The translations under genes were made by a program, and so were the position numbers. Below the pieces are notes generated by a model. The model ran no database searches. It had not been told where the DNA came from and saw nothing but the letters and a program-made list of their open reading frames with translations. From Plicaturopsis crispa FD-325 SS-3 (Eukaryota; Basidiomycota; Agaricomycetes; Amylocorticiales; Amylocorticiaceae), in contig KN832565.1 of the NCBI GenBank assembly GCA_000827205.1, forward strand, positions 783,639 through 847,638: DNA of 64,000 nt, in the 5' to 3' direction. This document shows, one piece after another, positions 1 to 64,000 of this stretch. The stretch's first letter is position 1. Every line of letters starts with the position of its first letter.

Positions 1-1158
1 CGCTGGCAGGTTATCTGGCGACGATATTCGGTTTACGCGAAGTTATGAAGGACAGGCAGCCGCAGAAACTCAATGCGCTCTTCCAAGTCCACAACGTCAT
101 CCTCAGCGGTGGCAGTCTCATCCTGCTCGTCCTAATGCTCGAGGAGATCCTTCCTATAGTTTGGAACCACGGCATATACTACGCGATCTGCGCCGAGGAA
201 TCGTGGACACCCGTAAGCGCGATTTTGGCTCTCTGCGTGGGCGAACCGACGAGCTGACTGCGCGTCGTTATGCAGAGGATGGAGTTCTACTACATGATTA
301 ATTATTATTTCAAATATCTTGAACTCCTCGACACAGTTTTCCTCGCCATGAAAAAGAAGCCTCTTGGTAGGATCCGCTTCTCTATGGTGGATCCACGCGT
401 GCTCATGCCTTCTTGTGACAGCCTTCCTGCACGTTTTCCACCACTCGGCCACGGCACTCCTGTGCTTCACGCAACTCGGCGGCAAGACCAGTGTGGTGAG
501 TGGTCCACGTATAGGCAAAGTTGTAGGGCCGTGCGCTGATGATCACTGCAGTCTTGGGTCGTCATCACGCTTAACCTCGGTGTTCACGTTCTGATGTGTG
601 AGTAGAGCGCAGATTCGGCTGCTCAAGCGAATAGTCAGCTGACGGGTGTACAGACTATTACTATTACGCGACCGCCGGTGGCGCGAAAATCTGGGTAGCT
701 TTTCTATCACTCCTCGCACCATTTTGCCGCGTCTAACATTGCGGGGGATACAGTGGAAGAAATACCTGACACTGATGCAAATTACTCAATTCGTCATTGA
801 CCTCGGCGTAGTGTACTTTGGCAGTTGGTGTCTTTTCACTTCACGGTCGAGTGCGAGGACATTAGCCAATTCTTCGATGGCAGGTTTCCAGCATTTTGCG
901 TACGCTTATCGCCCAGACTTGCCCCACGTCGGCAACTGCGCGGGGACGGAGAACGCGGCGCTCTTTGGATGCGCGCTTCTCACGAGCTACCTCGGGTTGT
1001 TCATCAACTTTTACCTGCAGACGTACAAGAAGCCGGTGAAGGGCGGCAAGGCGGTCGGGAACGGCGCGGCCAAAGCCAACGGAAATGCGTGAGTGTCCTC
1101 TCGCACGTTCGTCTGCGCAACTCTTGCTGAAGTGCACGACAGGGCGAAAAAGGAGTGA
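1..1158 (+). CDS. ELO-family very-long-chain fatty acid elongase, 5' partial
   Basis: Condensing enzyme (3-ketoacyl-CoA synthase) of microsomal fatty-acid elongation, GNS1/SUR4 family, an ER multi-pass protein. The N-terminal exons lie before the window. Visible exons are roughly 1-212, 276-366, 422-495 and 552-599, then several more to about 1088. They encode a membrane segment, the conserved stretch EFYYMINYYFKYLELLDTVF, the histidine box HVFHH (about 431-445), further membrane segments, and a Lys/Ala-rich tail. The frame stops at 1090-1092, but that TGA lies inside a consensus GTGAGT donor (1089). Splicing it to the acceptor AG at 1141-1142 extends the protein to TGA 1156-1158, with the tail ending A-A-K-K-E, a lysine-rich ER-type terminus. 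I prefer the spliced end. Family certain; exact ELO subtype not determined. Confidence 0.88.
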
Positions 1159-1455
1159 GAGCGGTGTCGGTCGGGCACGGGGGCATGAGTCCAACAAGGA
1201 TAATGATTCTTCATGAAGAACAACGCACGGGCATACCTAACGGGCAACATTTATTGGCTCTAATATTTACTAGACAAACTGTGTTTTGAACCTCTCTTCT
1301 TCTCCGCTTCTCCTCTACTTACTTACTCTGCCAATTCCGCCACCCCGCGTATAGTCGTTCGTTGAAATAGGCTGCCGTGTATACACTCTTTTTTTGTGGC
1401 GACTCACAATGTGCGAACAGACGACGGGAACTTGTTTACCGGGCGTCGCAGAACA

Positions 1456-2363
1456 CTAAGATTACCGGGGATTTTTCGGAAACTTTCGGAAACTCGAAAA
1501 ATCCCTCCAGGCCGATTCTCGTCAATTCATCTGGACGTATTTTTGTTGAAAGATCCCTTCAGCCAAATCATGCAGTAAATCCCTGGAGGACCAATGCTCC
1601 ACGCCTTTTCCTGGTAAAAACCATTTAGTGGTTTCAGGTGCATTTTGCCTTGAGGGAAAATGAAGGTTATCCAGCTTGATCTAAAACATCTCATTAATGT
1701 CTTAAGCCACATTTATGCAAAAATGCCTTCATAGATTTTGACCTTTACTGAGATTCAGCTAGATATGTATCAATTTCCATGGAGTGATTTTGCGCACAAT
1801 ATTTGTGGACCGGTTTTGGCCCTGAATTGGGTTCAAGACTTACACATATGCCGGGCAGAAATTACAGATTATAATGATTGCAAAACCGGCCACTTCATTC
1901 GACACTATGGTCTAGCGGTTTGGCGCCCGGCGGATTGTGTATGGTCCTTGGTAGGCGCTCGTTCGAACCGCCCCCGCTTGTATAATTATATTTTTACTGT
2001 CCCTCGCTATGGACTAATCGACACAAATATCTGTTAAGGCTGAATATCACCCAAAGGTGTCCACGCTTTTTAGCTCAGAAATCACTTCAGGTAATATAAC
2101 CCTACAAATAAGTACGTCCAGAGCAATCCATCCAGGGGACATTCAAGGACATTTGATATTAATTCTCCTCAAGGGAAAGACCTGAGCATATCCCTCGAAG
2201 CATTATCAAGCTAAAACACCTGAAGGAATAACTTACATGGATTGCAGCTACTCACGGTCTGCATAAGGTACAAGAGCCTGGACAGTTATTTATTAAAATA
2301 TGCCTGGAGGGATTTTTCGAGTTTCGGAAAGTTTCCGAAATATCCCAGTAGTCTCATCGGTCT
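1456..2363. mobile_element. Non-autonomous TIR element, copy 1
   Basis: About 900 bp bounded by imperfect terminal inverted repeats of roughly 55-60 bp. The left end (about 1456-1513) carries GGATTTTTCGGAAAC and then CGAAAAATCCCTCCAGGC. The right end (about 2301-2355) carries the reverse complement of both. No transposase-like frame is visible inside; the longest frames (99 aa or less) resemble nothing I recognise. The interior holds a tRNA-like segment with Pol III boxes (1908-1969). Best described as a MITE-like or chimeric non-autonomous element. In this copy the right flank runs into the gap. Confidence 0.7.
1901..1995 (+). ncRNA. tRNA-like Pol III segment inside TIR element (copy 1)
   Basis: An A box TGGTCTAGCGG (1908-1918) lies 7 nt from a plausible tRNA-like 5' end. 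It is followed 42 nt later by a B box GTTCGAACC (1961-1969) and then a T-run (about 1988-1992) that could terminate Pol III. D- and T-stems do not pair properly when I try to fold it, so it is not a functional tRNA gene. It looks like a SINE-type tRNA-derived head. Confidence 0.45.
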
Positions 2364-2374
2364 CGAGTATACTA

Positions 2375-2394
2375 NNNNNNNNNNNNNNNNNNNN
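2375..2394. other. Assembly gap (20 N)
   Basis: A run of N separates the two copies of the duplicated segment. Its true length is unknown. Confidence 0.99.
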
Positions 2395-2687
2395 CGGTGT
2401 CGGTCGGGCACGGGGGCATGAGTCCAACAAGGATAATGATTCTTCATGAAGAACAACGCACGGGCATACCTAACGGGCAACATTTATTGGCTCTAATATT
2501 TACTAGACAAACTGTGTTTTGAACCTCTCTTCTTCTCCGCTTCTCCTCTACTTACTTACTCTGCCAATTCCGCCACCCCGCGTATAGTCGTTCGTTGAAA
2601 TAGGCTGCCGTGTATACACTCTTTTTTTGTGGCGACTCACAATGTGCGAACAGACGACGGGAACTTGTTTACCGGGCGTCGCAGAAC

Positions 2688-3598
2688 ACTAAGATTACCG
2701 GGGATTTTTCGGAAACTTTCGGAAACTCGAAAAATCCCTCCAGGCCGATTCTCGTCAATTCATCTGGACGTATTTTTGTTGAAAGATCCCTTCAGCCAAA
2801 TCGTGCAGTAAATCCCTGGAGGACCAATGCTCCACGCCTTTTCCTGGTAAAAACCATTTAGTGGTTTCAGGTGCATTTTGCCTTGAGGGAAAATGAAGGT
2901 TATCCAGCTTGATCTAAAACATCTCATTAATGTCTTAAGCCACATTTATGCAAAAATGCCTTCATAGATTTTGACCTTTACTGAGATTCAGCTAGATATG
3001 TATCAATTTCCATGGAGTGATTTTGCGCACAATATTTGTGGACCGGTTTTGGCCCTGAATTGGGTTCAAGACTTACACATATGCCGGGCAGGAATTACAG
3101 ATTATAATGATTGCGAAACCGGCCACTTCATTCGACACTATGGTCTAGCGGTTTGGCGCCCGGCGGATTGTGTATGGTCCTTGGTAGGCGCTCGTTCGAT
3201 CCGCTCCCGCTCGTATAATTATATTTTTACTGTCCCTCGCTATCGACTATTCGACACAAATATCTGTTAAGGCTGAACATCACCCAAAGGTGTCCACGCT
3301 TTTTAGCTCAGAAATCACTTCAGGTAATATAACCCTACAAATAAGTCCCTCCAGAGCAATCCATCCCGGGGACATTCAAGGACATTTGATATTAATTCTC
3401 CTCAAGGGAAAGACCTGAGCATATCCCTCGAAGCATTATCAAGCTAAAACACCTGAAGGAATAACTTACATGGATTGCAGCTACTCACGGTCTGCATAAG
3501 GTACAAGAGCCTGGACAGTTATTTATTAAAATATGCCTGGAGGGATTTTTCGAGTTTCGGAAAGTTTCCGAAATATCCCCAGTAGTCTCATCGGTCTC
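2688..3598. mobile_element. Non-autonomous TIR element, copy 2
   Basis: Second copy of the element. The left inverted repeat is at about 2689-2746 and the right at about 3533-3588. A candidate target-site duplication flanks it: GGGCGTCGCAGAAC at 2674-2687 and GGGCGTCGAAGAAC at 3599-3612 (13 of 14 match). Eight bases between the right inverted repeat and that site have no left counterpart, so the exact boundary is uncertain. Compared with copy 1, the internal B box is closer to consensus here. Confidence 0.7.
3134..3228 (+). ncRNA. tRNA-like Pol III segment inside TIR element (copy 2)
   Basis: The same arrangement as in copy 1: A box TGGTCTAGCGG at 3141-3151, B box GTTCGATCC at 3194-3202 (a better match to GTTCGANNC), and a downstream T-run. 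The T-stem still does not pair, so it is tRNA-derived rather than a tRNA. Confidence 0.45.
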
Positions 3599-3848
3599 GG
3601 GCGTCGAAGAACCTTATATCATGTCGCGGTGGCTGTGCACGCTAATTGACCCCAGGTTTTATCATCGGCGGCGCCCTGCACTCGGTTGGCGCTCGACGGT
3701 CGTTGTCGCCGATCAATAACTCTGGCCCAGTAATTTGTGAGACAACTGCACACACTGCCGCGCGCGCTCTCCGTGGATCCCCCTTCGCTCCTTCCCACAA
3801 CGCTGCTGTAATTCTGGACTCTGGCCTCGTCGAGCTCGCTCCTCCTAG

Positions 3849-6800
3849 ATGTCGCACACCGACTGGGAACAGCCCCCGCGGCTGACAGAGGCGCCCCGTG
3901 AATATATTGTATCGGCAGAGCTGTACGTTAGCAGCTCGGCGGCGTCGTCCCTGCCGTCTCGCAAGGTACGTCTCTGTGTGCGTTCATTCTGATCTGCGCG
4001 TACGGCTGAGAGCGCCCGTGTAGACGCCTCTAGCGCGCAAGAAGACGGAGAAGCGCGATGGGCCGTCGAAGCTGACCAGCCAGGCGTCGTCCGTGCAGAA
4101 CGGCGAGGAGGTGCAGAGGAGACTCAAGGGTGCGTCGTTGCGTGTCGCGATTTTGCAAAATCTGTAGTTGACGGTCTATCAGAGAAGGGCAGTTGGATGA
4201 ACCTAACGCCCACTCGAGCGGCGGCGAGTGCAGGACATTGGAGGCCGGCCGTATGCAGAGTCTCTGAGGAGGGGGACCGATGTCTGCTGAATATCTATAT
4301 AGATGTGAATCTATACTTTTTGACGACGGATTCTGTTACTGACGAGCCGGAGCAGGAATCTATACTGTATCAGACTGTGTATGTTCATCTGCTCAACCAC
4401 ACCGACATCCGGCATGCGGACAGCTCTTTGGTGCAGCGTAGGGACTGTCTGGGTATCCACTGTGCCGCGTATGTTCTACACCCATTATATACCGTGTCTT
4501 TTACGCGTCGCTAATGCCTAAAACAGCGGCCAACGATGGTCTTCTACGCAAAGCCCGCTCGAGCCGTTGTATATATCCTTCCCTAGCACAAACGCGACGA
4601 ATGCGTGGCTAGTGCTCATGCGCTCCTACGCCATCCCCGAAATATACGGCAGATGGATCTGCCCCGCGGACGGCGGGCTGTACCGGATATGGCGGCAGGT
4701 GGAGGTGACGGTCATCCAAGGGCGCAACCTCGGTAACGAGAAGGTGTCGTCCGCGGACGCGTCGAACAGCGTGTCGGGGGACGACTTTGACGACGCGGTC
4801 GACCTGGACGTGTCGTGCGACTTGCACGTGAACGACGTGCTGTGCGGGCGCACGACCGTCAAGAAGGGCCTGGGCTCGCCGGACTGGCATGAGAGCTTTA
4901 CGTTCGCGGACCTCCCGCCGTTTGATACGCTCGATATTAACGTCTGGCGGGAGAAGAGGCTGCTGAAGCCTGTGATGATGGGGTCCATACGCATTGCACT
5001 GGGGAATTTCCGCAGGGGCGAGACTGTGGAGGGGTGGTTTCCCATTGTGCAAGCTACTCCGAGCGCGGCTGGGGTTCAGGTTGGGGATATCAGGATGAAG
5101 ATACGCGTCGATGAGTCCGTCTATTTACCTCCTGACTACTTCGTATGCATACTCATCCGACACGCGAAGAGAGATCATTCTTCCCTTTGCGGCGTATGCA
5201 GGTCTCCTCAAAGTACGTTGGCTTTCAGTCGCCAATTTGCCGACGTGAGCTGTGCTGACAGGAAACCACAGACTCTGCAATCCCGGAATATCTTGGACTG
5301 GATGAGTGACTTCGAAAGCAAGCTACAGCTGAAGTCCATTGCCACCGAATTAGTCTCGTTTGCCATCGCCCGGAATATTCTCACCGAGCACCTTTTCGCA
5401 TTTGCTGACCGTGAAGTCGACGGGACGCCATCTTGTACGCTCTCATTTCATTCTTCCAACCGCGCAATACTGATTCCACCTTCGTAGCACATAACACGTT
5501 GTTTCGTGGAAACACCATCCTCACGAAAACCATGGAGTTATGCATGGCTTGGTACGGCAAATCGTTTCTCGAAGCCAGCATAGGGCCCGTCATACGCCGG
5601 CTGTGCAACGAGAAGGTCGCCATAGAGGTAGATCCAGTGCGAAGCGGCAAAACCACTAAGGAGGTCGAGCGCAGTGTCGAACTGCTCATTCATTGGTGCC
5701 GCGAATTCTGGCAACAGATTTATGCCGTACGCAAGGAATGCCCCCAGTACGTGCCGCCTGTTATTCATTCTATCTGGTCCACAAAGGTCTTTCGCTGAAG
5801 CCGGAATGTGTAGGGAGATGCGAAGGCTGTTTGAACACATTCGCAAGCTCGTTGAACGAAGGTATCAGATAGACGCATCAAGCGATAGCAACAAGGAGTT
5901 GCCGTGGCAAAGCGTTTCAGCCTTCTGCTTCCTGCGATTTATCGTTCCGGCCATCCTACATCCACACTTGTTTGGGCTCTGCCAGGGTATAACTTATTTT
6001 AATTTCGGCTAACGGGATCGATTCTGACTTCCATTTTTCCAGGATTGCCTACCCTCCCTGTTCGACGGAGCTTGACACTGGTAGCCAAGGTTATACAGAG
6101 TCTCGCGAACCTCAATACCGTAAGAGCAAATAAGTATCGTGTCCTCCTTTATTGCTAATCATGGACGCCTTGATTGTTCAGTCGGTCCAGAAAGAGGATT
6201 TTATGCGCGGGGTCAAAGACTTCATACAAGAGAATGTACCCTCAATGGTGGAATACCTCAAGGGGGTGTCAACCCCCTTGTCAGATCCGTATGGTGCACA
6301 TGGTGTGCACAACAGTGCCGCCGATCGCCACGACCGTGCCAGCATCATCCAATCCTTGCGGGAGCGAAAGCCGAACATGACCACGCTCGACCTGGAGGCC
6401 ATTCCGACTCTTCCACACATCATCGACATCCCCAGATGCCTTGCAGTCATCAGCTCCGCCGTCATCCGGAATTCCAAAAGCTACCAACAACACCGCTCGA
6501 AGCAGACAGACCCCGACTCTAAGGACGTCTCCATGGATGAAGTCTGCAGGAATTGCCTCTTCATCGAGCAGAAATCTGTCCAGCGCGTTAGTCAGCTCGC
6601 TTCCCAAGCCGCAGCGCCGCCGTCGCGGCCGTCCGCTTCTACCTCGCGGTCATCGTCGTACGGAAATATGTCGCAAACCCCCTCATCGCCGGTATCACCT
6701 CATCATGACGTGCGTGCTCGCAAAGCATCTACACCAAGCAGCCCCCCTTCGCGCAAGCGCCACGGTAGGAAAGGCTCCCGACCATCTACAGCGCCCTCCG

Positions 6801-7159
6801 ATGGCTCCGATGCGCGTCCGTCCGAAGACACCTCGGAGGCCTCCATGCCCTCGAGTCCGCTCAGCGCATCCGCCCAGCGGCGCGCGCTGCCGCCACAACA
6901 CTCCCAGTCGGACAGTTTCGGGATGGCCCTGCCCTCGTCGCCAGAGGGCGACAAGGGCTATGAGCAAGGCACGTGGTCGCGTCGGCGACACCGACTTCTC
7001 CATCCGCGCTCGACATCGTCTGACTCGCTATCAGCTTACCGGCCGTCGCCGCCTGAGGACTCGCCGCGGCATACGCACACGCGGAACGAGGGGTCGGCGG
7101 AGTCCGACGACATGTCGAAGAAGAAGGGGCTTTTGCGCACGATATTGAATCGGAATTGA
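3849..7159 (+). CDS. PH-C2-RasGAP protein (RASAL/SynGAP/Bud2-like)
   Basis: GTPase-activating protein for a Ras-family GTPase at the membrane. First exons: 3849-3965, 4024-4129, 4183-4468, then from 4527. The N-terminus (MSHTDWEQPP) leads to a PH-like segment (ILYQTVYVHLL, then YISFPSTNATNAWLVLM). A C2 domain follows (VEVTVIQGRNL, LDVSCDLHVNDVLCGRTTV; about 4686-5110), then the RasGAP domain (about 5280-6260). The GAP domain keeps the arginine finger (TLFRGNTI) and the FLR motif (FCFLRFIVPAILHP). The Ser/Pro-rich tail of about 200 residues ends in a basic patch KKKGLLRTILNRN, perhaps for membrane targeting. The domain order matches SynGAP/RASAL and resembles fungal Bud2. Target GTPase (Ras or Rsr1) cannot be told from sequence. 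Start chosen as the first ATG opening a frame that splices cleanly. Confidence 0.88.
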
Positions 7160-8811
7160 CCAATGTGGGCGATGTATAACCTTGTGTTTTGGCGGTACCG
7201 GACGTTTAAGTTACCCAACCTCTTTCAACGATTGACGTGCATACGCGTATGTTCTGAGATGGTACTAAATACACTTATTTTTGCTCGAGCATGCCCAGCC
7301 TGTTTATCATAATTCGATGTCGCAGTGATTATATCATCCTTACATGCTATTATTCTGCCAATGAAGGAGCTCGATGGCCAAAGGAAGACTCGCCAAGAAT
7401 GTCGGATAAGTTTCAGCGGATGATTGGGGAGTCCAAGCTCGCTTTGCATTCCTTGTGGAACGTAGAGGATTCCGGACGCGTCATGGCTCATTTGATCCCG
7501 AGAGGTGAATATTCTGCAGTGTAAGTGCATACTGCATAGCAGAGACGTATACGCAGTCGCAGATCTCAAGGATAAATCTCCGAATTGACAGCGTCTCGAC
7601 CTCAACAACCTGAAAAGAATTGCCAGCGTTCTGGGGACGAGCACTTTCAACTTACTCGATTTGCTGCGCGCACAGCCTTGATTAACTCCATGAAGCAAGG
7701 ATCATTGGATTGATGCTGGAAGTACGGAGATGACTGCCCAAACAAGACTCAAGACGCAGCAACATACGACTAACTCTGCACCTCTTGATCCAGGTGCCGC
7801 AGATACTTACCTTTACATGTGCGTACACATAACCCCGGCACGCTGACAAGGTCCTTCCGGGACGCCAGTCATAGACACCTGGATTTCTAGGAGCATTGGC
7901 AGGCGTGCATTAAACAGGTACGCACGAAATGTAGTGTTCAGGACAAAAATCTCTGAGCGCTCGTCACGGTGGTATAAGGTTCAAAACGTTGTCCAGGGAT
8001 GCACTTCAGGATTCGGCGCTGGCGCCAAGCCTGAGCGCTATGCGATGTTTCCGGATGGGTTTGTTCTAGAGACTGGAATTTTCATCAGTAACACTAACAC
8101 GGATGTATCAGGGCAATATGAGTAGCAATCACCTCGCTGGGTGGTGCAAAAGTGTCGCATACGACCCTACTAGCGCCGCAAACGCTACGAGCAAACCCGG
8201 ATTTCTGAGTGGGTCACCATAAGATGGCAATGCGTCAAATGCTATCTTGAAGTTGGCCCGCGACATTTTCCCTACACGTTTTGCTTGTCAGAAAGTTAGC
8301 TATTCGAATTGGCGAGGCTGAAGGAATTGTTTTTGTCAAACCAGGAGGAGAGGTAACGGCGACCGGAACGACGACAACGGCACCTCGGCGCCGCTGAGAT
8401 CGAATCTTGAGATAACCCTAAATCGATCCTGGTTCTCAATTTCCTCCTGCCAGTGGGTTCTTTCAACGCACGTTTCTTGTAATAATTTTCGGACAGCAAA
8501 GCAAGGATCGCAAGGTGAGGGCTCTCATGCAATGGTACTTGAACAAAGTTCAAATTCCTCAGAGACATCGAGGATAGATTAACTTGTTGGGGATGTATCA
8601 CAAAAACTGCAAAAACGATCAGTCCAATCAAAATAGCTCCAACATCACACTTTGCAACCCGTTCTTTACGCGATTTCATTATAACGCATAGCGGCGAGCC
8701 ATGGCCACCGCTCGCTTCCACAGTTCTACCATTTCACCTTTCTTTTTCTCTTCTACATTATCGCCCGACGCCAGGTAGCTCTGTGCCAGTGTCCCGCTGT
8801 TAATTCTGCCT
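7160..8811. other. Intergenic stretch, no supported gene
   Basis: 1.65 kb between the RasGAP stop and the fucosyltransferase-like start. The longest frames are on the minus strand: 7225-7698 (157 aa) and 8296-8721 (141 aa). The second has one hydrophobic segment (CDVGAILIGLIVFAVFVIHP). Neither resembles a known family or shows convincing splice structure. The last ~80 bp before 8812 are pyrimidine-rich, as expected for a 5' UTR. Confidence 0.5.
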
Positions 8812-11094
8812 ATGCGGCCACCGTACGAGCCCCTACTACCCGCACACAGCGCACGACCGCGCCGGCCTTGGCTGGCTTGGCTCCAGGTGCTGCTGTCAGC
8901 TTCACGTCTCAGTCGCACCGCAGCCGTCGTCGTCTTCTTTGTCTGCGTGTCCGCCCTCCTGCTCGCCTCTGACGCGGTCAGCCATTTCTCCTCGCCAGGT
9001 GGAGGTGTCTACTTCACCAACCCTCTTTCGTGGACATCCAAGCGTCCCGGCGATGCACTCGGAGCTCCGGACGTCTCATCGCACACCGGACTGACCATGG
9101 ACCCTACGGTGACAGAGACTATCGAGCTCTCCAAGCTCGGTCACGCAAATTCCGGCGCATCTTCGTCGACGCGGCCTGTCGTGTCCGACAAACTAATCAC
9201 CGGGGACGACTTGCAGGAACTTCATGACATGGTGGCGCAAACAAAGGGTTACTATGCGCGCGATTTCTCGTTAGGATTAGGATTCAACAATGTGAGTAGC
9301 AATGTTCCGACGGTGGATGGCTCTGACGACGCTCCGCAGGTACGTTACATCATAGAAGCAGCCCTGGCGCAGGCCCGCATTCTTAATAGGACTGCCATCT
9401 TGCCATCCTTTGTCTATGCGCGGTCCTGTGAATATCATATGTGAGTGCTATGCCTTTCCATGAGCGCACTCCGTTTATCGGCGTTTAGAACCGTATGCGC
9501 AGACTATGCGGAGATGCTGAACAGGGGTGACGCCGTCGGCTGGGACGAGTGGCGTGAGCTACCATTCGAGGAACAGATGGGCTGGCGCGTTCCTATGACC
9601 GTCATGCTGAACATAACGCATATGCGGCGGTACCAGCCGGTACTCCTCGTATCGGAATACCTCCGCCTGCACGACCTGCCCACAGACCTCGAGCGCGATA
9701 ACGGCGCATGGGATTCGTATGCGTACCACACGAACGCGGAGATATTCGACCCGCAGAACCGGATACCGGATCTGCACGAGATCGAGAACCAGTGGTTCGA
9801 CCCGCAGAATGTGACGCGTGTCGATATGATGCCCCAGGACATGAAGACACGCGGGGGCTGGGATCCGGAGTACGAGGACGCGAGCATTGGCCAGCGGGGG
9901 ATGTGGACGAATGTCGAGCTGTCGCAGGAATATCTGCAGCTCGAGGCAGCTCTCCCAGAAGACAGGAGATACCTGAACTGGGATGAGGCCCGGGACGCTT
10001 TGCATGAGAAATTGAAGATCTTGGAAAACTCAGATAGTGACCAGGCGCTGGAAAATCTGGTCAAGGCGAGTGGGTGGGAGGTGCTCTATACCTTTGACGG
10101 AGCGTATGTATTCTCCCTCTCGCTGCTTCCCTGCTCGTGCTGACGATTCTCAGTCTGGGTATGGATTATTCGAAAACGGTGATTAAACCAATACGCCATG
10201 TCGTCCAGCGGGAGTCTCTGCGCAGCTTCCTTGACGACTTCGGAGATATAGACGCTAATGTCGTGCATCTTGCCGGGGAAATCCACCTCGGCCGCAAACC
10301 GGTGAGCATGGCCGGCGAGGGTCAATCATGCTGTGCTAACGTCGCGACATGAATGTAGGGCGGCTTGCGTTTCACAACGACGGCGGGTAGGGATGAGTTC
10401 GCACGGCTTCCATTGTATGCGGTCCGTGCGCCGGATGCTCTCCTACAACTCGCCGGACGGCTGGACGAGCGCATGATGGCGAAGAATGACGGCCGCATGT
10501 GGATGGGCGCACATATGCGCCGTGGCGACTGTAAGCGCACCTCTCTCATGTATCTTGCGTCCATAACTAAGTCATCTCTCATAGTCTCGAAGGTGGGATG
10601 GGCAATGGAGAAGAGCATAGTAGACCATCTAGCGCGCATAAAGCGCCGACTTGATGGCGGGCGCGCGATCCTGGGCCTGATATCCGACCTCGACATTCAC
10701 CCATACGCTATCCCAGAGGGACACGTGGACTACTCCATACTAAACATGAAGCCGCCTAGAGACGGCGACCAGTGCGTTTACCTTCCTCTGCCACCGCATG
10801 CACCGTACTGACATGACCTGCAGATTTTATCTTGCGACGGACGAGCGGGACCCAGATAACCTGTTGTACCTCTCACAGAACGGCGCGGTGCTGATACAAG
10901 ACATACTGACGATCGAGGACCGGCGCGAATTCGGGTGGCCGCTGATGCTGACGGACGTGCTTGCGCTGGTGGAGCAGGCGGTCCTGGTGCGCGGGCATTA
11001 TTTCTACGGGCACGCGATGAGCTCCGTGGCCGGCGGTGTGTCGAATATGCGCGCCGCGAATGGACGGGATCCACGGACAGAACTGATAGATTAG
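8812..11094 (+). CDS. GDP-fucose protein O-fucosyltransferase-like type II membrane protein
   Basis: Likely Golgi/ER glycosyltransferase. A short cytosolic N-terminus (MRPPYEPLLP) is followed by one membrane anchor (about residues 37-53, TAAVVVFFVCVSALLLAS) and a stem. The luminal domain starts near YYARDFSLGLGFNNVRYIIE, which matches the donor-site beginning of O-FucT-like folds. The motif GAHMRRGDF is split by an intron (about 10505-10595) and corresponds to the HxRRGD nucleotide-sugar signature. The C-terminal core includes FYLATDERDPDNLLYLS and the end is ...DPRTELID. Introns fall near 9294-9340, 9440-9490, 10106-10153, 10302-10358, 10530-10590 and 10770-10824. The family is commonly annotated as O-FucT in basidiomycetes; donor and acceptor are not established by the sequence. 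Confidence 0.8.
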
Positions 11095-11510
11095 GGCGGA
11101 TACTCTCTAGACGGCGCTGGTTCCTCGAGGTTCATGTATTTAGTAGGTGTTCCTCGCTTGTTCCAAAATCTCTGCCACTTGTGTTCCGCGCTTTGTTTGC
11201 GCTCACACTCCTTACCATTTACCCATATATTCCCCACCATACTGTACACTTGCACGCATACTAAATATTTGTTGGCTTGTACGCTTACCATACCGTTTGG
11301 ATCTTGCACTCTTTATATTATAATCGCATTCCTCAGGAATATTGCCACTCTGTCTGGAACACCCACACTTCCTTCCTTCCGCCGAGGCCAGCCAGACCCG
11401 CCTTTCCTAGAGGAACGCTCGCGACGAGCGAGCATCCCATCACCTGGTGCAAGAGACTCAGCACTTGGTTCATAAACAAGCTCTTGACCAAGTGCGGGGC
11501 TGGATGCACG
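11095..11510. other. Convergent 3' intergenic region
   Basis: About 415 bp between the plus-strand fucosyltransferase-like stop and the minus-strand proline-rich gene stop. Presumed shared 3' UTR and terminator space. No gene or repeat seen. Confidence 0.5.
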
Positions 11511-12704
11511 TCAGCCACTGCGGTTGCAAAGCGTTTGCAATGTGTACGGACCTCTTCCTAGGATCCCCTTCCGTAGCTGAATGATGTATATGCCGTCGTC
11601 CGGCTCGCGTTCCGCTGCAATTTTCCCGGGCATTGAGAGCCGCAGAAGGCCGCCCATCCGTTCGCCGACGTCGCCTGGCGGGTCGATGAATGTTATTTTG
11701 TCGCCTGACGCAGAAAACGCGCCAATAAAGAATTCCGTGCGGCCGGCTGGCTTGTCGACGAAGACGAGGCGGGGAGACTGTCAGCGGTATAGTAAGTACA
11801 GGTTGCTCACTTGTATGGTACGCTAATCATGCGTACCGGAGAGCCTGTATCGACAGATGTGCGATATCGACACCCCTACAGAAGAGTGAGTGCATCTTCA
11901 GTAAAGCTTAGTGTGCTATCGTACACGCGAGCCAAGAACGTCGAACAGCTGAATAATCATTCTTCGAGCTCTGCGGTAGACAGCGTATGGTGAGCATACT
12001 TGTGTAATTGTGCCGCACGCGAAACGACTTGCATTATGCCATCATCACCCGTGCTGGTCCAGGGATTGTTCTTAAAGCGGCATTGCCAGTGGTAGTTCAT
12101 GTACTCGTGCGTGTCAATACCATGCGGCCACATGGTTAAGACATTCTCCTTGACGTGACCAAGGGTAGCTGGATGTAAGTTCTCAAGGTGGATCTCATTG
12201 GTGCCCGCAAACGATATGAATACGTGATCTGGAGAAGGGCATGGTTATCGGGCAGTGGAAAATTGTGGCGTAAGACTAACCTGGTACAAACTGTGGCGCA
12301 GCGGACTCGTTTGTACGCTGTCGCGCCAAAGGAGGTCCTGAGCCTGAGCCCGATCGCTTTCGCAGCTCTGTGGGCAGCCTTGGATCTGCCCTAGTCGGGC
12401 GGCCATCGCCTCCCGATTTCTCTAGCTGCTTCGGGCGGGGCATCTTCCCAGGTCCCTCGACTGGAGACAGGCGGCCGGCTGGGCCATTTGGCCAAGGCGG
12501 ATATCCGCTTTGTGGTTGTGGCGCAGATAGATGTTTGGGGCGGGGCATGGGTGTTGCGCCTGCGTTGCCTGTGGTTCCACCGAAAGGCATAGGTGGTGGC
12601 CAAGGCCCGTAGTGCCCCTGGACGTCACCTGGAGGCGCAGCTGGATTGAAGTACGCGGGATTTGGGGGGCCATAGGTTGGACCGGGCCATCCGGCTTGCA
12701 TCAT
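11511..12704 (-). CDS. Proline-rich protein of unknown function
   Basis: Reads on the minus strand from ATG 12704 to TGA 11511-11513. The first exon encodes about 140 residues rich in Pro, Gly and Asn (MMQAGWPGPTYGPPNPAYF...), with a basic Arg/Ser patch and low complexity. After an intron the protein becomes compositionally ordinary, with DHVFISFAGTNEIHLENLH, MWPHGIDTHEYMNYHWQC and later FFIGAFSASGDKITFIDPPG. It ends IIQLRKGILGRGPYTLQTLC plus NRSG. Two or three introns (around 12250, about 11990-11830, about 11790) are needed to join the blocks; exact junctions are uncertain. The C-terminal ~200 residues look like a folded domain conserved enough to keep frame, but I do not recognise it. It is divergently arranged with MPC1. 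Confidence 0.6.
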
Positions 12705-13168
12705 GAAGTGAGTAGTGGAGGATGAGAACGTAGATTAACGCCACACTCCATGGTGCAGACTCGTATATGCTGGAGATTCTTGGGCGCTCACTGCCAGGCC
12801 GTAGACACGAGGCCACAACGTGTGTCTGCCTGTACAAGCGCAAACGGAGGACCGCGCAGGTGATTTCTTGCCTTATCCGACACAGAAGGCACCGGTAGAG
12901 TCGGTGACCGCGTTGCGTTTAAAAGGCGAGCCCAGGACAAGTCCGAGCGGTGAAACCGAGGGCATATTTTTGTCGTTCGCGCTGCTTTTTTCTGGAACGG
13001 TAAATGGCAAGACGGAGAAAGCGACTTTGCCATATTTCCCGGTAAGCGCACCGGGGAAAGCACGCGTACGTAAGCAGCCGTATAGACATTTTACTTATCG
13101 TTTTGCCCGTTCCCCACTGACTCTGACTCTGCCCCCATCCCCGCCCTTGTTCTCTTTCTTGACTCGCA
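12705..13168. promoter_or_regulatory. Divergent promoter between proline-rich gene and MPC1
   Basis: 464 bp separate the two start codons. The side next to MPC1 is pyrimidine-rich (about 13105-13165, CTGACTCTGACTCTGCCCCC), typical of a fungal transcription start region. An ACGCGT lies near 13064. No clear TATA box. Confidence 0.4.
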
Positions 13169-13838
13169 ATGGCTACGTTTATGCACTGGATACGGTCGCC
13201 CGCAGCGAAGGAATATTTTTTCAGTGCGTGCTTGCCTTGTTTGTTTGTCGTGAGACTCGCTGACTCTGTAAATAGGCACTCATTTCTGGGGACCGGTACG
13301 TGTTATCCAGGCCTCAGGACGTTGGATGGAGGTCTAAGAGTCCATACGGCTGCAGGTAGCCAACTGGGGTCTCCCTCTGGCAGCACTTGCAGACTTGCGC
13401 AAGGATGAGGAGGTCATATCCGGCACCATGACGCCAACGCTAGCAGTCTACTCGTGAGTATAATATATCCCGTTAGATGTCGGGACCGTGGGCTAACTAT
13501 GACACGCATAGTGCTGTCTTTATGCGTTTCGGTGCGTAAACGACAGGATTGCTAGAAAACCCACTCCCGTACTCACCCGACACCCATTAGCATGGATGGT
13601 CCAACCGCGGAATTACCTCCTCTTCGCTTGCCACATCACCAACTTCACCGCCCAGTCCGTCCAAGAAGCTCGGTTCTTGAATTACTGGTACAACGGCGGA
13701 CGCGAAGCAAAACTCGGAATCGCGCAGGAGGGGAGTGCAGAAGACAAGGTCAAGGGTGATCTGAAGGAGCAGAAGGGCCAGGTCACACAAGCGATCCTCG
13801 CAGCACGAGAGGAGGCCAAAAAGACTGCAGGGAAGTGA
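13169..13838 (+). CDS. MPC1: Mitochondrial pyruvate carrier subunit 1
   Basis: Inner-membrane subunit of the pyruvate importer, which forms a heterodimer with Mpc2/3. Five exons join in frame: 13169-13223, 13276-13295, 13356-13453, 13512-13531 and 13591-13838, giving 146 aa. Exons 2 and 4 are each only 20 nt. Family signatures: [59 protein letters not shown] and [18 protein letters not shown]. The C-terminal ~45 residues form a charged Lys/Glu-rich extension beyond the compact animal MPC1. The start is supported because the short helix before SPAA matches the family. The gene converges with DNA ligase; the stop codons are about 90 bp apart. Confidence 0.95.
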
Positions 13839-13928
13839 GCTTCCCATTGAACGTTATAGAGCGCGACAACTATATACAGTCTTGCTAAATAATACATTGG
13901 AGTCCGTGCCACAAATATGAAGGCATCC

Positions 13929-16900
13929 CTACCAAAAGCCATCGTCTGCGTCTCCGCCGCCTTTCTTTTTCTTGCCGCCGGCACCTTGAGACAGTACCTG
14001 CCGTTCATACATCTCCGCTATCTGTTGCGGACGGCGGTCATTAACGAGAAAACGCGTGACTAGTGCAACAACTCACCTGCTCAGGACCCGTCGCGTCCTC
14101 CACGGATTTATCGTCGCGGATCCGGAGGAACCGAGGAAAACGCAATGATATCCCCCTGTCTTCCACCTGGTGTTCACGTTAGCATTCACCACCTTCATCC
14201 AGACAACGAAGCAACACACCAATCCCTGCGCAGCCGTATACACAGGACTCAGACTGAGATCCGCGGTGAGCACCTCCCAGACCATCTTTGGCTCGAACCA
14301 CACGTCGGGCTTAGCGCCGCCGACCTTGACGTCCCCGCGTGCTTTCGCGATCTCGAGCGGCTTGAGTGCATCGTAGTGCGACTGCAGGACCTCCTCACTG
14401 AAACCCGTGCCGATCTTGCAGATTGTCTGGAACTCTTCAGAGTCCGAGTCGTAGCACGCCAAGAGGAAGGCACCGTAGACGTTCGTGCGCTTCCCCTTGC
14501 CATAGTACCCGCCCACGACAGCTAGGTCCAAGGAGTCGCCGACACCAGCCAGGTAGTCCTTCTTGAGCTGAAAGCATGCATAATCGTTAGCGCGGATCCC
14601 CGTGGCGAAGATGAAAGAGATGTACTTTTAGCCAGTTCACACTGCGCCGGCTGGGCTCGTAGAAGCTCGCCTCGCTTTCGAGCATCTTGACCATGAGCCC
14701 CTCACAGCCGTCCTTCACGCTCTCTTCCAGGAAGGTCTGGATCTCATCGGTCGTCTCGCTGTCGGAGGATTTCGCGAACTCAAATTCGCCCGGTACGATA
14801 GTGAAGTGCGCACGTAGCAAGTCCCGGCGCTCGCTCAACGACTTGTGCAGCAACGGCTACGGAAGGGGATTAATCTCCACATAGGGGCGCGAATCAAATG
14901 AGAGGCGCTCACCTCGCCATTCAGGTAAAGCAGATCGAACGCGAAGAGACACACGCGGACCTGGATGTCCTCCACTTTGACGTCCTTGCGTTTACGCTTG
15001 CTGAGTTCCTGGAAGGGCATGAGCTTGCCCGTCGTTCTGTCAATGGCTACTGCTTCTGCATCCAGGACGAAGGATTTCGTCTCCTCTTTGATACACTGGA
15101 TACACGAAAGTCATCAACACTGTGTGCAAGGCCTGCACAAGGAAGACTCACGCGGGGCAGCTGTTCGACGAGATCAGGATACTTCTTGCTCATGTCCTCA
15201 GAATTTCGACTGAACACGCCGACGGACCCGTTTTCCAATTTGTGCACCTGCAACGAAATCAGCCAGTGCCCATACGAAATCATTCAACCGTAGCACACAC
15301 CTGGGCACGCTCGCCGTCATACTTGTACTCGCACGTAAACCGCTTGTTCTCGAAGCGATCGAGCACCTCGCCGATGGCTTTGGTGGGTTTCGCAAGCATG
15401 GGCTTCAGCGGTACGCCAGGCGTCAGCTTGCACTTCTCGCGCAGCCCGTCGATACCGACTTCTAGCAATGCAGGTATGACTTTCTCATAGGTCGGTAGCT
15501 CGCTGATGCCTGTTAAGCTACTGCGCGGGAGGGGTATCATCGGTGGACATACCTATAGACCGATTTGATGATTTCTGAGCCCTCCTCCAGCCGTGCGGCT
15601 AGCTTTTCCTTACTCCATTTCTTTCCGTCTGTTAGAATCGGTCAAAAACATAACCTAACCCGTCTTCAGCGACGCTCACTTCGTTCTTTTTCGGCCAGGA
15701 CAGCTGCATGCGCTAACGCGACCAAGACAGAGCGCTCGGCATTGCCGATACGCAGTTTACCTTCCAAACTGCGCACGATGTACTTCGCCTCGAATTCCTG
15801 GCATGCGGCGAGGAGCTTCGTGATGATCGAGACTTTCTTGTTCTGCGACTATAAGACCATCCGAGCCGTCTTAGTTCGTTCACTGCGGGACGCGGCATCT
15901 TGTCCGACTCACAGAATGACCTGAACTGAGGGCAATGTCCCGGAGGTTAGAGAATACGAAAGGCAGCGTGAGGGGCTTGGGCTTGAAGAGTGTTCGCTGA
16001 GCTTTCTTGGAATTCTGGGGCACCGTCACTACATGTAAGAAGGATGATAAATGCGTGGGACATACCATCGCGACTAAGCCTAGGTCACCCTCCTTCTTCA
16101 ACTCAGCTTTCACGACAGCAGGGCTTCTCCCTGTTGATTCACCAATGGCTTTGACAAGCAAGCTCTCGCCGATGCCCAGCTCCACGCCCACATAGTCGGG
16201 GCTCAGCTAAGTGGAGGGATTAGCGGCGGTAGGACTGAGAGGGAAAATACAATAGTTACCCGGTTGATACATAGGTAAATCGCCTGAAGCAATGAATTTG
16301 TGTCGTCTTTGCCGCTGCGCTGTATAACAAGAAGGAGGAATGAAGTGAGGAGCGCTGTCTTCTCTAATCGTTTGGTGGTAGCCTCTATCAACGAGAACAC
16401 TTTCGCAAGCGCTGCATAGGGTACACTGTGCACGGTTAGCCTTTTCGCGGCGCTCCGAACAAGAGGTGGACTTACGGGCTGCCAACTTTCCAGCCGCCTT
16501 GTATATCAACCTCTGCTACTCGGGAGAGTGCGGCTTCGGCACTAAGGAACGGTTTACCAGCCAGAACAGTCGAAAATTAGGCGGCTCACCTCTTAGAGGC
16601 TGTAGTTCCGTTTCCTTCAAGCTCATCTAGCTCGTCCTCATCCTCATCCTCTTCGACCTCATCTTCCCCCTCATCAGCGCTGGTAGCAGCCGCAGTATCC
16701 CTCTCCCCGGGCGATGACGGAACTGGTGGCGACGACGGGACGGGGGTGACCTGTCGGGCCTTGCCCTTGGGGGAACTGACTTTCGCGGCCTTTCGAGGGG
16801 ACGCTTTGGGCGAAGGCGCCTTTGCGTCTGCACTGGACGACGCGTCTTTGAGACAATTTAGCGACCTCCGTGAACGGAGTCAGCAAGAAACTCACTTGTA

Positions 16901-17306
16901 GGCGCGTGATCCACGTCCATTTCGTCATCCGAGTCCACAACCCTCCGCTTTTTCGTTTTCCGTTCGCCTACAGGCTCTGTACATCGCCGTCAGAAGCGCC
17001 ATAGATGTAATGCTAATTAACTACCATCTGCCGCGGGGGGAGTTGACTCCTTGCGCTTCGAGGTACTTGGCGCGCTCGCGAGTTTGGCCACTGCGAGGGC
17101 AATCAGCGGAAATGCGACGCGTTTTTCGAAGATATTCACGCACACCGCTCCTCCTCACGCTCTATCGACGCCTTGGTGAGGCGCTCCACGCCCGGCCAGT
17201 CTGCGAGCTCGTCCTTCTTCGCATTCGCTTTCGGTGTCTTTGCGTTCTTCTTGCCCCACATATCAGCGAGACTGGACTGCTGGGCCTTCGCTCCTTTTGG
17301 AGGCAT
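13929..17306 (-). CDS. CDC9: ATP-dependent DNA ligase I
   Basis: Seals nicks between Okazaki fragments and in excision repair; nuclear. Start ATG at 17306-17304, since the N-terminus [20 protein letters not shown] contains a PCNA-binding-like QxxLxxMW motif. Then come Lys/Pro/Ser-rich nuclear-localisation segments with an acidic run (about 16620-16680), the DNA-binding domain, and the nucleotidyltransferase core with active-site KYDGERAQ (lysine motif, about 15320-15340), [10 protein letters not shown] and SVNWLK. The OB-fold follows ([51 protein letters not shown]). The C-terminus is basic, ending [16 protein letters not shown] before TAG 13929-13931. About ten introns. An in-frame ATG upstream (17426) is possible but would add an unlikely extension ahead of the PIP-like box. 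An ACGCGT box lies about 92 bp upstream. Confidence 0.95.
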
Positions 17307-17396
17307 GACTGAGAGTTCGACCAGGAAGTAATATGCAGGTGTTTTGTAGTTGATTAGCGTTCGCTGGCGAGATTTAAAGTGGTGGAAGCCAAAAGA

Positions 17397-17404
17397 GACG
17401 CGTC
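17397..17404. promoter_or_regulatory. MCB-like element (GACGCGTC) upstream of DNA ligase
   Basis: A palindromic GACGCGTC centred about 94 bp upstream of the ligase ATG. ACGCGT is the MluI cell-cycle box bound by MBF in yeasts, and CDC9 is a classic MBF target there. Whether this fungus uses it is inference. Confidence 0.4.
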
Positions 17405-18022
17405 GTTGCATGAACGCGCGCGCCAACTTCTGATGTTTGACGTTTACTTACTCTCTGTAAAGGGGTCATGAAAAGACTTCAAAAGACAATCAAAAGATTA
17501 CTGATAATTGAAACTCCGATGTAGACAATTCAGAAATTCGTTACAAAAGATCACAAAGTTTTGAATCTCCGATCAAAATACTTCTATAGCGTCTCCGAGT
17601 CCTTGCGCGTCGCGCGTCGTCCGCCGTTCACGTCGTCGTCGACGTCCCTCTGCACTGTGCAGTGGTCTCAAGCCCACTCAGCGCTTTACTCTACGGAGCT
17701 GTCTTCCGTGTGTCTCCTGAACAATCCTAAATCCTGAATATCTCATCTCTAGTGTGGACGCAGTCCTGGCATGTTCCTGGCGCGCTTATATGTAGTGCCA
17801 AGATAGCGGCGGCCAGACTATCTTGACTCCTGAGCGCTGAGCAGTGCGAAATTTTGGTCCCGGAGCACGCAACCCTTGTTAATTGACAGCGATTCCATGC
17901 TCCTTCGCCATCTCGAGAGGCAGGCAGATCATAGATGGAGGGATACAAATTGAATTTCGATTTCCTCTCGCGAAGATACCAACTCCCGTTTTTGCCGCTG
18001 AGTAGGTATTATTTAAACAGCT
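17405..18022. other. Divergent intergenic region, DNA ligase / amino-acid transporter
   Basis: Holds both promoters. Bases about 17470-17600 are unusually A-rich, with recurring CAAAAGA-type words (TTCAAAAGACAATCAAAAGA and similar). No ORF of interest. Confidence 0.45.
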
Positions 18023-20546
18023 ATGGCTAGCACCAAGAGTCACGACCGCAAGGCTTCGCCCGTCGACGACGCTGGTTTTCACCGTGATAGCGATGTCGAG
18101 AGCAAGACCGAGGAGTCGTACGACCCGTTCCTGGTACTCGTCGAGCAGGAGAAGGGCAGGGATATCAAGCTGCGGACAATGACTTGGCAGAAGGCTGCAA
18201 TGTGCGCCCATACCCCCTCTCTTCGCCGCGTAAAATGACACTAAAACGTTTCCCCAGTTTGCTCCTCGGTGAGATAATGTGAAATACGCGTTTTACCACT
18301 ACTAACGAGTTTACCAGGCGACCAAGTCTGCCTAGGTGTGTGGAATAGTTTTGGTTCACAACGCACATACTGAATTTCGTGAAGCTGTCATGGGCCAAGC
18401 ATGGAGCTACTCCTTACTTGGATGGGTCCCTGGGCTGCTCACAACTTTTATCACTGGCGCCCTTACCTGTATGCCGCTCTTGAGTCTACCCATGAGCTCC
18501 TGCATCCGCTAACGGATGGAAACATTTCAGGGATTGGCTCTTATACTATATGGGCATGTGCGTAATTCGGTCGCCGAAAATCCGCGGGATTTCAGTGTTG
18601 ACCGGTCTGTTTCCCCCGCTATAGACATGATGAAGCACCCGGAAGTTCGCGACTTTTGCGACATGTGCGTATAGAAATGAATACGCGTGATATAGTATGC
18701 TGACGGGCGTATCTTCGCAGAGGATATCTGGTCTTCGGCCGATCTAAGATGTACGAAAACCCAATGCTACCACATCCCGCTAAATATTGACGCTCTTTAC
18801 TCTATCAAGCGCGTATGAAGTGACCGGTGAGTGTGCACGTGTAACTCGCAATCTAGAGCCCTTTGACCAATAGTTTCCAGCATTCGCGCTACTATGCAAC
18901 AAGTACGCGATTTACTACCAGGTGCTGCTGATGATATGCTGACGAGCTCCCTACAGCATCATGCTTATTGGTTTCCATGTCTTTACTGGAGCCAAAATTT
19001 TAGTGAGCGAGGACGTGTCCAAACATTGCTGCACACGCTGATTTGTTGCAGAATACTTTGAGTGACCACGGTGCCTGCACGGTTTGGTTTTCATTCGTGA
19101 CTGCAATCATAGGTACGTTCGACGGCCCAACTATGACATGCCTCTCTGACCACGTGCCAGGCATACTTGCAAACATTCCGCGCGAGCTCAAACACGTTTC
19201 TTGTAAGTATAGTGTACCATCATTGTTCCGCGGCGAGGACTGACAGGTGCATAGATATGTCCATTGGATCTGCGATATGCATGTTCATCGGCATTCTGTT
19301 GCAACTCATATTTGTCGCCATCGAATCCAACCCGGCGACGGGGACCAGTAGCGTGTACCCTGCCGATGGCCTTGTGACTACACATGCGTTCTCTCCTCCG
19401 GGGACTGGCTTCATAAATAGTCTGAATGCTGTCCTCAACATAACATGTAAGCCTTCAAAGTCTCGAAACAACATGCAGGGGCTAACGGTTATCGCAGTCG
19501 TCTGGGCGGCACAGGTACGCTCAGAGAGCCGCGTTTATGGCACATTCTAACAGTCTTCATTAGATTCTTTTCCCTTCGTTCATTGCTGAGATGGAGCACC
19601 CAAAGGTACGCCTCACCGATTCAGCCTCACCCGTCCGTTATGCTCATCATACACAATCTTTAGGACTTCCCGAAGGCGTTAGCCGTCCTCAGCGTCACGG
19701 AGCTCGTCCTTTTCTCCGTCCCCGCCATTATCGGCTACCGCTACGCAGGCCAATACACACAAGCCCCGGCGTTTGGCAGCCTCCAGCCGCTGTACAAGAA
19801 ACTCAGCTTCGCGTGGGTCATCGTGCCCACAGTCGTCATCGGCGTTATCTACGGCAACGTTACCGCCAAGCATATATACGGGCGGATAATGAAGGACTCC
19901 AGACATGCGCATAGTCACACTGTTATCGGGTGGGGCGTGTGGATAGCAGTCGTTGTGGGCATCTGGGCCGTCGCGTTTGTGTTTGGCGAGGTCGGGAGAT
20001 TTTCTGTGTGGCTCTTGCGGTCGCATTACTGATTTTGTTGGCTGAAAGGTTATCCCGTCTATGGGCGACTTCCTCTCCCTCTTGGGCTCGCTTTTCGATT
20101 CTTGGTGGGTCGGAAATTAACGTGCTAGTGTCAGCCTACTGATATCTCGCGCTAGGTTTGGGTTCTTATTCGAGGCTATGGCATATTTCCACCTTCGTAG
20201 AGGCCGGTACTTCAAGGTGTGTGCATGCAATCGTGTCGGGTATCGTGTTTTACTAACAATCAATCTGCGTGCTAGGGTTTCGTCGCGTCGTTGCTGACGC
20301 TGATCCACATATTCATTGCTGTGGTTGGTCTCTTCCTCCTCGGCCCTGGAATGTACACGAGCGTATCTGCGATAAAGTCTGGTTAGTGTCGCCGTTATCT
20401 CAAATCCTGCCGCCACATTCTCATGCTGCTGCCACTGTAGATTATGCCGGAAGCGTGAAACCTGCTTTTAGCTGTGCCGACAAGTAAGCAGATATGAGCT
20501 CATTCTTTCCGTTAACATCGCTGACTTGCCCCGTAGTTCACTCTAA
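18023..20546 (+). CDS. Transmembrane amino acid transporter (AAAP/AVT family)
   Basis: Proton-coupled amino-acid transporter of the Aa_trans family, probably vacuolar or plasma membrane. The hydrophilic N-terminus (MASTKSHDRKASPVDD) has acidic patches. The transporter core then opens with the family-typical TWQKAAM...LLLGDQVCL and AVMGQAWSYSLLGWVPGLLT. Later membrane segments include VWFSFVTAIIGILANIPREL, SAICMFIGILLQLIFVAIES and AVLSVTELVLFSVPAIIGYR. The C-terminus is GLFLLGPGMYTSVSAIKSDY...CADNSL, with the stop TAA 20544-20546 in a tiny last exon after the intron at about 20485-20536. More than ten short introns. Substrate cannot be assigned. Confidence 0.85.
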
Positions 20547-21389
20547 TACCGCATAGTTCCCCCCTCCGCGTTGCAGAGCATGTACCTGGTACCGGTCCCG
20601 GCCTTCGAGGACCGTCTACCGAAATATCTTGGGATCGCCGAGTGCTCAGTGCTTATCAAGGCCATAGTGCAGACACCTACATAGTATAGATGCGTTGTAC
20701 AACAAATATCCCCCTTCAGCAGTAAGGTGTCTATAGATAATATTATCGACGTTCACGCCGGGGATGGACAGCGTCTGCGAGAAAAGAGAGCAGGAGGGCA
20801 GTACATGTAGCCACGTGGGCCGAAAGTGACGCACTGGAATGTGCAGGAACTGCGGTCGGTCGGGGCGTTTTCGAGTCCTTGTCCTGGAAAATTGTGGACA
20901 CGGACGACCACGACCGCCATAACTCTAGAATCCCTCTAATTCCCGTCTTTTCTCTCCTACAGTTCCGTTGCGCATTCGCTATGAGGGTATGAGCACCCGT
21001 TTGCATCCCAAAAGACAGTCTCCAGGTGAGCGCTTTCGCCCTGCGTTATGTTCCACCTCGTGTGCTCTTTCTTGCGTTCTTTCGTTTCATCTCGTCACCT
21101 ATGACAGATAGGTGGACGGCAGCCTGAGCAGTGCATGGTTGGACTAGCAATGCACGGATGGACCGTTCAGCCTACGGGCGAGCTTGCATGAAGTCTTATT
21201 AGTCCAGGAATCGCCCTCGCTTCCCCCGATATGTCTTTGGAATTGCAATTTCTTACATCCTTTTGTTTTACCAGTTTTCGTCTAGTTCCTCTTCATCCTG
21301 CTGAAAGACCTGTTTCTGACTGTATCCTGTTTATCCTCCTCGCAATTGCGCGCCTCTGACGACTTTTCTGACGACCCGACTCCATCTGA
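20547..21389. other. Intergenic region upstream of mucin-like gene
   Basis: 843 bp. The distal part holds the transporter 3' end. The proximal part (about 21220-21385) is T/C-rich and probably the promoter and 5' UTR of the next gene. No gene seen. Confidence 0.45.
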
Positions 21390-23454
21390 ATGTCTTCCAC
21401 GCCCACTGATACCGCGACCACCTCTACATCCGCCGAAACTTCGTCATCTACACCGACGTCGACTTCTCAAACGTCGGAATCCACAAATACCGCTACGTCT
21501 TCACCGACAACATCTGCGGCTCCGACGTCCTCTGCTACCCCGACATCCTCTGCCACCCCGACGTCGGCTTCACCTACCACTTCTTCCCCCACGACTATGT
21601 CCTCAGCGCCTTCGAGTTCCGAGCCGACCTCCACTGCCCCTGCCTCGTGAGTAAACCCGCAATCTATTTGCGTGTTTCTAACCTTATCGTATGCAACAGA
21701 ACCTCCGCATCCCCATCCGCCACCACGTCTAGCGAAGCGAGCACACAGCCGTCTGCTGCCCCATCCTCTGCTGCCCCGTCGTCTGCCGCCCCGTCGACTA
21801 GCATGGCATCGTCTGGCGCGAGTCCGACGTCCGCGAGTCCAACGACTACCTCTCAGTCGTCCATTACTACGACCTCGCCCACGACTACGTCGCCCACTAC
21901 AACCTCGCCCACTACAACCTCGCCGACGACTACATCTCCGACAACTACGTCCCCGACCACTACATCTCCCACCACTACATCTCCGACAACCACATCCCCG
22001 ACTACTACGTCCCCGACCACCACAAGTCCTACCACCACGCCTACGACGACCCAGCAGACCACTACTCAGGTCACTACCACTACCCAGGACCCGTCTACTT
22101 CGACACCGACTGCAACTACGAGCAGCACCGATGCGCCTTCCCGCAGCACCTCGGTTGTAGTGGTCACTGGATCAAGTACGAACACTGCAAGCACGGGCGG
22201 AGGGAGTACGAATGTGGTAGTCGCAACGTGAGATTCCATTTTGCTTCACGATACCCAAGTAAATCCGTCTAAATGAAATTTATTTTATCAGGTCCACGCT
22301 TCAGAGCACTGTGTTCGTTACGACCACAAATAGCAACGGGCAAACGTTAACGACTGCCCCGTCTGTGATAACGCAAACGTCTACCTCGACTGGGTCAAAC
22401 GGTGCACTGTCCACGGTCACGCAAGTGGTCGCAAATCCTACTTTGAGTCCAAATAACCAGAACTCAAAAAGTGCAGCGTGAGTCGTTAACCTGAAATTAC
22501 CGTGAACAGCAATTTTTAGTGCGTTCAATGCCTGCTGTAGTTTCTTCCGCAATAAGGGTGCCGTCGCAGGGGTTTTTGTATTGGTCGGTCTTGCCATCGC
22601 ATCCATTGCGTTATTCGTCATCTTCGCCATCCGGCGGCGGCGGCGAAATCAACGCATCGAGCACGACAGCGCAGTCTCCGCAACGCTTGCCGCCGCCGGC
22701 TTCAACCGCGCGCCTCTCGACGACGACGAAGAGCGGGGCCCAAGCACCGGCCCACATACGTCGAAATACGGCTCCAGCACCGGCGAGATGGGCCAGCGCT
22801 CGAGCTCGGGGCTCGCCATCGGCACCGGCTCCGGGGTCATACTCCCGGAGGTCCAGCGCACGCCGGACAGCTACTGGGACATCAACGACCCGCACCAAGG
22901 CCAAGGTGGGCCGCCTGACGGCGACGGCGGATTCAACCCGTACGCGGACTATATCGCGGCGGGCCCGGGACGCAACGGATATGTGCCTACGCGCACGCAG
23001 AGCCCGCCGCCCGACGGGCATAGGTACAACGACAGCGCGGACGAGCGGTCGGGGCATGCGGCGACGCCGAGTGCGGGGAGCATCGAGCCGCTGCTCGCGG
23101 GCTACAATGCGCGTGCTGCAGCGTCGCCACCGCCGCCGCCGCCGCGGAACCCTGCACGGGTATCTAGTGACGGGAAAAGGCCGGGGATCGTGGTGCACCC
23201 GTCCTCGGGGACGTCGTCGGAGAGTACGGGGGATGATAGGCTGGATCCGGGGCTGAGGCAACAGCGGCAGGGGGACGAAGGCAGCATCCACAGCAATCTG
23301 CGAGATGATGCGGACTATTCTCGACCTGTTCTTGGGGTGCGTTCTTTCTTCCCGCTTGTTTATTTTGTTTTTTTGCAACTAACAATGTCGTATGATTCCC
23401 TAGGTGCGAAATCTACCGGATGGACACAGTGCTGTCTCTGTCAACACTACCTAG
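21390..23454 (+). CDS. Mucin-like single-pass membrane protein (putative surface sensor)
   Basis: The extracellular part (about 320 residues) is almost entirely Ser, Thr, Pro and Ala, a dense O-glycosylation substrate, and includes eleven exact SPTTT repeats (21875-22039). A less repetitive Ser/Thr/Val block follows (TQTSTSTGSNGALSTVTQVV). One membrane helix (about 22565-22625, GVFVLVGLAIASIALFVIFA) precedes a basic stop-transfer IRRRRRNQR. The cytoplasmic tail (about 250 aa) is rich in Pro, Gly and Asp, with PPPPPP and SPPPDGHRYNDSADE. A last intron (about 23337-23403) joins GGG to VRNLPDGHSAVSVNTT and TAG 23452-23454; if retained, the frame would run to 23957. No N-terminal signal peptide is visible, so an upstream exon or signal-anchor insertion must be considered. 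Architecture resembles Msb2/Wsc-type or other Agaricomycete surface glycoproteins; function unproven. Confidence 0.75.
21875..22039 (+). repeat. 15-bp coding minisatellite (SPTTT x11)
   Basis: Eleven tandem 15-bp units, each encoding Ser-Pro-Thr-Thr-Thr, with synonymous variation (TCG/TCT/TCC/AGT for Ser). The reverse strand is open throughout as a 69-residue Val/Gly repeat, which is a shadow and not a gene. Confidence 0.95.
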
Positions 23455-24161
23455 CGTTGGCGTTCTCTTGTTTCTTTTTCTTTCATGGTCGTTCTTCTCG
23501 GTCCGCTATAGCTATCTACTGGCTCTCTCCGCTGTCCTTCCTGCATTCATTGATTGCTTTGATCCTAAAAACATCTTGGACATCGTGCACACCCCTGGGA
23601 CACTCACTCGTTTCTTCACCGCCACGCACTCATAGAACTTCAACCAACCATTCACGAACACACGGACTTACTCCTCTTGCCATTCGCGTAGCCCACCCGC
23701 GGACGCCACCTTGCTTCTACTTACCTACCTACCCTGTTGAGTGTATACCAGTAACCAGACGACCACCCGTATTGCATGCATCCCTTGCTATAGAGCCCAG
23801 TAGGATATACTTTTACTCGTCGTATCGAGCGCACGTATTGCTCGACGTTCTGCAATATTTATGCCCGAAGACGGCCAATGCGAGTGCATTCATAACTTAT
23901 CAGCTGCCACCACAAAAGGACACAGTCCGAGAAACCCGTCGATTATCTAGCATATGAGAAAGAAGGTGGGAGGCCAGCATAGCCAGTGCGTAGGATAGGC
24001 GGTGAAAATAAAAAATCGCGGCGACTGTAACGCGTACGGTGGGGGTTATACATAGGTGGGTGTATGTCGGACGGGTGATATCGATATAGTAAATCAGATG
24101 CGCGGCGCGAAGGGGAAGTAAATGGAGGGGTATGCCAAGAGAGAAATCGCAAGAGTCCCAA
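23455..24161. other. Convergent 3' region, mucin-like gene / ERF4
   Basis: About 700 bp between convergent stop codons. T-rich stretches (23340-23500) and no supported gene. A read-through frame from the mucin gene crosses it but has no family resemblance. Confidence 0.5.
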
Positions 24162-25502
24162 TCACTGCATGAACAGACGCGTCGTTAGTTTCCGTCGGGG
24201 CGTCGTGCTGAAGTAAGTGCTCACATAGTATTCAATCTCAAGCTATGGGTAGACAAGCGGGTGGTTAGCTAGACGTTGTTTGTGGAGTGTAGTAGAGGGT
24301 GCGCACAAATAAAAACGCGACCCTGCGCGGCCAGAGAAGGTGTAGGCCAGCCGGGTTGTACAGCTCCTTGTTCCAATGCTCGAATATTCGCTCCAGCTTA
24401 CGCATTTCCTGTATCCTAGTCAGCGAGTGCCCCGAAGTAAAGGAGCACACAGGCCGCCGAGTTAACTCACCTTGTCGTAATGCGACGGTAATATGAGTGT
24501 TGAGAGCTGCAAAGAGAAAACGGCGAGCACGTTGTATAACGCTGCATGCCGTATACTGTACGCCGATATCAGCACCTCGTTGATGCTGTTTATCGTCTCC
24601 AGAAACTGCGTCGGCGTTATCTGAGCGCATTCGCCCCATCAGTCCAATGTTCTCCGGTATTGGCAACAGAAAACACGCACCCGGCCCTCAAGCTCCAGCG
24701 GATACGTTGCGGTGAACTGCGGGAGCTCTCCGCCGGTGTAATCTCGCTCGACGCGCACGATCTCCCGCGGGAGGTGCCGCCCTATCTGGCCCATAGGGTC
24801 CGTGCCATACGCGCTGTTGACGGGCGGCGGACCAACATAGTACGACGAGAAAGGGACTGCCGGTCGTCTATATAGTCAATGCACAATCAAGGTACTCGAT
24901 ATCAGCGTGTAGACCCAGAGGGAGGCATGGACGTACGGTTTCACGGCCGAGGGGGAAGGATCGTACGTCCGCCGCGTGCCCACCGTCGAATAGTAGTCCG
25001 TATTCGGCGGGTCGACGAGGTCCCATGGCTGCGGACTCGGCGTCCCCATCGTGATGCGGTAGTCGCTCTGCCGCTTCACCGGGATGCCCTTCTCGAGGTT
25101 GTCCGCCGCCAAAAACCGCTCGTCCACACCCCCCTCTTCATCCATCATCGTGATGTCCCGCGAAGCCTCCTCGAGGGGATGCCAGTCGTTGTCAGCCGCC
25201 AGCGTGACGTCCACCACGCCCTCGTCGTGCGGTTCTGGCTCTGGCGTGCCCGCGCGCCGTTGCCGCACGCTGTCGTTCGTGCCCACGCGTGTGAGCGGCG
25301 GGCTCGGGAGGCCTGATTCGCGCTTTTCGAGGTGCGCCCCCGAGCCGGACGCTTCGTCGGCGTACGCATACTTGGAGTCGCGCTGCTGGGAGTGTCGTGC
25401 AGAGTTGGGCGTAGGGGTGTGTTGGTGGGGAGAGGGTGTGTGTACGCTGGGACTAGCAGCGATAGTCTCGTCGTGTGCGACGGCGGGGGCTTCGACGTCC
25501 AT
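24162..25502 (-). CDS. ERF4: ERF4-like Ras palmitoyltransferase accessory subunit (golgin A7/ERF4)
   Basis: Partner of the DHHC palmitoyltransferase Erf2, which palmitoylates Ras at the ER/Golgi. The N-terminal ~200 residues (MDVEAPAVAHD...) are hydrophilic and Ser/Pro/Asp-rich. The ERF4 domain follows over several exons: REIVRVERDYTGGELPQF, TATYPLELEGR, TPTQFLETINSINEVLISAY, FSLQLSTLILPSHYDK, EMRKLERIFEHWNKELYNPA and GLHLLWPRRVAFLFLEIEYY. The last intron is unusual. Donor GTGAGC directly after TACTAT splices to ...CATGCAG, and the next bases are TGA (24164-24162). Whether or not the intron is removed, the same TGA ends the frame, with or without about 19 extra residues. Spliced ending EIEYY fits the family. 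Confidence 0.88.
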
Positions 25503-26114
25503 GGCAGTGGTAGGGTAGAGGTGTGGCTGTTACGGTCTACTTTGCATCGAGCGGTTTGTGATCGTTGACCGTGTGCTTGTAGTGCAATCACGTCCACGCT
25601 TTTTCCGATGTTTCAGTCGATAGATAGCCCGAGTGAATAAGACCGAGAAACGCAGGACGCAGGAACTAGAGATTCGACCGACGAGGAGGGGAAGAAAGGA
25701 GAGTGAGCAGGGATGCGCCTGCGTATGGAGTGAAGACAGGTGAAAGCACTCGGCAAAGATTTGCCTTGTGTTCAGACCAGTGCACACATGCACATCTCCT
25801 CGAAATCCTCAAGTTGTCCTCAAGCTCAATAACCAGATAAACAGTCAACAAGATTCATTTTATCGTGTTCTACAAGGACCATAGTAAATGCAGCGGTCGT
25901 TTAACTTTAAAGTGTGTACCTATGAGCAATGCATGCAAGAAAAACAATATAAAATCAAAAGCTGAGGATACACAAGGGGTGGGTATACCAGAGACGTGCG
26001 CGAGAGTCAGGAAGAAAAGGAAGATAGGAAGGAGGAAAGAAATAATAGGTTATCATAACGGTCATAACAGCAAGAACATATATAGTCCATAGCAGACATA
26101 CATGTGCGCGCAGG
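25503..26114. other. Intergenic, ERF4 promoter and CYC8 3' region
   Basis: 612 bp. The half next to ERF4 is probably its promoter. The half next to CYC8 is A-rich (about 25860-26090), consistent with 3' UTR. No gene supported. Confidence 0.45.
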
Positions 26115-29100
26115 TCATAGCTCCATCTTCATCTGGCTGCTGACCTGCCCGCTCGACGCAGGCGACGGCGTGCCCTTCGCAGCAGTAGGCGACACGGGCC
26201 CAGAGTTCGTATTCGAGTTGACGGGCGCGTTCGAGTTGGTGGGATGGATGACTTCGGATAGTTTTGACCGCGAGGGCGGAGAGGTGGAGCGGCTCGTGTC
26301 GACTTGCATGCGCTCACGCTCGCGTTCGCGGTCCTCCTGCACTGCCGCGGGAGAAGGCGCGCTCGACGACGGGGAGAGCGTGGCGATGGGAGGCAGCGCG
26401 ACAGACCCTGACGGGCCGCCGTTACCTGATAGGCCGGTGCCAACAGGACGTGGGTGCGGAGGGAGGACGGCGGGGAGCGCAGGGGGGCTGGCAGGGTACG
26501 ACGTCGACGGGTCCTGCGTATGTCGTGCTTCGGGGGAGTGCGACGCTGGCTGCGTGCGGAATGGTATGGGCGAAGGCCGCGTCGAGGGGATCGGGGTGCG
26601 ACGCCCGACAGATGCAGACGATTCTCTGCGCCGCATGACATCCATGCGCGTGCGCTTGGTCTCCACACCGTCGTCCGCACCAGGGCTATGTGGCCGTTTC
26701 AGAGAATCCAGACTCGATGGCGCCGGGGACGCGCGACTGCGTGTAGACGAGACGGAACCGCGGTGAGAGATCGAGGCGCGCGGGGAGGGCCTGCTGCCAG
26801 CTGAGATGGTCGGCGAGTGCCCTCCATCACCCGATGCAGCCTCAGGACCACGGTAGCCGGTGCCCGCTGCGAGACCCATCAACGCATCCGCCACACCCTC
26901 GTCGTAGTCCTCGTCAACAACCCGTGCAGGCGGGCGCGCACTAGTGGGCGAGGGCTGGATCGACCGATTCGACGACGAGCCATTCGAGCTCGTCTCCGGC
27001 GTATCCTTATACGACTTGTACGGCGCCGACATCGCCCCGCGCTCTCCCCCAGCCAACGCGTCCGCCCTCGCCTTCTCCTCCTTCTCCTTCTTCGTCGCGC
27101 GCTTCTTGCGCTCCTTCTTCGGCGCCGCGTCCCCAGCGAGCGACTGCGTGTCCGACTCCTTGTTGCTGTTGTTGTCCTTGGCAGGCGCGCGCCGCCGCCG
27201 GTCCTTCTGCTCAGTCGGACGGGGGCTCTCCGACCCGCGCACGCTCCCCCGCACGGGGCCCCGCGCGCTCTCAGGCGAACCCCCGTACCGCGGCTCCTCC
27301 CGCTCATACGTCTGCTCCCGCGCGTCGAACCGCGGGTCGTACCGCCGCGACGCTGGAGGCTCGTGCTGCCGTGACGCTGCTGGCTCGTGCTGCAGCCGCA
27401 ACGCCGGCTCGTGCTGCTGTGGCGGCGGCGGAGGGGGAGAGTGCCGCGACTGCTGCGACGGGTGCGGCTTCGCCTCCCAGTACGGCCTCGGCGTCTCGCG
27501 TACATGCGCCTCCCTCGGTGACGTGCTGAGACTGTGGTCTCTCGGCGAACGCGTCGAGGCGTAGTACCCCTGCTGCGACGCATGCGCGCTGTACTCCCTC
27601 GCCCCGCGCCCACGCTCCCCACGCTCGCGCTCGCGCTCCCACTCCGCGGGCCCGTACCGCCGCTCCCACCCGGGCTGCTCGACGGGGCGGCTGGGCTCGT
27701 GCGTGCCGGGGCGGCTAGGCCCGTGCTCGACCGGGCGGCTGGGCCCATGCTCGACGGGGCGGGCGGGCTCGTGCGCGTAGACGCGCGGCGAGCGGTACTG
27801 CTGGAACGCCGGCGGCGGGGGCGGCGGGGACATCGACGGCGTGCGCGTGCGCAGGGGCCGGTTCAGGTACACGTCCCCGCCACCGCTAGCGTTGGGGGCC
27901 TCAGTGGGCAGCGGCACGGGATGGTGCAGCAGTAGGTTCTGCCCGCGCGCCGGTGGCGGGCCGTTCGTCGAGTACGGGCGGTCGTTCGGCGCGTTCGCGT
28001 ACGGGCGATCGACGTACTCCCGCGCGGGGCGGTCGACGTCCATGGGCGCGAGCGGCGTGTGCGACGAGGACACGTTGCGGCTCTCGTCGATGATGACGGG
28101 CGGGGGCGGCCCGCCCCTGAACGGGCCCGGCGACGACGCGCGCAGGCCGAGGTTGTTCGGCTCCATCGGCCCGCGCGACTCTGTGCGGAACGGCGGGCGT
28201 GCGCCGTGGGCGTTGGGGTTGTTTGGGTTGTTAGGGTTGGCGGGGTTAGAGGAGGGGGCGGCGGAGAGGAGGAGCGGGGGGCCTGCGAGGCCTGCGGGGG
28301 GTATGACGGCGCTGGCGTAAGCGGTGGGGTGCACGTCCTGCGGGCCTGGCGCCGCGGGCGGGTGCGTGCCCGTGATCTGCGCGTTCCTCAACAACTCCAG
28401 CCTCCGCGCGATAGCCGCGTTCTGCGGGTCGAGCTCGCTCGCGCGCGCGTACGCATCGATCGCGTCCGATATCTGGTTGTTGCAGGACTCGTAGAGCGAG
28501 CCGAGGTCGTACCAGACTTCTGAGATGTACGGGTTGATGCGGATGGCGCGGGAGTAGGCGTCGAGGGCGTCGCGGAACTGGTTGATCTGGAAGTACAGGA
28601 CGCCGATGGAGCACCAGAAGGTGGGGTTGCGCCCGTCGCGGTAGACGGCCTGCTGGTACGCCTCGTACGCCTTGTTGTACTTCTGCCCCGCCATGTACGC
28701 GCGCCCCAGGAGGTACCAGCTCTGCGCATCTGTCGGATCTGCGTGCCGGGAACGTAATGGTTTAGACGCGCGCGAATGGGAAAATGGGAAGGCATGGGGG
28801 GAGACGCACCGGCTTCTAAACTCTTGGTGAGGTACTGGATGGCGAGCTCCTGGTTCTGAAAGGACGAGCCGTCCTGGTGGTACAGCCAACCCAGCTGCTG
28901 CAGCACCTTCGCGTGCCCGGGATTGTCCGCAACAACACGCTCGTACGCGTCCTTCGCGCGAACGTGCTGTTTTGCAAATATGATACAAGTCTATCAGAAT
29001 ACAAGCGGTGAATGGACGTGTGTCGTTAGCCACTTACGTCTTTCTGCTGCTCAAAGACATGGCCGATCTGGAACCAGATGTCTGCGTGGGCCAGCGGGCT

Positions 29101-30381
29101 CGGGGGATTCCGCAGGATAGTCTCGAAGCAGTGCAGCGAGTCGTCGTATTTCGTCTGCTGCTTGTAAATTATGCCGAGGCGGAACAGGATCTCGTTCGCC
29201 TTATCGAAATCGAGCTCCTTGAGCGGCCCTTGTGACACAACACGCACGCACGAAGCAGGTGATTAATGTTGTTGTACATATACCGAGGGGGGAAGGCACT
29301 ACTGACCTTTCTCCATGTGAAGAACGGACGAAAACGCCTCCTCGGCGTGGTCCAGGGAGCCATATCGGTCATAAAGGATGCCGATCCCGTACCACAGTTT
29401 GGGGTCCTCCTGAGAAATAATTTACGGTTAGCCGTGATGGAATCGGACCACTCGTGGGGAGGACGTGCTTTGGGATTTGGAAGCAGGTACAGAGCCTGCT
29501 GGTATGCGGAATACGCTTTCTGCAGGTCGTCTTGCATCAAGTAGCAGTGTCCTGTGTGTGTGTGCGCGCTTAGCGGGGGGTTAAATTAACGGAATCGGAT
29601 AAGAGGTAGCGCACCGAGGGCACTCCACAGTTCCCCGTTGTCTTCCTGCATCGCAAGCACGCGCTGGAAGTATTCGACAGCCTAAAAAAGGTGACATCAT
29701 GCGCGTATCAGCAGTTGCCCAATCTCAGATTCAAAAACAACAACATCGGGGAAAGTGCGGCGGAGCGGATATGTTCGGATGATGGCTCGCATGAAACAGC
29801 GTGGACGGACGCGCGGTGGCTGAAGAGCATTGACAAGGAAGAGCGCACCTTGGGATAGTTCTCTTTGATCCGAGCGATTCCGGCGACTTGTGTCAGGCCA
29901 GACAGGGACATCGGATTGTGCCGCAGCGCATTTTCATACGCGGATAGAGCGTGTTCGAGATCACCCATCTGCTCCGCGACTCGGCCTGATTGAAAAAAAG
30001 CATAAGAAAGAACCCGAATGGGACGACCACTCCTGCTACAGGGTCCGGGTTCCCCGGAAGAGGGGGAGAGAAAGAACACACACACACACCTATCAGGAGC
30101 CAGGTCTGCTCGTTGGCGACGGCGAGCTTGTGTGTGATGGAAGAGGACTGTGCGGCGGACTGAGCGGCGAGTCCGTTTGGGGCGACATTTGGGGACACTG
30201 CGGGGTGGTGGGCGTGTACTGAGCCGTTTGAGATGCTTGTTGGGGTGGCAGGGACGGGTGCTGGTGCTTGCAGCGGTGCAGCGCCGTTGAGAGGGGGCTG
30301 GTCTAGCATACGTACGTCCCTGGCGTCTCTGTCGTTCTGTCGTGGCAAGTGCCTGCTGGATGAGGCGGCGGCGAGGGACAT
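26115..30381 (-). CDS. CYC8: General transcriptional co-repressor CYC8/SSN6 (TPR)
   Basis: Subunit of the Cyc8(Ssn6)-Tup1 co-repressor, which links sequence-specific repressors to Tup1 in the nucleus. Start ATG 30381-30379 (MSLAAASSSRHLPRQNDRDA); an ATG 26 codons upstream is possible. About ten TPR units spread over eight or more exons: GRVAEQMGDLEHALSAYENA, ELWSALGHCYLMQDDLQKAY, LWYGIGILYDRYGSLDHAEE, ILFRLGIIYKQQTKYDDSLH, IWFQIGHVFEQQKD, LQQLGWLYHQDGSSFQNQEL, SWYLLGRAYMAGQKYNKAYE, FWCSIGVLYFQINQFRDALD and VWYDLGSLYESCNNQISDAI. The big 3' exon (about 28740 to 26115) encodes a ~750-residue disordered tail rich in Pro, Arg, Ser and His, with local repeats (EHGPSRPV units; QHEPAAS units). It ends QVSSQMKMEL. 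Tail length and TPR count fit fungal Ssn6. Confidence 0.92.
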
Positions 30382-33300
30382 GGTGGTGGGAGAGAGGAAG
30401 GAGGGGCGAAAGAGATGGCAGGGCTTTGGACTTTGGGATATATAAGAGGCCGGGATCAAGAGTCAGGGCGTGCTGGGTGGTATTCGAATTCGTTGGTGGC
30501 CCCTCACACGATCAATTGGCGATCGGTTCGATGTAATTTATAAATTTATTGCACAAGTCCCCGATCCATCTCGCGCTTCATGGGCCTTTTAGGTGCACTC
30601 GCCTCCTTTTGCCTTCTGCTTCCTCTCCATGATTCCGATATCTTGGTCCATGCCGTGCCTCTCAGCCGTACATTCCGCCGGTCCATTCTCTTTTACATCT
30701 TGCATTTTCGCTGTCATGGTAGCCAAGGACGTCCGTTTTTCACCGCTGTTTGAGAAAGAGACTCAACGCACAAAGGCATCGTCGCTCGCTCGCATGTCCT
30801 CGTCGTCGCATGTTGACGTCGAAGGGATTCTGCAATAAACGTGTGCCGCAGATTGCCGCAGCCAGTCGACAGCGGCAAAGACTCATCGGGTCCACGCCTC
30901 ATCGCTCGCTCAGATCTGCGATTGCTTTCGCGACTGTTCCTTTACCTTTCTTTCGGCGCTTCCGCGTGCCGCTTTCCGTGTGCCGCTTGGAAATTGGCGT
31001 GCGTCGTAAAATTGGCGTGCGCCGTGGCGTGGCGTTTCCGCTTGGAAATGGGAGGAGATCCCCTGAGGGAAATGGGCGATCTCGTCAGGGAACCGAATAC
31101 TCGGCCTCGCGCGATCGCTTAAACTAACCCCAGGTTGTTGCCAGGGCCCGCCACCCCTTTTTGGGAACGCGACGCCTTTCAACGCCACATTTTTATTTAT
31201 CCAGAGCCGCGTTTGTTGTCGTTGTAGAATGAATATGGTCTCTCTTGTTTTTAGTATCACTTTGTCTGCATTTCGAGCTCACGTGTAAAGCCATATCGCA
31301 TACATAGCTTGTTCCTCGTTCAGGCTCAGACTTGCTTGCGAGAGAGAGGAGGGGAAGGGAAGGGAAGCCGTAATGCCGCTTCGACGCTTGAGTTTCCTCA
31401 TGACTAGAACTGCCGATAGGTCGCTATGATTACCATGCGCGACGCACATCCCTGCCTCTGCTGCCGACTTACTCTCCTGGGCTGGCGTATACTTACTGGC
31501 CGCTTCCGTATACTTAGTATTACTGGCTGGCTGCTATTACTGGGTGATGCCGTATACAACTCTACTTATACTGGGATCCTCGAGCGCCGCGCACATCTTC
31601 GTCATCGTGCGGCTATCACCCTCAGGCTCGGACGAGGCTCGGACATTGCGACTCGGACTCGGTTTCTCGCCAGATACTTAAGCAAGGCCGCCGACGTCGC
31701 TCCTCGTTGAACACCGTACCTCGTAACCCGCAACCCGTCCTTCTCGCAGGTAAGCAATCTCGGCGACATACGACATACACGTATACGGTGTGTTAGCAAT
31801 ATCAAATTCACCATCGCAACGTTAACAGGGTCGTCTCTACCTCTGCCCAGCGCGTACGTCTCTCTACTCACTATATCATAGGCATCATGCACCCGTCTAC
31901 TCACTGCCAAGATCTATGGCCAAGTCATATAGCATTCTCGCGGCACTAGCACATTAACGACCTAGCAGCGACCCTCCCTCCCGGACGCTATCGCGATTCG
32001 CGATTATGATATCGCCACAAGCACAAGAGCAAGAGCGTTTAGATCTATCTATCTCGCATCTTACATCTCGCTGGCAGATCTAGGCGTGTTCTTTTCCATT
32101 TCGTTGCTCGCGAAGCGACGGTAGCGGTAGTCGATACCAGTAGCAGTACACGGCCAGGAAGTGGAGATGAGTTTAAACCGTGTTGACGGCCGTATGCGTT
32201 CAACTCGAGTTCGGAAAATAATAGCTGCATTTTATCACTCACAGGTTGAACACACATTTGATCAAACTCGCGTTCAACTCGTCTTCGGCTAGCATTCGGA
32301 CCGATTTCGACCGACAGCTGCTAGCAACCGTTCGCGGTCGCTCGCCCGTCATAATTCTCTATACCCTGGCGCATTGCCTCATTCACAACCGGTAGAATAG
32401 GGAATAAAATATTATTTTGACTACAGTACGGTACATTGAGTCTACTCTACAAGGCTATAAGAATCTACAGCCTCGAGAGGCATGGTACTCAACAAAAGGA
32501 GCCCTGGGAGCTCTCGGACTTGGTGGGCGCGGTGGACACGGGCGACGGGCATCGATGAGCGGCGCGCCGGTGCTTATCACAGCTGTGGCTTCATACGCGA
32601 GCTCGACGCGTCATTTGACGACGTGGACGACATAGCTGCACAAAGTTGGTTAGTCAAGAGGGTCATGTCAATGGAGAGAAGGCGTACCGCCGTGAACCAG
32701 CCGTAGCACACCTGAGCCCCGAGCATGTGACTGCAGCAGTTTAGCATCGTGAGTTCAAGTCATTGCAACAGGCGAATGACGCACTCACCGGTCGAGACAC
32801 CAGACTGCTGTGCAACGGCAGACTGGGGCACGGGAAGCGTGTTGGCTTGCGAGCAATCAGCGGCGAGAGACAACTCCTTGATGGCTCACAAGAGGACCAA
32901 CGCGGGGGACTTGTCCGCAGAGGGATGGCGGAAGAGTGGGAAAGAGGAAAGAGAAGGGGCGCCGAGGGGCGCGAAGTTTTTGAAGGGAGCAACTGTACAG
33001 TTTTCCGGAATATTCCGCAGCCACCCGACAGCTGACGTGGCACGGCGGGCAACGGCGGACGCAAAAGGCGGCACTGGAGCCGGTGTTGTCGAGGTGTTGA
33101 ATGCGAGTGAGAGTTTGTGTTGAACGCGACATCGACGCGACGCGCGTTGAACTCGGAAGTGCAACTCGCATCGTACATGAGCCGAGTGCATCCGAAATCA
33201 AATCAAGTTCAATTCGTGTTCAACACAAGACCAAATTTACGTTCAACTCAAAATCAGTTTGAACGTGTGCAACTCATACGAGTCTCTGGCCGTGTAGTCG

Positions 33301-35346
33301 ATACCAGTAGCAGTATTTAGGGAAAGTTAGGGCCGAGTGCGGTGGCGGTATAGTCGATATATGGATGGTGAGGGCCGAGTGCGTCAAGCGAGCGGGACGG
33401 GCTGATGGTTCGACTGACATTGAAATTTGATTGGCTTCATCTCCGCCACCCCATCATCATCGTCCGTGCATCATCCGAATCGTTCGAGCATCGAGCGTGC
33501 CATGCGCCGCAAAACAACGTGGGCCGCGGGGGTTTATGCATACGCTGATATGCGTACGAGCGAAAGGGGGTACTTATCCGCCGGTTCACTTTAGTTTTAT
33601 CATTTATGCAATGCATGGCGGTGCGCAGGCAGGGCAGGGCAGGCAGGTGTTGATTTCCGAGGTCCGTTTTCATATTGTATGTGCTGTGCGTACGTAGAAT
33701 CCAGATCAATCATACGTGTATGCGAGTAATATAGGGATGCGAGGTCGAGCCGCGGCCTGCGCCTGGATTTACGAATAAGCAGCAATAGCAAATAACCTAC
33801 GAAGTGTAGGTGTAGGTGTCCTGCGACTCGGAGCGCGTATCACGTCGACGTTCGACGTCTATCGTAGTCGACGTCGATGTACACGCGGCGCGCGATGATG
33901 ATTTACGGTGTGTGCTCTTCGAATGCGCATTGCACCGCTTAAGTAGCGTAGCATCTGCAAGGTCGGCCGAGGGGCAGCAAGCGACGAGAGCGAATCAGTA
34001 CTCAGCAGCAGCACCGAGCACTGATCCGGGTCGCATCTGGACCTGTCAGAACTTCACGGGAGCGACGAGGCGAGAACTTCACGAACGGAGGAGCAGCAGC
34101 GCGAAACGAAGACTCGACGCACCTGCTGCCAGCCTGCACCTTGAGCAGACCAAATGGAGGAATGCGCCGCGCCGGTGTTCCATACCCTGATCCCCCGTTC
34201 TGGACTCGGACTTGCCGTAACGTGTTCAAGTTGGTGGCGACCGGGAAAGGCTCCGGTGAATGGGAAGGACGGGATGCGTAAATTTGGACCAGAAGACCAG
34301 GGCTTGGCGCTATTACGGGAGGGTCGCACGGAAAGGCTAAAATGGTTCTGGTTCGCAGCCGGATGGATGACAAACTTGCTGACAAGGCTGCACGTGACTC
34401 GTCACCAGAATCCAGATTCCAGATTGGCGCCAGCAGCTGCAGAATCCAGATTGACGGAGCAGAAATGCGAGAGACAAGGACCGGTACCGGAGCAGCGATC
34501 AGTGATTGGGGTGCACGTCCACGCCGCCAGTTGAGCAGTTGAACGTCCAGGAGGGCCGGAAGACGCGAGCAACACAGGACGCAGGTGCGAGATGCGGAGA
34601 TACAGCCTGGTTAGAAGCGAGCTGCGAGCAGGGGAAGGGAGGGCGAGCCGCGCCGAAACCTCGGGAATACATACATCCGCTGGCTGCTGCTGATATGAGG
34701 CTGATGATGATGTGGGATGATGTGCGTGGGGGAGGGGGGGCATGTGCACGGCGCGGTCGCGGCTGCTATCTGCGCGTTCGGAAATCGGCGACCCAGTGAA
34801 GTGAGTTGGGCAAGATCTGGAGACGGGATCTGGGCGGCGAAGGAGTTAGTATAGTTGTGATAGGTTAGGTTGTGTATGATGATTCAATCGACGGGGCTAC
34901 GCACGGAAGTGGTAAAGATGTGGGAGGGTAAGAGACCCATTGGGCAGCGGAGAAGACACGCGATAATCTTGGCATACACATTTGCTGTATTTATCGTTCC
35001 CAGAATCACTGCGTCTTGAACGCTATGGATGGGCTTCGATGCCCTGGATTCGCTGGCAATGTAAGTATAAACAAACGCGCGCGGGCTATATCAGGTGCAC
35101 GGGGTAACACACTCACAATCGCTGGTGGTGGATCCGGATCCGGTGAGATTAACTGTGGTGGGCGGACGTCGACGGGAGGAAGGAAGGAAGGACAGAAGGC
35201 GCGTCCGGTTGCTCTAGATAACGACGGTGACGCTGGTCCTGGACAATTAACGGTGAGCCGTCGGGTTCGCACCGAGACGGAGATCAGTTCTTCTCCTCTT
35301 CTCCCTGAGGCATGCGTATGCGCCGTAGTGAGCAATTGGAACGAGA

Positions 35347-35757
35347 ATTAAGCCGAGCGAGAATACTAGTACCAGTGCTTGGTGGGGACGCGCGCGTTTG
35401 GTTCAACACGCGGATGTTAGGGTGTCGGTGAGGGGCCAGAACCGGGAGCAGCGGAGTGAATCCAGTCCTGGAAGCCAGTCCAGTGTACGCGCCACGAAAA
35501 CGTATAGAAAAGACGAGCAGCAGCATAGAATTCAACATGTACGAGACCGAGAACACAGGTAGTATATAGTTGACCTCGAGACTTGAGAAGCCGAGCGAGA
35601 AGACCAGTAAAGTTGGTATGGACGCGCGCGTTTGAATCAACAGACGAGACGGATGCTTGGCGCCTGAACCGGGAGCAGCGACGCGAATCCAGTCCCAGGA
35701 GCCAGTGTACGCGCTACGAAACGACGAGCAGCAACATGGAACATATACTCGTGGAGA
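35347..35757. repeat. Two diverged tandem repeat units of about 180-205 bp
   Basis: Unit A (about 35347-35555) and unit B (about 35583-35757) share in the same order AGCCGAGCGAGAA, GGACGCGCGCGTTTG, ACCGGGAGCAGCG, AATCCAGTCC, CCAGTGTACGCGC and GACGAGCAGCA, with small indels between. They look like decayed copies of one dispersed repeat. Unit B is directly followed by the left inverted repeat of the next element. Confidence 0.7.
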
Positions 35758-36478
35758 AAATAAGTAATTGGAATGCATAATTTGCTGCCTGCTGGACTCA
35801 ATCCAGCAACTTTGGACAAAACTTGTACTGCATTCTGTAGAGGGTCCTCAGAGCATCCTGTCTGCCATATTTGCAGAAAGAATGGTGGCACGCTCGTGGT
35901 GTGGTAAGGCAATGAAAGATAGCCTGAAAAACTAACTTGGGCAAAAAAAATGCGGCAGGGCTGATTTCTACGTCGCACTGAAGTATGGGTCAATACATGT
36001 CAGTTCATGAAAAGATCTATGGTACTTGGTATGCTTTTGAGGGCACCAGGAAGGCATCAAGTTGACGGTCTGAAAGTAAAAATTCCCATTTTTGGTAATG
36101 GAGATACTATATTTGGTAATTTTTAGCCATTCCCTCGTCGAATCGGCCAACTTTGCACCTCTCCAGTGGACCCAAGCACCCTCCGATAAACATGATTCCT
36201 CCTATGAACCAACATATATTGACCTCCTCTTTAGCACTGTGAAGTATCTGGATGCAATATAATTTTTTCTCTGGTGTTACGAGTATTCATTTCTCGAACT
36301 ACTTTTCTTCACCTTACTCTACCGTAGCCATACTCCTGGCTGTCCTGCAAATATGACCAGCAGGGAGCTCTAGGGACCCTCTTGATAATGTGGTACAAGT
36401 TTCTTCCATAGTTGTTGGATTGAGTCCAGCAGGCAGCAAATTACAAATTCCAATTACTTATTTTGTCTGCGAGTATAC
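35743..36478. mobile_element. 735-bp element with ~135-bp terminal inverted repeats
   Basis: The left arm (35743-35880) and the reverse complement of the right arm (36341-36478) align over about 135 bp with scattered mismatches. Shared words include AAAATAAGTAATTGGAAT, AATTTGCTGCCTGCTGGACT, CAATCCA, AACTTGTAC and CATATTTGCAG. The roughly 460-bp centre is AT-rich with no frame resembling a transposase. A foldback or MITE-type non-autonomous element is the simplest reading. It has no sequence in common with the 1.4-3.6 kb element. Confidence 0.75.
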
Positions 36479-36656
36479 GCACAACTGCGAATGCAGCAGC
36501 GGCAAAATGACCTCGACACCAGAAATTAGAATAGAAACGAAACGCGAAATCCACGCGCAGACCCACAATTCAAACTCCGCTCCATATACGTCCCCAGCTT
36601 TCAAAGTTGCGAGCTTCCACTCACTGGCACTTGCAGACAACGAACGAACGTTAACG

Positions 36657-37257
36657 ATGACTCGTGAGTATCCCGCTCCCGCTCTGTCCCATTTCTTTGG
36701 CGTGACGTCGATTCTGACTATCACGTCGATTCCTATTCTCGCGTCGATTCCTATTCTCGCGCCGATTCTCATTTTGGCGTCGTTTCTGAATTTACCCCGT
36801 CGATTCCGATTCTGAATTCACCTATGCGCGCTACGGCTAACAGGGGGCAACCAGCGCGAGCAGGACCGCGCAAAGGCGCAGAAGAAGGCCGCCGCGAACG
36901 CTAAGAAACCGAAGGAGAGCGCCGCGGGGCTGCAGAAGCGGAAAGAGGCGTGAGTTCTCTGTCCCTCCCTCTCTCTACCCCGTCCTGTCCTGTCCTGTCC
37001 TGTCCTGTCCCTGTCGCCCCCTCCACCTATCCCTGTTCTTTCCCTGTCCTCCCTCGTGCGGCTGTTGTGGCGTAAACGGTGCTGACGAGCGCGGTGTGTA
37101 GAGATGCGGAGATCCTAAGGGCGAAACAGAAGGTGAGTCTCGATCATCCCTCGAGCTTCAGGGCGTCAGAGAGCAGCGGGCTGACGGGGGATGGACACGA
37201 CAGAAAAAGGAAGAAGAGAAAGCGGCGGCGGATGCTGCAAAAGCGGCAGGGAAATAA
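36657..37257 (+). CDS. SERF/4F5-family small basic protein
   Basis: A 65-residue conserved eukaryotic protein (4F5/SERF), linked in animals to modulation of amyloid aggregation. Four exons join in frame: 36657-36663 (ATG ACT C only), 36844-36949, 37102-37132 and 37204-37257, with introns starting GTGAGT and ending CAG or TAG. The product begins MTRGNQREQDRAKAQKKAAA, continues through KKPKESAAGLQKRKEADAEI and ends with a charged KKEEEKAAADAAKAAGK tail. The start, the GNQRE block and the QKRKEADAE block are diagnostic of the family. It is the only recognisable gene between 30.4 and 39.6 kb. Intron 1 holds CGTCGATTC-type tandem repeats and intron 2 a TCCTG microsatellite. Confidence 0.92.
36706..36815. 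repeat. Short tandem repeats in SERF intron 1
   Basis: About five imperfect units of CGTCGATTCCTATTCTCG (18 bp), decaying at both ends, lie entirely inside the first intron of the SERF gene. Confidence 0.75.
36981..37014. repeat. (TCCTG)n microsatellite in SERF intron 2
   Basis: About six tandem copies of a TCCTG/GTCCT pentamer inside a pyrimidine-rich intron. Confidence 0.85.
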
Positions 37258-39591
37258 CATTAACATCTGGCCCTTTCCTGCCTCGACTCCCGATCGCGAG
37301 GAGGGTTTTTGTTTGGCCGCGTCGGTGGAGGAGGAGGATCGATTATCATTGGGGGCGTGAGGGGAGAGTGGGTGCGTTGCGGTTCGGGTAGAGTGCAATA
37401 TCACTAGACGGGAAGGCTCATGTTGCGCAGTTTATAATACTAGGAGGTTTTTTTCATCTGCATTTGCGTTTGCTGAGACTAAGCCCTTGGTGCCCCGCGT
37501 TAGATGTCTGTCTATCTGGATTCTGCACACAACCTTCTGTCTTCCGGTGGAGATCTAAATCAGTGTGTGGGTCCATGTATTTTCCTGGATCCTGTTACCC
37601 CACGCTTCGGAACTGACATACTTACCGGTAACCGAAACTGTACTGAAAGGCTGTCTTCGTATAGATCGAGAGTACTAGTCGCCGGGCCGCATGTTTTCAG
37701 CCCCTACCCCTACCCCCATCGACAATGGACTTACGCCGTTACAAGTACAGGAGACTATGCCCGTCCAATAGCCCTCCGTTGCCACCATCATGCACGAGCT
37801 TCTCCTCCCAGGCCTTCAAGTGAACCTTCCTCCTCGACGGCAGCTTTCGAGATCTACGGAAGCCTACGATTGCATACGATGATCTGCCCATTCTCGACGC
37901 AGATTAAGTTCGCCTCCACATGTGTATGCACACCGCAGCTCCGTATAGTAGTATATACGTTGTTGCTGCTCCTGCTTCTGCACATCAACCACACCGCACA
38001 CATCACCGGACGAAAGACAGAGCGTAACGCGAAGAAGCGCAGAACCAGAACACCGCGAAATATATTGGCAGGCAGCAGGTGACATAGGTGTTTGACAGCC
38101 TGGGCGTCACCAACCCACCCATGTACTTATCAGATGGACGTCGACGGAAACACGCACGCCAGACCAAGACACCGCGATCTACTTGCATAACCGTGGCCAC
38201 AGGGAGGCCGTAAAGCACGTTGAATCTTGATGATCAGAAATGCATGGGTGGAAACGTTAACAGAGCACTAAGAGCACGCACACGCTGTTAGAGAGTGGGT
38301 GGTGGGAGAAGCGGGGACTTGAACGCCTATATGCCCTCACACATGCCTGGACGTACATCGCGGACGCTCCCAGAAAGTTTAGGATTCGGAGCAGCAGTCT
38401 GAATAGGGCCATGCGATGAGTGGCACGCAACATTAGGCAAGATTCAGTACTCAGTTGTGAGCTGAAACGGCCGTCCGACGCGGGCCGCGCGAGTTCCTGA
38501 GACTCAGAGTGGGGTGGGGTAGGATTTGGATTTGGCTTCGCAAACGCTTAAAGACGGAAGACGGGCAGACGAGGAACCCGGCGATACGCACCGCGGTGAG
38601 GGTCCTGAAGGTAACAGGTAGAGCCTGTCGTCCAGGCTAAACGCGGTTGCTGTTGCTTCAGGGTCCACGCACTGTACATGTCACAAAGTCTCATTAGCAT
38701 ATCGATACCGTTATATAAATGAACACGCCGATCGGACTACTTGCCTGACTGACTGAATACGCCACGCAATTTTACTCGCCGGCCAACCTCCTGGTTATGT
38801 CCTGGAGGGAACGGACGTTAGAAGCCTCTTCGACAAGCGCCCGCGCGACGGAAATGGCCCTCGAAGAGAAGGCGTGGAGGTTTTGTAGCCTGCCTGGCCT
38901 TGCTGCAATTGTGCGATCATCGAAGGTTCTATAAGTGCCTTGCAGGATGTATTGTATGTGATACGGATGCATCACTCACCAGCAGATGTTCCTGGGTTAC
39001 CGTGAGCGCAGCCTGAGCCTCCCTTCCGACGAAGAACCAGAACCCTTGCTGCGCGGCCGTGTGTCGAAGCCTCCCTGTGCACCGGGTTCCATGGAGCCGG
39101 TTTAGGCACCAATACATATCGGCGAACTGGAGTGAGTGTCAATGCACGATTCTCGCATCGATAACGCATTCCCGGGACGCCCGAGCAGAACGCCTGTTAA
39201 GTTAGCCAAGATTGAATGCAAGAATCGCGAACAGCGCACGCCCAGCCAGTGGCGCAGATGTACTCTTAGTTTGACGCTGTCACGGCTGAAGCGGGGCATA
39301 GTTTCTCATATCTATGATACACAGGAGGTGAGCGTGGCGGTGGGTGGAGCGTAGCCAAATACGCACCGGATTAAACATACGTCGTGTCGTCACACACACT
39401 ATATACAGCAGGGCAGCCCACGTAACGTTAACGAGAAGAGAATTAAGCCATAAGTAAATGCGTAGATGGATCCGGGATTGAGGTTACGGCAACTAGAAGT
39501 ACGTCCGTGAGTGTTTAAGTATGGCATGCGTGCGGAGATCCAGATGTGTGTGTTCCGAAGAAAGCCCGGGGTGTGGGTGGGTAGGTCGGTG
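37258..39591. other. Intergenic, no supported gene
   Basis: 2.3 kb. The longest frame is 37504-38082 (+, 192 aa), compositionally odd and unlike any family I know. On the minus strand, 38772-39117 contains two neighbouring frames that could be spliced (GFWFFVGREAQAALTVTQEH and RTFDDRTIAARPGRLQNLHA), but no start or family is recognisable. Confidence 0.45.
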
Positions 39592-41074
39592 CTACTTGAC
39601 TTTCGCGGCACCGCCCCCTTCGAGCCGTCTCCTCCGGGAAGGCGTCTGGAGGTCCTCGTCGCTAACCCCGGCCGCCCATGAGCGTCCGTAGCTGGGCGTA
39701 CCTGGGGGCAGATATCCCCCATACGGGTGCGGGTAAGGTGTTGCCGGCGGGAGGGGAAACGACGGCTGGTGGTGCAACGGGGGCGCACCGGCAGCAGGCT
39801 GGATCCGGGATCGGAAGAGCGAGAGCAAGGAGTTGATAAACACCGTCAGGAAGGACAGCGATGTCAGCGTGAACGCCTGGCATTTTTCGAAAACGAAAAT
39901 CATGGTGGTGGCGTCGAGAACGGATCGTGTCAGAAATGTATAGGTGGGGGTGGGGGATCGAGATTCAGGGACACGGGCTCACCAATGTTTTCCAGCTGAT
40001 TGGTTCGACAAAACCGTTCACGACTTCTGCAATGAGCTCGGCTCCGACTTTTGCGCGTCCGACGATTGTGGGATCCCGGTTCATGCAAGTCTCCCAATTG
40101 GCGCATTGTTGTATCATAGCCGGAATGGGATTGGAAGCGCACAGGTTGTTCCTGTATTGCGAGGAACACATGGCAATTTCTTGCACTATGTCTGTGTAGG
40201 CCAATCAGCGGTGGAGAACGGGTAAATAGGGCAGACATCATACCCATTGAATATTCCGAAATGCGCTGTTCGACGTCATGTTGAACCGTAAGAATAAACT
40301 GCAGAACGAGATACAGGAAGACGAGGATCAATGAGAGGTTGAAGAAGAACTGCAGGTATCTGTATAGGCGCGTTCGATGAGAAACAACTACTGGGTTGGA
40401 TGTCATAATAGTACGCACCCTAGCAGTATATAGGGCAAGTCCGACTGAGGTGCCGGTATTGAGGGAAGGTTGAGCGTGTAATGGTTCGACGTGTTGTGCG
40501 TTAATGGACCAGCTTCGTCATCGCCTTCGCTCTCTGACGCGCTGTCCTCGACATCCCTAGCGAGTCGACTGCCACCTCGTCTTTTCTGCCTGGACTTGAA
40601 GACTCTCCGCATGGCGCCCAGTGCCATCGTCCTGCCGCCCTCTTCCTTTTGCTCAGGCTTCGGCGGCGTCAATTCGGACATATCGACATCCTTCAGCTCT
40701 TCCTGGAACGAAGGCTGCGGGAAAGCCTTGGTAGGGGAGAAATTCGAAGGTGGCGACCATGGGTAGCTCGTCGGCATCTGTGGTGTAGGTGTTTGGAAGA
40801 TGAATGGGACGTTTTGGCCCGTGCCAAACATCGGCGCGTGCTGACGCTCAGGGAACGCCGGCGCGGGCGAGTTGGAGTCGTTGAACGTGCCTAATTTTCC
40901 GGTCAGTGCACGAAGAGCTTCGCAAAGATCAGAGGGATTACTACGTTTTCGAGGTGTACTGGGATCGTTTTCGGACTGCGCCCAAGCAGGTTTGACATTG
41001 CTGCTCGGACGCGACGTCCAGTCAAGGTCCATGGGCGCTTCTGTCGACCGTCCTGCTCGCAAACGCGTCGCCAT
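39592..41074 (-). CDS. BRL1: Brl1/Brr6-family nuclear envelope protein
   Basis: Nuclear-membrane protein needed for nuclear pore complex insertion and envelope lipid balance. The first exon (41074 to about 40420) encodes a disordered N-terminus, MATRLRAGRSTEAPMDLDWT through an acidic/basic region. The conserved core runs over three more exons: membrane segment YLQFFFNLSLILVFLYLVLQ, then FILTVQHDVEQRISEYSMD, IVQEIAMCSSQYRNNLC, PIPAMIQQCANWETCMNRDP and RAKVGAELIAEVVNGFVEPI. A second membrane segment follows (AFTLTSLSFLTVFINSLLSL). The four luminal cysteines (AMC, NNLC, QQC, ETC) are the conserved disulfide set of the family. The C-terminus is Pro/Tyr/Gly-rich and ends RRRRLEGGGAAKVK. Divergent with clpP. 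Confidence 0.93.
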
Positions 41075-41314
41075 CGTGAATGAATTACAGAGACAAAGTA
41101 GCTGTCACAGATAGAGACGTTAAGCGTGAAATTGAACACAGAAAGCACAACAGAACCGAGGCGCCGCCAGAGGCAAGAGGAGAAAGACTCGGGACCAGAA
41201 ATTGCAAAGAAATCCAACGCGTCCGTGTCGACACGTGGGACTTTTCGCCGTCGGTGTCACGGCGGCGCGCCCTCTGCCGAGTTGACCAAGACCTGGTCCT
41301 CACTTTTGACTGCC
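41075..41314. promoter_or_regulatory. Bidirectional promoter, BRL1 / clpP
   Basis: Only 240 bp lie between the two divergent ATGs (41074 and 41315). No TATA box seen. Confidence 0.55.
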
Positions 41315-42505
41315 ATGTTTCGCTCACATATTCTACCTGCGATCCAACGAAATGCAAGGGCGTCAGTGCGCAGATACCACGGCCATCCCCTGGCGGCGCA
41401 GTGGTCATCGCCGCCAGCTGCAAATCTTGTTCCGATAGTAATTGAGCAAACGGTATGTCAGTCGCGTGAAGTTTAGTTCACGCAAGTGTGCTCACCCATG
41501 GCTTACCAGGGACGAGGAGAAAGATCCTATGACATATTCTCGAGACTGCTCAGGGAGCGCGTTATCATGTTGTACGGACCGGTGAGCAAAGCCTCTTCTC
41601 TTGGGCGAGGTGGATTAACTGAACATGTATGCGGTACTTAGATACGGGACAACGATTCGGCTTTGACAGTAGCTCAGCTGTTATTCCTGGAGGCTGAAGA
41701 AACGTCAAAACCCATTCACCTCTATATCAATTCTCCCGGTGGAAGCGTAACCGCTGGGCTCGCAATTTACGATACAGTATGTACTCTCGTACCAAAATTG
41801 CGCGCACAACCTGTCCAACTAATGTATACAGATGCAGGTTAGAGAACTCGCATGACTTTCATGCTCTCTCATACTAGCGCTTAAAATTCGCCGGGAATAG
41901 TATGTTTCATCGCCAATACACACATATTGCGTGGGCCAAGCCTGCTCAATGGGATCGCTCCTCCTTGCCGCCGGTCTGCGCGCTTTCCCTGCGTCTGATA
42001 CTATCCATGTCTGATATCTTTGCCAGGTGAAAAAGGCAAGCGGCACTGCCTTCCGAACGCCAGTATCATGATCCACCGTGCGTACCAGTATCAAACAAAG
42101 CATCTGCTCTATTCTGATCCAGCGCCAAATACAGAGCCTTCTGGCGGTGCATCTGGCCAGGCCTCTGACATTGCCATTCACGCAAAGGAGATACTGCGTG
42201 TCAGGCAATTGCTCACTGGTATTTACCAAAAGCATTGTGGGAAGAACGGTGAGGCGGAGGCTGCTGGATTGCAACGCTTCGGTTAGTGGATCTTGTTCGT
42301 TCACACAAATTGACTTCTGACATTTTACTCTGCAGAGACCGCTCTAGAGCGCGATTACTTTATGACCGGTAACACATATTTTCAGCGGCATGCCCAGAGC
42401 AACACTGACCCCGCCTCTACAGCCCAGGAAGCTTTGGAATTTGGCATCGTCGACGGTATTTTAGAAAAGCGGCCAAAATCCGATAATGAAGGATCTCCCC
42501 AATAG
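41315..42505 (+). CDS. clpP: Mitochondrial ATP-dependent Clp protease, proteolytic subunit
   Basis: Serine peptidase subunit of mitochondrial ClpXP. The N-terminal presequence is basic and amphipathic ([20 protein letters not shown]). The mature core includes [54 protein letters not shown] with the catalytic Ser, [14 protein letters not shown] with the catalytic His, and [11 protein letters not shown] with the catalytic Asp. The conserved D-T-M-Q-Y junction needs a 6-nt microexon (ATGCAG, 41832-41837) between introns starting 41776 and 41838. The H-Q-P-S-G-G junction needs the intron about 42081-42131. The stop TAG 42503-42505 follows SDNEGSPQ. Clp-type protease is missing in S. cerevisiae but present in basidiomycetes. 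Start chosen as the ATG giving a targeting sequence. Confidence 0.93.
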
Positions 42506-42569
42506 CGCTATGATTGACGCTCGTAGCGGTAAAACCATCTACCTGTCGGACACCGACTACTATCACGAT

Positions 42570-43760
42570 AGTACGACTTAGTGCCACACACGAATTCAAT
42601 CATTTCGACCGGGGAGCCAATCAGTGTCCTTGCGCGTCTATTCGAAAGCCTTGCTCACCGCCACTCTCTACACAGCCGTTCCTCTCGGGTCCGAACCTAC
42701 GCATCCAGGTCCACGAGTGCAATGCCGTCGATATGCGCGGCTATGCTCTCTCATCTTCCCATGTGGCTTTGCCTTCTACGCGAACCTCTGAACAGCCCAT
42801 ACAGCATCTGCAATCACCAAGGCTTTGTTGATCCGTGTGTACAGTCCTTGTGGACCGTAGCGTGTCCAAAAACTTGTCCCTTCTATCCGTCGGACGCCAA
42901 GTGCGCAAGTTTGGGGACATGGGACCATATTGCCATGACCAGAACGGGGACCTGCTCGTGGCGTTTGTCGGAAAGTGCCAACGAGCGTTTGCTGTTTTTC
43001 CGTTCCACGTTCTCGAGCCGTTGGGCGGCTATACGCAGTGGCTCACCGTGCCTTTCAATGTTCAGGCATTTTCGTCTCTCTTCAATCAGGGTCCTCCGGA
43101 TTCTATGCACACATACATATACCCTCCAATTCATGCGCGTTGTACGTCTTGCAGGTAATTACTACACTGTCATCTGCTCCATCCGATGCTAGAGAAAACG
43201 CTCATCAAACCTACCTCACAGCCGCCCAATTCCTAGCGCCTCTTCTCAAGGAGGCCGTTCTCGCCTGGGTGAGAATCACACCTCGCGCGCATGGAGTACG
43301 ACTTCATCTCCGGTCCCGGATTGGTTCAGAACTTCAAGGTTTCCTTACGGTCCGATTCGTGGCTTTCTAGCGTCAGCTTGTGCCTGGAAGAACGACATGG
43401 GACACATATAAGCTGTGTTATCGCGATATACGCAGCCCTTTCATCTCCCTCAGACCGACTGACGATCCTCAGCCTGACCGGGCCTCCTCGGACTCTCCCA
43501 AGCCCTTGGTGTCACCCTCGTGGTGTTTGATCTGCACGCGTTCCCCCGAGTTACGGCGCCCTTTGAAGGAGTCTCACTACGCGCTCATCCGGATCCTTGG
43601 AAGCTGGTGAGTGATAAGATTATATGTATTGATGGCGCAGATATTCATGCAGCCGCTAGTTTCTTACATTGTCACTCTAGGTAGGACGCCAGCCGAGGCC
43701 ATCTTGATTGCAAAGGGGTTGAACATACTTACTCGTTTACGCCGCTGACTTGACTGCTAA
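42570..43760 (+). CDS. Probable multi-exon protein, unidentified
   Basis: Several blocks look coding on the plus strand but I cannot join them with confidence. Block 1 (about 42835-43090) gives VRKFGDMGPYCHDQNGDLLV and HVLEPLGGYTQWLTVPFNVQ. Block 2 (43155-43268, bounded by GCAG and GTGAGA) gives SSAPSDARENAHQTYLTAAQ and FLAPLLKEAVLAW. Block 3 (about 43375-43608) has either DIRSPFISLRPTDDPQPD or GVTLVVFDLHAFPRVTAPFE depending on frame, and ends at a GTGAGT donor. A short last exon near 43682-43752 is likely. The start may be near 42581. Frame conflicts mean either introns I misplaced or a decayed gene. No family recognised. Confidence 0.35.
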
Positions 43761-43960
43761 TCTCAAGACCACGAACGAACTGTGTTAGTGCAATAGTAGT
43801 AAGCTGTATTTGATGTCACCTTTTGTCTCTACGATCGATGCTCACACCATATTGCATGGTATATTAGACTATATTATACACTGGTGTCACGATTAACAGT
43901 GACACTTAATCTCAAGCCGTCAACCACCTGGAAACTTCTTCGTACTGACGAGAGTACTCG

Positions 43961-46272
43961 ATGGGTCCTCGGGCGAATGCACCGATCATCTTCCTCACGT
44001 TGCTAGCCTACTTTATTGGCCAGGGTCATGTTCTCGCAAAACTTGACCCCCGCGAGGCATCATCCGCCAGTACTCTATACGTGCCCCTTCGTCTCGACGA
44101 GAACCAGCGATATATAGCTGCTGTCAATATGGTGCGCCCCAACCAATTTTACACCAATAAAACGCTCATACCGTCTGTAGTCCTCTAATCCAGGTCAACA
44201 TCTGGGCTTTATATTAAGCACGAGTACCGGTCTTAGTGCCGTTGCGGGAGTTGGATGTGATTCCTGTGATGGCGCACCTGTGTACGTTCTTTGGACCAGC
44301 ATGTGCTGAAATTACATATGCTCATGCGCGTGCACTCAGGTATAACATGACAAAGTCTACGAGCGCGAAGCATCTGCCCTCCGCCGGAACTGTCCAATTG
44401 TTCAATGGGACAGCACAGGGTCCACAAATTAGCGAGGATTGTGCTCTGCTTCAGGCAAACGGGTCGACGTGGAAGTACCCGAATCAAACGCGTGCGCACC
44501 CTATATAACATTCGTGCTTTGACGATGCATTCTAAAACGCAATGTCCTGCATCTGGTAGTTCTCATGGTCGAGCAATCCAGCGCTATGTTCTCCTCTACT
44601 GGGAGCGGCATCTTCGGTTTGGGCACCAACAGTCAACAAGGCAACTTTTCGGATACCGTCATCGGAGGCTTTTTTAGACGCAACCCCAATCAATCCCAGT
44701 TCTCCTTCGGAATGGCCTTGAACCCTCCGAACAGCGATCCTAATGATGCGGGCATGTTACACTGGCTTGCGCCCGATGCAAATTCTTACCAGGGCTCGGT
44801 GTCCTACAAAGAGGCGTTCTCGACCGGCGGCACCAATTCTACCTTGAGCTCCGACTGGACTTTTCAACTCGACAGCTGGTCATTCGCGACGGGTGACAAG
44901 AATATCACGTCCACCAACAACAGCATGCAGGCGATACCCGACCCATACTATGTTAATACGTATCTGCCGTTGGATCAGGCTCGTCTGATATGTGGGTCTG
45001 CTGTTACCCTCCAAAGACCAACCCTGATCTAACGAATTCCTGTAGATGACAGCGTCCCCGGGGCTGTTGCTCAAGAAACGTCGACAAATGGCACAGAATC
45101 GTGGACCGTGCCATGCAACACGGACATGGCTTTCTCCGTGACCATCAACAGTCAAACGTTCACCCTCGACCAATTTGTACTTCTGTCCTCGGAGAATGGG
45201 GTTTGCGTTGGCGTGATCCAAGGCATAACTACCTCACAGTATATATTCGGGTCTAGCCTTCTCAGTGCGATGTATTTGTGCGTGAAACTAGTGTCTTTAT
45301 TTTCTCTAGTACTGATTACGACCTAGAATATTCACTGTGGCACTCTCTGGAGACGCTTCGTCAAACTCGATTGGATTTGCCTTCCGCAGCGTGAACCAGA
45401 AAGCGTCAACCGCCCTCATCGTCGGCGCCACGGTCGGTAGCATTGGTGTCGCCGCATTTATTGCTATTGCCGTTATCCTCGGCCTGCATCTGCGACGGCG
45501 AAAGCGCAAACCAGCCCGCATCAGCCCAATGGCACGTCTGTATCGACCTACTATGCTGTTTTCGCCTTCGGGACCTGGAGAATTCGCGCCTTTGATGGGG
45601 CATGATCTAGTGGCCGTCTCGCCAGATTTCCACCCCCCGTATCCGTACGCTGTCGTGTCGCCCGACCCTCGCGCCCACGCTCCTTCTCCTTTCCATTCAC
45701 CCAGCTCGTCGGTCCTCGACATCCGACCTCCATCGTCAGCGATGTCCATAGTGGAGAGGAATTCGGAGAATTTAATGGTTAATTTCGACCGTGCCCGTTC
45801 TCCCCACTCTATTCACTCAGCGACCGCCGAGGGAGCCCGTCACCAGCAAAATTCTTCCTTGCAAGACCACGACGACTTGACGACTGAAGAGTACGAACTG
45901 CCAGCACCGCCGTCATCCTCTGACCACCACCCACGAAACGAGAAACGGAGCGAACAGGATACTTCTATTGAGCCGTTTGTCCTACAGTCGCCTCCATTCA
46001 ATCGAGACAGACCCAAGAAACGCCGCGTCTTGGATCCCGCACCTGTTATCTCTTCAAGCTACAACGCGCCTTCGCCGACGGCTGTCGCGTCTGATGCTGC
46101 TACCATTGCCCCTACCCTCGCCGACGGATCGTCATTGGCCGCGACCTCTCCGACTGTGCGGCACAGCACGGCAGCTACAAGATATTCGTCGCAGGTCAGC
46201 TTGTCGGCCACACTTGTCACGGAAAATCCGATACCGCCAGGTTATACTCGGCGACCACCGAAATGGGGTTGA
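43961..46272 (+). CDS. Membrane-anchored aspartic-protease-fold protein, catalytic motifs degraded
   Basis: The signal peptide (MGPRANAPIIFLTLLAYFIG) is followed by a pepsin-like ectodomain and one membrane helix (about 45410-45480, ALIVGATVGSIGVAAFIAIA). The basic anchor RRRKRKP leads to a ~250-residue Ser/Pro-rich cytoplasmic tail ending YTRRPPKWG. Early exons join as VNM + SSNPGQHLGFILSTSTGLSA, then CDSCDGAPVYNMTKSTSA (donor GTACGT at about 44282, acceptor about 44340). Pepsin landmarks remain: GIFGLGTNS, YLPLDQARLIYDSVPGA and SLLSAMYL. At the first active-site position LSTSTG replaces the usual V-D-T-G-S. At the second, AIPDPYYVNTYLPL replaces A-x-x-D-T-G-T. Many N-glycosylation sequons. 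Likely a non-enzymatic surface protein. It converges with the repeat-peptide gene at 46.9-47.2 kb. Confidence 0.75.
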
Positions 46273-46862
46273 TGGGAAGCAGGGGACTTCGTTGCGTGGA
46301 CTATACGCAGGACATATAATATTTACGATACATAGTGGTTTCACGCCATGACATTTTATTTCGTAGTACATACAGTATGCCATAACCAAGTGTAATATGC
46401 TCCCAGCTGGATGGATTACCTTGTTTCGACTACTCGAGAAGACCGTCTCGCGATACGACTGCGTCCCACGCGTACAGGAGTGACAGTCGAATCTGTTCCA
46501 GTTTCGACGTCAAAATCATTCGCCAGTGTAGAGATTGGTACGTATGCCCGAACAGTGTGTTCGCCGAGCTCAAGGAGTGGTGTCACGGTGGTCGTCGAGA
46601 CACGAAAAAGACACTCATGAGGGTGGAAACTATCCCGAGTCCCCGATTTGCTTCAGGGGATAACGGACAATGAGCTTGAGATTCCACTCCCCTCCTAACC
46701 CGACATACAACAGTAAGTAAAGACAGACTGCGACACCCTATAATCCTGTTGCAAAGAATGCTGGTCAGGGATTTGATTAAGCTTGACATGGAAAAGGATT
46801 TACCATCAAAGTCCAAATTCTATCCAGGTTTTCACTTAGGATGCCCTCGACGCGTGGCGAAA
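46273..46862. other. Convergent intergenic region
   Basis: 590 bp between the pseudoprotease stop and the repeat-peptide stop. Short frames exist on both strands, but none shows family resemblance or splice structure. Confidence 0.45.
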
Positions 46863-47223
46863 TCAAAGTATTGAGACGACGTTGTCGTCGAGGATGTCGG
46901 AAATGTCGATGGGGATGTCGATACCATCGCGCTTCAAGATGGAGACGTTGTTGTCGTCGAGGATGTCGGTAATATCGATGGGGATGTCGATACCGTCGCG
47001 CTTCAAGATGGAGACGGTGTTCCCGTCGAGAATGCAGTTCACGTCGATGGGGATGTTGATGCCTATGAAACAGAACTGTTAAGTGGACTGCTGTCTATCG
47101 GGCAATAATGTGGGCTAGCATACCATCACGTTTGCAGTTCGAGCTGGGAGAGCCCCACGGGGCAGCAGACGCGCTGAGCGCGAGAGCAGCGATAGCGAAG
47201 GCGGCAGTGATGAAGGAACGCAT
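46863..47223 (-). CDS. Small secreted precursor with three KR-delimited repeats (Kex2-processed repeat type)
   Basis: Two exons, 47223-47124 and 47062-46863, joined by a GT-AG intron (GTATGC...CATAG), give exactly 300 nt and 99 aa. Residues 1-20 form a clean signal peptide (MRSFITAAFAIAALALSASA) with A-x-A before APWGSPSSNC. Then come three 23-residue repeats, each beginning with the dibasic Kex2 site K-R at residues 31-32, 54-55 and 77-78. Each repeat reads KRDGI, then N or D, IPID, a variable triplet, ILD and a variable stretch ending VSIL. Repeats 2 and 3 are nearly identical (ITDILDDNN vs ISDILDDNV). Repeat 1 is more divergent and carries a Cys; another Cys precedes the first KR. Kex2 cutting would release three acidic, Ile-rich peptides of about 21 residues. 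Such precursors are known in fungi as repellent/pheromone-like or RiPP-type. No tailoring enzyme is adjacent. Function unknown. Confidence 0.85.
46866..47062 (-). repeat. 69-bp coding repeat, units 2-3 and partial unit 1
   Basis: Tandem 69-bp units encode the 23-residue peptide repeat. Units at about 46866-46934 and 46935-47003 are near-identical (AAGCGCGAYGGTATCGACAT start on the minus strand). Unit 1 (47004-47062, plus the end of exon 1) is diverged. Exon 2 begins inside unit 1, so the intron interrupts the first repeat just after KRD. Confidence 0.9.
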
Positions 47224-48636
47224 TGTGACAAGAGGGTGGGGGCGGGGATAGGAATTAGAGAGAGGAATGGAGATAGACGCTTTCGACTCAAGACCTAAAG
47301 CCGTGATGAAGAAAACGCAGTCGACAAGGGAATGCCTTTATACGATTGCAGCCTCCACCCAGGGAAAGCTGTCCGTGGCATGAAACGCTAGAGGTATGGC
47401 TTCCATGCGCGCTGTTGTCTGTTGTCCTGCCTTCTTGTTTTCCCCGTCTGGCATGGCAGCGAATGAGAATACCAAGAGGGTGGCTTCTGGGGAGTGCGTG
47501 TGAAGGACCGCATACCTTTGACGTTTGCGAGCGTCCTGCAGCACGGCAGACGGGCGAGAAAATGTATCACAACAGCGACTTCTCAACAGCGCGTGTGGGG
47601 TTCAGCGCATATGAGGATCTAGACAAAAGTGCAAGTCGCTTACCATTGGACTGCACACAAACTGCACGGGTTACTTTTTTGCCGCGCATGGAGGTGCACG
47701 CCGGTCGGTGCATTGGTCGCCGCCTCTGGTGACGAGCATCGCGAAGTCGCAATTGAGCGTTTTATCACCGATTTGGCACGGTCGAAACAATCTGAAGGAC
47801 ATTCCGGACCCGGTATTAGTTTCAATTGTGGAAGCATCGCCGGATGAGCGAGACGCCGACATATGTTTCGAAAGAAACTACACAGCGACTGTCATGGAAA
47901 GAGTCCGACAAACATCGATGCATACTGGGTTAAATGATCCTGTACGAAATGTCATCAGAGCTCTGGACAGCGCGGGAAATGAACCAAGCAAAAGGTTTTG
48001 AATGTTTTCACGCGCGATTTAGAAGTTGTGCGAGCGTTAAGGAGGCGTTAAGAAAGATCTAATGGCGCGCTAGCGTACCAGAAGTCATCGTGACCACCAG
48101 TAGGAATCGTCGCCAACTAAGAGGCTCAGTACTCAAAAACAGATAGAAAACACACACGGTGCGCCATTTCAGGTCCTTGTGACGCGCACAGACGACGCCC
48201 AAGCCCCACATGCGCTAGCGGGGCTTGCATTAAGATAAGTGGACGCCAGGCGTTGGCCACGGGTGCTTCGCAGAAAGTCGTCAGCGCTTCCGCGCGCGTC
48301 CCGAATGTTTCCTCGTGAACAAGCAGCAGTGAGAACAAATATCTCTAGCGTTTCTTGGGCGTTTCTTGCAATATTGATGCTCATGTGGGCAAGATCGCAA
48401 GCCATGACAAGCGTTTTAGATATTAGCCATATGTAGTTGAGCTCGAAAGATCTGCAGACGATGGCAAGACATTGGCGGCGAGTGAGGTGGAAAGAGCGTG
48501 AGAAACTGTACAGTACCAAGTGACGGTGGCTTGGCGATGCCGGGACTTTGCCGAGGCTACCCAATCGGACGCGCGCAAAGTTCAAGTTCCTCGTCGCCGT
48601 ATCTCCCGTTCCCCTCTCCTCCTCAAGACTCCAGCC
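47224..48636. other. Intergenic, no supported gene
   Basis: 1.4 kb. The part next to 47224 should hold the repeat-peptide promoter and the part next to 48637 the RPS11 promoter. The CT-rich tract CGTTCCCCTCTCCTCCTC at about 48607-48625 is typical of ribosomal-protein start regions. Frames of 60-140 aa exist but look random. Confidence 0.45.
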
Positions 48637-49430
48637 ATGGCCGAACAGGCAAGTTCTCGATATTGCCCGCTACTTTGCCTATAAATGCTGACGCTGTATC
48701 GAAACTATAGATTGAAAAGGCTTACCAGAAGCAGCACCTCTTCCAAAACGCCAAAGCGCGCGGTGCGTCTGTCCGTTTCATCGTACGGATAATTGCAGGA
48801 TCTCACTGGCGTCGTATCCATATATAACTTCGGATCGTTGGGATTATAGTTGGAAAGAAGGTTGCGACCAAGGAAAAGCGGTGGTACAAGGATGTCGGTC
48901 TTGGCTACAAGACGCCGCAGGAGGCCATCAGCGGCACATACATTGGTGCGTCTGCAGACATGCTGTTGCAAAGGATGGGGTGCTGAACGATGGCTTGGAT
49001 TGTTGCAGACAAGAAATGCCCGTTCACCGGTGACGTTTCTATCCGCGGACGTATCCTTACCGGCAAGGTCGTTTCGACGAAAATGACCCGCACCCTCATC
49101 ATCCGCCGCGACTACCTCCACTACATCCCGAAATACAGTGCGTTGTACCATTGCAATTTCAGGAGGAAACTTTGCTAACAGCGATCCCGATAGACCGTTA
49201 TGAGAAGAGGCACAAGAACTTGGCTGCGCACGTTTCGCCAGCCTTCCGTGTTGAGGTTGGTGACGTTGTGACCGTTGGTACGTGGTGCTAGGACACTCTT
49301 GGCATTCATCTCAGGTGCTCATCGTCTTGCTTTCTTAGGGCAGTGCCGGCCACTTTCGAAAACGGTGCGGTTCAACGTGCTGCGGGTGTCGAAGAACAAG
49401 GCAGCGGCCAAGTCGTTTGGCAAGTTCTAG
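48637..49430 (+). CDS. RPS11: 40S ribosomal protein S11 (uS17)
   Basis: Small-subunit protein uS17. The start exon is only ATGGCCGAACAG (48637-48648). The next exon begins at 48711 ([17 protein letters not shown]). The intervening intron starts GCAAGT, a GC-AG intron; no GT donor keeps the frame. Later segments: [111 protein letters not shown] and [18 protein letters not shown], with stop TAG 49428-49430. The sequence is highly conserved, so the exon joins are reliable. Confidence 0.96.
48649..48710 (+). other. GC-AG intron in RPS11
   Basis: Donor CAG|GCAAGT, acceptor CTATAG|ATT, length 62 nt. Apart from the C at +2 the donor is full consensus. Confidence 0.85.
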
Positions 49431-49798
49431 GGGAGGAGACGACTCGGTTTTATACTACATTTCATGCTGCACTATGTACTCATGCAAAAAATGACACCCG
49501 TCGAGTATGCGCAGCTGTGTGATATGCGAGATATTGTACGTGAATTCTGATATCAGCTGGCTTGGCCAAGAATACAATCAGCCACCGTGTGAACATCCGA
49601 CACTGGCTCGTCTGGCGTCGCCAGTTCCATCCCCGTCACGGCTTGTCGTTTACCGTCGAGGTCCTCCTCTTGTCATTTATACCTGTAGTCAAACTGGCGC
49701 CCACACTCCTCTCCGTATTCACTTCCAGGCTCTCCAAGTCTCGGCCGCAGTCACCGCAACCAGGCTCAGACGCCGCGAACTCGCTCGCCCAAAATCCG

Positions 49799-51516
49799 AT
49801 GGGCCAACAACCGTCCAAGAAATCCAAGAAGAGCGCCAAAGAGCGGGACAAAGAGGCTACTCTAGATGCATTTCTCGACCCCCACAACGAGCGGTCCAAC
49901 GAGGGCACCCCCCAGGATAGCCTGTCGCGTGCTACAGGGGCAGACAACTCTGACCCAACTTCAACCAAATCCAACGGGTTTCCCTCAATAAGCGTCTCGA
50001 ATCCTGACGGGAACACAGCTTCTCCCTCAGACCCAGGTGCCAGGGCGCCAGGCTCGCCGAGACTGCCTGTGCCCTCGCAGTCGAACGGGTCGCCGAAGGA
50101 TCAATCGACGTCCTCCCTTAGCGCTTCCTCGTCCAATTCACCATCCTCCTCACCCATTCTTGGCATCAAGGGCACGCCCGCGCCACTCGACATCCCCGCC
50201 TCGCAGACCATCCTCTCCACCAGTAACACACTCTCCACGCCAGGATCCGCTGCGTTCTCTCCCACGCCCAGTTCCGGCGCAGGCAGCTTCTCGCAGAATG
50301 GAGAATCTGTCGGGTCAGCAGGGAACGGCGGAAGCAAGGACAGACTGAAGCAGCTGGACATAGACGACATGATCCAGCGGCTGCTCGATGTGGGGTACAC
50401 GGGCAAAGTCAGCAAATCGCTATGCCTGAAGAACGCCGAAATATCGGCAATATGTCTGGCGGCCCGAGACGTGTTCCTCAGCCAACCCACACTCATTGAA
50501 CTTTCTCCACCTGTGAAGATTGTCGGCGACGTGCACGGGCAATACTCCGACCTCATACGGTTGTTCGAGATGTGCGGGTTTCCACCCGCCGCCAACTACC
50601 TGTTCTTGGGAGATTACGTGGACAGAGGGAAACAGAGTCTGGAAACTATCCTGTTACTCCTTTGCTACAAGATCAAGTACCCCGAGAACTTTTTCTTGCT
50701 ACGAGGGAATCACGAGTGCGCCAATGTGACCAGGGGTAAGCGACCATCGCACTCATTTCATTTGCCAATACTAACTTCCCCCAGTGTATGGCTTTTACGA
50801 CGAATGCAAGCGGCGGTGTAACATCAAAACATGGAAGACCTTCATCGACGTCTTCAATTGCCTGCCTATTGCAGCAATCGTTGCCTCGAAGATATTCTGC
50901 GTTCATGGCGGCCTTTCCCCTTCCTTACACTCTATGGACGACATAAAGCGCATACAACGACCGACCGACGTTCCAGATTACGGGCTTCTGAACGACCTAC
51001 TATGGTCCGACCCTTCGGATACTGCTCTGGACTGGGAGGACAACGAGCGGGGCGTTAGTTATTGCTTTGGAAAAGCAATAATCAACGAATTCCTCGTGCG
51101 GTACGACATGGACCTTATCTGCCGTGCGCACATGGTTGTGGAGGACGGATATGAGTTCTGGAACGACCGGACCCTTGTCACCGTGTTCTCTGCGCCAAAT
51201 TACTGTGGAGGTGAGCTTCATTGCAACTCCAGAACACGTTCAGTCAGTCTGACTAGCTTGTAGAATTTGACAACTATGGAGCATGCATGAGGTTAACGAG
51301 TTTCTGAACACCTTGTGGCCATTTTGACTCAACGATCGCTTGTTTACAGTGTCTCGGAGGACCTTCTGTGCGCATTCGAGCTTCTGAAGCCTTTGGACGG
51401 ACCGGCACTTCGCAAAGAAATGACCAAGGCAAAGCGGAAAAGGTACGCCACTAGCCACTTGCATGTTTTACCTTTTCGCACCATTAATTGACCTAGGCTT
51501 GATCCCCCAGCCTGAC
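49799..51516 (+). CDS. PPZ1: PPZ-type serine/threonine protein phosphatase
   Basis: Fungal PP1-related phosphatase that regulates ion homeostasis and cell integrity. ATG 49799 starts [20 protein letters not shown]; Gly2 makes an N-myristoylation signal as in yeast Ppz. About 180 residues of Ser/Pro/Asn-rich N-terminal extension precede the catalytic domain (from [20 protein letters not shown]). Metallophosphatase motifs are intact: [66 protein letters not shown] and [10 protein letters not shown]. Introns at about 50735-50784, 51211-51262, 51290-51349 and 51453-51498. The last intron joins AAGCGGAAAAG to GCTTGATCC and gives KRKRLDPPA with TGA 51514-51516; unspliced, it would end 17 residues later. 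An upstream in-frame ATG (49562) is less likely because it would bury the myristoylation site. Confidence 0.92.
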
Positions 51517-52295
51517 CACCGCTATGTAAATGCGCCCTACCCCCGAAACCGCGCCTGCTACACGAGAGATATACGAGTGTAGTAGATGTGGTTAGTCCTG
51601 TGTCTCCGAGGGGCGCTAGCATAGGCCGGTGTGGGTAGACCGGCGCTGGGCAAAACGACTAGGGTGTGGTCGGCCACATGTCACTTTCGGTTCCATGGGT
51701 CAGCAGTAGTGCTGTTCGTCTGGAACAAGGTGCAGGCTATGTGCACGTTCGCCCCCACTCATTTCGCGCGACATCCTCCGCTCCTTTTCTTTTTCTTTCT
51801 TGCCCACCGCCATCGGTTCGCTCTCATTCATCATCAAGCTGGCTATTTAAATACCTCCCCTCGTTTCAAGATTCACGGACTCTGTTTGTACACACCTGCA
51901 TTTCCCTCTCCCGTCCGTTTTTTCTCATCGTCGTGGTCTCTGGTCTCGCTCTGGGTTTCGGTGCGCTCCCCCGCCCATTCCTTGCCCAGACAGCGTATTT
52001 CTCCCCCCTTTCTGCTTGGGTTGCTTCTCTAATCTTCCTGTCGACGTTATCATTACAGTAAAAATCACTTTGGCCACACTCGACTGGGAGTCGCTCGGAC
52101 GTATCGGACGTGCTCGAGTGTATTTGTACCACCAATCGCTATACTTATAGCAGCCGGGGAAGAAATAGTGAAGGTTCGTCGACATTAGGTGTGCTTGTCG
52201 TTACAGTCGCAGCGCCTAGACTGTGAATACATGTGGCCCGACGCAATAATAGCGTCGTAGTCTGACACAGATTATAAGAGTTACTGTAGGAGATA
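51517..52295. other. Convergent intergenic region with an isolated core-promoter-like block
   Basis: 780 bp between the PPZ stop and the transporter stop. A strong TATA-like CTATTTAAATAC (51842-51853) is followed by pyrimidine-rich DNA. Frames 51631-52032 (133 aa) and 51666-52061 (131 aa) overlap it; the second ends with two hydrophobic stretches (FFLIVVVSGLALGFGALPRP, SAWVASLIFLSTLSLQ). Neither is recognisable. Confidence 0.4.
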
Positions 52296-53740
52296 TTATC
52301 TTGCGTTCACCATTTCGTATGCCAGCAATCCGAATGCAGCAACGATGATGCCTGACCCAACCAGGCTCCACACCGTCACAGTCTCTGCGCCTCCTCCAAA
52401 TAGCACGTCGGTGATCAACACGAGCACTATGGTCAGCAGGTTCCCCACGGAGGTGATCACTGGGCCCCATAGGCCGAGAAGGATCTGTGAAGGCGGACAT
52501 TAATTAAGTGACAAGGAAGGATATGCATGTGAGAGCGACGCACCATGAATCCGCCGTTGAACGCAACACCGCTCAAAGCAATGGCGGCGATGGAAAATAC
52601 GGTATGCAGGTTGCGCGGAAAGACGAATACCTCAATGCCCGTGTAATGCAGAATAGGGATAGGGATCCACAGGACGAGCAGCGTGCACAGCCCGACGGCG
52701 GACGAGAGGAGGTTGGCGTGGAGCCCAAACGGCGGCGGGTACGACACGTTCTCGAGGTCCAGTGCGTCCGCTTCCGTGGTTTCGGGATCGTCCGTTATAG
52801 GCTCGTACAGGCCCTCCGCGATAAGCTCGGGGTCGGAGGGCAGGGCCGCGTATTTCTTGTACATCACTTGGTACAGCGCGTACAGTACCGACGCGACGAG
52901 CGTCATGGCGTCTCCGAGGAGCGGGGCGGTGGGTTTGAGGGACCGGACGGATGCGTGCTCCGGGGCGGAATCGGATTTCGACGACTCGCTGCCGCCGTAG
53001 ACGACGATGAAGACGCCGAAGGTGGCGAGGAGGACGGCGATCAGTCGGCGGGACTCCCATTTAAGCTTGAACAGATAGGTTGTGAATACCCAGCACCACA
53101 AGGCGTTGGTGTTCCATATTGCGGTAACGTCGCTGATTCTGGTGTAAAGGCTGTATTAAACACGGTGGCCGAGAAAAAGGCTGCGAAAAATACTTACGAC
53201 GCCAACGAAATAGCTGCAAACCACATAAGGCCAGGGACGGTCAAGCCGATCGTCAAGCCCAATATAATAGGGAGTGACAGATACAGCGCTTGTCTCACGG
53301 AAGGCGAAGAATAACATGCTGCTGAAGACGGTGGAGTCTTGGACAGATGCCGGGACACGGCGATCGACAGTCCTGCGAGGAGCGACTGGGAGGTGTGTTT
53401 TCCGACCACGATTAGGTACAGAATATGGAGGGGAAAGAGCACAAAAAATGCAGAGTGGACGATATAGCTGTTGCAGGGCGTTTCAGTGCAAATTCGGCAT
53501 AAAAAACGATTTCTTGCTTGCTCACAAGATAAGATACGGTTGTCTATAATCCAGCGTCGTTTGCACATACTGCAGTCTGGTCAGTCTACGTAACACAATC
53601 ATGCGAACATACGTACGCACCTGTGTCAACTGGCTCTCTGCCACAAACGAAAGGAGCGTGAACACGAAGAGTGCGACAGCAAGCTTGCCGCCGAGGTGCG
53701 GCGTCGCTACAGCTGTGGGCGGCTCATTTCTGCCCGTCAT
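52296..53740 (-). CDS. DMT-superfamily (EamA/SLC35F-like) transporter
   Basis: Multi-pass drug/metabolite transporter related to fungal vacuolar YML018C/THI74-type and animal SLC35F proteins. Start ATG 53740-53738 (MTGRNEPPTAVATPHLGGKL), first helix LAVALFVFTLLSFVAESQLT. Later segments: AFFVLFPLHILYLIVVGKHT, IILGLTIGLTVPGLMWFAAI, TNALWCWVFTTYLFKLKWES, LIAVLLATFGVFIVVYGGSE, a hydrophilic loop, MTLVASVLYALYQVMYKKYA, SSAVGLCTLLVLWIPIPILH, SIAAIALSGVAFNGGFM, VTSVGNLLTIVLVLITDVLF and SGIIVAAFGLLAYEMVNAR. Stop TAA 52298-52296. About five introns. Substrate not inferable. Divergent from the bL36m gene, with 246 bp between starts. Confidence 0.85.
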
Positions 53741-53986
53741 TTGAAGGTGTAAAGATTGGTTTGCGTCGTGCGAGCGAGTCCTGAATGCCCTTTATAACGG
53801 TGCATACGCTCTATATGACCAGACAAACGAAAAGGGTATCGGTTTATATGTCGATGAGAGGGCTAAAGCTTGAGGTTGCAATTTGCAAAGAGTTTCAGCC
53901 GAAATTGCACGAGGACTTTGCAGGTCGCGGCCGGCTTTTCTCCTACTTACCACCACCGACATCCTCAGTCGCCGAGCCATTCTACG

Positions 53987-54290
53987 ATGCTGCGGGCACT
54001 ACTCACGTCAAGCAGGCCTATAGTGTCGCGCTTTCGTCTCGCAGCACTGCCCAACCCGCACATCCACCCACAACACGCACACGCATGCCTTCCAGCGGCA
54101 ACGCCGGCTCTAACGCGGGGTATGAAGGTCCGGGCATCCGTGAAAGTTATGTGCGACGGCTGCAATGTTGTCAAGCGCAAGGGCAGGGTGTATGTTATAT
54201 GCTCGAAAAATCCGAAGCATAAGCAGGTGTGTCTCGATGTTTGCTACGGGTGTGGCCAATGTACTGACATCACTCTAGCGGCAAGGATAG
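53987..54290 (+). CDS. RTC6: Mitochondrial large-subunit ribosomal protein bL36m
   Basis: Start ATG 53987 gives a presequence rich in Arg, Ala and His ([20 protein letters not shown]). The 38-residue bL36 domain follows: [20 protein letters not shown] and [18 protein letters not shown]. Three of the usual Zn-ribbon ligands are visible (C-D-G-C, V-I-C, and the His of KHKQ). The last four codons, CGG CAA GGA TAG (54279-54290), form a 12-nt terminal coding exon after a GTGTGT...CTCTAG intron. An ATG at 53870 is in frame but unnecessary. Confidence 0.93.
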
Positions 54291-54443
54291 AAGGGCTTTG
54301 TGGCGACGTTCTATGTGGATCTTGGGACTCAGAGAGGGTTTGAAGAAGTGCGCCGTGTCCTGCCCAAAAAGACTACGGTTCTTTCCAAGGCTACATGCGA
54401 ATACTATATAGGATAATCTACTTTTTTTTTGCGGAACGACCGT

Positions 54444-55169
54444 TCACCGAACCCACATCTGGAACTCGTACCTCACCCCTTTCTCCTCTTGCACTCCCTG
54501 CGGCACCTCGAACCCGACCCACTCGTTCAGCCGCTCGTGTGTCGACCGCTGCCACCGCACCTCCGTACGCTCGTCCGAGCTTACCGCCGTTTCCGCGAGG
54601 AAATCCGGCATGAACACGTCGCAATCCTCGAACGACGGTGACAATATCCGCGTGAGCAGGACGCGGTCCACGAACGCCGGCGACGGTGAATGAGAGGACA
54701 GAGAGAACGCGAGGGTCTCGCTGTAAAGTGATGCGCCGCCGATGATGAATCGTCGATGAACGGGTTTCTCAGTGAACGGTCCCTCTGATAGCGGTGGGTT
54801 AGACAGACGCCGCAGGGCAGAGTCTAAGCCTGTGTGCAGATACGCCGGTGCACCGTCTTTCACTGGAACACTGTGTGCGGAGTCGTCAGTCCTCATCCCC
54901 AAGAAAAACAGTCGAAAGAGTACAAACAGTTCATAGCTGCTATTCCTGCTAATGACCACATTTACGCGTCCGGACAGCGGTCGAAATTTCTGGGGTATGC
55001 TCTCCCATGTATTCCGACCCATAAGGACTGCATTCGTCAGCCCTTCGGGTGCGGTCGACGTGACGCGCGCAAAGTACGCCATTTCGGATGGCAGGCGCCA
55101 TGGCAGACGCGAGTGCTTGCCGATCCCGTTCGATGTGGTCGCGGCGACTATGAGAGTAAGGCGAGACAT
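54444..55169 (-). CDS. DFR1: Dihydrofolate reductase
   Basis: NADPH-dependent reduction of dihydrofolate for thymidylate and purine synthesis. ATG 55169-55167 opens MSRLTLIVAATTSNGIGKHS. Motifs: GIGKHSRLPWRLPSEMAYFA (substrate loop with W and the acidic Glu), VLMGRNTWESIPQKFRPLSG (NADPH binding), RVNVVISRN, RRFIIGGASLY and VDRVLLTRI. The C-terminus is YEFQMWVR with TGA 54446-54444. A probable 57-nt intron (about 54928-54872; GTTTGT...CACAG) lies between SSYEL and VPVKDGAP. It is a multiple of three and open, so skipping its removal would insert 19 residues without a stop. The open frame continues upstream of 55169, but the family start is clear. An ACGCGT box is about 90 bp upstream. Confidence 0.94.
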   Translation of the reverse strand: MSRLTLIVAATTSNGIGKHSRLPWRLPSEMAYFARVTSTAPEGLTNAVLMGRNTWESIPQKFRPLSGRVNVVISRNSSYELFVLFRLFFLGMRTDDSAHSVPVKDGAPAYLHTGLDSALRRLSNPPLSEGPFTEKPVHRRFIIGGASLYSETLAFSLSSHSPSPAFVDRVLLTRILSPSFEDCDVFMPDFLAETAVSSDERTEVRWQRSTHERLNEWVGFEVPQGVQEEKGVRYEFQMWVR

Positions 55170-55258
55170 TGTTTGCAAGAACTCTGTACGAAGGCAAGGA
55201 TATAGAAAAGAGGAACGAAGTTTTCGCGTGACTGAGAGGGAGAGACCACAAGACCAAA

Positions 55259-55264
55259 ACGCGT
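55259..55264. promoter_or_regulatory. MCB-like element (ACGCGT) upstream of DHFR
   Basis: ACGCGT sits 90 bp upstream of the DHFR ATG, followed by CCGCGTC. Spacing and orientation-independent core match the site upstream of DNA ligase in this window. Confidence 0.35.
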
Positions 55265-55440
55265 CCGCGTCAAATTCTGAGTTCCAAGCAAGAGAAAAAG
55301 CAGGAATTACTGCGAGAAATGTAAGATCATAACGCTCCATATACACGGTTTCACGACAGGCTCTACTAGTACTAACGTTGAAAATGTAAGTCCATCTAAA
55401 TGTCACACAATATCTAAAGCGGTCCGCGGAATGCTCGGTA

Positions 55441-56949
55441 TTATACCGGGCTCGTGGAACCTGGGACGGCGTTTGAAGGTGAAGTCTTCTCAGCCGTCGT
55501 CGGAGTGAGACTGCGCGCCCCATCTGGGGTCGCGTCGTAAGGCCGCTGGGGCATGAGGAAGCCGGGATGCGCGAAGTTGAGCGTGAACATCGCGAGAGTA
55601 ATCATAGCACCGTCAAGCACGTCTGTGCCAACATGTCAGTCAGTAAATATCGGAAAAAATGTGGGTGAATGGCACGCACTGAATAAAACTTCGGTGCTGA
55701 TGATTCTTCCGGTCCATCCGTCCGCAAGTTCGATTGTTCGGTAGATGGATCTGTAACTCCCCGTAAGCGAAAATCGCTACACTGCTACCAGCACACAGCG
55801 CGAGACATACCGAATGAAGAGGCACACCAGGCTGAAGGTCATCGATCCGACTAGGATCTGCATTCGCCTGTCCCATGTCTGGACTGCTGGCACGGTGTGA
55901 TCGCTGAGCTGGTCCTCAGTAGACGCGACGCGTCCTTTCTCCACCTTGCGCACCGGCGTACCGTGGAGATAGTTCCAGAAAAACGCGATAGCGAAGATCG
56001 TGTATACTGATATAGAAGCTAGTGTTCATGATGAGCAGCGCAAATAGACAGACGTGCAAAGTGTGGCATACCGAGTTGGAACGCGATGCCACCCAGCATT
56101 ATATTCCCCCCCTTTCAGCGCCGGACGCACGAATTTAATCAGAAAATTACACGGAAGCCTGAATGTGGGACCCACCTTGTTAGGGCTGTTGCCGTTCTCA
56201 ACTGCAAGCGCGGCAGATGCTCCGCCGATAGCTTGGACGATGAGGGCGATTAAATCCTGTAAATCGGGTCAATGCGTGCTCTGGACATGCCTTCGAGTTT
56301 AGAGACGCACGAAGAAGCAGAAAATGATAGTATCTGGAGATGGACGATTAGAAAAAGCGGCCAGATCGAAGTAATTGGACAGACGAACATAGCATGGGAG
56401 CTATAAAGCTGTACTGGATACCCAATGTGCTCACGATTCGCCCGAAGAGAATGAAATTAGCGGCGATAAGGGGTGTGGGGGCGATGATCGTAGTAGTTAT
56501 CCTGTTCGCGAAAAGGGTGAGTACCGCACTGTAAAGGTAAATCGATAGATACCCACTGAATTATATAAGGGATCATTAAGTCGGGGTTCCTGCTGGACCA
56601 CAGTCTCCCGCTCCATCCTATAACCTCTGCGACGCCCGCTAACACAGCGGTCGGAAGCAGCCACCAGATTCGGTAGCGCAACATTTGTCCCAGGTGGACG
56701 ACTTGAGTAGCAAAGTTCAGTAGGGTTCCACATGGGGTTCAGTAGGGCAACGTACTGGTAGACAGGGCGAAGAGGGTGACGAAAATCGCGCACACATATT
56801 CGGTCGGCACGTAGTGATAAAGATTGATTCTAATCGCCGTGGTAGAGCCTAGGTTGTTGAAAGACTCGCTCCCTACCAATGTGCACCGTCAATTTCATAC
56901 TATCCAACCGCAAAAACAAACACATACCTGCGTCGCGGGCGGGCGACAT
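55441..56949 (-). CDS. RTA1-like seven-transmembrane protein
   Basis: Fungus-specific RTA1/lipid-translocating-exporter family, with members linked to resistance to toxic lipophilic compounds. Start ATG 56949-56947 (MSPARDA). Segments over about eight exons: GSTTAIRINLYHYVPTEYVC, AIFVTLFALST, WWLLPTAVLAGVAEVIGWSG with RLWSSRNPDLMIPYIIQ (family signature E-x-x-G-x-x-x-R), TTTIIAPTPLIAANFILFGR, LIALIVQAIGGASAALA (signature Q-x-x-G-G-x-x-A), GGNIMLGGIAFQL, MQILVGSMTFSLVCLFIRSI with YRTIELADGWTGRIISTEVL (signature R-x-x-Y-R-x-x-E), and MITLAMFTLNFAHPGFLMPQ. The hydrophilic C-terminus ends NAVPGSTSPV, TAA 55443-55441. Role in this organism not inferable. Confidence 0.9.
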
Positions 56950-57798
56950 GGTGGGGGGAAAGAAACCGTAGCGCGTCGCACGCACGAGTCGAGTCGGCGT
57001 GTTAAGTAGTATGAAATCTAAATAGTGTGCCGATTTAGTCTGGCGGACTTACACACACTCCCTATACAGCTCGCTTGCAGCTCGCTACCCGTAGCTGCTC
57101 AACGGCTCGGCGATGACCAAGAGTATCTACGTCGTGTATAAAATTTTCCTGACCATCAATCGGCGACGTTATTGCAACCCACTTATAGCACGCGCAGCCC
57201 GAAATCCGAACGTACTTACTCTTACAAAGCGCTAGCCTAGAGCAGTTCTCTCGTTCAAAGCCGGGACAGTCAAGCCGGAGTCCGTGATTTTGTCAAGGCA
57301 AACCACTTCGTGGAAGAGAGCTGAAAGCTGCGGAGGAGCACTGCTGGTTGGCTTTTGGTAAAAGAAAAGAACCGAGCAGCGGATGGCTGTGCTGGAGGTG
57401 CATCGCCGGATCGATCCTTGCAGCTTCCTCGCAGCTGGAATGTGCAGGGTGCAGTTGACACAATATTAATAACGGAGGTCACAGCAAAGAGGCCCCTGGA
57501 AATGATTCGAATGAGTGTCCAAAACATCGAGATTAGATCGTTTACTTCCGGTGCAAATCTCGCAGACACGGGTGCGGGGTGGGAGGAAGGAGCGGAGGAT
57601 GGGAGTGTGACACAGGAAATACATGTATAGCACAGGATACATTGCTGCTTGAACAACGCCCACGGGAGTCCGTGGTCCACATACAAATTCCGCTCCCAAG
57701 CTAATCGCCGAGCCCTGTTGAGTTCAAATGTGTATCAGCATTTGAGCAAGGGAGAGCAGACGACGGGGTACGGACCGAAGAATTGGTTCTCTATCCTT
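56950..57798. other. Intergenic, no supported gene
   Basis: About 850 bp. The minus frame 57270-57686 (138 aa) has one weakly hydrophobic stretch and no family resemblance. The RTA1-like promoter is expected next to 56950. Confidence 0.45.
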
Positions 57799-59159
57799 TT
57801 AGTATTTACCTAGGCACGGATCAGCATGAACAGCCTATGAGCAGACGAGACACTGGACACTTACAAAGGACGAGTTGATCTTCGACGCATCGGCCTGGCC
57901 CATGAGCTGCATCGTCGTCGACAACTCCGTCTTCAAGAAGTTCAGCATCTTCGTCACGCCGGGCTCGCCGTAGATGTTCGCAAACATCGGGCTCCTCCCC
58001 AGCCCCACCGCGCGCGCGCCCAGCGCAAGCAGCGTGATGACATGGTTTCCCCTGCGCACACCCCCGTCGGCGTACACCTCCATCTTCTCGAACACCTCCG
58101 GCGCGTTCTTGCGGATGTCGAGGAGAATCTCGACCGCGGTCGGTGCGCCGTCGAGCACGCGCCCGCCGTGGTTCGATACGTAGATGGCTGGGAAGCCTAG
58201 GTCTAGGCAGGCTTTCGCGTCTGCTGCGGTCTTGATGCCCTTCGGCACGATTGGAAGGGTGGTGAGGTTGCGGAACGCCGCCAAAGAGGCGAGGTCAAAT
58301 TTCGCGGAGTGTCCCTTCCTATAATAGCGCCGTCAATATTGCTATTCACGATGTGTTCGTGCCTCAACCCTTACTCAGTTGTGTCTCCGGTGAACCGGAT
58401 AGATCGTGTTCGGATACCATTAATACCAGTGTTGTCCACCGTCAGGAACACCGCCTTGAATCCAGCGGCCTTCATACGGTCTAGCTCGTCCACGAGCTTC
58501 GTGTGGTTCGTCCAGATGTATTCCTGGTGGAACATGACCTGGCCCGGAGAGCTCGCGTTCGCAATTTCCTCGATCGACTTCGTGGACGATATGCTCGGGA
58601 CGTAGAGCGCCCCGGCTTTGGCGGCTGCTTGGACTAGAGACAGCTCCGCTGTCGTCTTGTTAGCCTTGCCGGCTTGCGCAGCGGGTGCAATGAAGAAAGG
58701 AAGTGAGAACGGGTGTCCCAGGATTGTGGTGCTGCATGGGAATGAGAATATGGGGCGACAGGGATGCGTGCACAACGTACTTTAGGTTCAGGTCGGACAC
58801 ATCCTGGAAGTCGCGTCCGTTGATCTTCACGTTCTGCCATATATTGAGATTGGCCTGGTACGTTATTTCGTCCAGCGCCGCCGTCCTGAAGCTCGCTACG
58901 CAAAGAGAACGCGTTTGTTAGAACTCTGCAGCTCGTCGACGAAAGACCGAACGCTCTCACCGTAATCTTCGCCTGATAAGGTGTTCTTTGCGGCAATTTG
59001 CATGTCGTTCAAATCAAACATGTCGTCTATAGATGGCAGCTCGCCCGTGACCCATGCCGAGGTATCTAGCCCGGTATCGGGCAGGCCCTCCTGGTCGATA
59101 TTGGCCGCGCAGGTGACTGCTACAAGTCCCAGAATAAGAAAAGCGGTGGCTCTGAACAT
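57799..59159 (-). CDS. Secreted FMN-dependent alpha-hydroxyacid dehydrogenase (L-lactate dehydrogenase/oxidase family)
   Basis: FMN enzyme of the flavocytochrome b2/glycolate oxidase family. ATG 59159 opens a signal peptide (MFRATAFLILGLVAVTCAA); an ATG 16 codons upstream is possible. There is no cytochrome b5 domain. Core: TAALDEITYQANLNIWQNVK, HPFSLPFFIAPAAQAGKANK, ALYVPSISSTKSIEEIA, GFKAVFLTVDNTGINGIR, LTTLPIVPKGIKTAADAKAC (catalytic Lys), GFPAIYVSNHGGRVLDGAPT (catalytic His in S-N-H-G-G-R), MEVYADGGVRRGNHVITLLA and GARAVGLGRSPMFANIYG (FMN phosphate site), then MQLMGQADASKINSSF. A short last exon after GTAAGT reads to TAA 57801-57799, but its exact reading is uncertain. Substrate specificity (lactate or another 2-hydroxy acid) is inference. 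Confidence 0.88.
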
Positions 59160-60211
59160 CCTGAAAGTGCAGGGTGATGCGCGGGGGGTGCGAGCTGTAT
59201 CAGGCAAAAGAGCGGGGGATTAAGAGAGCGTTGGAAAATGAATGGAGAGGGACTTGGGTGAGTTCAGTGGGACATTCAGCAGTTCACAAGGAGGAGCATG
59301 GGAGGAATAACGACGGCGGTGCCCCACAGTAGAGCTGGCTACATACCCATCTAGCCGGCCGTCCATTGAAAAAATGGCTCGGCATTGATGAATACTCCTC
59401 AAAAGTACAGAGCACATGCGCAGCAAGATTGCGAGCACATCTTGCTCTTCGGGCGCCTCTGTTCACATGCGCACGCGGCAGTGGAAACGATGGTAAATCA
59501 TGGCAGATACGGTAGCATAGGGTAGCACCTGGGAGCACACGGTTGAATTCTGTCAGAGAGAAAGAAAGAGAAAAACAAGAGACTTCCTGCGCGGAGCGAA
59601 CTTGGCATGAGATCAATCAAACACCCAGAAAGGAAAGGCGGTGAGTATGGGATAATGGGAATCCTCCTCGACATCCCGGCGCCCGCCAAGCGCCAAGTGC
59701 ACCAAGGACCGAGGGAGAAGAAAAGGATAGAAACTGTTTTATTTATTCAGTACGTGGTTTTGACATTTGGTGGTTGGGGTATGTGCTAACGTATACAGCG
59801 TTCAGTATATAGAGACCAAAAGAAAGACCGCGAAACCCCCAAGCACAAATGGCGCAAACAACGATGTCCACGAAAAAGAAATCATCTCTAGCAAGGCGTG
59901 CGCGCGGGGGCTCAGGAGAGGGATCGGGGATTCCGTGTAAAGATAGAATATAAACACGGGAGGCACATAAGGTGATACTTAGTTTAAACGATTAGTAGGT
60001 GGTGGTGCGCCCCAGGTGCGCCAGCTCGTTAGATCGCCGATGGGTCCGGGGAAGGGGCGGAGGGGAATGCAGGGTGCGATGAGTGGGGAAGAGATCCAGT
60101 GAATGTGCGTGCGACGGGCAGCGGGTATGATGAACGAGAGCTGGTGGTACATGGAGGAAGGCGGGGCGGGACGAGCAGTAGAGGCGTGGAAGAGACGAGG
60201 CGGAAGGGGTG
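59160..60211. other. Intergenic, no supported gene
   Basis: 1.05 kb: promoter of the FMN dehydrogenase and 3' region of the GT31 gene. Only short frames (110 aa or less), A/G-rich around 59560-59740. Nothing else seen. Confidence 0.45.
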
Positions 60212-62659
60212 TTATCGCTGTCGGTGTAATTGGCGACCCCGAGCTATTGCTGATAGCATTTGCGACCGTTGACTCGCCTCGTCCGCTAGCTGGGTCGCCT
60301 CGAACTCAGACTGTTCGTCGCCCTCGAGCATAGCCAGCGCCGTCTCTAGATACCACATGTTCTTCTTGATGAAGTGCACGACGACGGTACCGCCGACGCG
60401 CTTATCCTCGTACTGTTTCTTCCGGCCTTCTCGGTGAAGCCATGCATACTCTGGCGTCATTGGACTCCCTGGGTATGAAACAACTTTAAGCAGCTGGCTC
60501 AGTCAAAGACCGCACATGACACACACCTTCGCGAAGCATCGACATGTCGCTCCCCTCGACCAAAGCCTGAACGCTTTGCCACGGCGTCAATTCCGATAAG
60601 GGAGCCTGATACCGCACACCGAATGTGGACACGCTAGAGTGCGCCCAAGCCGAGGGCGTGGGCGCGTTCCCGCCGATCGCCTGCACCCAAGGCGCGAGTG
60701 TGGCACTCGCATCGTTGCTGGTCCCACTCAAAACGTCTTCGGGCGTCTTATCGGGGTACGACACGATCCCGCGCCGCACTCGTGTGACCTCCGAAGGGAA
60801 GAGGAACCCGTGCGCATATCTATTGAATGCGCGTAAGAACCGACAAATGATACTCACGCCAAAGAAACTGCTTACACTGTTCCGGAGCGAGGGTGGTCGT
60901 ATATCCAGCAGCGTTCGCTGGTCCAGCGTATGTCAGCTGCCCTGGGATGTATCTGCATCCACTTGGCAGTCTGCTTATCCTCTGCACCGCGTGTCATGGT
61001 CTTGACCGTTGGATCTTTCGAAACCCAGTCAACCAGGCTCCAGCTCAGGGCATACAGCTCTCCGCCCATGAACCGATTCTTCACAAGGTAACCCCAGTAC
61101 ACTAATGGGTCCGTAGCGGAGACGTTCGGTGCAAGGGAGATGGAGGGGGTACGGGCAGCTTCGGTGGAGTGAAGGCTAGCAACAGTCCCGTTGCTGCTAC
61201 TCTCATCGCGTGACGAGTGGGAGTGTTCTAGCTCGTCAGCTAGCGTAGCTGTCCGAGGATGCAACTCTGTTCGCAAGCGCGCCTCGAGCTCGGCAAGCAT
61301 GACGAACGAGTCGTCGTCGACTTTCACGACGTAATCCGGACGGACCCACGGTGCGAGCTCCTGTCCAAGACTCTGCTCCTCCCATGATTGCACGGGGTCG
61401 TGGGGCGCAAGCTTTGGTGGTGGTGCCGCCGTGAAGTTTGAGTACGAGAATGGTGGAGTCGTTGCGTTGATCGCCTGAGGGGGTACCAGAGCGTTCTCAG
61501 CCGCCCAGGTAAAGAACGCGTGCGATTTTCCGTAGTTCATGTTCTCGGCCATCGGAAGGATGATGATATCATTGTACACTGCACGTCAGAGGCATCAGCA
61601 AACTCTAAATCGCAGGTTCCGGTCCATGGCAACTTACTTTCTATCTCGTACTGGATACGCTTTTCCCAGCTCTTGCGAGGCTGCCCGAGAACGAAGCGGA
61701 CCAAGGTCCTCGAGGTTCCGAGCCCGTCGTCGCCCTCGCCCGCACCATTTCTGCTGCGCGGGTGACTCGCCCACGTCGTGCGGACCAGCATCCGCCGCTC
61801 GACCGCGGAGTCTACGGAGAATACGCCAACAAAAACGCCGGCAGGTGGAAGAGAGTCAAAATCGTGGGGAGGGAAGGGCACGGGCATAGCCCCCGTGGTG
61901 GAAGGGATGGCAGACGACGGCGAGGAACTGCCGAGGAGAGAGCTCGGAGGGGTGTGCGTGGTTGGAACAGAGCAGTACGCCCGCCACGGCAAGGGCTCCT
62001 TGTCGGGGTTGAGAATGTATATAAGTAGAAGCGTGAGCAGGGTGGCGAATGCCGTTAGCAGCAGGAGCGTCAACACCTGCGATGCACTCGTCAGATGGAA
62101 CCTCGCAACGAAGACTGTGGTCACGTACAATTGTAATAGGTTGTTTGGGGACCAGCGGATTCCTGACTATCCGCCGCACGATTCTTTTCATCGTCCGCAG
62201 TACACTCTCGTCTCGCCGTCGCCGGCGGCGGCGCGACGACGACAGACCAATTGACCACCATTTCCGCCGCTCTTCCCTGCCCCACGGCGGCTGTGTGGTT
62301 GGTCTAAGCAATGGCGAGCTCGGCTCCTCGTCGGTATCAGACGAGCACGACGACTGGTGGTCTAACGGATAGAATTGAGGAAGCGGCGACACGGAACGTG
62401 ACGGCACGGGCGTGGTGGAGGCCGAGGAGCATCGCGAGGAGTTCCTTGATGATTGGGGTAGCGGGTACAGGTACTCGGTATGCCGTGAGGGATCTGTTAC
62501 TGCGACTGAAGGATTGGCTCGCGATGGGGGCCGAGGAGAGTCGTTGGCGTCGTCTGTACTAGACGAGCTGTCGTAGTCATGGACTCTGGGCGATGGTGGG
62601 CGCTGCTCTTGGGCACGAGAGCCAGATGCTGCGCCGAAGAGACTGATGCCAAAAGACAT
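60212..62659 (-). CDS. GT31-like beta-1,3-glycosyltransferase, type II membrane protein
   Basis: Golgi glycosyltransferase of the galactosyltransferase-31 superfamily. ATG 62659 starts MSFGISLFGAASGSRAQEQR. A long Ser/Pro/Arg-rich cytosolic region (about 175 aa, with RRRRRRRDESVL) precedes the membrane anchor LTLLLLTAFATLLTLLLIYI (about 62000-62060). The luminal domain contains GVFVGVFSVDSAVERRMLVR plus TTWASH (the R-x-x-x-R-x-T-W motif), YNDIIILPMAENMNYGKSHA, and the metal-binding DYVVKVDDDSFVML. It continues WGYLVKNRFMGGELYALSWS, RGAEDKQTAKWM, SERCWIYDHPRSGTV and YAHGFLFPSEVTRVRRGIVS. The C-terminus is EYAWLHREGRKKQYEDKRVG, then MLSAIARGRQLHRQR and stop at 60212. About four introns. The unusually long basic N-terminal extension is common in fungal members. 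Acceptor unknown. Confidence 0.85.
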
Positions 62660-63058
62660 GGGGGTATGGAACGAGCGTGGTGGTGATAATTGAAGTTCCC
62701 TGATATGCAGCAGCCGTTCGGCCTCTTGGCTCCGCTATCGCACAGGAAAATAGATATTAAAACGAAAGCAGATGGCGGTTGAAGAGAAGAAGGAGATAGA
62801 CCGACAGTACCGATTCCAAGGACAGGACTGCTGCTGTCGCCGTCGTCGTTGTGGCCGTCGATGAGCAAGGATGTTTTTCGAATTACGGCTGTGCCGAGCA
62901 AAAGTTGGTCCCTGCCCAGTCTACTTTCGGACGTTTTAACAGCGGTTTTGACAAGATTTTGGCATAAATTTGGCCCAAATAAGAAAATGGATCCAATTCG
63001 CGCGCAAGGCACATCGGTTTCTGATGATACATTCAAGGTTTGGTATAGCTACGTTTCG
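62660..63058. other. Intergenic, GT31 promoter and GST-like 3' region
   Basis: About 400 bp holding the GT31 promoter. No gene seen. Confidence 0.45.
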
Positions 63059-64000
63059 TCAATACAGACCCTCCGAATACACCTTCTGCCAGCTGGGCTT
63101 CTCCTTGACCGCGGTCCAAAATACGGCGAGCTTGCTCTGCTGGGGCGCGTCTGGGCGCTGCGCAGAATCCTGCACCGCCGCATCCTTGGGCAGCGCGATC
63201 CCAGCGTGGGCCTCCAGCTTCCCGATCGCAGTAGCGCCGTCGTCGCTGGCGTCTCCGCCAGACAGCGCTACCAAATGCGCGAGCCATGCCGCGAGATGGA
63301 TGTCCACCAAGGAAAATTGGTCCCCTGAGAATGATCAATATTGTGTAGCCTCGTTGGAGCGCGTGCACTCACCAAGGACGTACGGCCCGACTATGTCCAC
63401 GCTCAGCTGGCGCAGGATCGCGTGCAGCGGCTCGCCCCACACATGCGCGGCATTCGCAAAGTAGTATTTGAGCGCGTCGTTTTCCTTGTCCGCGTTCTCG
63501 AACACGTCGAGTAGCGCCTGCACGGCCGCAAGCTTGTCCTCCCAGAACGCCTGCACCTTCTTCGACACGCGTATGTCCTCGGTCTCGTTCTGCTTCAGGT
63601 ACCCCGCGAGGGCGAGGGCACGTCCGCGGAGGGAGGGTAGGACGACGGGGGCGAGCGCGCGGAGGGAGGCGGCGTCGCGCGCGTTGGTGTAGAGGAGGGT
63701 GTCGGGCGAGGCGGCGTCGGAGTGGAGCGTGTCGATGATCTTGGCGGAGAGCGTGGAGAACGCGATGGTCGCGGGTGCGAGAGCGGGCGCAGGTGCGGCG
63801 GACGTGGTGTGGGTGTGCGAGATGGCGGAGCGCGATTTGTCGAGGAATTCGACGAGGGCCTGGATAGGTGTGGCGTCAGGAGTGAGCGCGACTTGAAGGG
63901 AAACGGAGCACGTACCTTGGGGTCCGCGACGGCTTTATACCGGCTTTCGACATCGGATGCGAGTGTCTTGCGCAGTGGGACGACGAGCGCCGGCACATTT
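63059..64000 (-). CDS. Glutathione S-transferase-like protein, C-terminal part
   Basis: The gene runs off the right edge; only the 3' portion is visible, ending GLY with TGA 63061-63059. Segments: PALVVPLRKTLASDVESRYK, ALVEFLDKSRSAISHTHTTS, APVVLPSLRGRALALAGYLK, KVQAFWEDKLAAVQALLDVF, YYFANAAHVWGEPLHAILRQ and LSVDIVGPYVLG. After an intron it continues DQFSLVDIHLAAWLAHLVAL and KPSWQKVYSEGLY. The block F-S-L-V-D-I-H-L-A-A-W is the N-capping/hydrophobic-staple region of the all-helical GST C-terminal domain. The thioredoxin-like N-terminal domain must lie beyond the window, so the family call rests on the C-terminal half only. Two introns (about 63866-63912 and 63328-63372). Confidence 0.72.

Follow-up and report, generated by a model that had tools for sequence, protein, structure and literature searches.

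On the minus strand of a 64,000-nt stretch of Plicaturopsis crispa DNA (the window), positions 46,863–47,223 hold a small gene, here gene A, whose predicted 99-aa product carries three repeats parted by KR. What would such a precursor release, and what might its peptides do? As a whole explanation, we lean towards a Kex2-processed repeat precursor from a six-gene family, in which a head peptide and the first repeat unit would be joined by a disulfide and the units would assemble at a surface. The precursor reads as a new member of the described class of KEX2-processed repeat proteins (KEPs), and its processing is likely.

Anatomy of gene A and its predicted processing

Re-reading of the minus strand from 47,223 to 46,863, ATG to TGA, gave the same coordinates and the same two-exon, 99-aa anatomy as a first-pass annotation of this DNA. 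Exon 1 (47,124–47,223) encodes a predicted signal peptide, the head peptide, a KR site and the first bases of unit 1; a 61-nt GT..AG intron in phase 1 (47,063–47,123) lies at the unit start, and exon 2 (46,863–47,062) holds the remainder of unit 1, units 2 and 3 and the stop codon. The unspliced frame (47,337–47,095) runs for eight extra codons past DG and then stops, so splicing is required, and the predicted splice is supported by the introns of paralogues B, C, D and E, which sit alike at unit starts in the same phase.

The first 20 residues (47,164–47,223) are hydrophobic (mean hydropathy 1.54) and end in SASA followed by AP, where the signal peptide would be cleaved. They are followed by the head peptide APWGSPSSNC (residues 21–30; 47,134–47,163), KR site 1 (residues 31–32; 47,128–47,133), unit 1 with Cys43 and KR site 2 (residues 33–55; 46,998–47,127, interrupted by the intron), unit 2 with KR site 3 (residues 56–78; 46,929–46,997) and the C-terminal unit 3 (residues 79–99; 46,866–46,928), all on the minus strand. 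Units 1 and 2 are flanked by KR on both sides and unit 3 lies between KR and the C terminus. With KR at residues 31–32, 54–55 and 77–78, the units, of 21–23 residues each, start at residues 33, 56 and 79, a spacing of 23 and 23. This period, pointed out in the first-pass annotation, withstood a shuffling control: when the 79 residues that follow residue 20 were shuffled 200,000 times, three or more KR arose once and three equally spaced KR never. The near-identity of repeats 2 and 3 described there was likewise borne out, with 19 of 21 residues agreeing.

Between units 2 and 3, five codon differences are synonymous and two are non-synonymous. Over 67 codons, gene A and paralogue B differ with dN 0.29 and dS 0.93, and dN was lower than dS in all four single-unit comparisons (A1–B1, A1–D11, B1–D11 and E1–E13). 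These values are signs that selection acts on the protein of this family.

In the proposed processing, the signal peptide would send the precursor to secretion, where kexin would cut after each KR and a carboxypeptidase would trim the KR, giving the head peptide and three acidic 21-mers. We hold these steps jointly with high confidence. A kexin gene encoding an S8 peptidase with a P domain is present on contig C7.

A six-gene family in three places

Queried against its own genome (33.2 Mb, 49 contigs), the gene A protein gave 24 matches, all within six genes (A–F). The same six genes were recovered with a composite query built from paralogue E (21 matches) and with paralogue C as the query (15 matches); further, more distant members may exist. 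The six genes occupy three places: A shares a contig with B and C, which lie about 60 and 64 kb off, and D, E and F stand consecutively on contig C14 (267.5–274.5 kb). In gene models fitted by eye to the sequence alone, on the basis of splice signals and the register of the repeats, genes A to F contain 3, 6, 5, 14, 17 and 8 units, respectively, 53 in total.

All 11 introns within repeat regions (one each in A, B and C, six in D and two in E) are in phase 1 at a unit start. Ten of them split the Gly codon that opens the unit and intron 6 of gene D splits the next codon; paralogue F contains no intron within its repeat region. A TATAWA box is found at −106 to −126 from the ATG in each of the six genes (TATAAA at 47,337–47,342, minus strand, −119, for gene A), against a chance of 2.5% in a random 61-nt stretch of the window plus strand.

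In gene D (L011:2001–3509), internal exons of 216, 144, 144 and 144 nt encode exactly 3, 2, 2 and 2 whole 24-residue units, each bounded by phase-1 introns on either side, which suggests growth by exon duplication. The fifth internal exon, of 126 nt, encodes one unit and an internal head.

A head peptide matched by a single cysteine

The region between the signal peptide and the first unit contains [AV]PWG[SA], a Cys and KR in A, B, D and E. Two of these genes, D and E, carry a WGSHP..C head a second time in mid-protein, right after SKR; next come a phase-1 intron and a unit with a Cys. In gene E, the nucleotide sequences of the two heads agree at 38 of 45 nt counted from the Trp codon, compared with 11 of 30 nt in the stretch preceding that codon. 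Every unit directly after a Cys-bearing head carries one Cys (six of six), and none of the 47 other units does (Fisher p = 4e-8, for related genes whose events are not independent). Gene C, with a head lacking Cys, and gene F, with no head, have no Cys in their units either.

This perfect co-occurrence leads us to propose a disulfide that links the head to the first unit. The head Cys of gene A would bond the Cys of unit 1 to give a two-chain peptide, and units 2 and 3 would be free Cys-less chains; we consider the chances that the two are so linked evenly balanced. The first-pass annotation had set unit 1 apart and paired its Cys with the one just before it, a reading that now gains support across the family. 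The mature head of gene A is probably WGSPSSNC: the internal heads of D and E start at W after KR, suggesting that a Ste13-type dipeptidase would strip AP from the N-terminal head. A DPPIV/Ste13-type gene, so named by predicted type only, lies on contig C13. The calculated monoisotopic neutral masses are 2197.130 for unit 1, 2282.153 for unit 2, 2253.163 for unit 3 and 836.312 for the head WGSPSSNC; head and unit 1 joined by a disulfide would have a mass of 3031.427. At the level of the predicted proteins, the Cys-matched head and first unit, with reuse of the head internally in two paralogues, is the distinctive trait of the family.

Unit shape and a possible surface role

When the register of gene A was applied throughout, residues 3, 5, 7 and 9 were more hydrophobic than residues 4, 6, 8 and 10 in every gene, and residues 18 and 20 more so than 17 and 19. 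For the 50 units of B–F, this fixed-register alternation reached z = 13.8 at positions 3–10 and z = 11.7 at positions 17–20 against within-unit shuffles, both inflated because related units were treated as independent. The weakest result, the second contrast in gene A itself, was matched by 47 of 5,000 shuffles. Between the two alternating stretches lies D/N-x-N at positions 14–16, and the unit reads as a strand, an Asp/Asn-rich turn and a second strand.

A free-register moment test gave mean z values of 2.3 for A, about 1 for B and D, 0.3 for C, 0.5 for F and −0.3 for E. Averaged over the 53 units, z was 0.54 at 180 degrees (nine above 1.64) and 0.82 at 100 degrees, the helical angle (none above 1.64), so that this test, taken by itself, would give strand no preference over helix. 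The beta-type assembly proposed in the first-pass annotation is thus upheld by the fixed-register alternation, seen in six of six genes, but the free-register test is clear only in gene A. A single-sequence AlphaFold model of gene A exon 2 alone (pLDDT 44) was uninformative either way.

In the final step proposed here, the strand-turn-strand units would build a surface-active, beta-rich layer on hyphae, as the Rep1 repellents of Ustilago do. Such assembly is preferred because the units keep the strand-turn-strand pattern; by analogy it is our leading guess, unproven and somewhat short of an even chance, and signalling is possible. The genome also encodes hydrophobins (at least two matches), so the coat role is not vacant, and six KEP knockouts in Coprinopsis are reported to have had no phenotype (PMC9769878).

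That the released 21-mers are instead secreted signals or biotic-interaction peptides, directed at a receptor or at other organisms, strikes us as rather unlikely. Alpha-type pheromones and interaction peptides are reported to be KEPs (PMC6339444 and PMC9769878), and the predicted 21-mers are small and acidic (pI 4.05), but they are also rather hydrophobic overall (GRAVY 0.35 to 0.77). Moreover, the units vary widely within and between genes at non-aliphatic positions, with the hydropathy pattern and the turn kept, and such divergence would suit bulk assembly better than it would a ligand for a receptor.

Junctions across the family

The Kex2-type reading of the first-pass annotation is supported by Arg at the P1 position of 52 of 52 junctions, in addition to the kexin gene, although this constancy follows in part from the definition of a unit by a start motif after Arg. 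Units are spaced by 22 to 26 residues except at two places with an internal head, leaving no gap for any unit without Arg. The P1 residue is encoded by CGC (28), CGT (18), CGG (4), AGG (1) and CGA (1), and is therefore kept while the DNA varies. At P2, Lys (24) is followed by Ser (15), Arg (5), Leu (4), Gly (3) and Glu (1), making 29 of 52 junctions dibasic: 3/3 in A, 4/6 in B, 4/5 in C, 11/14 in D, 7/17 in E and 0/7 in F. These counts refer to the site before each unit; KR before internal heads and before the C-terminal domain of F were counted apart.

Since the dibasic share falls from A to F, some relatives may stay uncut. By its junctions, gene A would be a plain dibasic precursor, and E and F, with mostly SR, LR or GR, would need single-Arg cleavage or stay linked. 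The first-pass annotation had held that homologues without conserved KR spacing would count against its reading: KR is regular in gene A, but strict KR spacing is not kept family-wide, E and F having mostly single Arg.

Could most of the family stay uncut, as a linked beta-solenoid or cell-wall repeat protein, with KR in gene A incidental? We regard this as distinctly unlikely. Besides the junctions of E and F, the latter without any dibasic site between units, it draws on the three matches to paralogue E among 7,998 candidates scored in a protein collection. The best of these, P0001, is a predicted beta-helix protein that aligns with 67% of paralogue E at 26% identity (E = 1.9e-6), and the E frame gave a weak Pfam beta-helix match under the curated cut-off (E = 0.0039). 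Against it stand the constancy of the P1 Arg through synonymous codon changes, the internal heads, which start exactly after KR, and the single-Arg cuts that Vogt and colleagues inferred for some apparent KEP products in Pichia (PMC9769878).

Returning to cleaved, assembling units, we can extend the proposal in a way that is itself unlikely in full. The Trp-led head with the Cys hairpin unit would act as a cap or nucleator for Cys-less units, one gene would fix the proportion of caps to fillers (1:2 in gene A, with more filler in the paralogues), and the paralogues would be graded from a fully cut A to an uncut F.

Relation to known systems

We file gene A as a KEP, a described class (Le Marquer 2019, Umemura 2020 and Vogt 2022), as its predicted product fits the general definition. 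In common with KEPs, it has a predicted signal peptide and compact tandem repeats parted by KR/RR; it lacks a UstYa neighbour, as do most KEPs (22% have one), and apparent single-Arg cuts are reported for KEPs, too. It differs in the Cys-matched head and first unit, in the internal reuse of the head, in an exon layout by which whole units alone make up four of the five internal exons of gene D, and in the want of a relative of the family in the protein collection searched.

The published rules treat so short a precursor differently. The Umemura rule, as the source states it, asks for at least three tandem repeats of at least 8 aa between Kex2 sites, and gene A fits if the C-terminal unit is counted, a comparison with the criteria and not with the published repeat scoring. 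In its published outline, the Le Marquer rule asks for at least four fragments after KR/RR cuts and then at least three alike, the C-terminal one being initially set aside; its authors describe the minimum of three as a guard against false positives. Gene A yields four KR/RR fragments (10, 21, 21 and 21 aa), and just two are alike before the C-terminal one, so this rule would probably miss it. KEPs are reported to be highly diverse, and 2,560 of 7,878 are given as stand-alone without homologues (PMC7329392); an orphan KEP family is therefore not unexpected.

The closest working model for the family, by analogy, would be the Rep1 repellent of Ustilago maydis, from which Kex2-cut amphipathic peptides are reported to form surface-active, amyloid-like fibrils (PMC4617103). 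Both precursors have amphipathic tandem repeats parted by Kex2 sites and are made for secretion. Rep1 has 12 repeats of 34–55 aa in 652 aa (PMC4617103), whereas gene A has three of 21–23 aa; and Rep1 forms fibrils, whereas the product of gene A is known from its gene alone and is likened to Rep1 by layout, not by sequence comparison.

Strands around a turn, together with Cys, also recall the Streptomyces chaplin ChpF, although chaplins are bacterial and gene A is fungal. The ChpF segment VVQVPVHIPVNVCGNTIDVI found its best ungapped match in one and the same register for 23 of 53 units, and 17 of 53 fit another register best. At p < 0.05, uncorrected, 11 of 53 units beat full shuffles and six of 53 beat pattern-preserving ones (300 shuffles each). 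The chaplin profile PF03777 had no match in the genome at E ≤ 10, nor did any of 14 control genomes give one over the cut-off, which leaves the search with no positive control; the chaplin family is absent from the Pfam families listed for the five proteins scanned. Membership in the chaplins was rejected, given the empty profile search and a motif likeness that is weak against pattern-preserving shuffles; the likeness is retained as a lead and, if anything, would be convergence on a strand-turn-strand unit.

Paralogue F (C14:273,218–274,509) has, C-terminal to its eight repeats, a hydrophobic domain some 167 residues long. In joining Kex-type repeats to a C-terminal domain it resembles Ustilago Hum3, which combines repeats with a hydrophobin domain, but the F protein matched no Pfam family at E ≤ 0.01 and so has no hydrophobin domain by Pfam; the likeness is one of layout only. 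A gene at about 50.2–51.3 kb on the same contig (L034:1719–2815) encodes a relative of the F domain (42% identity, query residues 27–122) behind different repeats, of the VGGVVNTVEGVAGG type, so the domain is common to two unlike repeat families.

Database searches and what the family offers

In the protein collection, none of 255 candidates matched gene A at E ≤ 1, and the six-sequence family alignment matched none of 7,993 candidates scored; as the collection is of uncertain fungal coverage, the lack of matches in it argues weakly for novelty. A full-text search of the literature, which covered running text and not figures or supplements, found none of six strings taken from the family's motifs. 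Among solved structures nothing credible was found (best E = 0.027, a dehydrogenase), and Rfam had no match at gathering score in window positions 46,000–48,000. One of the six family members matched a single unnamed PHROGs family (6e-5), which was taken as chance.

KEPs occur widely, and for most of them no function is known. The present family offers a concrete, testable design: a Cys head and a single Cys unit co-occur, the masses of the products can be predicted exactly, and cut sites, number of units and head vary among the paralogues. With it one could ask whether KEP peptides form a hyphal surface layer like that of Rep1, and whether the proportion of capping to filling chains can be fixed by a single precursor.

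Tailoring genes and the neighbourhood of gene A

An exon-wise search of the genome for UstYa gave six matches, on contigs C1, C10 and C4. As none lies on C12 or C14, the absence of a UstYa-like gene nearby, remarked on in the first-pass annotation, holds. PF00590, which we take to be the methylase profile of borosin type, gave one genome match, on C13. The window contains 42 frames of at least 180 aa, many of them antisense, and 16 were included in a Pfam scan. Five of the 16 gave matches (C2, DNA ligase C-terminal, TPR, protein phosphatase and DHFR) and 11 gave none; nothing in these 16 unspliced frames suggests tailoring.

Dikaritin cores, as far as is known, need an aromatic residue, and the three cores of gene A contain no Tyr, Phe or Trp. 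A dikaritin-type RiPP, with cores cyclised by UstYa-type enzymes, is very improbable for this reason and because none of the six UstYa matches is on C12 or C14 and the 16 frames scanned of the 42 listed, 11 of them matchless, show no tailoring domain, even though the KEP architecture is common to both, UstYa genes are present in the genome and DUF3328 genes are reported to accompany 22% of KEP genes (PMC7329392).

Two other parts of the window contain frames with membrane-spanning-looking stretches. The neighbour of gene A at 45,316–46,272 (plus strand) has one such stretch and a long polar tail, with no Pfam match at E ≤ 0.01. Farther off, a plus-strand frame at 21,410–22,231 with a long TTTSPTTTSP run is followed by another at 22,506–23,957 (plus strand), which has a membrane-spanning-looking stretch and no Pfam match at E ≤ 0.001; together, the two look like a mucin-like cell-surface protein.
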